Part shown: positions 1 through 64,000 of the stretch, piece after piece
Layout of the letters: each line of letters starts with the position of its first letter
Numbering within the stretch: the first letter of the stretch is position 1
Assembly (NCBI GenBank): GCA_902619375.1
Contig: CACNEB010000003.1
Span: 39,527-103,526, forward strand
DNA length: 64,000 bases
Origin: an uncultured Alphaproteobacteria bacterium
GTDB taxonomy: Bacteria > Pseudomonadota > Alphaproteobacteria > HIMB59
Direction: 5' to 3'
Made by a program: the position numbers and the translations under genes
The notes under the pieces: generated by a model
Seen by the model: only the letters and a program-made list of their open reading frames with translations
Told to the model about the DNA's origin: nothing
Databases searched by the model: none

Positions 1-1
1 T

Positions 2-877
2 CGATGTGTTCCCCTCAACCCTCTTGCTGTTTCTTCTATTGATATTGCTATGTGGGATGGATATGCCAAGTCAATCGACAAACCTCTTTGTGATGTTCTT
101 GGAAGAAAAAGAGATAGTATTGCTTCTTATGCTTCTACTCCCCTTTTTCATAGTATCGATGAATATATAAACTTTGTTAAAAATTTAGAGGCCCAACATT
201 TCCATACCGTCAAATTTCACACATGGTGTGATGTTGAATTTGATCTTCAAATGGTCTCTCAAGTCTGTCCGCTATTTCCCAATATCAAATTTATGATTGA
301 TTGTGAGCAGCGATATAATCGTGAGGATGCGCTCATTCTAGGTAAAAAATTAGATGAATTAAATTTTATTTGGTTTGAAGCACCCTTTAATGATTTTGAT
401 TGGGAAAGCTATCAATGGCTTCGATCACAAATTAAAACACCAGTTATTGGTGCGGGAAACTCCATACTCAACCCCTTCCAAATTGAGCAGTCTCTCAAAT
501 TAGATGTTTTTCATCATGTTCGAGTAGATACTACCTATGTAGGCGGTATTACAAAAGTCTTAGAAGTAATGAAAATAGCGAAGAATTTCAATAAAAATAC
601 TGAGCTTCAGTCTTGGTCCTACCCCTTAGGTCAAGCAGCGAATTTACATATTATGTTGAGCCATGATAATTGTGATTATTTTGAACAAGTTGTCCCTTTT
701 GAAGACCACGAGCATGGAGCAAAAACCTTTATTCGTACAGATCATAAGGGTGAAGTGACCGTGAACCCTGATCCTGGTCTAGGGATAGAAATAGACTGGG
801 ATGTGGTTCATCGAGATTGGTATTCACATCTAAAACTAGGTCCAAACGGGCTTGAATCAGAAATCCGATCAATCTAG
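2..877 (+). CDS. Mandelate racemase/muconate lactonizing (enolase superfamily) enzyme, 5' truncated by window edge
   Basis: Frame is open from base 2 (RCVPLNPLAVSSIDIAMWDGYAK...), upstream of the listed ATG at 50; MIDCEQ / WFEAPF / barrel pattern of the enolase superfamily. Confidence 0.85.
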   Translation, partial: RCVPLNPLAVSSIDIAMWDGYAKSIDKPLCDVLGRKRDSIASYASTPLFHSIDEYINFVKNLEAQHFHTVKFHTWCDVEFDLQMVSQVCPLFPNIKFMIDCEQRYNREDALILGKKLDELNFIWFEAPFNDFDWESYQWLRSQIKTPVIGAGNSILNPFQIEQSLKLDVFHHVRVDTTYVGGITKVLEVMKIAKNFNKNTELQSWSYPLGQAANLHIMLSHDNCDYFEQVVPFEDHEHGAKTFIRTDHKGEVTVNPDPGLGIEIDWDVVHRDWYSHLKLGPNGLESEIRSI

Positions 878-903
878 TTTCCCATCATCAAGTATAAAAG
901 GTC

Positions 904-1428
904 ATGAAGTGGCTGATTCAAATTATAAGCATCATCGCAATTATGACAGGAACAAGTATGGCACAAAACCTCTATAATTTTTCTATTAACGATATTGATG
1001 GAAATGTAATCAATTTTAATGAATTTCAAGGAAAACCTATTTTGCTAGTGAACACTGCAAGTCGATGTGGTTTCACAAAACAGTATGCTAATCTCTCTAA
1101 TCTGCATCGAGAGTACTTAGATAAAAATCTTATTATCATTAGCACTCCTTCCAATTCTTTTAAGCAAGAATTAAGTGAGGAGGAAGACGTCAAAGAATTT
1201 TGTCTCGTAAACTATCAAACAAAATTTATTTTAACCGAGATCATAGATGTTAAAGGAGATAATGCTCACCCTCTTTATCAATGGATAGCAAGTGACTATG
1301 GGAAAACCCCACAATGGAATTTTTATAAATATTTATTCGATGGTCAGGGTAATCTAGTTGAAAGCTGGTCGTCGATGACAAAACCTGATAGCAAAAAAAT
1401 TACATCAAAAATTGATCAATTAATTTAA
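904..1428 (+). CDS. Glutathione peroxidase family protein (Cys type) with N-terminal signal
   Basis: NTASRCGFTKQY active-site motif and PQWNFYKYLFDGQGN. Confidence 0.92.
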   Translation: MKWLIQIISIIAIMTGTSMAQNLYNFSINDIDGNVINFNEFQGKPILLVNTASRCGFTKQYANLSNLHREYLDKNLIIISTPSNSFKQELSEEEDVKEFCLVNYQTKFILTEIIDVKGDNAHPLYQWIASDYGKTPQWNFYKYLFDGQGNLVESWSSMTKPDSKKITSKIDQLI

Positions 1429-1445
1429 ATACAGGAGAAATTAAA

Positions 1446-2147
1446 ATGATTACTTTAAGAAAGAGTGAAGACAGAGGCCCAAGTAATTTTGGATGGCTAG
1501 ATAGCAAGCATACTTTTTCCTTTGGCCATTATTATGATCCTCAAAATATGGGATTTGGGAATCTCCGAGTTATTAATGATGACCGAGTAGATGGAGGAAG
1601 AGGCTTTGATGCTCATCCTCATAACAACATGGAAATTATTTCTTATGTTATTGAGGGCGCCTTAGAACATAAAGATAGCATGGGAACTGGCTCGGTTATC
1701 AAATCAGGAGATGTGCAACATATGAGTGCTGGAACTGGTGTTGTTCATAGTGAATTTAATCATTCTCCCACAGAGAAAGTGCATTTCTTACAGATTTGGA
1801 TTGTGCCCAAAGAACGTGATATTGAGCCTAAATATAATCAAAAATATTTCAGTGAAGAAGATAAGCTAAATAAATTAGCTAAAATTATATCCCCTAATGG
1901 ATCTGATAATTCGATTGAAATAAATCAAGATACAACCATATTTGCCTCGATTGTTGACAAAGACGGTGAAGTTAAATTTACACCTTCCAACGATAAAGAT
2001 TATTGGATTCATGTTGTTCAAGGAAATGTAAATTTTCAAGAATACAATTTAAAAGAAGGCGATGGCGTTGCTATCACTAAAGGGGAGTTATCAGAGATGA
2101 TTTTTCGATCTTCTAATAAAGGAGAGTTTTTATTATTTGAAATATAA
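1446..2147 (+). CDS. Pirin family protein (YhaK/quercetinase-like bicupin)
   Basis: FDAHPHNNMEIISYVIEGALEHKDSMG...GDVQHMSAGTGVVHSE cupin motifs. Confidence 0.93.
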   Translation: MITLRKSEDRGPSNFGWLDSKHTFSFGHYYDPQNMGFGNLRVINDDRVDGGRGFDAHPHNNMEIISYVIEGALEHKDSMGTGSVIKSGDVQHMSAGTGVVHSEFNHSPTEKVHFLQIWIVPKERDIEPKYNQKYFSEEDKLNKLAKIISPNGSDNSIEINQDTTIFASIVDKDGEVKFTPSNDKDYWIHVVQGNVNFQEYNLKEGDGVAITKGELSEMIFRSSNKGEFLLFEI

Positions 2148-2177
2148 AAAAAGGGGCACATAATGTGCCCCTTTTTT
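2146..2177. terminator. Bidirectional intrinsic terminator between convergent pirin and amtB genes
   Basis: AAAAAAAGGGGCACA-TAA-TGTGCCCCTTTTTT: perfect 8-bp GC-rich stem flanked by A and T tracts. Confidence 0.9.
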
Positions 2178-2196
2178 AGGAGTACTATAAATAAGA

Positions 2197-3477
2197 TTAT
2201 TTAAATTCTGGGTAAGCGACTGTTGTTAATTCAGCACTATCTAAACCAGATGCTTCGGTCTCTTCTGATACTCTTAAGCCTATAGTTCCTTTTAGAATAT
2301 AAAAGAATACGCCACTTAAAGGTACAACTAAGACAGCTGCAGCAACAATTCCTATTAATTGCACTAGGAAATCGCCGCTACCAAAAATACCTACGGCCAA
2401 TGTTCCCCAAATACCTGCAACTAAGTGTGCTGATATTGCACCGACAACATCATCGATTTTCATTTTGTCGAGCATTGGGATAGCGATAGTACAAAGAATA
2501 CCACCTATTGCACCAACAATCATAGATAAGAAGTGGTTGCTTAAATCTGGACCTGCAGTAATAGCAACAAGACCCGCAATAGCACCGTTCAATGCAATAG
2601 ATAGATCAATTTTTTTATACAATAGCTGTGATAAAATAATTGCAGCCACAACACCACCACATGCAGCAATATTTGTGTTTACAACAACAATTGACATTGC
2701 AGAAGCATCAGCGGCACTACCAAGTGCTAATTGAGATCCACCGTTAAATCCAAACCATCCAAACCAAAGGATGAAGGTACCAAGGCATGCTAAAGGCATG
2801 TTCGCACCAGCGATTGGAGATATCTTTCCATCTGCACCATATTTTCCAGCTCTAGGACCAAGAATTAAACAGCCAGTTAAAGCTGCCCATCCACCTACTG
2901 AGTGAACTATTGTAGATCCAGCAAAATCAGAAAAGCCCATTTCTGTGAGCCATCCACCGCCCCAAGTCCAAGAACCATAAATTGGGTAAATAATTCCTGT
3001 CATAAATGCCGCAAATATCATAAATGGCCATACTTTAATTCTTTCTGCACATGCACCAGATACGATTGAAATTGCTGTAGCACAGAACACCATTTGGAAG
3101 AACCAGTCTGATGCTAAAGAGTAGCCACCCTCTTCAGTTGCAGCTGTTAAATCATCAGCAGTATCGTAAAACATGCCACCTAATGAACCTATCCAACCTG
3201 AAACATCTACATACATTAAACTGTAACCGATAAGATAAAACATTATCCCTGCAATTGAGTATAATGCTATATTTTTTAATAAAATTGCTGATGTGTTTTT
3301 TTTACGAACAAATCCAGCTTCTAACATGGCAAAACCTAATGCCATGAACATCACTAAGACTCCACTAAAAACAAATAAAAATGTATTAAATACAAAAGCT
3401 GTTTCAGCAGATACTTCCGCACTTGCAACTCCAGAGAAGAGCAAAGTAGGGATTAAGAAAGTTAATATTTTTTTCAT
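2197..3477 (-). CDS. amtB: Ammonium transporter (Amt family)
   Basis: Multi-TM Amt sequence (AMLEAGFVRKKN, FGWFGFNGGS, GAISAHLVAGIWGT); downstream of PII gene. Confidence 0.95.
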   Translation of the reverse strand: MKKILTFLIPTLLFSGVASAEVSAETAFVFNTFLFVFSGVLVMFMALGFAMLEAGFVRKKNTSAILLKNIALYSIAGIMFYLIGYSLMYVDVSGWIGSLGGMFYDTADDLTAATEEGGYSLASDWFFQMVFCATAISIVSGACAERIKVWPFMIFAAFMTGIIYPIYGSWTWGGGWLTEMGFSDFAGSTIVHSVGGWAALTGCLILGPRAGKYGADGKISPIAGANMPLACLGTFILWFGWFGFNGGSQLALGSAADASAMSIVVVNTNIAACGGVVAAIILSQLLYKKIDLSIALNGAIAGLVAITAGPDLSNHFLSMIVGAIGGILCTIAIPMLDKMKIDDVVGAISAHLVAGIWGTLAVGIFGSGDFLVQLIGIVAAAVLVVPLSGVFFYILKGTIGLRVSEETEASGLDSAELTTVAYPEFK

Positions 3478-3486
3478 TGGATCTCC

Positions 3487-3828
3487 TTATTTAATCGCCT
3501 CAGCGCCTCGTTCTCCTGTACGTATTCGGACAACTTCTTGCACTTCAGTTACAAAAATTTTGCCATCTCCAATTTTTCCTGATTTTACTGCCTCAGAAAT
3601 CGTTGTTATGACTTTTTCGACGTCTGCAGAATCTACTAAAACCTCTGCTCGAGATTTAGGAAGAAAATGTACCTCATATTCTGCGCCTCGGTACAGTTCG
3701 GTATGACCCTTTTGGCGCCCATATCCTTTAGCCTCAACAATAGTTAAACCTTGGATGTCAACACCTGTAAGTGCTTGTCTCAAAGCTTCAACTTTATCGG
3801 GCTTGATAATTGCTGTTATTAGTTTCAT
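3487..3828 (-). CDS. glnK: Nitrogen regulatory protein P-II
   Basis: GRQKGHTELYRGAEYEVHFLPK (T-loop Tyr) and GKIGDGKIFV; paired with amtB. Confidence 0.95.
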   Translation of the reverse strand: MKLITAIIKPDKVEALRQALTGVDIQGLTIVEAKGYGRQKGHTELYRGAEYEVHFLPKSRAEVLVDSADVEKVITTISEAVKSGKIGDGKIFVTEVQEVVRIRTGERGAEAIK

Positions 3829-4038
3829 AAATACCTCTCTTATTTTTGAGTTGTGAAACTTATAAATACTGAATCAAAAAAAAAATAATGCTAAGAAGTT
3901 AATGAAACTATGCATCTAGTGAATATCCAAGATTGCCCAATAAAATCAGTCATATTGGCAAAAAAACATTAAATAATATTACTAAAATAATTAAAAAAGC
4001 TAGGCTATATATTAAATTAATTAGTTGGCGTTCATGAC

Positions 4039-4611
4039 TTAAAGAGGATTCTTCCAATCAACTTGATAAATTGCTTCATTTCTTCGAAGATTAGGCAATG
4101 TAAAAGGGCCATCATAAGTAGCTTTGATAGCAGGTCCGATAACTTTAATATTATCGGTATTTAACATACTTTTTAAAACATCTCGGTGTTTATAAAAATT
4201 TTTATCGGAAGCAAAACCAGAATATCTAATTACTGCAAAATAACCTGGCTCAATTGAAGAAATTTTCACTGAATTATCTGATGGTAAAGGTATTTCATTT
4301 GGTTTGTATTTACTTGGTAAATAAAATTGCATAACGTACTCGTTTTCAATTTGAGTAACATTCACAGGTGTGGTCATTGCAATTTTTTCACTTTGTTTAT
4401 TGTTCCCAGAAATATAATTAAAGAGCTTTCGAAATCCATTATTTTGATTAGTGTATTGGGTTTGAACTACTAGACGCTCCTCGTAAAATCTAATTTCATA
4501 CTTATCTGTCTGATGAACTACTTTATAAGGTGATTCACTATAGGCCATTAATTCTTGTACCACGAGTAACATGAATAGAAAGTATTTAATCATTAAAAAT
4601 TTGAATTTCAT
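4039..4611 (-). CDS. SOUL family heme-binding protein
   Basis: YEIRFYEERLVVQT...GNNKQSEKIAMTTPV...YVMQFYLPSKY; start at second Met (MKFKFLMIKYF signal) preferred. Confidence 0.85.
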   Translation of the reverse strand: MKFKFLMIKYFLFMLLVVQELMAYSESPYKVVHQTDKYEIRFYEERLVVQTQYTNQNNGFRKLFNYISGNNKQSEKIAMTTPVNVTQIENEYVMQFYLPSKYKPNEIPLPSDNSVKISSIEPGYFAVIRYSGFASDKNFYKHRDVLKSMLNTDNIKVIGPAIKATYDGPFTLPNLRRNEAIYQVDWKNPL

Positions 4612-5119
4612 TGTTAGAGACTCCCCATAATCTATCATCTATAGGTATCCATCCTTTGACAGAGGATGTATTGCCCTCAGGTATACTGATTTTTACCATT
4701 GTTTCTTTTACCTCTAACAAGTTTACAATTTTTGGTGCTTGTATTACTCCTTTTTGAATAGTCATCCAAGACTCAGGGTCATAAGATTTCAATGCATAAA
4801 GTTCAATATCCTCTAATATAAGCAAAGTTCTTTTTTTAGATAACTGATTGTGAGCAATCCAACCTTGTATTCCATTAAATAATTCAATGCGGTACCAATC
4901 CGTATAAGAACTCCAACTATTTCTAAACTCTTCAATAATCTTTACAGGCATATTTTCCTGTGTAAGGAGAAATTTCTCTGTTTGTTTACTCAAATCTTGA
5001 TTGTCGGGATAATGACGTAACCATGACTTATCATGAGCTAAGGATTTATAATATGGAATATGTTTATCAGAATATGAAGATAATGGGAGCATCAGAAACA
5101 AAAGCACCAGCCTGATCAT
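4586..5119 (-). CDS. SH3-like domain protein, secreted (bacterial SH3/DUF1058-like)
   Basis: Signal peptide MIRLVLLFLMLPLSSYS and repeated WYRIELFNGIQGWIAHNQL pattern; ORF can extend to 5146. Confidence 0.7.
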   Translation of the reverse strand: MIRLVLLFLMLPLSSYSDKHIPYYKSLAHDKSWLRHYPDNQDLSKQTEKFLLTQENMPVKIIEEFRNSWSSYTDWYRIELFNGIQGWIAHNQLSKKRTLLILEDIELYALKSYDPESWMTIQKGVIQAPKIVNLLEVKETMVKISIPEGNTSSVKGWIPIDDRLWGVSNNEIQIFND

Positions 5120-5124
5120 AAATT

Positions 5125-6783
5125 TTATCTTTGTGAATTTTGCCAATTTGGGTGGGTATAAGGTTGTAGATTTGATGGTGCTAAAAGAGGTTTTCCCAAG
5201 ATATGATCTGAGGCTTTCTCACCAGTCATTATTGACGGTGCATTAAGGTTACCATTACATATTTGAGGAAAAATTGATGAGTCTGCAAGGTATAGATTTG
5301 AAAAACCCTTTACTTTACAATCGTTTAGAACGACAGAAGAAGGGTCATCTTCTTTTCCAATCTTGCAGGTACCACATGGATGATAGGCACTTTCACAATT
5401 ATTTTTTATAAATTCGTCAAGGCCTTCATCTGAAACAACGTCATCGCCAGGTTGGATTTCATCTCCTTTAAAAGGAACTAGGGCCTCTTGGCTCAATATC
5501 TCTCTACTAAGTCTAAGTGATTTTCTAAAGTTTGGAAAATCATCTTCATGAGACATGTAATTGAATTTTATCGTTGGTGAGTCAAATGGGTTGCTAGATT
5601 TTAATTTTACAAAACCTCTAGATTTTGAACGCATTGGCCCTACATGCAATTGAAAACCATGACCCTCGCTAGGTGCCTTTCCGTCATATCTAATAGCGAC
5701 TGGAAGAAAATGAAATTGTATATCTGGATATGGTATGTTTTTATCAGAGCGAATGAAACCAAGAGTTTCAAATTGGTTTGTTGCACCTGGCCCACTTTTA
5801 AAAAACATCCATTGCATGCCGATAAGTAATTTGGAGAAAGGATTTAAATACTTATTAAGTGTTACTGGTTGTAGACATTTAACTTGAAAATAAACTTCTA
5901 AATGGTCTTGTAAGTTTTTACCAACACCTGGTAAGTTTTTAATAACTTTGATCCCCAAACTATTTAAATCATCGCCATCTCCAATGCCCGATCTTTGAAG
6001 AATTGTTGGACTATTGATAGCGCCAGCTGATAAAATAACACCAATATTTGCACTAAAGGTTTTTTTTTGGCCCCGATGGAATACTTCAACTCCCTTAGCT
6101 TTGTCTTCATGAAAAATTATTTTATCAACTAGAACCTTTGTTATAAGTTGTACATTTTTTTTTGCTAATGCAGGCTTTAAATAAGCTTTTGCTGTTGAAA
6201 AACGAGAGCCTTTCCAAACAGTCATATCAGCTGGTCCAAAACCCTCCTGTCGAAAGCCATTATAGTCATCAGTGTAAGTGTATCCCGCCTGCTCCGTCGC
6301 TTTTACAAATGCATTGTGTAATGGGTTATCTCTTTTGCCATGAGTAATGTTTAGTGGACCAGATTTTCCTCTAAACTCTGAATTGCCACCATGGCTTGCT
6401 TCCATTCTTTGAAAATATGGAAGGACATCGGGATAATCCCAACCTTTTGCACCACTTTCAGCCCACTCATTATAATCACCAGCGTTTCCTCTAACATAAA
6501 TCATTCCGTTAATTGACGAAGACCCTCCAATAACTTTACCTCTAGGGCAAACGAGAGACCTACCATTTAAAGTAGGCTCGGGCTCTGCTTTATAACCCCA
6601 ATCAAATTTATTCATATTCATTGGGTATGAGAGTGCTGCAGGCATTTGTATAAAAGGGCTGTTGTCATTTCCTCCAAATTCTAATACCAGAATTTTTAAT
6701 TGAGGGTTTTCCCCAAGTCTATATGCTATTGTAGATCCCGCTGATCCTGAGCCAATTACGATATAATCAGGTTTTTCAAACAT
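5125..6783 (-). CDS. GMC family FAD-dependent oxidoreductase (choline/alcohol dehydrogenase-like)
   Basis: VIGSGSAGSTIAYRL, CPRGKVIGGSSSINGMIYVRG, GNLNAPSIMTGEKASDHI. Confidence 0.93.
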   Translation of the reverse strand: MFEKPDYIVIGSGSAGSTIAYRLGENPQLKILVLEFGGNDNSPFIQMPAALSYPMNMNKFDWGYKAEPEPTLNGRSLVCPRGKVIGGSSSINGMIYVRGNAGDYNEWAESGAKGWDYPDVLPYFQRMEASHGGNSEFRGKSGPLNITHGKRDNPLHNAFVKATEQAGYTYTDDYNGFRQEGFGPADMTVWKGSRFSTAKAYLKPALAKKNVQLITKVLVDKIIFHEDKAKGVEVFHRGQKKTFSANIGVILSAGAINSPTILQRSGIGDGDDLNSLGIKVIKNLPGVGKNLQDHLEVYFQVKCLQPVTLNKYLNPFSKLLIGMQWMFFKSGPGATNQFETLGFIRSDKNIPYPDIQFHFLPVAIRYDGKAPSEGHGFQLHVGPMRSKSRGFVKLKSSNPFDSPTIKFNYMSHEDDFPNFRKSLRLSREILSQEALVPFKGDEIQPGDDVVSDEGLDEFIKNNCESAYHPCGTCKIGKEDDPSSVVLNDCKVKGFSNLYLADSSIFPQICNGNLNAPSIMTGEKASDHILGKPLLAPSNLQPYTHPNWQNSQR

Positions 6784-6791
6784 AGATTAGT

Positions 6792-8225
6792 TCAATTTCT
6801 TCCTCTACTACCATGTTTTAAATAAACATTTTTTGCAAGTATTTTATGTTCTTGTGATTTGCGAATATCAAAAATTTTTTTTCTAGCATACTGAGCAGTT
6901 TCTTTAACATTAATTATTTCTTTTTGAAACTCATTATCGAACAAATTTACGTTCAAACTTTTTTTTGGGGGATTATGAAAAAAAGCAGGTGGGAAATTTT
7001 TTACTTCAGGAATTTGTGACTTAATAAATTTACCGAGAGGATCTTGATCCATAGCTTGCTTATAAGGATTATACATTCTAATAGTATTGATACCAGTTGT
7101 ACCTGATTGCATTTGTATTTGACTGTAATGAATTCCAGGTTCAAAGTCTGTAAACAATGCTGCCAAGCGTGGAGCAAAGTATCTCCAATCAAGCCATAAG
7201 TTATATGAAGCAAATGAAGCTAACATTGCTCTCATTCTAAAATTGATCCATCCATGATTTCTTAAATAAATCATACATGCATCAATAAAATGAACTCCGG
7301 TCTTACCTTCAATCCAAGCCTCTAATTTCTCTTCATCTTTATCACGTATTTGATCATACACAGGAATAAAGCTTGCATGTTCAATTGATGGCTGATCCTC
7401 TAATTTTTGAATAAAATGTGATCTCCAATGTAACCTAGATAAAAATGAATTTATAGATTTAGCAAAATTTTTATTGGTATGCTTTATTAGATCTCTTTTT
7501 TTTATAGCCTCTTGAAAAACTGCGCGGTGTGAAATTGTACCGTATGTCAAATGAGTTGATAATCTTGAGCAGCTTTTTTCAGCAGTTATTGGGCTAGACA
7601 TCTCAAATTGATAATTTTCACCTCTTTTATTCAAGAAAGACTGTAGTAATTTATCTGCTTCGACAGATCCACCCTTTTGCCTATATGGACATGGTGTTGA
7701 GTCATAAAAAAATTTTGGTAATTCATGGTTTGTTAATTCTAAATTAACTGATTGTTTTATGACGGGCAAATTAGACTTTTTAATAATCTCGTTTCTAAAA
7801 TTTTTTGCCCATTGGTTTCTATCATGTTGTCCTCTTTTAACTCCTGGGTAAGAACACTCAATCCAATCAATTTTATTTTGAAAAAAAAATTTTTTTAATT
7901 TTTTATCTCTTTGGTAAGTCCATTGAATACCTGTTTCTTGTTCGCTAATTACGCTTGAAAAGCTATATTTATCTTTTAAAAACTTGAATATTTCAATCGC
8001 GTCACCAAAAAAGATATTTAAATATAAATTATTTTTTAATAATTGTCGTTTAAGCTCATTTACACTCTCTAATGTAAATTGCCATTGCCTTAAAGACATA
8101 TCTTTTTGCTTCCACAGCTCGGGTTCTATAATGTAAATTAATATAGATCTTTTATTTTCATCAATAAGAATTTCATTGTCTTTAAATCTTAAATTCTTCT
8201 TAAACCAGACGATCCTATTTGACAT
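6792..8225 (-). CDS. Deoxyribodipyrimidine photolyase/cryptochrome family protein
   Basis: RIVWFKKNLRFKDNEIL N-terminus; LHWRSHFIQKLE and NHGWINFRMRAMLASF, RMYNPYKQAMDQDPLGKF C-terminal FAD domain. Confidence 0.9.
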   Translation of the reverse strand: MSNRIVWFKKNLRFKDNEILIDENKRSILIYIIEPELWKQKDMSLRQWQFTLESVNELKRQLLKNNLYLNIFFGDAIEIFKFLKDKYSFSSVISEQETGIQWTYQRDKKLKKFFFQNKIDWIECSYPGVKRGQHDRNQWAKNFRNEIIKKSNLPVIKQSVNLELTNHELPKFFYDSTPCPYRQKGGSVEADKLLQSFLNKRGENYQFEMSSPITAEKSCSRLSTHLTYGTISHRAVFQEAIKKRDLIKHTNKNFAKSINSFLSRLHWRSHFIQKLEDQPSIEHASFIPVYDQIRDKDEEKLEAWIEGKTGVHFIDACMIYLRNHGWINFRMRAMLASFASYNLWLDWRYFAPRLAALFTDFEPGIHYSQIQMQSGTTGINTIRMYNPYKQAMDQDPLGKFIKSQIPEVKNFPPAFFHNPPKKSLNVNLFDNEFQKEIINVKETAQYARKKIFDIRKSQEHKILAKNVYLKHGSRGRN

Positions 8226-8231
8226 CTGTTA

Positions 8232-8993
8232 CTAGTCTTTAATTTTGAAGCCTTTTGAAAAAATATAAATAATTGCAGAAATATTTAGAATTAAAAAAGT
8301 AAATATCATAATCAAACTTGTTGTAATACTTACATCAGCCATTTCATAAAAACTCCACCGAAAACCACTTACTAAGTAAAGAACTGGATTTACCAAAGAA
8401 ACGTTCTGCCAAAACTCTGGTAACCAGTTGATTGAATATAGTGAGCCACCAAGAAATACAAGTGGAGATAAAATTAGTGTAGGAAATATTGATAGCTCCT
8501 CCCAATTTGATGACAACATCCCTATGAGAAAACCAAGTAAGCTAAAAGTTAAAGATGTTAAGACGAGCATTAAAATCATTGTAAAAGGATGCATAATATA
8601 TATTTCCACAAAAAATAACCCTGTTGCTAATATTAAGCTTCCTAAAATTATTGATTTTGTAGTTGCAGCACCAACAAAACCAATAACAATCTCTGTTGTT
8701 GATAGTGGGGCAGCATATATTTCATTTATAGTTCCAAGAAACTTTGGAAAAAAAATACCTGAGGAAGCGTTTGAAACACTTTGTGTCAGTAAAGCTAACA
8801 TTATCATACCAGGCACTATGAAAGAACCATAAGAGATATCTTCTATCACAGGGATGCGACTCCCTATTGCAGCACCGAAGACAACAAAATAAAGAGAGGA
8901 TGATATAACAGGAGAAAATATACTTTGAACAGTTGTTCTTCTCATTCGATCCATCTCATGCAAGTAAATTGCCATTATGCCTGTCCAGTTCAT
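8232..8993 (-). CDS. ABC-2 type transporter permease
   Basis: Six-TM ABC-2 membrane protein, overlaps ATPase gene by 4 nt. Confidence 0.9.
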   Translation of the reverse strand: MNWTGIMAIYLHEMDRMRRTTVQSIFSPVISSSLYFVVFGAAIGSRIPVIEDISYGSFIVPGMIMLALLTQSVSNASSGIFFPKFLGTINEIYAAPLSTTEIVIGFVGAATTKSIILGSLILATGLFFVEIYIMHPFTMILMLVLTSLTFSLLGFLIGMLSSNWEELSIFPTLILSPLVFLGGSLYSINWLPEFWQNVSLVNPVLYLVSGFRWSFYEMADVSITTSLIMIFTFLILNISAIIYIFSKGFKIKD

Positions 8994-9919
8994 ACACTCT
9001 CCTCCAAAAGTTTTTCAAATATCGTCTCTAGAGATGTCTGGGAGGAATTTAAATCTTTTAATTTTAGACCTGCCGACTTTATGTCTTGAAGAAGTGCTGT
9101 AATACCAGTCGAAGATCCGTGGGAGTCATATGAATATGTTAAAGAGTTATTACTATTCATTTTTAAGTTGTACGACTCTAAAGTAGATGGGATTTGACTA
9201 AAAGGCTCTTGAAATTCTATAGTTAAATTCTTTTGGCCCATTTTTCTCATTAAATCATTCTTATTATCAGTAATTATGATTTCGCCGTTATTGATTACAG
9301 ATACTCGATCAGAAATAGCCTCAGCTTCTTCAATATAATGAGTTGTAAGGATGATTGTCACACCATTTTCTTTGAGTTCTTTCACTGCTCTCCACATATC
9401 TCTTCGCAAATTAATATCAACACCTGCAGTAGGCTCGTCTAGAAAAAGTATTTTTGGTTCATGACTCAATGCTTTTGCAATTAATGCTCTTTTCTTCATA
9501 CCTCCAGAAAGCTCACGAAGCTTACTATCCTTTTTATCCCAAAGACTAAGATCTTTAAGAATTTTTTCTATGTACGCAGGATCTTTTTTCTTACCATATA
9601 GGCCTCTAGTGTAAGAGACATTTTGAAAAACTTTTTCAAAGGCTTCTAAATGGAGTTCTTGGGGCACAAGACCAATCATCGATCGAGTTTTTCGGTAATC
9701 TTTAACAACATCATATCCATCAACTGAAATGGTTCCTGATGTAGGCAAAACTATCCCACATATGGCATTAATGAGTGTTGTTTTTCCAGCACCATTTGGA
9801 CCAAGAAGTGCAAGAATTTCACCTCTTTGAATTTCTAAATTAACTCCTTTAAGAGCTTCTAAACCTCCTTGAAAAGTTTTTTTTAGATTATCAATTTTAA
9901 TTAAGATATCTGCTGACAT
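8990..9919 (-). CDS. ABC transporter ATP-binding protein (ABC-2 partner)
   Basis: GPNGAGKTTLIN, LSGGMKKRALIAKAL, ILFLDEPTAGVD. Confidence 0.95.
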   Translation of the reverse strand: MSADILIKIDNLKKTFQGGLEALKGVNLEIQRGEILALLGPNGAGKTTLINAICGIVLPTSGTISVDGYDVVKDYRKTRSMIGLVPQELHLEAFEKVFQNVSYTRGLYGKKKDPAYIEKILKDLSLWDKKDSKLRELSGGMKKRALIAKALSHEPKILFLDEPTAGVDINLRRDMWRAVKELKENGVTIILTTHYIEEAEAISDRVSVINNGEIIITDNKNDLMRKMGQKNLTIEFQEPFSQIPSTLESYNLKMNSNNSLTYSYDSHGSSTGITALLQDIKSAGLKLKDLNSSQTSLETIFEKLLEESV

Positions 9920-9956
9920 AATTAGATTGCGTACAGTATATTATAAGCAAATAACA

Positions 9957-10856
9957 TCAAGATAGTTTATCAGTTATTTTATTTTTTTTACTTTTTTCAA
10001 TTAAGTAAGTGCTAATTAAAACAGCAATAAGGGCAACAATAATTTTATAAGTTATTTTTTCATTTAAAAAAAGATATCCAAATATCAAACCAAAAATTGG
10101 AATGATGTAGGCAACTTGCGATTGAAAAACTAAGCCATTATTTTTAAGAATATAAAATCTCATTAACCAAGCTATCGCTGTCGCAACGATACCAAGATAC
10201 AGAAGAGAAATTGTAGCATTAAGAGAAGGTCTTAATTCTGTTGGATTTTCAAAAATAAACATAATTGGCAATAAAAGAATAACTGCCCAAATTAAAATAC
10301 TTGATGTAAGTACTTCATTTTTTATATGTTTGAGCTTGAGCGAAAATAATCCACCTATGGTGTAACAAACTGGACCCAAGATTACCATAAAAGCATAAAA
10401 GATATTTGACTGATTGATTAGAATGTTATCTGAAAATAAATAAACGATACCAAGAAAGCCTATTAATATTCCCACAAATTTTAAAAGATTAATTTTTTCA
10501 TTTTGAATAAATAAATGTCCTAATATTGTTGCTGCAATAGGTGCCGTGGACATCAAGATTGCTGCTAGATTACTTTGAACTTTTAATATACCGAATGAAA
10601 TAAAAAAAAAGGGGAGAACTAAATTCACAAATCCTATAGTTGCGTACCATAACCAATTCTCTCCAAATGCTTCAATTGAAATTTTCCTTATCCAACAGTA
10701 AGCAAGCATTACTATTGCAGCAAAAAAAATTCTACCAAAGGCAAGTGCCATGGGTGTATAACTTTCTGAAGCAATTTTGATGTTAAAGAACGCACTTCCC
10801 CATATACCAGCTAATAAAAATAAAAGTAAAAAATCTTTAAAGGATGCTTTGTGCAT
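9957..10856 (-). CDS. EamA/DMT superfamily transporter
   Basis: Ten hydrophobic segments, LAGIWGSAFFNIKIA and repeat-two GYLFLNEKIT. Confidence 0.88.
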   Translation of the reverse strand: MHKASFKDFLLLFLLAGIWGSAFFNIKIASESYTPMALAFGRIFFAAIVMLAYCWIRKISIEAFGENWLWYATIGFVNLVLPFFFISFGILKVQSNLAAILMSTAPIAATILGHLFIQNEKINLLKFVGILIGFLGIVYLFSDNILINQSNIFYAFMVILGPVCYTIGGLFSLKLKHIKNEVLTSSILIWAVILLLPIMFIFENPTELRPSLNATISLLYLGIVATAIAWLMRFYILKNNGLVFQSQVAYIIPIFGLIFGYLFLNEKITYKIIVALIAVLISTYLIEKSKKNKITDKLS

Positions 10857-11539
10857 TATATGAGAGTAAACTGAACACGTTTATTCATTTTTCCTTTACT
10901 CTCATACTTCATAAATTTAAATTCGCCAATTTCACTTGTATTAGCCACGTGAGTTCCCCCACACGGTTGTAAATCAATATCTCCTATTTTAACAAGGCGA
11001 ATTTTATCATTTGTTCTTGGCGGTTTAACTGACAAGGTTCGCACTAGCTCAGGTTTTTGATCTAGCTCATCATTTGTTATCCACTGATAAGAAATAGAAT
11101 GAGATTGTTGAATAAATTCATTAATGATTTTATTTAAAGTTTCAAATTCAAATGTTTCTTCACCTAAATCAAAATCAATCCTACTTTTTTCTATACCAAT
11201 TGATCCTCCTGTAACATAATAAGGTAATGCTGCACACATTAAGTGCATTGTGGTGTGCATCTTCATTAATCGATATCGATGATCCCAATCAATATGGCCT
11301 TTTATTTGCCCAGATAGATTTAGATTTTCTGAGTCAATAACATGGGCAATACCTAACTCATGTTTAACTGTGTTGATAACATTGAATTTTTTATCATTAA
11401 TTTCAAGTACTCCCTTGTCTCCGGGTTGCCCACCACTTTGAGCATAAAAAGAACTATCTTGAGTAATGATTTTGTCACCCTCGACTAATAAAATTTTTTC
11501 TTCAAAACTCTTTGTATAACTATCTTTGAGATAAATCAT
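10856..11539 (-). CDS. alaX: Alanyl-tRNA editing protein (AlaX type)
   Basis: HTTMHLMCAALP zinc site, SRIDFDL, PCGGTHVANTSEIG. Confidence 0.92.
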   Translation of the reverse strand: MIYLKDSYTKSFEEKILLVEGDKIITQDSSFYAQSGGQPGDKGVLEINDKKFNVINTVKHELGIAHVIDSENLNLSGQIKGHIDWDHRYRLMKMHTTMHLMCAALPYYVTGGSIGIEKSRIDFDLGEETFEFETLNKIINEFIQQSHSISYQWITNDELDQKPELVRTLSVKPPRTNDKIRLVKIGDIDLQPCGGTHVANTSEIGEFKFMKYESKGKMNKRVQFTLI

Positions 11540-11709
11540 TTTTTTGCTTCCTCTATCATAAAATCAACACAAGACTCTATACCTCCTTGGGTGTTGCTTT
11601 GTTTTTCACATTCCTCATAGTATTCATGGTATTCAAATGTCGAAGTAATATATAGGCCTAAACCTATAATGCCAAAGACTGCAATACTATATAATATTTT
11701 TTTACCCAT
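11536..11709 (-). CDS. 57-aa single-TM small protein, start/stop overlap (ATGA) with alaX-like gene
   Basis: Not in ORF track; MGKKILYSIAVFGIIGLGLYITSTFEYHEYYEECEKQSNTQGGIESCVDFMIEEAKK* read from the minus strand, fills the gap between two CDS. Confidence 0.65.
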   Translation of the reverse strand: MGKKILYSIAVFGIIGLGLYITSTFEYHEYYEECEKQSNTQGGIESCVDFMIEEAKK

Positions 11710-11710
11710 C

Positions 11711-13012
11711 TTAAATTAATCTGTCTTGGAAACCTATCAATTGATTGTTAACAATGATATCTGATTTTTTTATAGGTCTAAGCAGTTCTATACCTTCCAA
11801 ACTTATACATCTACTTAGTGCAACATAAAGTTGTCCTGGAGCAAAAGAGCCTTGACTCATATCTATAATTACTCTTTCAAATGTTTGTCCTTGACTTTTA
11901 TGAATTGTGATTGCCCAAGCCAATCTCATTGGATACTGTTTGAAAGATCCTGTTATTTCCTCTTGAACTTCTTGTTGATCATCATCATAGGTATATTGAA
12001 TACGATCCCATTTTTCTTTTTTAACCTCATATATTTTATTATTAATTTTTACTTTTATTTTTTTTTGAGCGATATCATGAATTATACCAATAGATCCATT
12101 AACCCACCTTTTTTCAGGATCATTTTTAATCATAATTACTTGAGCTCCTTTTTTTAATTTTAAGATTTCATCAGTGGGAAATAATTCTTTATAAAATTGA
12201 CCAGTAGCTTGTCCCCTGTAAGAAAACTCCTCCTGATTTAACTGGCTTAAATATTTTTGATTAATGCTGCTCGCTCGAGCATTAGTTGTAGTAAGTATGA
12301 TTTTACCTTCATCCATCTCAATGTGATCAGTTAAAGAGTCGTTTATATTCTCGATCTGCGTGTGAGTAATTGAGCCATCTCTTACAGAGTTAAGCAAATG
12401 AATAAAATGGTCATCTTTTTGACGATAAATATTATGTAATTCAAGCGTTTTAAATTGGGCATCCTGGAAAATATTTGAATGAAAGAAGAAATGACCTTTA
12501 GGATAAATGCGCTGTAGAAGTCCTGACTCATCCATATTCACAACTGGTGGTAGTTGAAATAAATCCCCAAAAACGATTAACTGAACTCCGCCAAATGGTT
12601 GTGTAAGTTTTTTTCTGTGAACACGAAGGCTATAATCAATCGCATCAAAAACATCAGCACGAACCATAGATATCTCATCAATAATTAATGTTTCCAAATT
12701 TTGAAGAATTTCGATTTGTCTTACTTTTTTTATATGTCGTGTTTGAATAACCTTTGGTGGAAAACCAAAAAATGAATGAATAGTTTGTCCTTTAACTCGA
12801 ATTGCAGCAACTCCTGTTGGAGCAAGAACAACTGTATTCTTCTTTGTTATAGATCGAAAGTAGGCCAATAGTGTAGACTTACCACTACCTGCTTTACCAG
12901 TAATATAAAAATGATCTTTTGTACTTTCTAGTTGCTCAATAATATTTTCAAATTCTTCACTGAGCTCGAAATCGTCAGGTAGTAAACTATTATAATTTCG
13001 CTTATAGCTCAT
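11711..13012 (-). CDS. PIF1/RecD-like AAA DNA helicase
   Basis: ITGKAGSGKSTLL, LIIDEISMVRADVFD, QLIVFGDLFQLPPV, LAWAITIHKSQGQTFERVIIDM. Confidence 0.92.
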   Translation of the reverse strand: MSYKRNYNSLLPDDFELSEEFENIIEQLESTKDHFYITGKAGSGKSTLLAYFRSITKKNTVVLAPTGVAAIRVKGQTIHSFFGFPPKVIQTRHIKKVRQIEILQNLETLIIDEISMVRADVFDAIDYSLRVHRKKLTQPFGGVQLIVFGDLFQLPPVVNMDESGLLQRIYPKGHFFFHSNIFQDAQFKTLELHNIYRQKDDHFIHLLNSVRDGSITHTQIENINDSLTDHIEMDEGKIILTTTNARASSINQKYLSQLNQEEFSYRGQATGQFYKELFPTDEILKLKKGAQVIMIKNDPEKRWVNGSIGIIHDIAQKKIKVKINNKIYEVKKEKWDRIQYTYDDDQQEVQEEITGSFKQYPMRLAWAITIHKSQGQTFERVIIDMSQGSFAPGQLYVALSRCISLEGIELLRPIKKSDIIVNNQLIGFQDRLI

Positions 13013-13481
13013 CTATAATATTATTTAACATGTGAAAACATTCTTTCACTGTACCTTTTTGAATTTGAATTCTAGAAAGTTTTGGATTGAAATTTAATTG
13101 TTCAATATAAATATTTTTTTTAAAATATAATCCGATAAAAACTAAACCTACAGGTTTTAATTTAGTACCACCGTTTGGACCAGCTACACCTGTTGTTGAA
13201 AATGTTAGCTGACTTTTGGAAATTTTGTGCAAATGTAAACACATTTGAGCACATACTTGACGGCTGACTGCACCGTACCTTTTGATAGTACTAGGTTTGA
13301 CTTTGAGGTTTTTAATTTTTGAATCATTTGAATATGTTATGAAACCAGTTTTATAAATTTTAGATATACCAGACACAGCTGTAAATTCTGCTGCAAGCAA
13401 ACCACCAGTACAAGATTCTGCTGTTGAAACTGATATGTTTTTATCGAGTAAATATTTGATTGTTTTCGAAACGACGCTCAT
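13002..13481 (-). CDS. pncC: CinA C-terminal domain protein (nicotinamide-nucleotide amidohydrolase)
   Basis: STAESCTGGLLAAEFTAVSGISKIYKTGFITYSN, TTGVAGPNGGT. Confidence 0.92.
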   Translation of the reverse strand: MSVVSKTIKYLLDKNISVSTAESCTGGLLAAEFTAVSGISKIYKTGFITYSNDSKIKNLKVKPSTIKRYGAVSRQVCAQMCLHLHKISKSQLTFSTTGVAGPNGGTKLKPVGLVFIGLYFKKNIYIEQLNFNPKLSRIQIQKGTVKECFHMLNNIIDEL

Positions 13482-13670
13482 AAGCTAGTTATACTTAATA
13501 TAAGGACGAAGAAATAACAATGGTGCTTATTGGTATAAAAAAAATGCATAATAAATCCCCATAATTCACAATAAATGTGGATAAATTACCAAAATTTGTC
13601 TATATATATGCAAATATTGCATATTACTATGATATCCTATAACTTAATTAAAGGAATCATGGAGGTTTAT

Positions 13671-13754
13671 ATGGCAGATATGTTTACAGGACACTACCCC
13701 TTTATAGTTATGATTATTTGGTTCATAGCAGGTTTCATCGGATCAAAAATGTGA
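13671..13754 (+). CDS. 27-aa putative transmembrane microprotein
   Basis: Not in ORF track; MADMFTGHYPFIVMIIWFIAGFIGSKM* preceded by ATGGAGGTTTAT (strong Shine-Dalgarno) in an otherwise non-coding 380-bp gap, followed by a hairpin. Confidence 0.55.
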   Translation: MADMFTGHYPFIVMIIWFIAGFIGSKM

Positions 13755-13761
13755 TTGTGAT

Positions 13762-13783
13762 GAGGGCAGTCCACGCTGCCCTC
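13762..13783 (+). terminator. Hairpin downstream of the microprotein ORF, possible terminator/attenuator (no T-tract)
   Basis: GAGGGCAG-TCCACG-CTGCCCTC, perfect 8-bp stem. Confidence 0.5.
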
Positions 13784-13867
13784 TCCCTACCCTAAAAGAT
13801 GACATTATTACCCTTGCTGAAGCAATTGTGAGGGAATAATGTATCCTTATTAAAATCAGGAAAAAAA

Positions 13868-15181
13868 ATGAATAAGCCAAATAATTTAGAACCGCTGTGG
13901 ATGCCTTTCACTCCGAACAAAGTATTTAAGAAAGATCCAAGAATTATAGTCGGTGCTAAAGATATGCATTTTATTAGTGACGATAATCGAGAAATTTTAG
14001 ATGGCACTGCAGGGCTATGGTGTGTAAACGCTGGTCATGGTAGAAAAAAAATTCAAGAAGCTGTAAATAAACAAATTGAAAATCTTGATTACTCTCCACC
14101 TTTTCAATTTGGACATCCAAAACAATTTGAACTAGCTAATCGTTTAGCAGAGATTTTTCCTGAAGGAATGAATCATGTTTTCTTTTCTAATTCAGGATCT
14201 GAAGCAGTAGATAGTGCATTGAAAATTGCGCTAGCTTATCAACGTGCACGCGGACATTCATCTAAAACTAGATTAATAGGTCGCGAAAGAGGTTATCATG
14301 GTGTGGGCTTTGGAGGAATAAGCGTAGGTGGTATGGTAAAAAATAGAATGTACTTCGGATCAATGCTAAATGGTGTTGACCATTTACGCCATACCCACAA
14401 TTTAAAATTAAATGCTTTTTCAAAAGGTGAACCTGAACATGGAGCAGAACTTGCCGATGATTTAGAGCGTCTTGTTCAATTGCATGATGCATCAACTATT
14501 GCAGCTGTAATTGTTGAGCCTATTGCTGGATCAACTGGTGCGCTGCCTCCGCCTAAAGGATACTTAAAAAGATTAAGAGAGCTCTGCACAAAACATGACA
14601 TTTTATTAATTTTTGATGAAGTCGTAACTGCTTTTGGCCGTATGGGAAAAGCAACTGGATCTGAGTTTTTTGGTGTAACACCAGATATTATTTCATGTGC
14701 AAAAGGCATTACAAATGCCACCATCCCTATGGGTGCAACCATAGTTCAAGACTTTATTTATGAGTCAATGATGGAAAATGCGGATGCTCCAATAGAATTA
14801 TTTCATGGATATACTTACTCTGGTCATCCTGTTGCTTGCGCTGCAGCCTTAGCAACACTAGATATTTATCAAGAAGAGGGATTATTTGATAATGCTGCTC
14901 ATATGGCTCCTATTATTGAGGAAGCCGCTCATAGCCTGAAGGGCACAAAACATATAATCGACATTAGAAATTTAGGAGTGATTGCTGCACTCGAATTAGA
15001 GCCTAAAGGTAACGCTGTTGGTGCAAGAGGATTTGAAACTATGAAAAAAGCTTGGGATCTTGGCTTAATGGTAAGAGCTAACGGAGATACGCTTGCTTTT
15101 TCTCCACCTTTAATAATTAAAGAAAATCAGGTCGATGAAATGTTTACGAAAGTAAAAAAAGCCCTGGAACAAGTAGACTAA
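13868..15181 (+). CDS. Class III aminotransferase, omega-amino acid:pyruvate (beta-alanine type) family
   Basis: LWMPFTPNKVFKKDPR, DGTAGLWCVNAGHGR, FDEVVTAFGRMG..CAKGITNATIPMGA, YTYSGHPVACAAAL. Confidence 0.93.
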   Translation: MNKPNNLEPLWMPFTPNKVFKKDPRIIVGAKDMHFISDDNREILDGTAGLWCVNAGHGRKKIQEAVNKQIENLDYSPPFQFGHPKQFELANRLAEIFPEGMNHVFFSNSGSEAVDSALKIALAYQRARGHSSKTRLIGRERGYHGVGFGGISVGGMVKNRMYFGSMLNGVDHLRHTHNLKLNAFSKGEPEHGAELADDLERLVQLHDASTIAAVIVEPIAGSTGALPPPKGYLKRLRELCTKHDILLIFDEVVTAFGRMGKATGSEFFGVTPDIISCAKGITNATIPMGATIVQDFIYESMMENADAPIELFHGYTYSGHPVACAAALATLDIYQEEGLFDNAAHMAPIIEEAAHSLKGTKHIIDIRNLGVIAALELEPKGNAVGARGFETMKKAWDLGLMVRANGDTLAFSPPLIIKENQVDEMFTKVKKALEQVD

Positions 15182-15467
15182 AAACGTCCCCACTACAACC
15201 ATACCCTGTTCCAAAAACGCCGCTTGGTTGGTAAAAACCACATAACATTACCCATCTATATAAAAAGACAATTCCAGGAACTAAAATAATCGCATTAATA
15301 AGAAAAAGAGCTATAGAAATAACTACCCTCATTGGTAGCTTTGTATTCATATACTGTTTATAAAAAATACGAATTATCAAACCAGTGGTTACAGCAGATA
15401 GCAATAGAAATGGTGCATCAAGGTATGTAACTAAAAATTCATAATACATTTCTTTAAAACTTAGCAA
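15144..15467 (-). CDS. Hypothetical small membrane protein
   Basis: 107 aa, three hydrophobic segments; convergent 38-nt overlap with the aminotransferase 3' end. Confidence 0.6.
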   Translation of the reverse strand: MLSFKEMYYEFLVTYLDAPFLLLSAVTTGLIIRIFYKQYMNTKLPMRVVISIALFLINAIILVPGIVFLYRWVMLCGFYQPSGVFGTGYGCSGDVFSLLVPGLFLLS

Positions 15468-15488
15468 TGATACATTAAGACTTTAAAA

Positions 15489-16133
15489 ATGCAAAAATAC
15501 ATATCTGAATTTATAGGCACATTTATTTTATTAGTATCAATTGTTGGATCTGGCATAGCAGGACAGCAATATACGAATGATCAAATGGTAATTTTATTTA
15601 GTCATGCTGTTGTAATAGGTTTCACACTAATTTTTATAATTAGAATATTTGCAAATTTTTCTGGAGCTCATTTTAATCCTATTGTTTCAATTATATTTTT
15701 CTTACAAAAAGAATTGAGTTCTAGGGATTTATTTCTTTATATACTAATACAAATCATTGCAGCTGTACTAGGCACACTTTTTGCTAATTATATTTTTGGA
15801 TTAAATGTAATTGAGATTTCTTCAAATATAAGAAGTGGGGCAAATATATATATTTCCGAATTTTTTGCTGCAACTGGATTGTTATTGGTCATACTTTTAT
15901 CTAGAGCAGATGGTAAAAATGTAGTTTCATTTAATGTTGGTATTTATATTACAGCAGCTCTTATATTTACATCATCTACAAGTTTTGCAAATCCGGCTGT
16001 AACAATTGCTAGAATGTTTACTAAGTCATTTACAGGTATCAATCCCTCCACTGTAATATTTTTTATTAGTTGTCAAGTTATTGGAATGTTTGCTGCCTAC
16101 ATTTTGTATAACCAGTTCTTTAAAAGCAAATAA
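15489..16133 (+). CDS. MIP family channel (aquaporin/glycerol facilitator-like)
   Basis: SGAHFNPIVSI first box and SFANPAVTIAR second box. Confidence 0.9.
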   Translation: MQKYISEFIGTFILLVSIVGSGIAGQQYTNDQMVILFSHAVVIGFTLIFIIRIFANFSGAHFNPIVSIIFFLQKELSSRDLFLYILIQIIAAVLGTLFANYIFGLNVIEISSNIRSGANIYISEFFAATGLLLVILLSRADGKNVVSFNVGIYITAALIFTSSTSFANPAVTIARMFTKSFTGINPSTVIFFISCQVIGMFAAYILYNQFFKSK

Positions 16134-16177
16134 TTTCAAGGATTTTTGTAAATTATTAACAGAGACAATTCGTATTG

Positions 16178-16205
16178 TTGACTTACTTACAGGTTAAATT
16201 TTAAT
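16178..16205 (+). promoter_or_regulatory. Predicted sigma70-type promoter of katG
   Basis: TTGACT (16178-16183), 16-nt spacer, TTTAAT (16200-16205), 31 nt before the katG start. Confidence 0.45.
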
Positions 16206-16227
16206 GACTTCAATATTAATTAAGTAG

Positions 16228-18390
<2,163 letters not shown>

Positions 18391-18393
18391 TTA

Positions 18394-19056
18394 ATGTTCA
18401 ATTATGGTAATATCCAACTTAAAGTTTGTGGTATTACAGATCAAAAATCTTTAGAAGTAATTCAAAAGTACTCTGTAAGTAGGGTGGGCCTTGTAAGTGA
18501 TTACTTATATGGCCCAAATACACTTAGTACTAAAGAAATTCAAGAACTGACTATTGCATCCTATAATTTAAAATTAAATCCAATTTTATTGATTGGAAAT
18601 GTACAGATGCAAGAAGTAATTAGTATCGTAAATGATGTAGCAATAAAAGAGGTTTGTATATCTAATCAATATAAAAATGAAGAAATTGAATTGCTGAATA
18701 ATAAAACAGATGCAAAAATTTCAATTTCGGTAAATTATGAGAATTTTGACTATAATTTCTTTGAAGAGATTTTAAATAATATAAGTAGTTTTTATTATGA
18801 TTTAAATATTTACAGAAAAGATACTATTGAGAAAAAATCTCTTGTAAAATGTGAAAAACAAATCAATCAATTAAAGAGCTTTGCGAAACCTCTCTACCTA
18901 GGTGGGGGAATAAATACAGATAACATAAAAGAGGCAATTAAAACAATATCTCCTCATGGAATTGACATTTCGACAGGCTTAAAAAAATCTAATAGTGTGG
19001 ATGAAGAAAAGCTTAAAAAAATCCTTGATAATCTTGGGTTTGACGAGATTTCTTAA
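18394..19056 (+). CDS. Divergent phosphoribosylanthranilate isomerase (TrpF)-like protein
   Basis: LKVCGITDQKSLE N-terminus and LYLGGGINTDNIKEAI...GIDISTGL C-terminal phosphate-binding motif. Confidence 0.75.
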   Translation: MFNYGNIQLKVCGITDQKSLEVIQKYSVSRVGLVSDYLYGPNTLSTKEIQELTIASYNLKLNPILLIGNVQMQEVISIVNDVAIKEVCISNQYKNEEIELLNNKTDAKISISVNYENFDYNFFEEILNNISSFYYDLNIYRKDTIEKKSLVKCEKQINQLKSFAKPLYLGGGINTDNIKEAIKTISPHGIDISTGLKKSNSVDEEKLKKILDNLGFDEIS

Positions 19057-19561
19057 TAATAAATCGTTCATCTAAATTATTTATGAGTCTTTTGTAAGTA
19101 TATTGAGTTTTTAAATCAATAAAATTAGGATTGAGGTCTAATACTGGCTGTATAACAAAATCTCTTAAATGTGAGGAAGAGTGAGGAATTGATATTAAAT
19201 GATTTTTAACTTTCAAGTTTTCGAATTGAATAAGATCTAAATCAATTCTTCTTGGCCCATTCTCTAAAATTTTATTTTTTTTAATCAGCTTTTCTACAGC
19301 GCTCATTTTTATAAATAGCTCATTAAAAAATAAATTTGTAAGGAATAAAAAAGCAGCATTATGAAAATATTTTTGGGTGGTTAAACCAAAGGGCTTGGTA
19401 AAATAAACCCTACTGACCTTTTTAACATGACCAAATTTATTCATTAAGTTTAATGCATTGTTAAAATTACTTCTCCAATTGCCTACATTTGATCCGATAG
19501 CAATATATGATTTATATCGATACGCTAACTTTTTTTGCATTATATTTTTTAGCAATCTCAA
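19013..19561 (-). CDS. folK: 2-amino-4-hydroxy-6-hydroxymethyldihydropteridine diphosphokinase
   Basis: YIAIGSNVGNWRSNFNNAL, NGPRRIDLDLIQF, IPHSSSHLRDFVIQPV. Confidence 0.92.
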   Translation of the reverse strand: MRLLKNIMQKKLAYRYKSYIAIGSNVGNWRSNFNNALNLMNKFGHVKKVSRVYFTKPFGLTTQKYFHNAAFLFLTNLFFNELFIKMSAVEKLIKKNKILENGPRRIDLDLIQFENLKVKNHLISIPHSSSHLRDFVIQPVLDLNPNFIDLKTQYTYKRLINNLDERFIIKKSRQTQDYQGFF

Positions 19562-19859
19562 TTTTATTTATTTCTAATTTTTCTATTTGGATTGGAAACT
19601 TATCATCTAGTTGTTTTTTAAGATCTGTAATTAATTTTTCCAATGTTTTATATTGAGAGGCTGAAACAAATTTAATTATTTCATTTTTGATATCTGAATA
19701 ACTTGTAACATTTTCAATATTGTCAAGATCTTGATTATGATCAATTTCTAACTGACATTTTATACTTATTAATATAGTTTGGGGTTTTAACCTTTCTTCT
19801 TCGAACACTCCAATAATTGTGTCGACTTTTAGCTCTTCTATTTCGATAAAAAATTTCAT
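19512..19859 (-). CDS. folB: Dihydroneopterin aldolase
   Basis: IEIEELKVDTIIGVFEEERLKPQTILISI; between folP and folK. Confidence 0.88.
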   Translation of the reverse strand: MKFFIEIEELKVDTIIGVFEEERLKPQTILISIKCQLEIDHNQDLDNIENVTSYSDIKNEIIKFVSASQYKTLEKLITDLKKQLDDKFPIQIEKLEINKIEIAKKYNAKKVSVSI

Positions 19860-20671
19860 TTATTTAATGCTTTCAAAACTTTTATCATTTGATTTGTCTC
19901 TTTGACATCATGAATTCTATATGTATGAATATTTTGTTCGAGAGCATGCGCTACAGAAGCTAAAGAGCCTCCAATCCTTTCATCGGCATTTGATGGGTCA
20001 ATATAGTTTATCCAACTTTTACGTGAGGATCCCAATAATACTTGGATATTTGCACTACTGAATTTCTTCAAAGATTTCATTAATTGTAAATTTTGATTTA
20101 GTGTTTTGCCAAATCCTATACCAGGATCAAACCATACCTTTTTGAGATTAATCTTCATTTTATTAAGTGTTTTCAATCTTTTTTTAATAAAATAATCAAA
20201 TTCTCTTACCATATTTACTCTGGAATTAAGATTTTTTTGCATTTCCTTTGGTGTTCCTCTTTTGTGCATTAAGATAAGTCCTGCGTTATATTTCTTTATA
20301 AGTTTAAATAGCTCTTCTGATCCTCCATTAATATCATTAATGATATGGGCACCTTTTTTCAGTGCATACTCTTGGGACTCAATTTTATACGAGTCCACAG
20401 AGACAAGGTATTTCTTATAGTTTAAATATGGTAAAATTTTGGATAAACGATTTATTTCTTCAATATATGTAATTGGCTCGCTATTTGGTCTAGTGCTTTC
20501 AGCACCAATATCAATAATTTGTGCACCATCTTTAACCATTGCATTTATATGTTTCAATGCAGTAGATCGTGAAAATGTTTTTCCTCCATCACTAAATGAG
20601 TCAGGTGTAAAATTACATATACCCACTAATAAAGGCTTTTTCAAAGCAAAGGAATGTTGATTAAATTTCAT
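19856..20671 (-). CDS. folP: Dihydropteroate synthase
   Basis: LVGICNFTPDSFSDGGK, IIDIGAESTRPNS, WFDPGIGFGKT, LLGSSRKSWI. Confidence 0.95.
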   Translation of the reverse strand: MKFNQHSFALKKPLLVGICNFTPDSFSDGGKTFSRSTALKHINAMVKDGAQIIDIGAESTRPNSEPITYIEEINRLSKILPYLNYKKYLVSVDSYKIESQEYALKKGAHIINDINGGSEELFKLIKKYNAGLILMHKRGTPKEMQKNLNSRVNMVREFDYFIKKRLKTLNKMKINLKKVWFDPGIGFGKTLNQNLQLMKSLKKFSSANIQVLLGSSRKSWINYIDPSNADERIGGSLASVAHALEQNIHTYRIHDVKETNQMIKVLKALNK

Positions 20672-21440
20672 GATAATTCCTTTTTATCATAGTTTCATAA
20701 TCTTTTTTTAATTTTTGAAAATATTTTGTAGACGCTCTCTTCCACAAAATACTTTGAATTTTTTTTATTGAGGTAATACCTCTACCAGAGCCAATCGATA
20801 ATATCTCACTGTATTCTTTTAGATCCTCTAATAAAATTTTTCTTTTAATAAATTTCAATTTTGATATCTCTTCGATAAGCTTCAAAGTATTTCCATGATA
20901 ATAGCCAGTTTTGGGAATATAAATTTTATCTCCTTTTACGAAAACTAAATTTGTGACTGCTCCTTCTGTAATTTCATTGTCTCTTAGTAATATAATTTCA
21001 TTTTCAGAGTAATTTATTTCACTCATGAACTTTAATAATTTTTTGTAAAATAAGTTTTTATTTTTAAAGTCTCTTCTTTTGTATTTTTTTATAAATCCAA
21101 TTACACTATCTTTAGTTGTTGTTCTCTTTCTAAAAGAAATTGATAATGTTGTTCCATTAGTTGCTATTCTCAACAAGTGATTGAAATTTTTGATTTTCTT
21201 TAAATCCTCTCCCACTAAACTTCTGATAATGTTTAAATCTATTTTGGTAGCAAATTTATAATCCCGACATGTTGTGTTAAAAGTCCTCAAATATTTATTT
21301 AAACCTATTAACCTAGGTGTTTTTCCAATCATAGGTATGGATGTAAAAACACCTTTTTGACCCCACAGTGGCTTAAATTGTGAGGTGTAATATGAATTAT
21401 TTTTTATATTGAATGATTTTTCGAATAAATTGTTTGCCAT
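20661..21440 (-). CDS. pabC: Aminotransferase class IV, aminodeoxychorismate lyase-like
   Basis: EIILLRDNEITEGAVTNLVFVKGDKIYIP...YYHGNTLK; within pab-fol cluster. Confidence 0.8.
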   Translation of the reverse strand: MANNLFEKSFNIKNNSYYTSQFKPLWGQKGVFTSIPMIGKTPRLIGLNKYLRTFNTTCRDYKFATKIDLNIIRSLVGEDLKKIKNFNHLLRIATNGTTLSISFRKRTTTKDSVIGFIKKYKRRDFKNKNLFYKKLLKFMSEINYSENEIILLRDNEITEGAVTNLVFVKGDKIYIPKTGYYHGNTLKLIEEISKLKFIKRKILLEDLKEYSEILSIGSGRGITSIKKIQSILWKRASTKYFQKLKKDYETMIKRNYHEI

Positions 21441-21963
21441 TTGGAGTCAAAAACGAGTCTGGGTGAAATTGTAAACCACAAATATCATATTTATGACTTT
21501 CCAAACACATTGCAACATTAGTTTCTTCACATCTCATTGTAATATGCATTGAAGAGGAATTAAATGGCTCTTTTAGTTTTAAAGAATGGTATCTACCTAC
21601 TTGATATAAAGCATTATTAGGAAATCTTAAACTTTTTGAATTCGTTCTAATATAAGTCTGATAACCATGAAATATTTTTTCTTGCTTAGAAATAGTTCCA
21701 CCCTCTCCATTAGCAATAAGTTGAAAACCAAGACAAATACCAATTATTTTTTTCTTTGATTTATAATTATTATAAATATCAAGTGATACTGGGTAATCTG
21801 AGGGCTTCCCTGGTCCTGGAGAAAAAATAATGATGTCAGATTTTTTTATGGATTTTTCTTTAATGTCATAAAAATTTTTTACTTCTAAATTACCAAATCC
21901 TGACAACAAATGTGCGAGGTTATAAGTAAAGGAGTCTTCGTGGTCAATTAAAAGTAAATTCAT
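21397..21963 (-). CDS. pabA: Aminodeoxychorismate/anthranilate synthase glutamine amidotransferase component
   Basis: LLIDHEDSFTYNLAHLL, FSPGPGKPSDYP, GICLGFQLIA, GLQFHPDSFLT. Confidence 0.92.
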   Translation of the reverse strand: MNLLLIDHEDSFTYNLAHLLSGFGNLEVKNFYDIKEKSIKKSDIIIFSPGPGKPSDYPVSLDIYNNYKSKKKIIGICLGFQLIANGEGGTISKQEKIFHGYQTYIRTNSKSLRFPNNALYQVGRYHSLKLKEPFNSSSMHITMRCEETNVAMCLESHKYDICGLQFHPDSFLTPNGKQFIRKIIQYKK

Positions 21964-23171
21964 TTTAATAAATCCAATAACGATTTAGCTTTTAAGTAAT
22001 TTTCATGGTATTCATTTTTTGCAGTACTATCTAAAATCACGCCACTAGCAGCAAATACCTCATTATTTTTTTGAAAATTTAAAATAGATCTAATTATTAT
22101 GTTAAAACTCATATCCTGTTTAGAGCGATAGTAACCAAAAGAACCAGTATAAATTCTTCTTGGTTCTTTCTCCTCTTTATTGAGTAATTTTAAAGTATTA
22201 ATTTTTGGACAACCTATAACTGAGCCACCGGGCATCATCGCCTTAATCACTGCAGATAACCTTACATTATCAAGAAGTGTTCCTGAAATTTCAGAGACAT
22301 TGTGGAAAATATATTGGTATTTTTGAACAAATTTTAAATTTTGAATTTTGACAGTGTTTGCCTTAGTTATACGACTTAAATCATTTCTTTCTAAGTCAAC
22401 AATCATATTATGTTCTTTGTCCTCTTTTTGATTATTTTCAAAAAACTTTCTAGCCTCTTTTGTTGATTTTACCTTATCTCTACTTACTGTTCCTGCTATT
22501 GGGGAGGTGATGATTTTTTTTCCTTTTACCTTAAAAAGGTTTTCAGGAGAGCAACTAATTATATTAAAATCATTTGTTCTAATACAAAAAGACTCTGGAC
22601 TAAGATTTTTCTTCATCAAATTGAAAAATAAATTCACTACATCTAAATCTTTTTTGTTCGAATATTTTTGAGCAATTTTTATTTGATAGGTTTCACCAGC
22701 CCTTATATTTTTTTTAAATTTATTAAAGATTTTTTCATATACTTGGACGTTTGGACTTACAGATATTTTATTGCTATTTGAAAAAGTAGTTTTATTTAAA
22801 GCTTTAAGGTCTTTTAGTAATTTTGATTTAGATTTGGTTACAATTTTAACTTGTTTATCTAAGATTATTTTAGTTTGTGGTCGAAAAAAAACTCCCTCAG
22901 GAAAAGATGAATTATCTTTGTTTACTTTTAAATTAATATTCTTACAAAGTAATTCATAACCGAAGAAGCCAATATAACAATCATAGGGTTTATTTGATTT
23001 AAATCGCTCTAATTTATTTAAAAACTTATCTAAATTACCTATATTTAAATTAACTTTTTCAGCAAAATCCGTATATATTTCGAAATTATTTTTATCTGAG
23101 TTTCTATAAATTATTAATTCTTTATCAGAATTTAATAAAACACTGAGTATTTCAGAATTATTCATAAGCAA
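21960..23171 (-). CDS. pabB: Aminodeoxychorismate synthase component I / anthranilate synthase-like
   Basis: ITSPIAGTVSRDK, HNMIVDLERNDL, MMPGGSVIGCPKINTLKLL, YTGSFGYY. Confidence 0.92.
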   Translation of the reverse strand: MLMNNSEILSVLLNSDKELIIYRNSDKNNFEIYTDFAEKVNLNIGNLDKFLNKLERFKSNKPYDCYIGFFGYELLCKNINLKVNKDNSSFPEGVFFRPQTKIILDKQVKIVTKSKSKLLKDLKALNKTTFSNSNKISVSPNVQVYEKIFNKFKKNIRAGETYQIKIAQKYSNKKDLDVVNLFFNLMKKNLSPESFCIRTNDFNIISCSPENLFKVKGKKIITSPIAGTVSRDKVKSTKEARKFFENNQKEDKEHNMIVDLERNDLSRITKANTVKIQNLKFVQKYQYIFHNVSEISGTLLDNVRLSAVIKAMMPGGSVIGCPKINTLKLLNKEEKEPRRIYTGSFGYYRSKQDMSFNIIIRSILNFQKNNEVFAASGVILDSTAKNEYHENYLKAKSLLDLLK

Positions 23172-23234
23172 ATTTTAGTTATAAAGATTATTTATTCAAC
23201 TGAAGCGATTGCTACAATTTCACATTCATTTATG

Positions 23235-23263
23235 AAAAATGCACCCTAACCAATGGGGTGCAT
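23235..23263 (-). terminator. Intrinsic terminator downstream of the iron-binding protein gene
   Basis: Minus strand: ATGCACCC-CATTGGTTA-GGGTGCAT followed by TTTTTC; perfect 8-bp stem. Confidence 0.82.
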
Positions 23264-23307
23264 CGGGCCTATTTGAAGCGACCAACCTTTAAAATATAAA
23301 AAATCTT

Positions 23308-24309
23308 CTACTCGTCGTAATTTATTTTATTTAAAATATTAACAACAGCTTTTCGATTTTCAGCTATTTTTAATAAATCAATATTGTCAAACTCAGCACC
23401 TCCTGCTAATTCATTAACACCATCTGATAATGGTACTTCGGGTGAAACAGGAAATTCATTATTGTCATTTGCGTATATGCCCTGAGCTTTTTGACTAACT
23501 AAGAAATCCAAAAGTTTTTCAGATTTTTCTCTAGAACTTTCTTTAAGTAAAGCTATACCAGAAATATTAACATGAGTTCCTCTATCCTGTTGGTTAGGAA
23601 AAACAATTGTTGCTTTCTCGAGCCATATTTTTTGTTCTTCATTATTGAGCATCTTGAAATAATAATAATGGTTGCCGATACTTAGATCACAAACCCCTGC
23701 ATATATTGCTTTGACTTGGTCTCTGTCGTTACCCTGAGGTTTTCTAGCTAAATTTGCCTTTAAATTAATCAAATAATTCTCTAACCAGTCCTCACCATGA
23801 TGAGCCATCAAAGATGCAAACAATGAAACATTATATGGGTGAAAACCTGATCTTGTACATATTCTTTCTTTATATTTTTCAGATACTAAATCCTCATAAG
23901 TAATATCATTAAGACCTAAATCTTTATTTACGTATATAATCCTTGCTCTTTGAGTAAGGCCTATCCAATTATCACTTTGGAGATGAGAGGGCACAGCAGA
24001 AGAATTATTAATTTTAATAGAGGCTCCTGCTTCAGCTACATCAATTAATCTTGATATATCTGATGCTAAGAATACGTCAGCTACAGGTTTATCTTTTTCT
24101 AAAATAATTTTTTGAACTAAGCCTTTTTTGGAATATATCCATTCAACATCAATACCAGTTTGACTCTCAAATTCATTTAAAAGAGGTTCAATTAACATTG
24201 GTTGTCTTTCTGAGTAAATTTTTAATACATCATCCGCATTTGCACCACTAAAACCAATAAAGAAATTAATTACTAAAATCTTTACTAAAAAAGAAATTAA
24301 ATTTTTCAT
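23308..24309 (-). CDS. Fe(III) ABC transporter periplasmic binding protein (FbpA/FutA type)
   Basis: VLKIYSERQPMLIEPLLNEFESQTGIDVEWIYSKKG; GNDRDQVKAIYAGVCDLSIGNHYYY Tyr-rich iron site. Confidence 0.92.
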   Translation of the reverse strand: MKNLISFLVKILVINFFIGFSGANADDVLKIYSERQPMLIEPLLNEFESQTGIDVEWIYSKKGLVQKIILEKDKPVADVFLASDISRLIDVAEAGASIKINNSSAVPSHLQSDNWIGLTQRARIIYVNKDLGLNDITYEDLVSEKYKERICTRSGFHPYNVSLFASLMAHHGEDWLENYLINLKANLARKPQGNDRDQVKAIYAGVCDLSIGNHYYYFKMLNNEEQKIWLEKATIVFPNQQDRGTHVNISGIALLKESSREKSEKLLDFLVSQKAQGIYANDNNEFPVSPEVPLSDGVNELAGGAEFDNIDLLKIAENRKAVVNILNKINYDE

Positions 24310-24414
24310 ATCATATTACTAATCTCAAATTGAAAAAATCTAAATACAAAAAAAAATGAATGTTACAAATGAATAAAAAAAAACTATTTCTGAAATGAAC
24401 TACAGATTAAAAAT

Positions 24415-24831
24415 TTACTTTTTTTTTAAATTTATAACTAGTGAGTATTCTTCAAGAAGTGATAAGCAAGCTGGTATTGGAAGATCTTTGTGAAGCTCTT
24501 TGCAATCGTCATAATCATAGATTCGGTTTTCTTCTTGATTATAAACATGTATATGATCGGTAGTATTAGTGTCGTAAAATGATTGTTTATCAACAACGAT
24601 TTGTTTTAAATATCCTTTATCAACAAGGGTATTTAGATTTTCATAAAGAGTAGTCAGAGAAAAATAACTTCTATTGTCTTTTAGAATTTCATTAATTTGA
24701 TTAATAGAAAAATGTTTGTGATTGCCATCAAAAATTGACTTTAAAAGCACCACTCTCTGTTTGGTCTGTCTCCAGCCACAATTTTCTAAGACCACATCAA
24801 TATCTTTTTTACAAGCGTTTGATAAGTTCAT
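24415..24831 (-). CDS. Fur family regulator, Irr-like (iron response regulator)
   Basis: CGWRQTKQRVVLLKSIF...SLTTLYENLNTLVDKGYLKQIVVDKQSFYDTNTTDHIHVYNQEENRIYD; the DTNTxDHxHx(F/Y)...ENRxxD stretch resembles alphaproteobacterial Irr. Confidence 0.8.
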   Translation of the reverse strand: MNLSNACKKDIDVVLENCGWRQTKQRVVLLKSIFDGNHKHFSINQINEILKDNRSYFSLTTLYENLNTLVDKGYLKQIVVDKQSFYDTNTTDHIHVYNQEENRIYDYDDCKELHKDLPIPACLSLLEEYSLVINLKKK

Positions 24832-24948
24832 CAGAGTTAAACTATGTTAAATTTCATTATTTATCAATACTTTCAGGATAAAAATTAAAGACAAAATAGC
24901 ACTATTAGATTGAAATGGGTTTTAAATAACTTTGTTTAGTTAGCTGTA

Positions 24949-25113
24949 TCAAGGCTTACTCATGTTAGTGACATTCACTTTATTTTTTTTTTGAGAGTTC
25001 AATTGATACATAACATTTACTCTATCAATAAATGATATTGGATAATATTTTTCCTCGACGATTCTTTTAATTTTAAAATTACAAACTTTATTTTTAATTT
25101 TTCTCATAGGCAT
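24949..25113 (-). CDS. Possible 54-aa basic small protein
   Basis: Not in ORF track; MPMRKIKNKVCNFKIKRIVEEKYYPISFIDRVNVMYQLNSQKKNKVNVTNMSKP* between znuA and the Irr-like gene, same strand as both. Confidence 0.35.
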   Translation of the reverse strand: MPMRKIKNKVCNFKIKRIVEEKYYPISFIDRVNVMYQLNSQKKNKVNVTNMSKP

Positions 25114-25209
25114 ATAAAATGCCTATAAGAAAGATATGTAAATAAGTTTTTTTTTTACCTTTAAGTTTCTATGACTATTTAAATTTTCTGAAACTTATTT
25201 CAAATTTTA

Positions 25210-26292
25210 TTAGTGACAATCTTTAATTGAATTTGCAATTTGATTGATTAAGTCACTATACATTGATGGTCCAGCATCTATATAAGCTCCTAAAGGATCC
25301 ATTACACCTGTAGAGATATTCATATCATTTCCAAGTGTCTCAATTATTTTTGGATTATATTGGGGCTCTGAGAAAATACATTTAATGCCTTTGTCATTTA
25401 TAACATCTTGTATATCTGCTATTTGTTTAGCACCAGGTAAAACATCTGGATTTAAAGTCAATGCTCCAGCAGGAATTACTCCAAATCTTTTCTCAAAGTA
25501 TTGGTAAGCATCATGGAATACTATATAGCTAATGTCTTTTGATAAACTTTTATCTACTTCTTCAATAAGCTTATCTAGAGCAACTATTGTCTTACTAGCA
25601 TTGTCTTCGTATTTAGATTTATTGCTTGGATCAATTTCAGATAGTTCATGAGAAATTTCTAAAACCATTTCTTTTGCATTTGCTGGGTCTAACCATATAT
25701 GAGCGTCAAACTCACCATGGTTATGGCCATCGTGATGTCCTGCATGATCGTCATGATCATCGTGTCCATCATGTTCGTCATCATGGCCATCGTGATCATC
25801 ATGGTCGTCATGATCATCGTGTCCGTCATGTTCGTCATCATGGCCATCGTGATCATCATGGTCATCATGGTCATCGTCTTTGTGACCGTGGTCGTCATGA
25901 TCATCGTGTCCATGATCGTCGTGATCATCAAAAATATTTTGTTCTCTAAATTTTAACTTTTCAATTGATGCCAAATCCATAAACGATATTGTTTTTGCAT
26001 TTTTAGCAAGTGACTCTAAAGGTTTCTCCATGAATGCCTCTAAATCCTCACCGATCCAAAATACAATATCTGCATTCTCAATCATTTCAGCATGAGAGGG
26101 TTTAAAAACAAAAGTATGAGGGTTATTTGTACCCTCAATAATAAGAGAAGGCTTCCCAACCCCTTCCATAACGCTTGATATCAATGAGTGGAGAGGTTTA
26201 ATAGTAGTAACAACATTGACTTCTGCTCTTGCAGTAAAACTAAAAAATAATGGTACCAAAATTATAAAAATTGATTTTTTAATGAAATTCAT
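25210..26292 (-). CDS. znuA: Zinc ABC transporter substrate-binding protein with long His/Asp-rich loop
   Basis: VVTTIKPLHSLISSVM, PHTFVFKPSHAEMI, long DDHGHDDHDDH region, FDAHIWLDPANA. Confidence 0.95.
   Translation of the reverse strand: MNFIKKSIFIILVPLFFSFTARAEVNVVTTIKPLHSLISSVMEGVGKPSLIIEGTNNPHTFVFKPSHAEMIENADIVFWIGEDLEAFMEKPLESLAKNAKTISFMDLASIEKLKFREQNIFDDHDDHGHDDHDDHGHKDDDHDDHDDHDGHDDEHDGHDDHDDHDDHDGHDDEHDGHDDHDDHAGHHDGHNHGEFDAHIWLDPANAKEMVLEISHELSEIDPSNKSKYEDNASKTIVALDKLIEEVDKSLSKDISYIVFHDAYQYFEKRFGVIPAGALTLNPDVLPGAKQIADIQDVINDKGIKCIFSEPQYNPKIIETLGNDMNISTGVMDPLGAYIDAGPSMYSDLINQIANSIKDCH
25751..25913. repeat. 57-bp tandem repeat (two near-identical copies plus degenerate remnant) in znuA
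   Basis: TCATGATCATCGTGTCC(A/G)TCATGTTCGTCATCATGGCCATCGTGATCATCATGGTC(G/A) at 25751 and 25808; partial TCATGATCATCGTGTCCAT at 25895. Confidence 0.85.
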
Positions 26293-26311
26293 ATTAATTA
26301 CTCCCCTAAAC

Positions 26312-26341
26312 GTTATATTATTACATACGTAATATTATAAC
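26312..26341. promoter_or_regulatory. Candidate Zur operator between divergent znuA and znuCB-zur
   Basis: GTTATATTATTACATACGTAATATTATAAC: 30-bp dyad, half-sites differ at a single position apart from the centre. Confidence 0.75.
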
Positions 26342-26365
26342 AATATAAATATGTCAAATTAAAAA

Positions 26366-27115
26366 ATGGAAAATAATTTAATTGAATTAAACAACTGTGG
26401 GGTTGTTAGAAATCAAAAATGGCTTGTAAGAGGTGTTTCATTAAAAGTATCACAAGGAGAAATTGTTACTCTTATTGGGCCCAATGGATCTGGTAAATCT
26501 ACAACTGCAAAAATGTGTTTGAACATATTAAAACCAGATGAGGGTTTTAACACAATTAAAGATGACATAAGAATCTCATATGTACCTCAAAAAATTTCAA
26601 TCGATTGGTCTTTACCATTAAGAGTCATAGACTTTGTTAATCTAGTAATTAAACACAAAAATAGCGAGATTAGCGATGCTCTCAATATGACTGGAATCAA
26701 ACATCTTATTTATGAAGATGTAAGAAATTTATCAGGAGGAGAGTTCCAAAGATTACTAATGGCACGTGCTATAGCAAAAGAACCTCATTTTCTGGTTTTA
26801 GATGAACCTGTTCAAGGAGTGGACTACCCAGGTGAAATAGCTCTTTACAAAACAATTCAAAAATTTGTAAAGAAAATAAATTGTGGAATCTTATTAATTT
26901 CCCATAATTTGCATGTAGTAATGTCACAAACTGATTACGTGATTTGTCTTAACGGTCACGTTTGTTGTGCTGGAACTCCAAAAACAGTTATTAAAGATCA
27001 AGAATATATAAAACTATTTGGTGATAGCATTGATCCAACTTTAGCATTTTATGAACACAATCATGATCATGAGCACTTGCCTGATGGAAGCATTGACGAG
27101 TCAAAGAGAGTTTAA
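26366..27115 (+). CDS. znuC: Zinc ABC transporter ATP-binding protein
   Basis: GPNGSGKSTTAKMCL, LSGGEFQRLLMARAI, LVLDEPVQGVDYPG; C-terminal HNHDHEH. Confidence 0.94.
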   Translation: MENNLIELNNCGVVRNQKWLVRGVSLKVSQGEIVTLIGPNGSGKSTTAKMCLNILKPDEGFNTIKDDIRISYVPQKISIDWSLPLRVIDFVNLVIKHKNSEISDALNMTGIKHLIYEDVRNLSGGEFQRLLMARAIAKEPHFLVLDEPVQGVDYPGEIALYKTIQKFVKKINCGILLISHNLHVVMSQTDYVICLNGHVCCAGTPKTVIKDQEYIKLFGDSIDPTLAFYEHNHDHEHLPDGSIDESKRV

Positions 27116-27117
27116 TT

Positions 27118-27933
27118 ATGTTTGATGACTTTATTGTTAGGGCATTTGCTGCTGGTATTGGTCTTGCATTAATTACAGGTCCATTAGGATGTTTTATTGT
27201 TTGGAGAAGATTATCATATTTTGGTGATACTATCGCACACTCAGCGTTATTAGGAGTTGTGATTGCCTATGCGTTAGATTTTAATTTAATCATAGCAGTA
27301 TTTGTTGTCTCTTGTGTTCTAGCTTTATCTTTACTTTTTTTACAGAGAAGAACTAATCTTCCAGATGATGCATTATTAGGTCTGTTAGCTCACTCTGTTT
27401 TAGCAATAGGTCTGGTTCTATTAGGGATATTATCTTTTATTAGGATTGATCTCATGGGTTTACTTTTTGGAGATATTCTCTCTGTAAATTTCACAGATCT
27501 TTTGTTTGTTTGGATTGGAGGGGGAATTGTTTTAATAGTTTTAATATTAATTTGGAGACCTTTATTTGCAGGAACAGTTAATTTAGAATTAGCTAAAGCA
27601 GAGGGTCTAAATCCAGATTTAGCTAATGCAATCTTTACATTGCTAATTGCGAGTGTAATTGCAATTTCAATAAAAATTGTAGGTATTTTGTTAATAACAG
27701 GGCTTTTAATAATACCAGCAGCAGCCTCTAGAAACTTATCTTCCTCTGCCACTCAGATGGCAATTCTCTCATCTATTATAGGTGTCGCGTGCGTTGTTCT
27801 AGGTATTCAAACATCTATGATATGGAATACACCAACTGGTCCAACAATCTTAACAATAACTTTAGGAGTTTTTATAGCAACAATGCTTCCACTGAAAAAA
27901 TTGCTAATTTCAAAAAATAAAATAAAATCATAA
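27118..27933 (+). CDS. znuB: Zinc ABC transporter permease
   Basis: ALITGPLGCFIVWRRLSYFGDTIAHSALLG; ABC-3 family; follows znuC. Confidence 0.95.
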   Translation: MFDDFIVRAFAAGIGLALITGPLGCFIVWRRLSYFGDTIAHSALLGVVIAYALDFNLIIAVFVVSCVLALSLLFLQRRTNLPDDALLGLLAHSVLAIGLVLLGILSFIRIDLMGLLFGDILSVNFTDLLFVWIGGGIVLIVLILIWRPLFAGTVNLELAKAEGLNPDLANAIFTLLIASVIAISIKIVGILLITGLLIIPAAASRNLSSSATQMAILSSIIGVACVVLGIQTSMIWNTPTGPTILTITLGVFIATMLPLKKLLISKNKIKS

Positions 27934-27939
27934 TACAAG

Positions 27940-28353
27940 ATGAGTTCAAACCACACACATAATAAAAAAAATCAAACTTTAACAAAAAATCAGAGAATTG
28001 TTCTTAATCTGTTGCAAGACAGCGGAGAGCCTTTGAAGGCATATTTTATTTTAGATAGTTTAAAAAAAGAGGGCTTAAACTCACCTCTCCAAGTATATAG
28101 AGCTTTAGATAAGCTTGTTGAATTAGGCAAAATTCACAAAGTAGAAAGTTTGAATTCCTTTATAATTTGTAATAATTCAAACTGCGCCAGCAATACTGCA
28201 TTTACCATCTGTGAAAGATGTGGAAAAGTAAAAGAAATTAAAAATAATAACCTAACCGAAGGCGTAAACGAATTAGTAAGAGAAAATAAATTAAATATTA
28301 CTCGCTACAACTTGGAGTTTTACGTTGTTTGCAAGACCTGCAAAATAAATTAA
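27940..28353 (+). CDS. zur: Fur family zinc uptake regulator
   Basis: LTKNQRIVLNLLQDSGEPLKAY..., CERCGKVKEI and CKTC zinc motifs; in znuCB operon. Confidence 0.9.
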   Translation: MSSNHTHNKKNQTLTKNQRIVLNLLQDSGEPLKAYFILDSLKKEGLNSPLQVYRALDKLVELGKIHKVESLNSFIICNNSNCASNTAFTICERCGKVKEIKNNNLTEGVNELVRENKLNITRYNLEFYVVCKTCKIN

Positions 28354-28402
28354 TAACAAACATATAGTCTTATAAACCCTTATTTTATTACATTTTTGAC
28401 TA

Positions 28403-28430
28403 TTGACATAAATAAAGACCTATATATATT
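28403..28430 (+). promoter_or_regulatory. Predicted sigma70-type promoter of rplU-rpmA-obgE
   Basis: TTGACA (28403-28408), 16-nt spacer, TATATT (28425-28430), 12 nt before ATG (very short leader). Confidence 0.55.
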
Positions 28431-28442
28431 GACCGACTTATT

Positions 28443-28967
28443 ATGTACGCAGTACTTAAATCAGTTGGTAAGCAATTTAAAGTGTCTCCAGGAGATGTTT
28501 TAAAGATTGATAAAATAGAGGGTAAAGTTGGTGATACCATATCTTTTAAAGATATCGTTGCAGTTGGAAATGGCGATAAGTTTGAACTTGGTTCTCCAGC
28601 AGTAAAAGGTGCAGAAGTATCTGCAAAATTACTGTACCAGACAAGGGACGATAAGATTAGAGTTTTTAGAAAAAATAGAAGAAAACATTTTCAAAGAACT
28701 AAAGGTCATCGTCAATATATCTCTATATTAAAGGTCATGGCAATCAAGTCCGCCATTGGAGAAGAAAGCTATAAAGAACCAGCTAAGAAAGCTGCGCCAA
28801 AAGCAGAAACTCCAAAAAAAATTGAAAAAAAGGCTGAATCTCCAAAAAAAACTGAAGTAAAAGCCACAGAGACAAAAAAAGTTAAAGCTGAAGCTGAAAA
28901 ACCTAAAAAGGTCGAGGCTAAAGAAAAAAAGACTGTGAAAAAAGAAACAACTGAGGTAAAAAAGTAA
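28443..28967 (+). CDS. rplU: 50S ribosomal protein L21 with ~70-aa Lys/Ala/Glu/Pro-rich C-terminal tail
   Basis: [27 protein letters not shown]..., [16 protein letters not shown]; upstream of rpmA. Confidence 0.95.
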
Positions 28968-28971
28968 AAAT

Positions 28972-29217
28972 ATGGCAACAAAAAAAGCAGGTGGAAGTTC
29001 CAAAAACGGAAGAGACTCGGCTGGTAGAAGGCTTGGAGTTAAAAAGTTTGGTGGCGAACACGTAATTCCTGGAAATATTATTGTTCGTCAGCGTGGTACA
29101 AAATTTTACCCGGGCGAAAATGTTGGGATTGGAAAAGATCATACTCTTTTCTCCTTAGTTGAAGGCAAAGTACTGTTTAAAAAATCCAGAAACAGACAGT
29201 TTGTTTGCGTTAACTAA
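28972..29217 (+). CDS. rpmA: 50S ribosomal protein L27
   Basis: [29 protein letters not shown]. Confidence 0.97.
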
Positions 29218-29250
29218 ACCCACTTAAAAAAAACTTCAAATTAAACTGTT

Positions 29251-30240
29251 ATGGCATTTATAGATAAAGCAAAAATATATATTAAATCAGGAAATGGTGG
29301 GCACGGCGCTCTTAGTTTTCGAAGAGAAAAATTTGTAGAGTACGGAGGCCCCAATGGTGGAAATGGTGGAAAAGGTGGTGATGTTATTTTTCGAGGAAAT
29401 AAAGGAATAAACACTCTCCAACGATATCGTTTTAACCAACATCATAATGCGCAAAATGGTATGGGTGGTGCTGGTCAATTAAAAACTGGCGCAAGCGGTA
29501 AAGATCTTATTTTAGACGTCCCTTGTGGAACTGAGATATACACCGAAGACATGAGTATTAAAATTCATGAGATTTTAAAAGATGATGAAACTTATCATTT
29601 TTTAAGAGGAGGTCAGGGAGGCAAAGGCAATGCTCATTTTAAAAGTTCTACTAATAGAGCACCTCGTAAGTTCCAACAAGGAGAAAAAGGACAAGAGTCA
29701 ACTGTCAGATTAAAGCTGAAAATATTAGCTGATGTTGGTTTGGTGGGAATGCCAAATGCAGGTAAATCTTCAATTTTAAATTTTGTAACGAATGCTAAGT
29801 CAAAAGTTGCTGATTATGCCTTTACAACACTTCATCCACACATCGGAATGGTTCAAAAAGAAGATCTTGAATTTGTATTAGCAGATATACCTGGGCTCAT
29901 AGAACATGCGAGCGATGGGAAAGGACTGGGTCATGATTTTTTATCTCATGTTGAAAGGTGTAAAATTTTAATTCACGTTGTAGATATTACTGAACAAAAC
30001 CCTTTAGAAAATTATAAAGTTATTCGACAAGAACTTTTAAACTATGGAGGTAAAATAGAACAAAAAAAAGAAATCATAGCACTAAATAAGATTGAAATTG
30101 CTGATAAGAAAAGGGTTGAGGAAATTAAAAAAGAATTTGAGACTTCTTTAAATCAAGAGGTTAAATTGATTTCAGCTGCTACAGGTCATCAATTAGATCA
30201 GTTAACAAATTTATGTTTGGAATACTTACAAAATGAATAA
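29251..30240 (+). CDS. obgE: GTPase Obg/CgtA
   Basis: GGHGALSFRREKFVEYGGPNGGNGGKGGDV, VGMPNAGKSSILN. Confidence 0.97.
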   Translation: MAFIDKAKIYIKSGNGGHGALSFRREKFVEYGGPNGGNGGKGGDVIFRGNKGINTLQRYRFNQHHNAQNGMGGAGQLKTGASGKDLILDVPCGTEIYTEDMSIKIHEILKDDETYHFLRGGQGGKGNAHFKSSTNRAPRKFQQGEKGQESTVRLKLKILADVGLVGMPNAGKSSILNFVTNAKSKVADYAFTTLHPHIGMVQKEDLEFVLADIPGLIEHASDGKGLGHDFLSHVERCKILIHVVDITEQNPLENYKVIRQELLNYGGKIEQKKEIIALNKIEIADKKRVEEIKKEFETSLNQEVKLISAATGHQLDQLTNLCLEYLQNE

Positions 30241-31351
30241 AAAATTTTTAGAATTAGCTAAAAAATCTAAAGTTATTGTCATTAAAGTTGGCTCAAATAT
30301 TTTGGTTAACGAAAAGCATGTACTGAGAAAAAAATGGCTAAGCTCCCTAATTGAAGATGTGAAAGAACTCCAAAAGAGAGGTTCTAAGATAATCATTGTC
30401 TCATCTGGTGCAATCGCTTTAGGTAGGAATATACTCTCAAAAAGAAAGTTGACTAATTTGCATGAAAAGCAGGCTGCTGCATCAATAGGTCAAATACAAC
30501 TCTCGCAACAATGGCAAAAAGCTTTTGCAAAATTAAATATTCAAAGTTCTCAAATTTTAATAACAGCTGAAGATTTAAACGAAAGAAGAAAATATTTGAA
30601 CATCAGAAATACAATTTACTCTCTAATGGATCTAGATGTTGTTCCAATAATTAATGAAAATGATACTACCTCAACAGAAGAAATTCGCTTTGGAGATAAT
30701 GATAAACTTTCAGCTATGATCGCAAATGCACTGTCAGCTGAGTTATTAATTTTATTATCTGATGTGAATGGTTTGTATACTGCAAATCCTAAAAAATCAT
30801 TGCAAGCTAAACTTATTACATCTGTTGAAGAGGTTGATCAACAAATAGAAAAATATATTGATAAAGATTTAAGTGAGTTTGGCTCTGGTGGAATGTTGGC
30901 AAAAATCAATGCTGCAAAACTCTGTATTCAATCTGGATCCACCATGATCATATCTAATGGTTTGGTGAATAATCCATTGAGTAAGATTGATCCTAAATTT
31001 TCAACATGGTTTCATCCATCCAAAAATATTCTTACAAGCCGCCAACAATGGATTTGGAATAGACCAATACAAAAAGCAATTGTTCATATTGATGAAGGGG
31101 CCTCAAAAGCACTCAAGAAAAATTCAAGTCTGTTGGCAATCGGTGTAAAGTCAATCGATGGAAAGTTTTATCGTGGTGATACTGTTTCGATTCATTACAA
31201 TAGAAAAGAATTAGCTAGGGGTATGATTAATTATGATTTTCAGGAAATGGATAAAATAAAAGGTAAAAAATCATCAGAATTCAGTGAAATTCTTGGTTTT
31301 GTCCGAGAGGATGAGATTATTCATAAAGATAACTTGGTGAGATCGAGATGA
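30233..31351 (+). CDS. proB: Glutamate 5-kinase
   Basis: VIVIKVGSNILV, IIVSSGAIALG, NENDTTSTEEIRFGDNDKLSAMIA, C-terminal PUA. Confidence 0.96.
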   Translation: MNKKFLELAKKSKVIVIKVGSNILVNEKHVLRKKWLSSLIEDVKELQKRGSKIIIVSSGAIALGRNILSKRKLTNLHEKQAAASIGQIQLSQQWQKAFAKLNIQSSQILITAEDLNERRKYLNIRNTIYSLMDLDVVPIINENDTTSTEEIRFGDNDKLSAMIANALSAELLILLSDVNGLYTANPKKSLQAKLITSVEEVDQQIEKYIDKDLSEFGSGGMLAKINAAKLCIQSGSTMIISNGLVNNPLSKIDPKFSTWFHPSKNILTSRQQWIWNRPIQKAIVHIDEGASKALKKNSSLLAIGVKSIDGKFYRGDTVSIHYNRKELARGMINYDFQEMDKIKGKKSSEFSEILGFVREDEIIHKDNLVRSR

Positions 31352-32601
31352 GTGACTATTTTCAAGAAATTTTAAACCATTCAAAGAGGGCATCGAGTGC
31401 CATGTCTAAACTATCTGCAGAGGATAGAAGTAGAATTTTAATGAATATTAGTGGTTTTCTATTATCTAATAAAAATGAAATTCTAAAAGCTAATCAAGCA
31501 GATGTAGAAAGAGCTAAATCAAATAATATTTCTGCACCTATGATTAATAGATTAGTTTTGACTTCAGAAAAAATAGACCAACTATCTCGTGACGTAGAGA
31601 AAATAGCTCAAATGCAAGATCCACTTGATCAAACTTTAGAAAGTTGGACCAATGCCACTAATGGGTTGCAATTTACAAAAGTCTCAGTCCCTATTGGTGT
31701 GATTGGTATTATTTATGAGTCTCGACCTAATGTCACAATAGATGCTGCATGTCTTTGCCTTAGATCTGGAAATATTTCTATTCTTAGAGGAGGCTCTGAG
31801 TGTATCGAAACTAATAAAAAACTTTATGAGTGCATTCAAGATGCTTTAAAAGATTTAAATTTTGATACTCATCTTGTCTGTTTTATTCAAAATACTGATC
31901 GTAGTTTTGTTGAAGAGTTGTTAAAAGCTGAAGGCGATGTAGATGTGATTATTCCTCGTGGGGGAAAATCGTTAATTGAAACAATTTCTAAAAATTCAAG
32001 AGTTCCTACAATTAAACATTTGGAAGGTTTGTGTCATACTTTTTGGGATGAAGGATATGATAAAGATAAAGCCACTGAGGTCATCGCAAATGCCAAGCTG
32101 AGAAGACCAGAGATTTGTGGTGCAACAGAGACTTTACTTATACACTCTAATAATTCAGCAGAAGATATTTCATCTGTTTTAGATAATTTAAAATCACAAG
32201 GATGTGAAATTATTGGATGTAGTCGACTCAAAGATATTTATTCAATCGATCGAGATGCAACAGAAGAAGATTGGTCAACTGAATATCTAGATAAGAAAAT
32301 TACAGTAAAACTAGTTGATAATGTTGAAGAATGTGTAGAGCATATAAACAAATATTCTAGTGGACATACCGAGAGCTGTTTAAGTAACAATCAACAATCT
32401 ATAGAGTATTTCTTTCAAAACTGTAAAAGTGCCATTTTAATGAATAATGCTTCCACTCAATTTGCTGATGGTGGAGAATTCGGATTTGGAGCAGAAATAG
32501 GTATTTCTACTGACAAGCTTCATGTGAGAGGGCCAGTAGGAGCAAAACACCTAACAACATTTAAATATCAAGTAATAGGCAATCACACCACTAGGCCTTA
32601 A
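31348..32601 (+). CDS. proA: Glutamate-5-semialdehyde dehydrogenase
   Basis: VPIGVIGIIYESRPNVTIDAACLCLRSGN, GLCHTFWDEGYD, RRPEICGATETLLI. Confidence 0.96.
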   Translation: MSDYFQEILNHSKRASSAMSKLSAEDRSRILMNISGFLLSNKNEILKANQADVERAKSNNISAPMINRLVLTSEKIDQLSRDVEKIAQMQDPLDQTLESWTNATNGLQFTKVSVPIGVIGIIYESRPNVTIDAACLCLRSGNISILRGGSECIETNKKLYECIQDALKDLNFDTHLVCFIQNTDRSFVEELLKAEGDVDVIIPRGGKSLIETISKNSRVPTIKHLEGLCHTFWDEGYDKDKATEVIANAKLRRPEICGATETLLIHSNNSAEDISSVLDNLKSQGCEIIGCSRLKDIYSIDRDATEEDWSTEYLDKKITVKLVDNVEECVEHINKYSSGHTESCLSNNQQSIEYFFQNCKSAILMNNASTQFADGGEFGFGAEIGISTDKLHVRGPVGAKHLTTFKYQVIGNHTTRP

Positions 32602-33014
32602 TGGAATTCCGTAATAATTTTCAAGAATTAAAATCTCAGATCGAATATCTTAGCTCCTTGAACAAAGAGGATGTTACTCATATAATCAAATCTTCAATAT
32701 ATGAGTTAGAAAGTTTAAATTTTTTAAATGAAGAAGAATTAAATGAAATTAATAAGGTGACTCTTATAAGTGAGCCCTTTAATAACCTTTTCTTTAAATA
32801 TAACAAAGAGCGTTTGATAAACAAAGGTATAGTTTATATAGAGGAAGAAAACGATTTGCAATTTATTATATCTTTACTTTATTTTTTTAAACAAAGAGTG
32901 CCGATTTTATTTCATACAAGTTCAAAATTACAATTACAATTTATAGATATTCTAAACAAATTCCTTGAGGAAAATGGTGTCTCTAAAAAATTTTTGAGGA
33001 AAATAGATGAATAG
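32601..33014 (+). CDS. Hypothetical protein between proA and nadD
   Basis: 137-aa ORF overlapping proA by 1 nt and nadD by 8 nt; no family recognised. Confidence 0.7.
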   Translation: MEFRNNFQELKSQIEYLSSLNKEDVTHIIKSSIYELESLNFLNEEELNEINKVTLISEPFNNLFFKYNKERLINKGIVYIEEENDLQFIISLLYFFKQRVPILFHTSSKLQLQFIDILNKFLEENGVSKKFLRKIDE

Positions 33015-33564
33015 AAAGATTGGACTGTATGGTGGATTTTTTAATCCCTTACACGAGGGGCACGTTCATGTAATAGAAAGTTCAATAAAAAGTTTAAATC
33101 TGAAAAAACTATTTATCCTTCCCACTTATCAAAATCCTCTTAAAGCTAATCAAAATTTAAACTCAATAAATTTTCAATTATCAAATATCCGATCAAAAAT
33201 TAAAGAGCCGTTAGTAAAAGTTTCTGACTTTGAACATCGTTATAAAATGAAATGTACCTATGATGTGTTACAAAAAATTAAGACTAAATGTGACCTTAGC
33301 TCTTTTTATTTAATTATAGGGCTTGATCAGCTTGGTCATTTTCATAAATGGAAAGAATATGATTGGATTTTAAAAAATATTAGTATTTGCGTTATTTATA
33401 GACCGAGATATGATGAATTTATTGAAAATTCAACAGTCAAAAAGCGATTCTCCCATTTATTTATGCCTAATTTAAATAGTTTTATTAACTGCTCTACTCC
33501 TTGTTTCCATATTCTTGATAATATAGGTGTAGAGATGTCATCTAGTGAGTTACGAAATTCTTAA
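33007..33564 (+). CDS. nadD: Nicotinate-nucleotide adenylyltransferase
   Basis: IGLYGGFFNPLHEGHVHVIESSI, LPTYQNPLK, FYLIIGLDQL, EMSSSELRN. Confidence 0.93.
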   Translation: MNRKIGLYGGFFNPLHEGHVHVIESSIKSLNLKKLFILPTYQNPLKANQNLNSINFQLSNIRSKIKEPLVKVSDFEHRYKMKCTYDVLQKIKTKCDLSSFYLIIGLDQLGHFHKWKEYDWILKNISICVIYRPRYDEFIENSTVKKRFSHLFMPNLNSFINCSTPCFHILDNIGVEMSSSELRNS

Positions 33565-33913
33565 TCACGATAAAGACCCCTCTGTTAAGGCTATAGTAGA
33601 TAGTCTTGAAGACAATAAGGCTGAAAATATCTCAGTTATTTCTCTCAAAGGAAAGGCAGAATTTGCTGAATTCATGATCGTTGCATCCGGGCGATCAAAT
33701 AAGCATGTAGACTCAGTTTCAGATAAGGTTTACCGATACCTTAAGAAAAATAAACTTTATTGCAATAAACCAGAGGGAAAGCCCCTTTGCGACTGGACGG
33801 TCATTGATGCTGGACATGTTTTAGTGCATATTTTTAGAAATGAAGTCAGAGAAATATACGATTTGGAAAAACTATGGTCTGAGGACTTCAACACTATCAA
33901 TACTGCCTCTTAA
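33545..33913 (+). CDS. rsfS: Ribosome silencing factor
   Basis: ISLKGKAEFAEFMIVASGRSNKHVDSVSDKVY...GKPLCDWTVIDAGHVLVHIFRNEVREIYDLEKLW. Confidence 0.95.
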   Translation: MSYEILNHDKDPSVKAIVDSLEDNKAENISVISLKGKAEFAEFMIVASGRSNKHVDSVSDKVYRYLKKNKLYCNKPEGKPLCDWTVIDAGHVLVHIFRNEVREIYDLEKLWSEDFNTINTAS

Positions 33914-33923
33914 AAAGTCAAAT

Positions 33924-35150
33924 ATGCTCAAAATATTTTTCATTTTAATTTTAATCTTTAATGTGAATATCAGTTTTTCTGATACTAAAGAAACCTATAA
34001 ACAATTAAGTATTTTCAACGAAGTATATAACCGAGTAAAAAATCAATATGTTGAAGAGGTAACTGATAAAGAGTTAATAGAAAAAGCTTTGAATGGGATG
34101 CTACAGGCTCTGGATCCTCATTCGAGTTTTATGAGTGAAGAAATTTATAAAGAAATGCAGATGGACACGTCAGGTTCTTTTGGTGGATTAGGCATCGAAA
34201 TCACAACAGATAAAGGATTCATAAAAGTAGTCTCTCCAATTGACGATACCCCTGCCTATAAAGCTGGAATTTTAGCTGGAGATTATATAACGCATTTAGA
34301 TGGCACATCAGTAGTTGATATGACTTTAAAAGAAGCAATTGATATTATGAAAGGTGAACCAGGGACCACTATAACTCTAACAATTTTTAGATCTTCCGAA
34401 GAACCATTCGATGTCGATATTAAAAGAGATATAATTAAAGTTGCATCTGTTAAGCATCGTCTAATTAACGATGTGGGATATATAAGAATAATTCAATTTA
34501 ATGAGCAAACAACAACAGGATTAAAAAAAAGTATAAAAGAACTTGAAGACAGTACTGATCCTCCAATTGGTTATGTCCTGGATTTAAGAAATAATCCAGG
34601 AGGATTATTAAATGAGTCTGTGTCAGTTACAGATATGTTCCTTGATAAAGGAGAAATAGTTTCAATCAGAGGAAGAGAAAAGAAAGATGTTCAAGTTTAC
34701 TCTGCTAAAAAAGGGGATCTAATTAATGGAAAACCATTGATTATATTAATCAATGAGGGTTCTGCTTCGGCGTCTGAAATTGTTGCTGGTGCATTACAAG
34801 ATCATGATAGGGCAGTAATTATGGGTATAAAGTCATTTGGAAAAGGTTCTGTGCAAACCATTATACCTATTGATAGCGGTGCAATCAGACTCACCATCGC
34901 AAAGTATTACACACCAAGTGGAGACTCAATACAAGCAGTTGGTATTGAGCCAGATGTTGTAGTGCCTAGAGCTGAATTAAATGTGATTGATAATAACTTT
35001 ACGTTTAGAGAGTCAGATTATCGAGAAGCTTTAGATAACGAGACAAATGAAGAAAGTGAGGAGGAAGAGTCCACTGATGATATTCTTGAAAGAGATTATC
35101 AGCTATCTCGTGCTATTGATGCAGTCAAAACCATAGCTGTATTAAATTAA
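33924..35150 (+). CDS. ctpA: C-terminal processing (S41) peptidase
   Basis: PDZ + LRNNPGGLLNESV, NEGSASASEIVAGALQDHDRAVIMG, KSFGKGSVQT; start at internal Met giving signal peptide MLKIFFILILIFNVNISFS. Confidence 0.93.
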   Translation: MLKIFFILILIFNVNISFSDTKETYKQLSIFNEVYNRVKNQYVEEVTDKELIEKALNGMLQALDPHSSFMSEEIYKEMQMDTSGSFGGLGIEITTDKGFIKVVSPIDDTPAYKAGILAGDYITHLDGTSVVDMTLKEAIDIMKGEPGTTITLTIFRSSEEPFDVDIKRDIIKVASVKHRLINDVGYIRIIQFNEQTTTGLKKSIKELEDSTDPPIGYVLDLRNNPGGLLNESVSVTDMFLDKGEIVSIRGREKKDVQVYSAKKGDLINGKPLIILINEGSASASEIVAGALQDHDRAVIMGIKSFGKGSVQTIIPIDSGAIRLTIAKYYTPSGDSIQAVGIEPDVVVPRAELNVIDNNFTFRESDYREALDNETNEESEEEESTDDILERDYQLSRAIDAVKTIAVLN

Positions 35151-35623
35151 TGAAAATAAACCCCAAAGATTATCGACCAAATGTTGGTATGATGATTATT
35201 AATCAATATAAAGAAATATTTGTTGGAAAAAGAATAGACCACCCTTCAGAATTTTGGCAAATGCCACAAGGTGGGATTGATCCTAAAGAAAAATCTGAAG
35301 TGGCAGCTCTTAGAGAAATGGAAGAAGAGGTTGGTATTAAAAAAAATAAAGTTAAATTAATCTCACAGAGCAAAGACTGGTATTACTATTCTTTACCTAA
35401 AGACTTATCAAAAACTCTTTGGAAAGGTAAATACAAAGGTCAGCGTCAAAAATGGTTCTTGTATGAATTTAAAGGCAGTGAGAAAGATATAAATATTGAA
35501 ACATCTCACCCTGAATTTTCTGATTATAAATGGGTTAAACCAGATTTTTTGGTTCCCAACATAGTACCTTTTAAAAAAGCAATTTACGAAAAATTATTAA
35601 AAGAATTTAAAGACTATTTATAA
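35150..35623 (+). CDS. rppH: RNA pyrophosphohydrolase (Nudix)
   Basis: YRPNVGMMIINQYKEIFVGKR, FWQMPQGGIDPKEKSEVAALREMEEEVGI. Confidence 0.95.
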   Translation: MKINPKDYRPNVGMMIINQYKEIFVGKRIDHPSEFWQMPQGGIDPKEKSEVAALREMEEEVGIKKNKVKLISQSKDWYYYSLPKDLSKTLWKGKYKGQRQKWFLYEFKGSEKDINIETSHPEFSDYKWVKPDFLVPNIVPFKKAIYEKLLKEFKDYL

Positions 35624-35979
35624 GGCGGATTATTTACAACTTGTTCAAACGTACCCAGAGCAGTTTCATTACCCTCTAGTTCTTGATAGGTTTTAGATTG
35701 TTGGTAGTTAGAGCTATTAACATCAGACAATGGCTCTATTTGATCTACTAAGACCTCACAAACCTTTTCTTTAAGCATAACCAAACCACCTGACACAAAG
35801 AAACTCTCATCGACTTTGTTTGAAGACATAATTGCCATTTGACCAGGTCGCAAAGAACTAATGAAAGGAGAATGATTAGGCATTGCAGCAAAATCACCCT
35901 CTGCTCCTGGCAAAACAGCCATTTCAACTTCTTTTTCAAAAATCACTTTTTGAGGGGATACGACCTTCAAATTAATCAT
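35614..35979 (-). CDS. atpC: ATP synthase F1 epsilon subunit
   Basis: LKVVSPQKVIFEKEVEMAVLPGAEGDFAAMPNHSPFISSLRPG; follows atpD. Confidence 0.94.
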   Translation of the reverse strand: MINLKVVSPQKVIFEKEVEMAVLPGAEGDFAAMPNHSPFISSLRPGQMAIMSSNKVDESFFVSGGLVMLKEKVCEVLVDQIEPLSDVNSSNYQQSKTYQELEGNETALGTFEQVVNNPPYK

Positions 35980-35981
35980 AA

Positions 35982-40376
<4,395 letters not shown>

Positions 40377-40441
40377 TTTGTATAATTAACCTCAATTTTT
40401 TATCACATCACTAGGCCAACCGGCATCATACAAATGACGCA

Positions 40442-42514
40442 TCAAGCGATTGATAGTGGATCAATGTCAATATTTAGAAAACGCCTGTATTTTGGGGCTA
40501 TTTTTGACATTAAGATATCTATTTTTTTTCTCAAAGCCTTATATGTCCTCTCTTTAAAATAAAAATTCTCATGAAAGTGCTTCATTTTATATGGAATCAA
40601 TGAGGGGACAGGCCCTAAAATATCAAGTCTACTCTTTTTCGATATATCAAGAATTTCTTGGCAAGCCTCTCTTATAGCTGAGACATTAGGGTGGATTAAT
40701 TGAATTTGAACAATTTTGTAAAATGGAGGAAGATTATTTTCTTGTCTTCTTTGAAGCTCTAATTTTATAAACTGTTCTCTGCTTTGGTTTTTAAGTGAAT
40801 TGTATATCGAATGCTTAGGATTGTAGGTTTGAATTAAGACCTTACCCCTGTTACCTTCTCTACCAGATCTCCCTGCTACTTGTTGCAAAAGCTGGTATGT
40901 TTTTTCCATAGCTCTGAAGTCAGGACTGTACAGACTTGAGTCAGCGTCAATAATATTTACTAATTTTAAATTTGGAAAATGAAAAGACTTACCAATTATT
41001 TGTGAGCCAATCAACAAACTAGTCTTTAAATTAAATATATTTTCAATGATTTCTTTTTTATTTTTTTTTGATTTTAATGTGTCACTAGAAAATAATTGAT
41101 TTGAGTATCCTGGAAAAAGGCGTGTAACTTCCTCTTGAAGTCTTTCTAACCCTATGCCAATCGATATAAATTTTTCAGATGAACACATCTTACATATTTG
41201 GTTAGGCTCAAAATAATTTGAACAATGATGACAAATGAGTCTATCAATTTTTTTGTGATAAACTAAATTTGCTGCACAATTTTGACACTGTATTGGTGTA
41301 TGACAACTTACACATATTTTGGATGGAGCATAACCGCGTCTATTAAGAAAAAATAAAACTTGTCCTTTTTGTTTTAAGATCTTATTTGTTTCATCAAATA
41401 CTTTTTTTGATATCCATGCCCTTGAGCTAGGTTTTGATTGATTCATGTCAACAATTTCAACTGATGGTAATTGAGTTTTATGAAATTGATTGGAAAGATG
41501 ATGAATATGAAATTTTCTTTGATTAGAGTTATGAAGGCTCTCTAATGATGGGGATGCACTTATCAAAAGACATAAAGCTTTTGAACATTTTGCTTTATAT
41601 ATGGCCATATCTCTTGCTTGATATTTTGGGCCGTCTTCTTGTTTATAAGATGAGTCGTGCTCTTCATCACATATAATTAATTTTAAATTCTTGAAAGGAA
41701 GTAAAACTGATGACCTTGCTCCAACTAAAACACATGGTTCACCCGATAAAAGAGATCTGATTATTCTAGCTTTTTGTATTTTTGATTGTTTTGAATGCCA
41801 AATAAAGGGTGTACAACCAAAATATTTAAAAAATCTTCTAGACCATTCTTCAGTTAAAGCTATCTCTGGTAAAAGTATTAAAGATTGATTTCCTCTGACT
41901 AAATTTGACTCAACAGCTTTTAAATACAACTCTGTTTTACCTGAACCTGTAACACCATCTATAAGGTGAACTTGAAAATCATTATTTTTATTTATTTGAA
42001 GTGATTTAAAAATATTTTCTTGATCAGGGTTTAAGGAAATATTTTGCGCCATGCCATCAAAAATAAAACTATCTGTAGTTTGGGAAATTTTTTTTTCTTC
42101 TAATAATTTCTGCCAATCTTTTTTTGATAGATTGTATTTATCGATAAGAATTTTTTGAGTTTCATAAATTTTATTTTCAAAAAAATAATAATTTTTTAAT
42201 TGTGTATTAGGAAATTGTTGTATTGCCATCTTAAAAACCATACCTAAATCTATGAAGCAATGTATTGACACATACTTATAAAAGTCAATGTTTTCTGTAC
42301 AAACAGCAAATTGATAATAATTACTTATTGAAAGTACTTTTTTGAGATCAAATTTTAAATCTTTAATGTTTGTTTGAGATATAATGACTCCTGCTGATTT
42401 TCTTTTTCTTAAAGGTATCTCAACAATGGAGCCTATCTCAATAGAATGTGAGTGTTTATAAGTGAGGCTCTCATTTATTTGCCCTATCGGCATAACTTGG
42501 TAGTAATAATCCAT
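40442..42514 (-). CDS. priA: Primosomal protein N' (PriA helicase)
   Basis: LIDGVTGSGKTELYLKAVE, CDEEHDSSYKQEDGPKYQARDMA, zinc cysteines CVSCHTPIQCQNC...CHHCSNYFEPNQICKMC. Confidence 0.96.
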   Translation of the reverse strand: MDYYYQVMPIGQINESLTYKHSHSIEIGSIVEIPLRKRKSAGVIISQTNIKDLKFDLKKVLSISNYYQFAVCTENIDFYKYVSIHCFIDLGMVFKMAIQQFPNTQLKNYYFFENKIYETQKILIDKYNLSKKDWQKLLEEKKISQTTDSFIFDGMAQNISLNPDQENIFKSLQINKNNDFQVHLIDGVTGSGKTELYLKAVESNLVRGNQSLILLPEIALTEEWSRRFFKYFGCTPFIWHSKQSKIQKARIIRSLLSGEPCVLVGARSSVLLPFKNLKLIICDEEHDSSYKQEDGPKYQARDMAIYKAKCSKALCLLISASPSLESLHNSNQRKFHIHHLSNQFHKTQLPSVEIVDMNQSKPSSRAWISKKVFDETNKILKQKGQVLFFLNRRGYAPSKICVSCHTPIQCQNCAANLVYHKKIDRLICHHCSNYFEPNQICKMCSSEKFISIGIGLERLQEEVTRLFPGYSNQLFSSDTLKSKKNKKEIIENIFNLKTSLLIGSQIIGKSFHFPNLKLVNIIDADSSLYSPDFRAMEKTYQLLQQVAGRSGREGNRGKVLIQTYNPKHSIYNSLKNQSREQFIKLELQRRQENNLPPFYKIVQIQLIHPNVSAIREACQEILDISKKSRLDILGPVPSLIPYKMKHFHENFYFKERTYKALRKKIDILMSKIAPKYRRFLNIDIDPLSIA

Positions 42515-42548
42515 TTTAAATTTTGATTCTAATTTATAATATAATGTA

Positions 42549-43529
42549 ATGAATTTTATTGAACTGTTAGAACAGTTAAAAATAGATAAATCTTCAATAC
42601 AAGACTTTGATAAATGGGCTACTTATTTAAAAGACATAAAAGGCCACTCGGAAAACACATATAGATCGTACTGCTTTGATGTATGTGATTTTTTAATTTT
42701 CTTTAAATTCTATAATGGAAATTCCGTATCTTCATCAAATTTAAAAGATTTAAATTTGCAGACATTTAGGGCTTGGTTGGCAGATCTCAGTGAGAATAGA
42801 AAATATAAAAATATTTATAAAAAACCATTGTCGGCAAGGTCAAGGAGAAGAGCGATTAGTTCTATTAAAAATTTTTTTAAATATTCATCTCTAAATAATG
42901 ATTTATATAAAGTTGCTTATAGTGAGGTTCAATTATTAAAAAATCCAAAAATTCCAAGATCCCTTCCTAAACCTATAGCAGAGGGAGATATTGAGCTTTT
43001 AATTGATGAGTTAAAAAAAATATCAAAAAAAAGCTGGGTTCAAAAAAGAAATATAGCTTTGCTTTATCTTTTGTACGGATGTGGGCTACGAATAAATGAG
43101 GCCTTATCCATTACTAAAAGCCATTTAATTGAAAAAAATTCTCTTACTATCCTGGGCAAAGGTAATAAAGAGAGATTAGTGCCAGTTCTTGATATTGTAG
43201 CTAACTCATTAGAAAATTATCTAAAAGAAATACCATATGATTTACCGAGTGATGTTTCGATATTTGTGGGAGATAGAGGTAATCCCCTTAAAGCCTCGGC
43301 TTTCCAAAGAGATTTGAAGAATGCCAGAGTTAATTTGGGGCTACCAAAAACAGCAACACCTCACTCATTAAGACATAGTTTTGCAACTCACCTATTAAAA
43401 AATGGTGGGGATTTAAGAATAATTCAAGAATTATTAGGACATAGTTCGTTATCTACAACTCAAATATATACTGAAGTTGATGACATAAGTTTAGAAAAAA
43501 CTTATAAGGAAAAAAATCCTAGTAAATAA
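42549..43529 (+). CDS. xerC: Tyrosine recombinase XerC
   Basis: LLYGCGLRINEALSI, TPHSLRHSFATHLLKNGGDLRIIQELLGHSSLSTTQIYTEV. Confidence 0.93.
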   Translation: MNFIELLEQLKIDKSSIQDFDKWATYLKDIKGHSENTYRSYCFDVCDFLIFFKFYNGNSVSSSNLKDLNLQTFRAWLADLSENRKYKNIYKKPLSARSRRRAISSIKNFFKYSSLNNDLYKVAYSEVQLLKNPKIPRSLPKPIAEGDIELLIDELKKISKKSWVQKRNIALLYLLYGCGLRINEALSITKSHLIEKNSLTILGKGNKERLVPVLDIVANSLENYLKEIPYDLPSDVSIFVGDRGNPLKASAFQRDLKNARVNLGLPKTATPHSLRHSFATHLLKNGGDLRIIQELLGHSSLSTTQIYTEVDDISLEKTYKEKNPSK

Positions 43530-43531
43530 AT

Positions 43532-44296
43532 TTATATTTTACCTCTAACTACAAAATGAGGATTGATTATATCCTTCTTTGAATATTTCAACCTATTACC
43601 TTTTAGATCTTTTACAGTACCACCTGCTCCCTCTACAACTGCTTGTGGTGCTGCAGTGTCCCATTCAGAAGTAGGTCCTAACCTAGGATATAAATCTGCT
43701 AAACCCTCTGCTATCATACAAAATTTTAAAGAACTTCCGGCTTGTAGAGTATTAAAGTTATTAAACTGAGATAAATAAGTTTTAGTCTCATTATTGAGAT
43801 GACTTCTGCTCGTAACAATCTTTAATTTATCTGATGGTGATTGCACAGAAATAGATTTGATATTGTCATTTAATAACTTGTATGAACCTTTGTTAAGGCC
43901 CCCAAAAAATAATGTCTTGTCTTTTGGAATGTAAACAAACCCTTGGGTGGGATAATTGTTATTGATCAAAGCAATATTAATTGTAAATTCACCATTCTTA
44001 TTGATAAATTCTTTAGTTCCATCCAAAGGATCAACTAGCCAGTATTTTGGCTCATCAGTATAATTTAGCTCACCCTCCTCTGAAATTATGGGGTAAGCTG
44101 AGATAGAGGATAATAAATCAGAGATGTGCTCATGTGATGCTAAATCTGCTTCTGTTAATGGACTTTTATCGTTTTTATATTCAATACTTTGATCATAGTT
44201 CTCATAAATATTAAGAATTTTTTGAGAACATAGCTCAAGATTTTCACTGATTTCATTGAAAAACTCAAATTGTCGTATTATGTGATTATTTGTCAT
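43532..44296 (-). CDS. cysQ: 3'(2'),5'-bisphosphate nucleotidase
   Basis: PIISEEGE, WLVDPLDGTKEFINKNGEFTINIALI, SEWDTAAPQAVVEGAGG; start at MTNNHI preferred over listed 44365. Confidence 0.92.
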   Translation of the reverse strand: MTNNHIIRQFEFFNEISENLELCSQKILNIYENYDQSIEYKNDKSPLTEADLASHEHISDLLSSISAYPIISEEGELNYTDEPKYWLVDPLDGTKEFINKNGEFTINIALINNNYPTQGFVYIPKDKTLFFGGLNKGSYKLLNDNIKSISVQSPSDKLKIVTSRSHLNNETKTYLSQFNNFNTLQAGSSLKFCMIAEGLADLYPRLGPTSEWDTAAPQAVVEGAGGTVKDLKGNRLKYSKKDIINPHFVVRGKI

Positions 44297-44378
44297 TTTT
44301 TTAAATTTTGACTTTTTTTTATATACATTTAGATTATTTTTTGTATTTTTCCAATAATACGACAAATAGTCAATTATA

Positions 44379-45851
44379 ATGAATCATACTTTATTTTTTA
44401 AAATTAACCCATCAATAAAATTTCCTGCCTGGGATAGCGATAGTCATTATAAATTCCTTTTTAGTAAAAAATTATTTAAAACAAAAAGATCTTATGAAAG
44501 GTGGTTGGAAAAAATATCAATTTTTCCAGAAAATTTAAATATAGAAAGCCTTTTGAACATCCATGCAGGTCATATAAACAAATTAATTTATGAAGACTCC
44601 ATAAAAAAATTTGAAAAACAAAGATCACTTATTTTGTTTATCCAATACGTTGAGGTAAATAATAATAAATTTTTATTTGCAAATGATAGACGTAATGGAA
44701 GGCTATGGGTCAAAGTTAAATCAAATAAAATAAAAGATATTTCAGAGAGTTTAAAATATTTCTCAAAATTAAGAAAAAAAAATATTATTATTTTTCCAGA
44801 CGCTTATCTTCTTAAAATTTTTCTTGATCAAAAAATTGACGAAAATCAAATTAACAATAAATTAAAATTCTCAATTCATTTTCCTGAATATTTATTTTAT
44901 ATAAATAATTTCAAAATTAATGATACGAAACTACTCAATAAATTTAATTTACCTCCAAACAGCTATCTGTCAGATCTAGAAGCAGAAAGTATTCATATTA
45001 TTAGAGAAGTAGTTAGTGAAACAAAAAATCCTGTCATGCTTTACTCAATAGGGAAAGATAGTTCAGTGATGTTAAGGCTTGCTCAAAAAGCTTTTTACCC
45101 TAGTCTTCCCCCATTTCCTCTCTTACATGTTGATACTCGATGGAAGTTCCGAGAAATGTATTTATTTAGAAATTGGGTGGAAAAAAATAGTGGTATGAAG
45201 CTAATAACACATATTAATCCTGATGGTATTAAATCAAATATTAATCCCTTTGATCATGGCTCGGCTCTCCACACTGATATAATGAAAACTCAGAGTCTAA
45301 AACAAGCCTTGGACAAGTATAAATACGATGCTGCTTTTGGTGGAGCAAGAAGAGATGAGGAGAAATCAAGAGCCAAAGAAAGGGTTATTTCATTCCGAAA
45401 CCCCTCTCATCAATGGGACCCTAAAAATCAGCGTCCAGAGCTTTGGTCTTTATATAACTCTAAAGTCAATAAGGGTGAAAGCACAAGGGTTTTTCCCTTA
45501 TCTAATTGGACGGAATTAGATATTTGGCAATATATCTACCAAGAACAAATACCAATAGTTCCCTTATATTTTGCAAAAGTTAGACCTGTAGTCGTGAGAG
45601 ATGGAATGATTATTATGGTCGATGATGATCGATTTAATATTCAATCTAAAGAGAAAATTGAATTAAAAAGTATTAGGTTCAGAACACTTGGCTGTTATCC
45701 CTTAACTGGTGCTATTGAATCAAATGCAAATTCACTTGAAGACATTGTTCTTGAACTTCTTCAATCCAAAACATCCGAAAGACAGGGAAGAGCTATCGAT
45801 ACAGATTCAAGTAGCTCAATGGAAATCAAAAAAATTGATGGTTATTTTTAA
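44379..45851 (+). CDS. cysD: Sulfate adenylyltransferase subunit 2 with unusual ~196-aa N-terminal extension
   Basis: Codons 197 on: [43 protein letters not shown] ... [21 protein letters not shown] = canonical CysD; upstream part not recognised. Confidence 0.92.
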
Positions 45852-47717
45852 ATGTATAAAGCCGGTACAATTAGCAGATACTTAAAAAGTCAAGCTTCCC
45901 TTGATCTATTAAGGTTTATCACTTGTGGATCTGTTGATGATGGTAAAAGTACGTTAATTGGGAGGATGCTTTATGAATCTCAAATGATATTTGATGATCA
46001 AGTTGCTTCCTTAAAAAACGACTCAAAAAAATATGGAACACAAGGTGAGAATATAGATTTTGCATTACTGGTAGATGGTTTATCAGCTGAGAGAGAACAA
46101 GGTATTACTATAGATGTTGCATATCGATTTTTTTCAAGTAGCAAAAGAAAGTTTATTGTAGCAGATACACCGGGTCACGAGCAATATACTAGAAATATGG
46201 CGACTGGGGCCTCAACAGCTGAGTTAGCTATCTTACTTGTTGATGTCCGTAATGGCATACTTACACAAACTAAGAGACATTCTTTTATTGTATCTCTTCT
46301 TGGAATTAAAAATATTGTCTTGGCAATCAATAAAATGGATTTAGTTAACTATGATAAAAATATTTACGAAAAAATAAGCTCTGAATACAAATTATTCTCA
46401 AAAAAATTAAATTTTGAAAATATTCAAAGTATTCCTATATCAGCACTTAAGGGAGATAATATTCACAAAAAATCTAAATACATGAAATGGTACAATGATA
46501 AAACCCTATTTGACTATTTAGAAACTACTAAAACTAAAATACAAAGCTCAGACAGTTTTGTACTTCCTGTTCAAAGTGTCAATAGACCTAATTTAAATTT
46601 CAGAGGATATTCAGGTACCATCGCTGAGGGAAAAATTAGAAAGGGTGATGAGTTAATTTCTCTTCCATCAAATCAAAAAGTAAAAGTAAAAGATATTTTT
46701 GTAGGTGAAAAACCACTTAAAACTGCAAATTATAAGCAAAGTATTACAATTACCATAGATAAAGAGATAGATACCTCCAGGGGAGATATACTCTGCTCAA
46801 AAAACTCCACAGTTGATATAGCTGACCAATTTAACATGAATGTTATTTGGATGTCAGAGGATAAGGGTTTTACTGGAAGAACTTATTTAGCGAAAATTCA
46901 TAATATCTCAACCAGTATTAAAATTATGAACATAAAAAAAATATATGACGTAAATACCTTAGAATTCGCTGCTGGAAATGAACTTAAACTCAATGATGTT
47001 GCAGAAATTTCTATCTCATTTAATAAAACTGTTCCCTTTACAACTTTTAAAGAAAATAAAATTTTGGGATCATTAATAATTATTGATCCAATTAATAATC
47101 AAACTATTGGAATGGGAATGATAAACTTTTCTCTTCGTAGATCACAAAATATTCAACTTCAAAACTTAACCATCAATAAGAATTTAAGAGAGAAGATTAA
47201 TGGTCATAAAGGTCAAGTGCTGTGGATGACTGGTCTCTCGGGATCAGGAAAATCCACTATAGCTAATGAACTAGAAAAAATATTATATTCTCAAGGTAAA
47301 AAAACATACATTCTTGATGGAGACAATATCCGACACGGATTAAATAAAGATTTAGGTTTTACAGACAAAGATAGAGTTGAAAATATAAGGCGAGTTGCAG
47401 AGGTGGCAAAACTTATGTGTGACGCTGGACTAATTGTGATCACTGCTTTTATATCACCATTTAGATTAGAGAGAGAAATGGCTCGATCACTTTTTGAAAA
47501 GAATGATTTTAAAGAAATTTATATTTCAACTCCTTTAAAAGTAGCTGAAAAAAGAGATCCTAAAGGTTTATATAAAAAGGCAAGACAAGGTAAAATACCA
47601 AACTTCACAGGCATAGACAGCATCTATGAAAGTCCTATTAATCCTGAACTGGAAATTGATACCTCTAAAGTTTCTTTAAGTAAGGCTGTAAAAAAAATAT
47701 TGAATATTATTACTTAA
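45852..47717 (+). CDS. cysNC: Bifunctional sulfate adenylyltransferase subunit 1 / adenylylsulfate kinase
   Basis: [36 protein letters not shown], then [34 protein letters not shown]. Confidence 0.96.
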
Positions 47718-48195
47718 GTCGAATTTCCAATTGTTGAAATTTAGTCATATCAAAAACTATATTTTCAAAAATAACATCTTCAAAATTTAAATTAGGGTTT
47801 AATGAAAACCCGAATGGTTCTAGAGGTTGACCTTTAAAATCTCTAGAAAATTCTCCATTTCCATCAGTATCTTGAAAAGCAAATAAGCCAATATTAATAT
47901 GTGGGAAAGCTTTTAAATTAACATTATTAAATTTGTTAATATCTTGTTCTACGACGATAAATAGTGGTGCGGAATTTTCCTCAAAATAATATTTCCTGTC
48001 ATATCCTAAAATGTGAATTGGACTAGTAGCATCAACAAATCCTGTAACCTTGGCTGTAAGGTGGTCAGAATGTGAGTAATTTATTAAAAAAAAAGCCTGA
48101 AAAGCAACAAGATAAATTACCTTTGAGAAATTAACTTTTTGCCTGTGCATAACTTTTGAAAGATTAATGTTTTTTCTTAAAAATTGCACAAACAA
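47710..48195 (-). CDS. DUF2141-like secreted protein
   Basis: [34 protein letters not shown] resembles the DUF2141 DxNGNGxLDxNxxGxPxExYGFS motif. Confidence 0.7.
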
Positions 48196-48360
48196 TTTGA
48201 TTAAATTTACTTAAAAAGAACAAACTACCAAAAAAACCTGATAAACATAGTTTTTTTAAAAAAAAAATTATCAGAACCTATCATGATTTAATTAATAATC
48301 TAGATGCATTCTAAATATATGTGGATAACTCTGTTTAAAAATATTAACTTCTTTGGGATT

Positions 48361-48651
48361 ATGAAAAAAGGCTACATTATTGTTAGGGTTTCTATTCTCG
48401 ACTCTAATCTATTTCAACAATATCCTCCTTTATCAACAGAAGTTATGAATAAGTATGGTGGTAAGTACATAATTAGAGGTGGAAAAACTGATATTTTAGA
48501 AGGGGAATGGCCTGTAGACAGAACTACCGTAGTAGAGTTTGAAAGCTTTGAAAGTGCTAAAAAATGTTATGAGTCTGTTGAATACTCAAAGGCTATGAAA
48601 ATAAGGCAAAATAGTACAAAAAGTGATCTTATATTGATAGAGGGATATTAA
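48361..48651 (+). CDS. DUF1330 family protein
   Basis: MKKGYIIVRVSILDSNLFQQYPPLSTEVMNKYGGKYIIRGGKTDILEGEWPVDRTTVVEFESFESAKKCYES; listed start 48304 is probably too early. Confidence 0.88.
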   Translation: MKKGYIIVRVSILDSNLFQQYPPLSTEVMNKYGGKYIIRGGKTDILEGEWPVDRTTVVEFESFESAKKCYESVEYSKAMKIRQNSTKSDLILIEGY

Positions 48652-48824
48652 TTCTTTTTAAAAAATTGATCGGCTAATTTGAGTTTGTCTTTTTTCTTTT
48701 TCAGTAAAATCTCTAAGTTTTTGATTTCTAATTTATGATTGCTAATCATCTCCTCAATTTCTTCAACACTCAAATCATCTAAATCAATTGGTTTTGTTTT
48801 TTTTGGCTCATCTTCATCAAACAT
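48648..48824 (-). CDS. DUF1192-like small coiled-coil protein
   Basis: MFDEDEPKKTKPIDLDDLSVEEIEEMISNHKLEIKNLEILLKKKK. Confidence 0.65.
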   Translation of the reverse strand: MFDEDEPKKTKPIDLDDLSVEEIEEMISNHKLEIKNLEILLKKKKDKLKLADQFFKKN

Positions 48825-49656
48825 TTGTTCTATATCCTTCCTTTGTCCAAATAATTGGAAAAAAACTTTCATCTAGCTCATCTGTTTCTAATTTTTTATA
48901 TTTTTTATAAATTCTCGCAGTACCTCCTGTGTTTGTTGGATGAAACTTAGAGTCAGAGGGAACACAATGAGCTACTATTGCCCTTCTATTACTGTTTGTA
49001 TTATTAACACCTGATCCATGCCAAGTGTATCCATGATGAAATGCTACTCCACCTGCTGGAACTTCAACATATTGAATTTGAATTTCCTTATTTAATTTTG
49101 AAGCATAATCATTTAACTCTTTTTTATAATCTTTAGGAGAATGAAATTGTCCTTTAGGAGGACTTAATCCCCAGAGGTGTGAACCTTTTACATACTCAAG
49201 TGTCCCTTTTTCTTTATCGACATTATCGATGGGCATCCAACATGTCATCATAGTTTGCGGTACAATCCAATCATCATATGCAGCATCTTGATGATAAGCT
49301 AAAGTTTTACCTCCCGGTGGTTTCCATAAAACATTGTCTTGTAAAAGTCTTGATCCACTCCAGCCCATCAGTTCAGCACAAGCTTTTCCTAAAAATTCAT
49401 TGCAAACTATTTCCTTTATAGAATTATCTGATTTCCAAGCGTTACAAATTTGTCTAGTAACATCTTTGGGTCCACTTTCAAACTTCCAATTCCACTCGTC
49501 AGGTTCAATACCTGTTTCAAAGTTTCCATTAAATAAACTATGAAACCTCTCATACAATCGCTCAAAATGGGTTGAATCAAGAAAACTCTCAATAATCAAA
49601 AAACCATTTTTTTGAAAATCTTTTTTTTGATCCTCATTTAAAGAAATTTCTATCAT
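48817..49656 (-). CDS. Phytanoyl-CoA dioxygenase family protein (Fe/2OG)
   Basis: FQKNGFLIIESFLD, YHQDAAYDDW, GGVAFHHGYTWHGSGVNNTNSNRRAIVAHCVPSDSKF. Confidence 0.88.
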   Translation of the reverse strand: MIEISLNEDQKKDFQKNGFLIIESFLDSTHFERLYERFHSLFNGNFETGIEPDEWNWKFESGPKDVTRQICNAWKSDNSIKEIVCNEFLGKACAELMGWSGSRLLQDNVLWKPPGGKTLAYHQDAAYDDWIVPQTMMTCWMPIDNVDKEKGTLEYVKGSHLWGLSPPKGQFHSPKDYKKELNDYASKLNKEIQIQYVEVPAGGVAFHHGYTWHGSGVNNTNSNRRAIVAHCVPSDSKFHPTNTGGTARIYKKYKKLETDELDESFFPIIWTKEGYRTNV

Positions 49657-49742
49657 TATAAAAATTTTATCATCCTTTATGAAATATATTTTAGATTATC
49701 ATTTAAATAAATTGACATTTTTGTTAGATTTCTGATAATCCA

Positions 49743-49910
49743 ATGATGTCAAAAAAACTAATATTAATAATACTTTCCTCATTTTTTTTAATCACTAGTT
49801 GCGCAACTGTGAGCGAAAAAGCTAATGACGCTTACGATTCTGTAGCGGGTGCCGTATCTAAAGGTTACAACAAAGTTAAAGATACAGTAACCGGCAGCGA
49901 CGACGATTAA
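49743..49910 (+). CDS. Small lipoprotein (55 aa, entericidin-like size)
   Basis: Not in ORF track; MMSKKLILIILSSFFLITSCATVSEKANDAYDSVAGAVSKGYNKVKDTVTGSDDD* with lipobox LITSC. Confidence 0.75.
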   Translation: MMSKKLILIILSSFFLITSCATVSEKANDAYDSVAGAVSKGYNKVKDTVTGSDDD

Positions 49911-49963
49911 GTTTAGCGCTTTACAAGGCGTGCCCTTTAATAAGTTCAAATTAATTTAATTTA

Positions 49964-50689
49964 ATGAAATTTATATCTCTTCAACATATTTCAATTGAGG
50001 ATCCTGGTACGTTTAAAGATTTTCTTTTAGAGGATGGTCATACTATAACAACTATCCAATTGGATGAGGGTGATAGTATTCCAAATAATTTAGATGAATT
50101 TGACGCTATGCTTTGTATGGGTGGACCTATGGATACATTTATGGAGGATCAATATTCATGGTTAGTATCTGAAAAAAAAGCAATAGGTGAATACGTATTA
50201 AACCTTAAGAAACCTTTTTTAGGGTTTTGCTTAGGATGTCAGCTTTTAGGTGAGGTATTAGGAGGAAAAGTAGTTGAGTCTAAACCACCTGAAATTGGCG
50301 TATTGGATATTAACATTGAAACAAGTGCCAAAGAAGATCATATTTTTGGTTTTCTTCCAAATAAAATAAAAGCATTGCAATGGCATTCTTATGAAGTGGT
50401 AGGTTTGGAGACTAACTCTAAAGTGAAAGTTATAGGTACCTCGCCCTCAACAAAATATCAAATATTTGGCTATGACAAGTATGCCTATGGGATTCAATTT
50501 CATTTAGAAATTCGAAAAACCACTGTAGATGATTGGGCTCAAGTTCCTGAATATAAAAATGCTCTAGAAAAATCACTCGGTGCTGATGCCTTACCTCAAA
50601 TGAAAGATATGGTAGCTAAAGAAATTGATACCATGATGATGCAGTGCAACCAAATGTATAAAAATTTCGTTAAAATAACTAAAAATTAG
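49964..50689 (+). CDS. Class I glutamine amidotransferase-like protein
   Basis: LCMGGPMDTFMEDQYSWLVSEKKAI, FLGFCLGCQLLGEVLGG, YGIQFHLEI. Confidence 0.9.
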   Translation: MKFISLQHISIEDPGTFKDFLLEDGHTITTIQLDEGDSIPNNLDEFDAMLCMGGPMDTFMEDQYSWLVSEKKAIGEYVLNLKKPFLGFCLGCQLLGEVLGGKVVESKPPEIGVLDINIETSAKEDHIFGFLPNKIKALQWHSYEVVGLETNSKVKVIGTSPSTKYQIFGYDKYAYGIQFHLEIRKTTVDDWAQVPEYKNALEKSLGADALPQMKDMVAKEIDTMMMQCNQMYKNFVKITKN

Positions 50690-50710
50690 TTTTTTACTAA
50701 CTTAATTTAG

Positions 50711-51748
50711 ATGCACAGAAGAGATTTTATAAAAAAGGTTATACTTTTTTCATTGTCCTTTGTAATTCTAAAGACAAAAATTATGGCAAACACTCTCTTT
50801 AAACCTTTCAATTTAGTAGATGGGATCTTTGTCAATAACTACATTTCACATAAAAGTAGTTTCAAAGATTTTTGGAAATGGAGGAAGGAATCAAATAAGC
50901 CAGAACCTATTACGTTTCCTATTATTGAAAATGACCCTGAATATTTAAAATCTAATAAATCTAAAAAAACAATTACTTGGGTTGGTCATTCAACATTCTT
51001 ACTACAGATTGATGGTATAAATATATTAACTGACCCCCATTTCACTAAAAGAGCTTCTCCTCTAAGTTTCATGGGACCTGCAAGAACAACACCTCCTGGA
51101 TTAAAAATAGAAGAATTGCCTTTTATTGACTTTGTTTTAATTTCTCATAACCACTACGATCATCTAGACTCAAAAACAATCCAACTTTTATTAAAAAAAC
51201 AAAATGTAAATCAACCTACATTTTTTGTACCACTAAAATTAAAAGATATTTTATCAAAATTAGGTGCAAGAAATGTTATGGAACATGAATGGTGGCAAAT
51301 GACTCAGTTCAAAAACTTAGAAATTCATTCCGTCCCAGTACAACATTGGAGTAAGAGAACATTTAACGATACCAATAAAACACTTTGGTGTGGTTGGGTT
51401 GTTAAAGCAAATAATTTTAAGTATTTTTTTGTAGGCGATACTGGATATTCAAAAGATTTTAAGGATATTCAAAAAAAATTTGGATCGTTTGACTTATCAA
51501 CGATACCCATAGGAGCATATGCCCCAAGATGGTTTATGAAAGACTCGCATTGTAACGTTGAAGAAGCAATTCAAATTCACAAAGATGTTAAATCTAAAAA
51601 ATCTATAGCTATGCATTGGGGAACATTTCAATTAACAGATGAACCTATGGATGAGCCTATAAAATTACTCCAAGAACTAACTAAGCAGTTAAAGATAAGC
51701 AAAGATGAGTTTTCTTATATGACTCACGGTCAAACAAGAAAAATTTAA
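50711..51748 (+). CDS. MBL-fold metallohydrolase, NAPE-PLD-like, with Tat-like RRDFIKK leader
   Basis: ITWVGHSTFLLQIDGINILTDPHF, LISHNHYDHLD, FVGDTGYSKDF, AMHWGTFQLTDEP. Confidence 0.9.
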   Translation: MHRRDFIKKVILFSLSFVILKTKIMANTLFKPFNLVDGIFVNNYISHKSSFKDFWKWRKESNKPEPITFPIIENDPEYLKSNKSKKTITWVGHSTFLLQIDGINILTDPHFTKRASPLSFMGPARTTPPGLKIEELPFIDFVLISHNHYDHLDSKTIQLLLKKQNVNQPTFFVPLKLKDILSKLGARNVMEHEWWQMTQFKNLEIHSVPVQHWSKRTFNDTNKTLWCGWVVKANNFKYFFVGDTGYSKDFKDIQKKFGSFDLSTIPIGAYAPRWFMKDSHCNVEEAIQIHKDVKSKKSIAMHWGTFQLTDEPMDEPIKLLQELTKQLKISKDEFSYMTHGQTRKI

Positions 51749-51921
51749 GTAAAATAATTATAGGCCTGATATGACAGCGTAATTACAATTACAATTAATG
51801 CCCATATACTTAAATTACTCAAAAACTGTTTAAGGGAAGAGTTTGTATCTAAAAAACGAGGTCCAACTAAAATCAGTAGACATATAAAATAGATAATAGG
51901 CATTATGATTTCAGCAGACAT
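51745..51921 (-). CDS. 58-aa two-TM small membrane protein, start/stop overlapped with upstream channel gene
   Basis: Not in ORF track; MSAEIIMPIIYFICLLILVGPRFLDTNSSLKQFLSNLSIWALIVIVITLSYQAYNYFT*; TAATG junction with the ion channel CDS. Confidence 0.65.
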   Translation of the reverse strand: MSAEIIMPIIYFICLLILVGPRFLDTNSSLKQFLSNLSIWALIVIVITLSYQAYNYFT

Positions 51922-52751
51922 TATTGATCTTTTTTTAGTTTATCTAAACTAATCTCCTCAGAAAATTGTTCATTTAACTTTTCAGCATTATTTCTGGTTT
52001 TTATCATATCATCCTTTTTTTCGTTCTGATTTACAACTACATCAACCAAAATTGCTATTAGAAGATTTAACATTGTAATAGCACAGACAATTATAAAACT
52101 AAAAAAATAAATCCATGCCCACCAATAAATATCTTGTAGAGGCAACATTACCTGTTCCCAAGATGATAATGTTAAAACTTGAAATAAAGTGATCATTGAA
52201 ATCCCCACATCAGACCATCTCTCGGGTATGCTATTTGAAAAGACTATTGCTCCAATAGTTGCATAAATATAGAGAATTATGAAAAGCAGCAAACTTACAT
52301 AAAAAACTCTTTTTAACGATCCAATCAAAGACTCAATGATTAATTTTAACTCAGGAATAATAGATATAACTCTCAAAACTCTGAATACTCTTAATAATCT
52401 CAAAAGAAGAAAACTGGAGTTGTTAGGTATAGGTATTAATGAGACCAAAACAATAAATGTGTCAAAAATATTCCAACCATTTTTAAAAAAATTTGATTTT
52501 TTCGGCTCTCCTATAAAACGAATTGAAATTTCTATTACAAAAAAAATAGTTATTAAATAATCAAGATATTTAATGAGCTCTCTTGAGAACTCTCCTAAAT
52601 TGTAAGTATTTAAACCGATAGTAAATGCATTAAATATGATGATAAATAAAACTGAGTATTGAAATAACTTGCTTTCTCTGATTTTAAAAAAGGTATGTTT
52701 CATATTTTTTAAGAATTTATTATCCAAAAAAAGAGTATATAAATCAACCAA
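51921..52751 (-). CDS. Voltage-gated ion channel, bacterial Nav (NaChBac)-like, atypical selectivity filter
   Basis: S4 LLLRLLRVFRVLRV, pore FQVLTLSSWEQVMLPLQ, S6 FIIVCAITMLNLLIAILVDVV, C-terminal coiled coil. Confidence 0.92.
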   Translation of the reverse strand: MVDLYTLFLDNKFLKNMKHTFFKIRESKLFQYSVLFIIIFNAFTIGLNTYNLGEFSRELIKYLDYLITIFFVIEISIRFIGEPKKSNFFKNGWNIFDTFIVLVSLIPIPNNSSFLLLRLLRVFRVLRVISIIPELKLIIESLIGSLKRVFYVSLLLFIILYIYATIGAIVFSNSIPERWSDVGISMITLFQVLTLSSWEQVMLPLQDIYWWAWIYFFSFIIVCAITMLNLLIAILVDVVVNQNEKKDDMIKTRNNAEKLNEQFSEEISLDKLKKDQ

Positions 52752-52752
52752 T

Positions 52753-52827
52753 GGTTCTGTGGTGAAACGGATATCACACTTGACTACGGATCAAGAATTC
52801 AGGGTTCGAATCCTTGCAGAACCGCCA
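52753..52827 (+). tRNA. tRNA-Arg (anticodon ACG), CCA encoded
   Basis: GGTTCTG...CAGAACC acceptor, anticodon arm CTTGA-CTACGGA-TCAAG, T-arm CAGGG-TTCGAAT-CCTTG, GCCA end. Confidence 0.93.
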
Positions 52828-52829
52828 TT

Positions 52830-53660
52830 TTAAATTTTTAAATTATCAATGAGTCTAATTTTGCCTTTATAGATTGCATAAAAAAGTCTCGACTCAGAAA
52901 CTTTACCATTGAAACTTAGGTCCTCATTATTTCTAAATTCGAAGTAATCAAATTCTTCAATATCTTGTTCGACAATAAAATCTTTGGCTTTTTGGTTTGC
53001 AGTATTAATATCAAATGATTTTTCTAAAGTTTTTAGAAAATTTTCTACTTTTTGATGAAAACTTACAAAATCTTGTATTTGTTTTTTACTTAATTTTTCA
53101 TTTCTCGATGAATAGGCAATGCCTTCTTCATTTCTTTTTGTAGGTACAGATACTATTTCTAAAAATTCATATTTTTCTTGAATAAATTTTTCAATTATCT
53201 TGAGTTGCTGAAAATCTTTTTCACCAAAATAAACCTTGTTACTTTTTACAATTGAAAAAAATTTATTTAGTACAGTGATTACACCATCAAAATGTCCTTT
53301 TCTGTATTTATCACAAAGAATATTATTATAATTATTATTTTTTAAAATAGTTTCATCTTTGTTGTAAATTTCTTCTGCTGATGGTTCAAATAATATATCT
53401 ACGTCGTTGTCAGAGCAAAAATCGTAGTCAAGGCCCTTATTCCTAGGATAAGATTTAAAATCTTCTTTACTGTTAAATTGTTTTTCATTTACAAAAATAC
53501 TTACAATAGTTTTGTGATTATCATTTTTTGATTTTTTTATCAGTTCTCCATGTCCCTTATGAAGGGCGCCCATAGTAGGAACAAAACCAATTGAGTATTT
53601 TCGATTTTGATAAGCAGTCAAATATAACTGTAAATTAGAAATGTCTTTAATTATCAACAT
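52830..53660 (-). CDS. panC: Pantothenate synthetase
   Basis: IGFVPTMGALHKGHGELIKKSK, VSIFVNEKQFN, YFGEKDFQQL, SSRNEKLSKKQ. Confidence 0.95.
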   Translation of the reverse strand: MLIIKDISNLQLYLTAYQNRKYSIGFVPTMGALHKGHGELIKKSKNDNHKTIVSIFVNEKQFNSKEDFKSYPRNKGLDYDFCSDNDVDILFEPSAEEIYNKDETILKNNNYNNILCDKYRKGHFDGVITVLNKFFSIVKSNKVYFGEKDFQQLKIIEKFIQEKYEFLEIVSVPTKRNEEGIAYSSRNEKLSKKQIQDFVSFHQKVENFLKTLEKSFDINTANQKAKDFIVEQDIEEFDYFEFRNNEDLSFNGKVSESRLFYAIYKGKIRLIDNLKI

Positions 53661-53733
53661 AATTTGTTTTTATTTATTGACTTCATATCAATAATTGTTA
53701 AATGTAGGAACCAATTTTTTAGGTGTATTAGCA

Positions 53734-53868
53734 ATGAAAAGAACATATCAACCAAGTCAATTAGTTAGAAAAAGAAGGCATGGATTCCGTTCTAGAATGT
53801 CAACTGTTGGTGGTCGTAAAGTCATTAATGCTAGAAGAGCTAAAGGTCGATCTAGACTGTCTGCTTAA
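53734..53868 (+). CDS. rpmH: 50S ribosomal protein L34
   Basis: Not in ORF track (44 aa): [44 protein letters not shown]. Confidence 0.98.
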
Positions 53869-53871
53869 TTT

Positions 53872-54201
53872 TTGAGACTTCCTACATTAAAAAAATCTTC
53901 CCAATTTTCTCAAATCAGAAACAAAGGGAACTACTTTAAAAGTTCAAGTTTTAATGGCTATATTCTTCATGACGCAGATTTAGAAACTTTTCTAGTTGGT
54001 ATTATAGCTAGTAAAAAGCTTGGCAATGCAGTTGAAAGAAATAGGGCTAAAAGAAGGGCTAGAGAGGCAATTCGAACATGCAGTCTTATAAATACATTAA
54101 ATCAAGTCAAATTTGTAATAATACTCAAAAAAACAGTTTTGAAAGTACCTTTTATTGATTTAAAACAAGATATTGAAAAATTCTTATCTCATGAAAAATA
54201 A
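53872..54201 (+). CDS. rnpA: Ribonuclease P protein component (TTG start)
   Basis: RLPTLKKSSQFSQIRNKGNYFKSSSF...IASKKLGNAVERNRAKRRAREAIR; starts TTG right after rpmH. Confidence 0.93.
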   Translation: MRLPTLKKSSQFSQIRNKGNYFKSSSFNGYILHDADLETFLVGIIASKKLGNAVERNRAKRRAREAIRTCSLINTLNQVKFVIILKKTVLKVPFIDLKQDIEKFLSHEK

Positions 54202-54427
54202 TATAAAAAAGTTTTGGAAAATAACTTTTATTGCACCGATTAAATTTTATCAATTATTCATATCACCTATGTTACCAAAAACTTGCAGACATCTTCCAAC
54301 ATGCTCTGAATATACAATTGAGGCTATTCAAGAATTTGGTGTTTTAAAAGGAATAACAATGGGAATGGTTAGAATTCTAAAATGTAATCCGTTAGGTTCG
54401 TCTGGTTACGACCCAATAAAAAAATAA
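54191..54427 (+). CDS. yidD: Membrane protein insertion efficiency factor
   Basis: PIKFYQLFISPMLPKTCRHLPTCSEYTIEAIQEFG...CNPLGSSGYDPI. Confidence 0.95.
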   Translation: MKNNIKKFWKITFIAPIKFYQLFISPMLPKTCRHLPTCSEYTIEAIQEFGVLKGITMGMVRILKCNPLGSSGYDPIKK

Positions 54428-54428
54428 T

Positions 54429-56117
54429 ATGGAAAATCAAAAGAACCTATTCCTAGCTATTATTATTTCAATGGCAATTATTTTTGGTTTTCAGTTACTA
54501 GTGCCTCAACCAGAGAGAACGCCAATGACTGAAGAACAAACGAATGATGAAAGTCTTGTTGATCTCAGTATTCAAAAATCTTCATCTAATGTTTTAGTTG
54601 ATAGAGTGGAAGTAATAAATCAAACAGGTAGAGTGAACTTTGATAACTCTAAAATTAAAGGCTCTATTAATTTAAAAGGAGCAGTAATTGATGATCTAAT
54701 CTTAGAAGAATTCAGGGAAACTTTAGATCCAACATCTGACTTAATTGAATTTTTGAATCCTTTAGGATCTGATAATGCCTATTATTTAGATACAGGTTGG
54801 GTAAGCTCTGATAGCACAATTGAATTACCTAATAGTTCTAGTATTTGGATTGCTGATAAAAACACTATTGGTGTTAATGAACCCGTAAAACTGACTTGGA
54901 CTAGTGATCAGAATATTACTTTTGAAAAGATCATAACTCTTGATGAAAACTATTTATTTAGTGTTGATCAAAGGGTTATTAATAATTCAGGTCTTTCTTT
55001 CGACCTTTATCCTTACGGATTATCCAAAAGACAAGGAATTCCAGAGATGCAAAATTTCTTCATTCTTCACGAGGGCCCTCTGTCAATCACTGATGGAGTA
55101 TTGGAAGAATATGATTATGACGATTTAAAAGATGATAAAAAAATTAAACATTCTTCTGTTGGAGGGTGGATTGGGATGACAGATAAGTATTGGCAGACTG
55201 CGATAATCCCCAACCAAAATGAACCTGTTCAGCAGACATATAGATACAACTTTGTTGATGGTATAGATAATTTTCAAACTGATATTGCTGGGGAAAGAAT
55301 AGCTGTTTCAAATAATGCGAGTATCTCTCATAATTTTAAAATTTTTGCAGGACCAAAAATTGTAAATATTATCGACAAATATATGGAGGAATATGGGTTT
55401 GACGGATTTGATCGTTCAGTGGACTTTGGATGGTTTTATTTTTTAACAAAACCTATTTTTAACGTTTTAGAATTTATATACGGGTATGTAGGAAACTTTG
55501 GATGGTCAATAATTCTGTTCACAGTTTTAATGAGAATTTGTTTTTTTCCACTTGCTCAACAATCGTTTAAATCAATGGCAAAAATGAAAAAACTAGCTCC
55601 TGAGATGCAAAGACTTAAAGAACAATACGGAGATGATAGAGCTGGAATGCAAAAAGAAATGATGGCTTTATATAAAAGAGAAAAGGCAAATCCTATAGCT
55701 GGTTGTTTACCAATACTTTTACAGATACCAGTATTCTTTGCCTTATATAAAGTTTTATTTGTAACTATTGAAATGAGACATGCACCTTTTATAGGATGGG
55801 TGCACGATCTCTCTGCGCCTGATCCCTTAGGTGCTCTTACTCTTTTTGGATTTGTGGAATGGAATGTTCCAGGTATTTTGCAAATTCTAAATGTTGGTAT
55901 TTGGCCAATTTTAATGGGTATTTCGATGTATATTCAATTTAAACTTAACCCTGCTCCGGTAGATAAAATGCAGGCCAAAATTTTTGGTTTATTGCCAATA
56001 GTATTCACTTTCATTTTAGGTGGCTTCGCAGCAGGGCTAGTTATTTATTGGACAACAAATAATGTTTTATCTATGGCCCAACAATACATCATACAAAGAA
56101 AAATTATGAAGAGTTAA
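54429..56117 (+). CDS. yidC: Membrane protein insertase YidC
   Basis: MENQKNLFLAIIISMAIIFGFQLL N-terminus, YGYVGNFGWSIILFTVLMRICFFPLAQQSFKSMAKMKKLAPEM. Confidence 0.97.
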   Translation: MENQKNLFLAIIISMAIIFGFQLLVPQPERTPMTEEQTNDESLVDLSIQKSSSNVLVDRVEVINQTGRVNFDNSKIKGSINLKGAVIDDLILEEFRETLDPTSDLIEFLNPLGSDNAYYLDTGWVSSDSTIELPNSSSIWIADKNTIGVNEPVKLTWTSDQNITFEKIITLDENYLFSVDQRVINNSGLSFDLYPYGLSKRQGIPEMQNFFILHEGPLSITDGVLEEYDYDDLKDDKKIKHSSVGGWIGMTDKYWQTAIIPNQNEPVQQTYRYNFVDGIDNFQTDIAGERIAVSNNASISHNFKIFAGPKIVNIIDKYMEEYGFDGFDRSVDFGWFYFLTKPIFNVLEFIYGYVGNFGWSIILFTVLMRICFFPLAQQSFKSMAKMKKLAPEMQRLKEQYGDDRAGMQKEMMALYKREKANPIAGCLPILLQIPVFFALYKVLFVTIEMRHAPFIGWVHDLSAPDPLGALTLFGFVEWNVPGILQILNVGIWPILMGISMYIQFKLNPAPVDKMQAKIFGLLPIVFTFILGGFAAGLVIYWTTNNVLSMAQQYIIQRKIMKS

Positions 56118-56692
56118 TGAGCCTTGTCTCAAATTATTTCAAAAAACAAACTAAGTTTTTACTAAGCGCTACACAACCTCGTCAATATCCTAATGTAAGT
56201 TTTCCTGAAATAGCTTTCATAGGTAGGTCAAATGTTGGAAAATCTAGTTTAATCAATGCTGTTTTTATGAAAAAACTGGCACATATTTCCAATACCCCCG
56301 GTAAAACAAGACAAATTAATTTTTTTAATCATGGGGATTCAATGATGGTTGTTGATCTTCCTGGGTATGGATTTGCAAAAATATCTCAAAAGGAGGCATT
56401 TCAAATTTCAGATCTTGTCTCTCAATATTTAACATCTCGTGAAAATTTAAAGAAAATATTTGTATTAATTGATAATTCATTGGGGCCAAAAAAAATAGAC
56501 ATAGAGATGATTGACTCGATGAAACAAATAAAACAAAAAATTATTATTTGCTATACAAAAAGTGACAAAAAAATAAAAGAAAAGTCGGCTTTTTTAGACA
56601 ATTTAAATACTGAATTTGAAAACTACATTGTAAGTTCAAAAACAAACGAAAACATATTTGAAATTCAAAAAAAAATTTTTGAATTTTTATAA
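56117..56692 (+). CDS. engB: Ribosome biogenesis GTP-binding protein EngB/YsxC
   Basis: EIAFIGRSNVGKSSLINAVF, SNTPGKTRQINFF, VVDLPGYGFAK. Confidence 0.95.
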   Translation: MSLVSNYFKKQTKFLLSATQPRQYPNVSFPEIAFIGRSNVGKSSLINAVFMKKLAHISNTPGKTRQINFFNHGDSMMVVDLPGYGFAKISQKEAFQISDLVSQYLTSRENLKKIFVLIDNSLGPKKIDIEMIDSMKQIKQKIIICYTKSDKKIKEKSAFLDNLNTEFENYIVSSKTNENIFEIQKKIFEFL

Positions 56693-56735
56693 ATCTTCTT
56701 GGCTTTTATATAATAAACATTAGTTTAACACGCTT

Positions 56736-57419
56736 ATGAACAATATAACAAATTGGGTTTTTGACTTAGACAATACACTTTATAAAGCGGAGTGTGGTTT
56801 ATTTGATAAAGTACACATACTTATGGGTAAGTTTATTGAAGAAAAATTAAATTTAAACTCTGGGGACGCACAAGCGCTGAGGTCCAAATATTATCATCAA
56901 TATGGAACAACACTCAGAGGTCTTATGATTGAACACCAAGTAAATCCTAATGAATATTTGGACTACGTACATCAAATAAATTACGAAGTAGTTCAACCTA
57001 ACACATCTCTAGCGGAAATATTAAAAAGCTTAAATGGAAAAAAGTATATTTTTACAAATGCTAATTTTGAACATGTGGAAAAAGTTTTAGAAAAACTTCA
57101 TATGACTAATATTTTTGATGGATGTTTTGACATTTCTGAGAGTGATTACATGCCAAAACCTCACAAAGAAGTTTATGACTCATTCCAAAATAAATTCAAT
57201 TTAGACAATAGTTCAACAGCTATGTTTGAAGATCTTCATATTAATTTGAGAGAGCCACATAAAATGGGTTGGCAAACAGTTTGGGTAACGAATAACCTTG
57301 AATACAACCTAAATAAAGATGTCAATCAACAAGAAGATATTCAAAAAATTATTGATGAAAAAGGCTACATATCACACGTTACTGATGATTTGGAAAATTT
57401 CTTAAAAAACGTGATATAA
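56736..57419 (+). CDS. HAD family pyrimidine 5'-nucleotidase
   Basis: [60 protein letters not shown]. Confidence 0.9.
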
Positions 57420-57426
57420 AAGTATT

Positions 57427-58257
57427 ATGAGCCATCAAGATATAATTGAAAAATTATGGGATCAAAGAGATCAGATTAATTTTATTGAGGATAATGAAGC
57501 AAAAAAAAATGTAGAGAGTGTTCTTAACTTATTGGATGAGGGAAAGCTTCGAGTATGTGAAAAAATAGAAAATGATTGGCATGTGCATCAATGGCTTAAA
57601 AAAGCAATCCTTTTAAGTTTTAGAATTCAAGATATGGAAATAATAACTGGCGGTCCAAGCTTTAAAGATGGATCTACTGCATGGTGGGATAAAGTGCCCT
57701 CAAAATTCCAAGATTGGAAATCAGAAAATTTTCAATCAGCTGGTTTTAGAGCTGTTCCTAACTGTGTTGTAAGGAGATCAGCATTTATTGCAAAAAGTGC
57801 AGTGCTTATGCCTTGCTTTGTTAACTTGGGTGCATATGTAGATGAGGGAACCATGGTTGATACTTGGGCTACTGTAGGATCTTGTGCTCAAGTAGGAAAA
57901 AACTGTCATATCTCAGGAGGTGCAGGTATAGGAGGAGTCTTAGAACCTTTGCAGGCAAATCCAGTTATAATAGAGGATAATTGTTTTATTGGTGCGAGGT
58001 CAGAAGTCGCCGAGGGTGTAATTGTTGGAGAGGGATCAGTATTATCCATGGGGGTATTTATTGGTGCTTCAACAAAAATTTATAATCGTGAGACTAAAGA
58101 AATTTATATGGGGAAAGTTCCTCCATATTCTGTAGTCGTTCCGGGTAGTCTTCCAAGCTCTAAAGGAGATGCATCATTGTACTGTATTGTGATTGTGAAA
58201 ACGGTTGATGAAAAAACTCGTTCAAAAACCTCCGTTAATGAATTACTAAGAGATTAA
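57427..58257 (+). CDS. dapD: 2,3,4,5-tetrahydropyridine-2,6-dicarboxylate N-succinyltransferase
   Basis: [64 protein letters not shown]. Confidence 0.97.
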
Positions 58258-58258
58258 A

Positions 58259-59422
58259 ATGTTAGACACAATAGAGCTATCAAAAAAATTAATATCTTTC
58301 GACTCCGTTACCCCGGCAAAACAAGATATTTTTGATTTCTTAATGGGAGTATTTGAAGAAAATGGTTTTACAACAAAACAACTAAACTTTGATGGAGATG
58401 GGAGTTACGAAGTAATTAATATCATGGCTACGTATGGTCCAATTAATACAAATGGAAAACATTTTAATTTTTTATGTCATGTTGATGTAGTGCCTCCTGG
58501 TAACTTAGAGGATTGGGACACTCCACCTTTTGAACCAACAATCAAAGATGGATATCTTTATGGTCGTGGATCAGAAGATATGAAAGGGTGTACGGCAGCT
58601 AGCATGGTAAGTGTCTTTAAATTCATTAGGGAAAATAAGGATTTTAATGGCACAATAAGTTTTATCATAACTGGGGATGAAGAAGCAGACTCCGTAAATG
58701 GTGTAAAGAAAGTCGTAAAATGGTTGAAAGAAAATAATATAAGAATAGACGGGTCAATAGCCACTGAGTCATCCTCTGAGAAAATAATCGGTGATCAGAT
58801 CAAAGTTGGAAGAAAAGGAGCTGTGGATGTTCAAGTTGAAATTATTGGAAAGCAGGGGCATGCTGCGTATCCTCAGCTAGCTCAAAACCCTCTACATTGT
58901 TTGTCTAAGGTTATCTCATTTTTTGATGATCAAAAACTTGATGATGGTGCAGAATACTTTGAACCATCCACTCTGCAGTTCACTCAAATCAATTTAAATA
59001 ACAAGGCAAAAAATGTAATACCTGAAAAATTGATTACTGTTGGTGATATGCGCTTTAATGACAACTGGGATCAAGAAAAAATACAAAACTTTTTTGATGA
59101 ACATTTGACTAAGATTTGCTCTGAAAATAATTGTACGTATAAATTGAAATTAACTTTTAGAGGTATGCCTTTCCAATCTTTCGATAATCCATTTACAAAA
59201 CATTGTATTAAAGCAATTAAAGATGTTACGGGATTAGAAGCTAGCCAAGATACTGGAGGTGGAACATCAGATGCTAGATTTATGCAAGAGGTCTGTCCTG
59301 TCTTCGAATTTGGAACGATTAACAAAACCCTGCACAAAGTTAATGAGTGTGTTTCTATAGAGGATCTGAAAACGACTGAACAAATTTATTATAAAACTTT
59401 AGAAAACTTTTTTGATAATTGA
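58259..59422 (+). CDS. dapE: Succinyl-diaminopimelate desuccinylase
   Basis: FLCHVDVVPPGNLEDWDTPPFEP, GRGSEDMKGC, TGDEEADSVNG, GGTSDARF. Confidence 0.96.
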   Translation: MLDTIELSKKLISFDSVTPAKQDIFDFLMGVFEENGFTTKQLNFDGDGSYEVINIMATYGPINTNGKHFNFLCHVDVVPPGNLEDWDTPPFEPTIKDGYLYGRGSEDMKGCTAASMVSVFKFIRENKDFNGTISFIITGDEEADSVNGVKKVVKWLKENNIRIDGSIATESSSEKIIGDQIKVGRKGAVDVQVEIIGKQGHAAYPQLAQNPLHCLSKVISFFDDQKLDDGAEYFEPSTLQFTQINLNNKAKNVIPEKLITVGDMRFNDNWDQEKIQNFFDEHLTKICSENNCTYKLKLTFRGMPFQSFDNPFTKHCIKAIKDVTGLEASQDTGGGTSDARFMQEVCPVFEFGTINKTLHKVNECVSIEDLKTTEQIYYKTLENFFDN

Positions 59423-59895
59423 AAGAAGGAGATTTAATTCCTGATATTACTTTAAGATCTGTTTCGGCAGATGGTACAAAAAATTTTGGATTACATGACA
59501 ACTTCAAATTTAAAAGGGCAATGATAATTTGTGTCCCAGGAGCATTCACTTCAACATGTCACATACAACATCTTCCTCCATTTATTAAAGGTGCAAAAAA
59601 GTTGATGTCTGAAAAGCAAATTGATCAAATTTGTTGCATGACCACTAATGATCCTTACGTTCTTGATTTGTGGAGAAAAGAGTTAGGTGAATCAGAAATT
59701 TTATTTTTATCAGATGGAAATAATGAATTTTTATTATCTTCTCAATTAATAAGAAATCATGAAAAAAGCTTTATGGGTCAAAGACTTATTCGGTCAATTA
59801 TCATAATAAATAATCTTAAAGTTGAAAAATTAATTTGTGATAATCCAGGCGAGTTAAAAGATACAAGCTATGAGGCTATTTTAGATAGCATTTAA
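59419..59895 (+). CDS. Redoxin/peroxiredoxin (Prx5-like), TTG start overlapping dapE stop
   Basis: AMIICVPGAFTSTCHIQHLPPFI, CCMTTNDPYVLDLWRKELG. Confidence 0.9.
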   Translation: MKEGDLIPDITLRSVSADGTKNFGLHDNFKFKRAMIICVPGAFTSTCHIQHLPPFIKGAKKLMSEKQIDQICCMTTNDPYVLDLWRKELGESEILFLSDGNNEFLLSSQLIRNHEKSFMGQRLIRSIIIINNLKVEKLICDNPGELKDTSYEAILDSI

Positions 59896-60930
59896 GTACT
59901 CTTTAATTTTTTTATTTGACTCAAAATTATTAGCAAATAAATAACTTTTCCTACTATAACTTTTATACTTTTTAAAAATATCGATAATTGCTTTGACAAG
60001 TTGTTTAGTGTTATTTTCTTTTACAATTATACCATTGTTACCTATTGACTCTGGAGTTCCTCCACTATTACTGACAATGCAAGGTAATCCATAAGAAGCT
60101 GCTTCAACATTGGATATACCAAAGCCCTCAATACTTTCGGGTGTGGTTATAGTTGGCATTATATGAACAGAAGAGTTCTTAAAAATTTTTTCACTTGAGA
60201 CATCGTGGTGTATGAAATCTACCTGCTTTTGTAGTGAGAATTTCAAAACTAAATCCTTTAATCTTGATAATTCTGGCCCATCTCCAAGAATGGCATATTT
60301 AAGTATAATTTTATATTCATTTCTTAGTATAGACATTGCTTCAAATACTAAATGGTGCCCCTTTCTGTATTCTAGCCTGGCTACAGTACATAAATCATAT
60401 TTTTTCTTATTATTTTTATTTTTTGAAATTTTCTTTATAAAAGCTGGATATATTATTTTATGATTTAATTTTTTTAAATTTTTAAAATTTTTAAATGTTT
60501 TATTTTTAGTAAATTGAGAATTATAGATTATTAAATCCGCTTTATTTAAAGAATTTAAAATTCTATTTTTATCACTTAATTTTAGTATTTCATTTCCATG
60601 AGCTAAACAAATTTTTTTAATATCTATAATATTATTAAATAGCTCTAGTGATTTCCAACTATCAAAAAAAATAATGTCAATTTTATTTTTGTTTAAAAAA
60701 TTCTGAGCAAAACTTGATTTAATTCTTTTTCTAAGAAACTTGATTTGATCAAATCTGTGGATATCAAACTTACATTTACTATCAAAATCTGAAGAAAACA
60801 GTTTAGATCCATCAGAGAGAACTGTTACTTTATTTTGTGTGTTAAATGCATGTTGAGCTATATTTGTCATAAGAGACTCAATGCCACCTACTTTGGGGGC
60901 AAAACATTGTGTATATATGAGAATGTTAAT
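59881..60930 (-). CDS. Glycosyltransferase family 4, probable AUU start at 60930
   Basis: GT4 C-terminus SIEGFGISNVEAASYGLPCIVSNSGGTPESI; in-frame upstream codons INILIYTQCFAPKVGGIESL supply the GT4 N-terminus. Confidence 0.85.
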   Translation of the reverse strand: MNILIYTQCFAPKVGGIESLMTNIAQHAFNTQNKVTVLSDGSKLFSSDFDSKCKFDIHRFDQIKFLRKRIKSSFAQNFLNKNKIDIIFFDSWKSLELFNNIIDIKKICLAHGNEILKLSDKNRILNSLNKADLIIYNSQFTKNKTFKNFKNLKKLNHKIIYPAFIKKISKNKNNKKKYDLCTVARLEYRKGHHLVFEAMSILRNEYKIILKYAILGDGPELSRLKDLVLKFSLQKQVDFIHHDVSSEKIFKNSSVHIMPTITTPESIEGFGISNVEAASYGLPCIVSNSGGTPESIGNNGIIVKENNTKQLVKAIIDIFKKYKSYSRKSYLFANNFESNKKIKEYLNAI

Positions 60931-61663
60931 AAGATATCTCCTTTAAAATCAATCCTTTTGAAGGGACCGTTGGTCCCGCTAGCCTTCTATCTTTAGCTTC
61001 AATTAATTCCCTTATCCAATTAATATTTTTATTATTTAAACCGACTTCCAATAAAGATCCAACCATTATTCTTATCTGTTGATAAAGGAAAGATTGTGCT
61101 TTAAATACAAAAATAATTTTATTACCTTTTACATCAATTGATGCTTCATTAATAGTTCTTAGTGGTTTATTAGCTTGACATCCTTTTGCTCTAAACGAAG
61201 AGAAATCATGTTTACCAAGAAACAACTTAATTGATTCTTGCATTGCATCTAAATCTAAAGGTTGACGAATGTGAATACTGAAATCATCCTCAATAACTGA
61301 CGGGGCTAGACTATTAAAAACTTGATAATTATAAATTTTATTTTTAGCAGTAAAACGGGCATTAAATTCATCATCAACATTTTCAACTTTAGTAACTCTA
61401 ATCTTTTCGGTCCCGAGGTGAAAATTAATTCCACTTAGAATTTGATAGTCATCGAATTTTTTTTCTAACTCAAAATTGGCACATTGTCCAATGGCATGAA
61501 CACCTGCATCAGTTCTTCCTGCTCCCTGAATGGTTTTTTTTTCACCAGAGAATTTAAATATTGCTCTTTCTATTTCTCCTTGAACAGTTTTCTCATTTTT
61601 TTGATATTGCCAACCACTATAAGGTAAACCATGATATTCAATTGTAAGTTTTATATTAGTCAT
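60926..61663 (-). CDS. truA: tRNA pseudouridine(38-40) synthase
   Basis: IEYHGLPYSGWQYQKNEKTVQGEIE, GAGRTDAGVHAIGQCANF. Confidence 0.96.
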   Translation of the reverse strand: MTNIKLTIEYHGLPYSGWQYQKNEKTVQGEIERAIFKFSGEKKTIQGAGRTDAGVHAIGQCANFELEKKFDDYQILSGINFHLGTEKIRVTKVENVDDEFNARFTAKNKIYNYQVFNSLAPSVIEDDFSIHIRQPLDLDAMQESIKLFLGKHDFSSFRAKGCQANKPLRTINEASIDVKGNKIIFVFKAQSFLYQQIRIMVGSLLEVGLNNKNINWIRELIEAKDRRLAGPTVPSKGLILKEISY

Positions 61664-62585
61664 TATCTATTGTTGTATTTAATTGAAATTGATTATTTCC
61701 TAAAACAAATTCTTTAATGTCTAATGGTTTCTTTCCTTCAGCTTGAATTTTTAAAATATCTAGACTGTTATTTTTACATGCAACGGTTAGAGGTAAATTA
61801 ATTATCTTTCCTTCATCATCTTGTATATTAGAAATTTTAGCTTTCAAAATTTTAAATCTCTGACCCTTATATTTAAACCACATTGCTGGTGATGGGTAAA
61901 AAGCTCTTACTTTTTTTTCAATTGTACTTGCAGATAATCCCCAATCTACTTGTGTTTCAAATTTGTCTATTTTTTTTGCATATGTAGATTGTGAATGATC
62001 TTGTTCTTTTAATTGGATTTGACCTAAAAAATATTTTTTTAATGTATTATATAACAATGAGCAAGATTCATGACTGATTTGATCAATTAATTGTTTACCA
62101 TCAGTTAAATCATTAATTTCTATATTCTGCTGGACTAAAATAGGACCTTCATCAATTTTATTGTTCATTTTTATAATAGTAATACCTGTCTCTTTATCAT
62201 TATTTTCAATGGCTCTTTGAACAGGTGCTGCTCCTCTCCATCTTGGTAGAAGCGAAGCATGTATATTTATAAAACCATTTAAAGGAGTGTTTAGCCAATT
62301 CAGTGGAACTATTTTCCCATAAGCAAAAAGGATTGCGACATCAGGCTTTAATGATTGAAATTCTTTCAAAGATGTATCATCAAGTATTTTAGGAGTAAAA
62401 ACGGGTAAAAGTTGACTTTCTGCCCATTGTTGAACTGGTGTGTTATATTTTTTTTGTCCTCTAAATTTTTTTTTTGGCTCTTGTGTGTAAACCCCCACTA
62501 TATCATATCCTCCAAGATAGAGGGTCTTAAGAGGAGGAAGAGAAAATTCTGGTGAGCCAAAATAAACTACACGTTTTTTTTTCAT
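61656..62585 (-). CDS. fmt: Methionyl-tRNA formyltransferase
   Basis: VVYFGSPEFSLPPL, INIHASLLPRWRGAAPVQRAI. Confidence 0.96.
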   Translation of the reverse strand: MKKKRVVYFGSPEFSLPPLKTLYLGGYDIVGVYTQEPKKKFRGQKKYNTPVQQWAESQLLPVFTPKILDDTSLKEFQSLKPDVAILFAYGKIVPLNWLNTPLNGFINIHASLLPRWRGAAPVQRAIENNDKETGITIIKMNNKIDEGPILVQQNIEINDLTDGKQLIDQISHESCSLLYNTLKKYFLGQIQLKEQDHSQSTYAKKIDKFETQVDWGLSASTIEKKVRAFYPSPAMWFKYKGQRFKILKAKISNIQDDEGKIINLPLTVACKNNSLDILKIQAEGKKPLDIKEFVLGNNQFQLNTTIDND

Positions 62586-63098
62586 TTAAATTATTTCTTT
62601 TTCTTTTTTATACTTTCTCATCTTTCTGATAATCACGTCTCTTTTTAAACGACTTAAATGGTCAACGAATAAAATACCGTTTAAGTGATCCAATTCATGT
62701 TGTATTATCCTAGACTCAAAACCTGTAAATGTTGAAATTTTTTTTGAGTTTTCTTCATCAAGATACTCTATCTTAATTTTTTCAGGACGGTCTATTTCAG
62801 CAAAATGCTCTGGGAAAGATAAACAACCCTCTTCATATGGAACTTTATTTTCATGTAATGATATAATTTTAGGATTTATCATTGTGATAGGTTTTTTTTC
62901 TTCATCTCTAGCGCCTGCATCAAGAACAAATATACGAATATTCAAACCTATCTGTGGAGCAGCTAAACCAACTCCATTCGCAGAATACATAATCTCATAC
63001 ATTTGTTTTATAAGTTCCCTATGATGATCGTCTACCTGAGGTATAGATACACTCTCTTTTTTTAATATGGGATCGGGAGCATAAATAAGCTTCAACAT
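62586..63098 (-). CDS. def: Peptide deformylase
   Basis: NGVGLAAPQIGLNIR, EEGCLSFPEH, IQHELDHLNGILFVDHL. Confidence 0.97.
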   Translation of the reverse strand: MLKLIYAPDPILKKESVSIPQVDDHHRELIKQMYEIMYSANGVGLAAPQIGLNIRIFVLDAGARDEEKKPITMINPKIISLHENKVPYEEGCLSFPEHFAEIDRPEKIKIEYLDEENSKKISTFTGFESRIIQHELDHLNGILFVDHLSRLKRDVIIRKMRKYKKEKEII

Positions 63099-63168
63099 GG
63101 ATTTTAATATAGTTTATACAGTTATCAGAGACAATAAATCAAACTTTTAGATGTTACTTCTGATTTAA

Positions 63169-63765
63169 TTAGCTTAAGTTTTTACGCGACTCTAAAGCTG
63201 CCCCTAAGGTATTATCGTCTAGATAATGAATTTCGCTTCCTACAGGAACACCGTATGCGAGTTGTGTAATTTTAATATTTTGATTTTCTAGTTTATCCTT
63301 TATTACTAAGGCTGTAGTTTGTCCCTCAATAGTTGCGCTTAATGCTAAAATAATTTCTTGTACTTGATTGTTTATAATTCTTTCTTTGAGTTTATTTAAA
63401 TTTAAATCCTGTTCTGTAAAATTTTTTGATGCTGATAAAAGCCCGCCAATAACATGATAAAGACCTTTATGATATCCAGATCTTTCAAATGCCCATACAT
63501 CAGCCATATCTTCAACGATGCATATTGTAGTTTTTGATCTATTTTCTGAAGAACAAATTTTACAAGGAACAATAACATCTAATATTCCACAATTAGTACA
63601 TTTTTTTACCACAGAAGCTGTTTCCTTTATACTTTCTCCTAAAGGTAACATTAATTCTTGTTTATTTTTTATCAAATATAAGGCTATTCTTTGTGCAGAA
63701 CGTTGGCCAATTCCAGGTAGCCTAGAAATTAAATTAATAAATTTTTGAAGTTCGTCTTGTGACAA
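63169..63765 (-). CDS. recR: Recombination protein RecR
   Basis: LISRLPGIGQRSAQRIALYLI, zinc CTNCGILDVIVPCKICSS, Toprim ICIVEDMADVWAFE. Confidence 0.96.
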   Translation of the reverse strand: MSQDELQKFINLISRLPGIGQRSAQRIALYLIKNKQELMLPLGESIKETASVVKKCTNCGILDVIVPCKICSSENRSKTTICIVEDMADVWAFERSGYHKGLYHVIGGLLSASKNFTEQDLNLNKLKERIINNQVQEIILALSATIEGQTTALVIKDKLENQNIKITQLAYGVPVGSEIHYLDDNTLGAALESRKNLS

Positions 63766-63766
63766 T

Positions 63767-64000
63767 TTAAAAAGGTATCTTCATTCCTGGAGGCAATGGT
63801 AACCCACCAGTTATTTTTTTCATTTCTTCAGCTGACATTTCCTCGACTTTTTCTTTTGCTTGATTGAGTGCTGCTTTGATTAAATCCTCCAATACCTCTT
63901 TTTCATCAGAAGACAATAATGATGGATCTATATCAATTGCTTGAACAATTTGTTTACCATTCATTGTAACTTTAACCATTCCTCCTCCTGACTCAGCCTC
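63767..64000 (-). CDS. ybaB: YbaB/EbfC nucleoid-associated protein, N-terminus cut by window edge
   Basis: Open through the edge as ...EAESGGGMVKVTMNGKQIVQAIDIDPSLL; adjacent to recR. Confidence 0.92.
   Translation of the reverse strand, partial: EAESGGGMVKVTMNGKQIVQAIDIDPSLLSSDEKEVLEDLIKAALNQAKEKVEEMSAEEMKKITGGLPLPPGMKIPF

Follow-up and report, generated by a model that had tools for sequence, protein, structure and literature searches.

A SAR11 homologue of the sodium channel NavRh with a C-terminal tail most likely captured at a tRNA-Arg site

Introduction

The closest described relative of the channel reported here is NavRh from the SAR11 isolate Rickettsiales sp. HIMB114, whose crystal structure (4DXW) dates from 2012. 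In PMC4444806, a ring of serines is placed at the level of the NavAb high-field-strength site, while the glutamates of NavRh form an outer site, IonEX, three residues outward of the serine ring. Ca2+ at IonEX is described there as bound too strongly to move on, and external Ca2+ as blocking the flux of Na+. The carboxylates of the NavRh filter are also reported at the location of the NavAb carboxylates. When carried by NaChBac, the NavRh filter is Na+-selective according to PMC4444806 and PMC4225499, and simulations of wild-type NavRh (PMC5008630) yielded weak Na+/K+ selectivity. What does NavRh do in its own membrane? No current was obtained in mammalian or insect cells (PMC4225499), so recordings do not establish its native behaviour. 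Among channels with other filters, NavPp is permeable to Na+ and inhibited by Ca2+ (PMC7041947).

Here, we compare with these systems a channel gene in a stretch of 64,000 nucleotides (the window) and relate the unusual end of its product to the site at which the gene resides.

Results and Discussion

The gene comprises 260 codons from an ATG start on the minus strand (translation, FQVLTLSSWEQVMLPLQ; Table 1), and its reading frame stays open upstream via a TTG to position 52751, beside a tRNA gene. We consider it very probable that the product is a NavRh homologue of SAR11 that most likely passes Na+ and most likely gained its tail by capture at the tRNA-Arg site. The translation has the layout of a six-helix voltage-gated cation channel, and the features of the bacterial sodium channel (BacNav) fold are all present: an Ion_trans domain (Pfam, E=9.6e-47), the R-x-x-R repeats of S4 and the S6 asparagine. 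S4 arginines R102, R105 and R108 are invariant in an alignment of 34 sequences, and R111 is conserved in at least 90%. The best match among solved structures was 4DXW (phmmer, E=4.6e-96, 324 bits, residues 5-226), and when an AF2 monomer model (34 input loci, mean pLDDT 80) was compared with the PDB in Foldseek, all four 4DXW chains ranked first (best E=5.1e-16, 68% identity). An earlier note on this DNA had proposed a voltage-gated Na+-channel-like protein with intact S4 and S6, and both parts hold, with RLLRVFRVLR starting at residue 102 and Asn213 conserved in S6. Its reading of the filter as TLSSWEQ was exact in letters and coordinates (residues 178-184, running from 52172 to 52152).

Table 1. 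Coordinates of the channel gene, its landmarks and its neighbours in the window
Feature	Position	Strand	Basis or remark
Metallo-beta-lactamase-fold hydrolase, flank on the other side	50711..51748	(+)	Pfam PF12706 1.4e-39; same flank in sister genomes
58-aa ORF, two hydrophobic segments, start overlaps channel stop (TAATG)	51745..51921	(-)	No Pfam or NCBIfam match
NavRh-type voltage-gated sodium channel gene, 260 aa	51921..52703	(-)	ORF and translation; Pfam Ion_trans; phmmer 4DXW; AF2/Foldseek
Putatively captured C-terminal tail EKLNEQFSEEISLDKLKKDQ, residues 241-260	51924..51983	(-)	Absent from tail-less SAR11 channels; matches 3' end of small ORF
S6 pore-lining helix, residues 196-226, with Asn213	52026..52118	(-)	DSSP of AF2 model; alignment
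Selectivity filter TLSSWEQ, residues 178-184 (S180, S181, W182, E183)	52152..52172	(-)	Translation, homologues
S4 gating-charge core RLLRVFRVLR, residues 102-111	52371..52400	(-)	Regular R-x-x-R spacing
tRNA-Arg (acg), bounds the variable channel site on the left	52753..52827	(+)	ARAGORN
panC, pantoate-beta-alanine ligase, flanking gene	52830..53660	(-)	Pfam PF02569 7.5e-80; same flank in sister genomes

The likeness to NavRh is close: ~68% identity over S1-S6, the filter core TLSSWE, common residue numbers for S180, S181, W182, E183 and the S6 residue N213, four S4 arginines, no extra glycine after the filter, and membership of the same SAR11 clade. The sole difference in the filter is the residue after Glu183, which is threonine in NavRh (TLSSWET) and glutamine in the window channel; the gene neighbourhoods are unlike each other, and NavRh-type copies are without the 32-residue C-terminal tail. 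Our sample includes near relatives of the NavRh organism: in two genomes of the same class (G246 and G520, loci L116 and L117), the encoded channel is 99.5% identical to 4DXW. The earlier note had held the filter to be of an unknown class, a view it would give up if homologues made this a known, characterised one; the filter is already known, as it belongs to the NavRh class (4DXW, 2012), whose structure is published. Its description of the motif itself stands, in that the third-position glutamate is replaced by serine (S180) and an acidic residue follows three positions later (E183).

Canonical BacNav channels (NavAb, NaChBac, NavMs) share with the window channel the one-domain architecture of six helices, S4, the pore loop, the S6 asparagine and the fold match, but are ~31-38% identical to it. 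Their TLESW filter carries glutamate at position 3, where the window has Ser180, and a glycine follows the filter, whereas in the window channel no residue is inserted between filter and P2 and the alignment has a gap at the NavAb glycine column. Canonical channels end in a C-terminal neck and coiled coil; the last 20 residues of the window channel instead match an unrelated small gene. NavPp-like channels, with an AnclNav-type filter T[FL]EDWTD, are the nearest outgroup of the SSWE channels on our tree (mostly 38-47% identity) and likewise have no extra glycine, but differ by Glu3, Asp4 and Asp7 of the filter. CavMr, a native prokaryotic Ca2+ channel, is comparable in having a single domain, voltage gating and an altered filter; it has Gly4, in contrast to the serines at positions 3 and 4 (Ser181) of the window channel.

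How widespread is this filter? A channel match was obtained in 106/150 related genomes, and the homologue search that the earlier note had proposed returned T[LM]SSWE[QTN] in every SAR11 channel whose filter was read. Of 175 near-full-length loci in the comparison, several of which are duplicate retrievals from a single genome, 111 have TLSSWEQ, 9 TLSSWET, 7 TLSSWEN and 1 TMSSWEQ. The nearest relatives outside SAR11, mostly from Gammaproteobacteria and Campylobacterota, carry T[FL]EDWTD, and TLESWSM is the filter of most other alphaproteobacterial relatives. The phylogeny that had likewise been proposed, a maximum-likelihood tree of 75 rows, unites the 30 SSWE rows including NavRh in one clade (support 100/100) that excludes the EDWTD and ESWSM channels. 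The EDWTD group adjoins this clade, a placement sensitive to midpoint rooting and to long branches, the latter flagged by a warning of the program. Read along this tree, the glutamate switched once from filter position 3 to position 6, at the point where the SSWE (SAR11) clade arises. The NavRh filter is no quirk of one isolate: it is carried by the intact SAR11 channels recovered, with an apparent single origin beside the T[FL]EDWTD channels. SSWE channels also turned up in a genome of another alphaproteobacterial family (L118) and on a contig carrying the label Neomarinimicrobiota (L040), either as mis-binned SAR11 contigs or through transfer.

Across 226 core codons of copies 89% identical to each other, pN/pS was ~0.09, and among intact channel copies the core values mostly fell between 0.05 and 0.14. 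The channel codons are under strong purifying selection and the protein is kept; together with a frame that is uninterrupted in dozens of separate genomes, this means that the ORF is not a chance one. Might the gene nonetheless be a decaying or non-conducting remnant? NavRh is silent in heterologous cells (PMC4225499), one genome of the same genus (G038) holds a broken copy and several others of the genus show none. However, the low core pN/pS and the intact frames at 94 tail-bearing loci (several being duplicate pulls of one genome) make a remnant highly improbable, and a SAR11 study reporting on coastal genera lists a voltage-gated sodium channel with a pN/pS of 0.016 and connects it with salinity changes, although this may be another orthologue (PMC12636525).

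By what mechanism would it operate? Judging from the family, four subunits would form the pore, and depolarisation would shift the four-arginine S4, upon which S6 would open. Ser180 would line the narrow level at which NavAb has its glutamate, and the four Glu183 side chains would together form a carboxylate ring, drawing in hydrated Na+ and binding Ca2+ so firmly that this ion blocks the pore instead of passing through it. The ion behaviour of NavRh comes from the papers cited above; from it we infer, by homology, that the window channel most likely favours Na+ over Ca2+ as the permeating ion and perhaps discriminates between Na+ and K+ less well than NavAb. Alternatively, the shifted acidic ring might result in a Ca2+-permeable or non-selective cation channel, not a Na+ channel. 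Such an outcome would accord with a serine in place of the high-field-strength glutamate, with the weak Na+/K+ selectivity of wild-type NavRh in simulations (PMC5008630) and with NsvBa, which shows that selectivity can vanish with small filter changes (PMC4225499). Yet, NaChBac with the NavRh filter is Na+-selective and Ca2+ blocks instead of permeating (PMC4444806, PMC4225499), while the native Ca2+ selectivity of CavMr needs a glycine at position 4 (PMC7041947), where the window has serine; we hence regard this alternative as unlikely and favour a Na+-passing channel. The caution of the earlier note that selectivity cannot be assumed was justified insofar as it is unreadable from NavAb alone, but the NavRh literature—the Na+-selective graft and the Ca2+ block—already supplies part of the answer.

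The feature that sets the window channel apart is its end. SAR11 channels outside one sub-clade, including the copies 99.5% identical to NavRh, stop right after S6 at 223-233 aa, whereas the window channel and its closest relatives run ~32 residues further and end in EKLNEQFSEEISLDKLKKDQ. In the maximum-likelihood tree, the tail-bearing rows group as a single clade (100/100) within the tail-less ones, with a tail-less channel from G023 as sister row (support 100/78), and in all three sub-lineages of this clade a 58-aa ORF starts in overlap with the channel stop codon (TAATG). The tail codons are conserved, with pN/pS of 0.03-0.27 over 20 codons, a range based on few changes, and the AF2 model draws the tail, at moderate confidence, as a continuation of S6 (pLDDT about 70-75). 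No relics of the tail were seen 3' of the stops of tail-less channels in the loci compared, and our literature search returned no description of a C-terminal tail or fusion of SAR11 NavRh-type channels. In this genus, no genome has more than one match to the DNA pattern of the tail motif; outside it, matches were confined to three genomes of another family, all inside a valyl-tRNA-synthetase-like protein. A widespread C-terminal tag, which we had entertained as an explanation for the motif, was dismissed on account of these counts.

Where could the tail have come from? Six genomes of the same genus in which no channel was detected (G010, G012, G021, G033, G043 and G045) have another small ORF ahead of the 58-aa gene, with the same TAATG overlap. 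This ORF has ~60 codons, is coiled-coil-like by eye and ends in LNDQFSEEINLEKLKEDK or similar. The order at the site in such sister genomes is tRNA-Arg, small gene, 58-aa membrane protein and metallo-hydrolase, and in G012 and G021 the flanks match those of the window, with panC and the tRNA-Arg on one side and the metallo-hydrolase on the other. DNA homology between the window and two such loci (L171, L172) ends on the tRNA side at ~52750 (L172) or 52716 (L171), restarts at 51974 inside the channel ORF and continues through the 58-aa gene. From these breaks, the channel body is delimited as an insert of ~0.73 kb that reaches from the tRNA to the last codons of the small gene. Integration sites often hold a partial tRNA copy beside their cargo; in L171 and L172, the stretch between the tRNA and the small gene is taken up by other cargo, at whose inner border 64 bp of the tRNA-Arg and its flank recur as a partial copy. 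The variable site by tRNA-Arg(acg) (window 52716-52827) has the look of a small hot spot for integration in this SAR11 genus. Together, this suggests a scenario wherein the channel gene would have inserted at the tRNA-Arg site and fused in frame with the final codons of the small gene already resident there; the tail, on these comparisons, was most likely captured upon landing.

Conversely, the tail could have belonged to this lineage of channels from the outset, with the small coiled-coil gene as a leftover after deletion of the channel. Both states do have the site, the 3' end and the TAATG junction in common, and both are confined to one genus. Three observations speak against this order of events and lead us to consider it improbable: the tail-bearing clade sits amid tail-less channels on the tree, the G023 sister among them; in G023 and G013 the tail motif ends a DUF4177-like protein, assigned with Pfam scores short of the curated cut-off and encoded at an unrelated locus, the channel of G023 itself being tail-less; and the coiled-coil ORF has an N-terminal half of its own, unlike the channel. 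The tail-less sister, the motif on the DUF4177-like protein and the rarity of the motif render capture more likely than a channel loss that left the tail behind, with the absence of the channel being uncertain where genomes are incomplete (several are 50-95% complete). As for the DUF4177-like genes themselves, they lie at L182:1495-1716 (-) and L185:1498-1710 (-), beside RNase E/G and a PRA-PH/MazG-like gene.

If capture holds true, a lineage without the usual C-terminal domain would have regained a cytoplasmic tail by taking over the end of a small gene in frame, which would make it a clear, small case of a channel gaining a new cytoplasmic end. Only tentatively do we suggest that the captured tail now works, with assembly, gating or partner binding—perhaps of the 58-aa membrane protein—as candidate functions. 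Tail-bearing and tail-less orthologues represent a natural pair for the effect of C-terminal tails on gating.

The 58-aa protein was matched in 112/150 related SAR11 genomes and is conserved with or without a channel; it had no match in Pfam or NCBIfam and no confident one among PHROGs. We had presumed a resemblance to the N-terminus of the TIGR02281 aspartic protease, but this family model is without a match in the genome and the ORF matches no library. Nor does it qualify as a dedicated subunit of the channel: at channel loci it strictly accompanies tail-bearing channels, but it is also found without a detected channel and, elsewhere, far away from one. The 58-aa ORF is therefore an older neighbour and not a specific partner of the channel. 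Carriage by phages was rejected as well, no relative being present in viral contigs.

Several other channels deserve mention in their own right. The disrupted same-genus copy (L110, G038:C2:39800-41500) is interrupted by several stop codons. Two alphaproteobacterial channels (L119, L124) have the filter TLEGWAD, with Gly4 as in the Ca2+-selective CavMr, and are candidate native Ca2+ channels; another (L071) has the filter TLDGWAG and sits on a very long branch.
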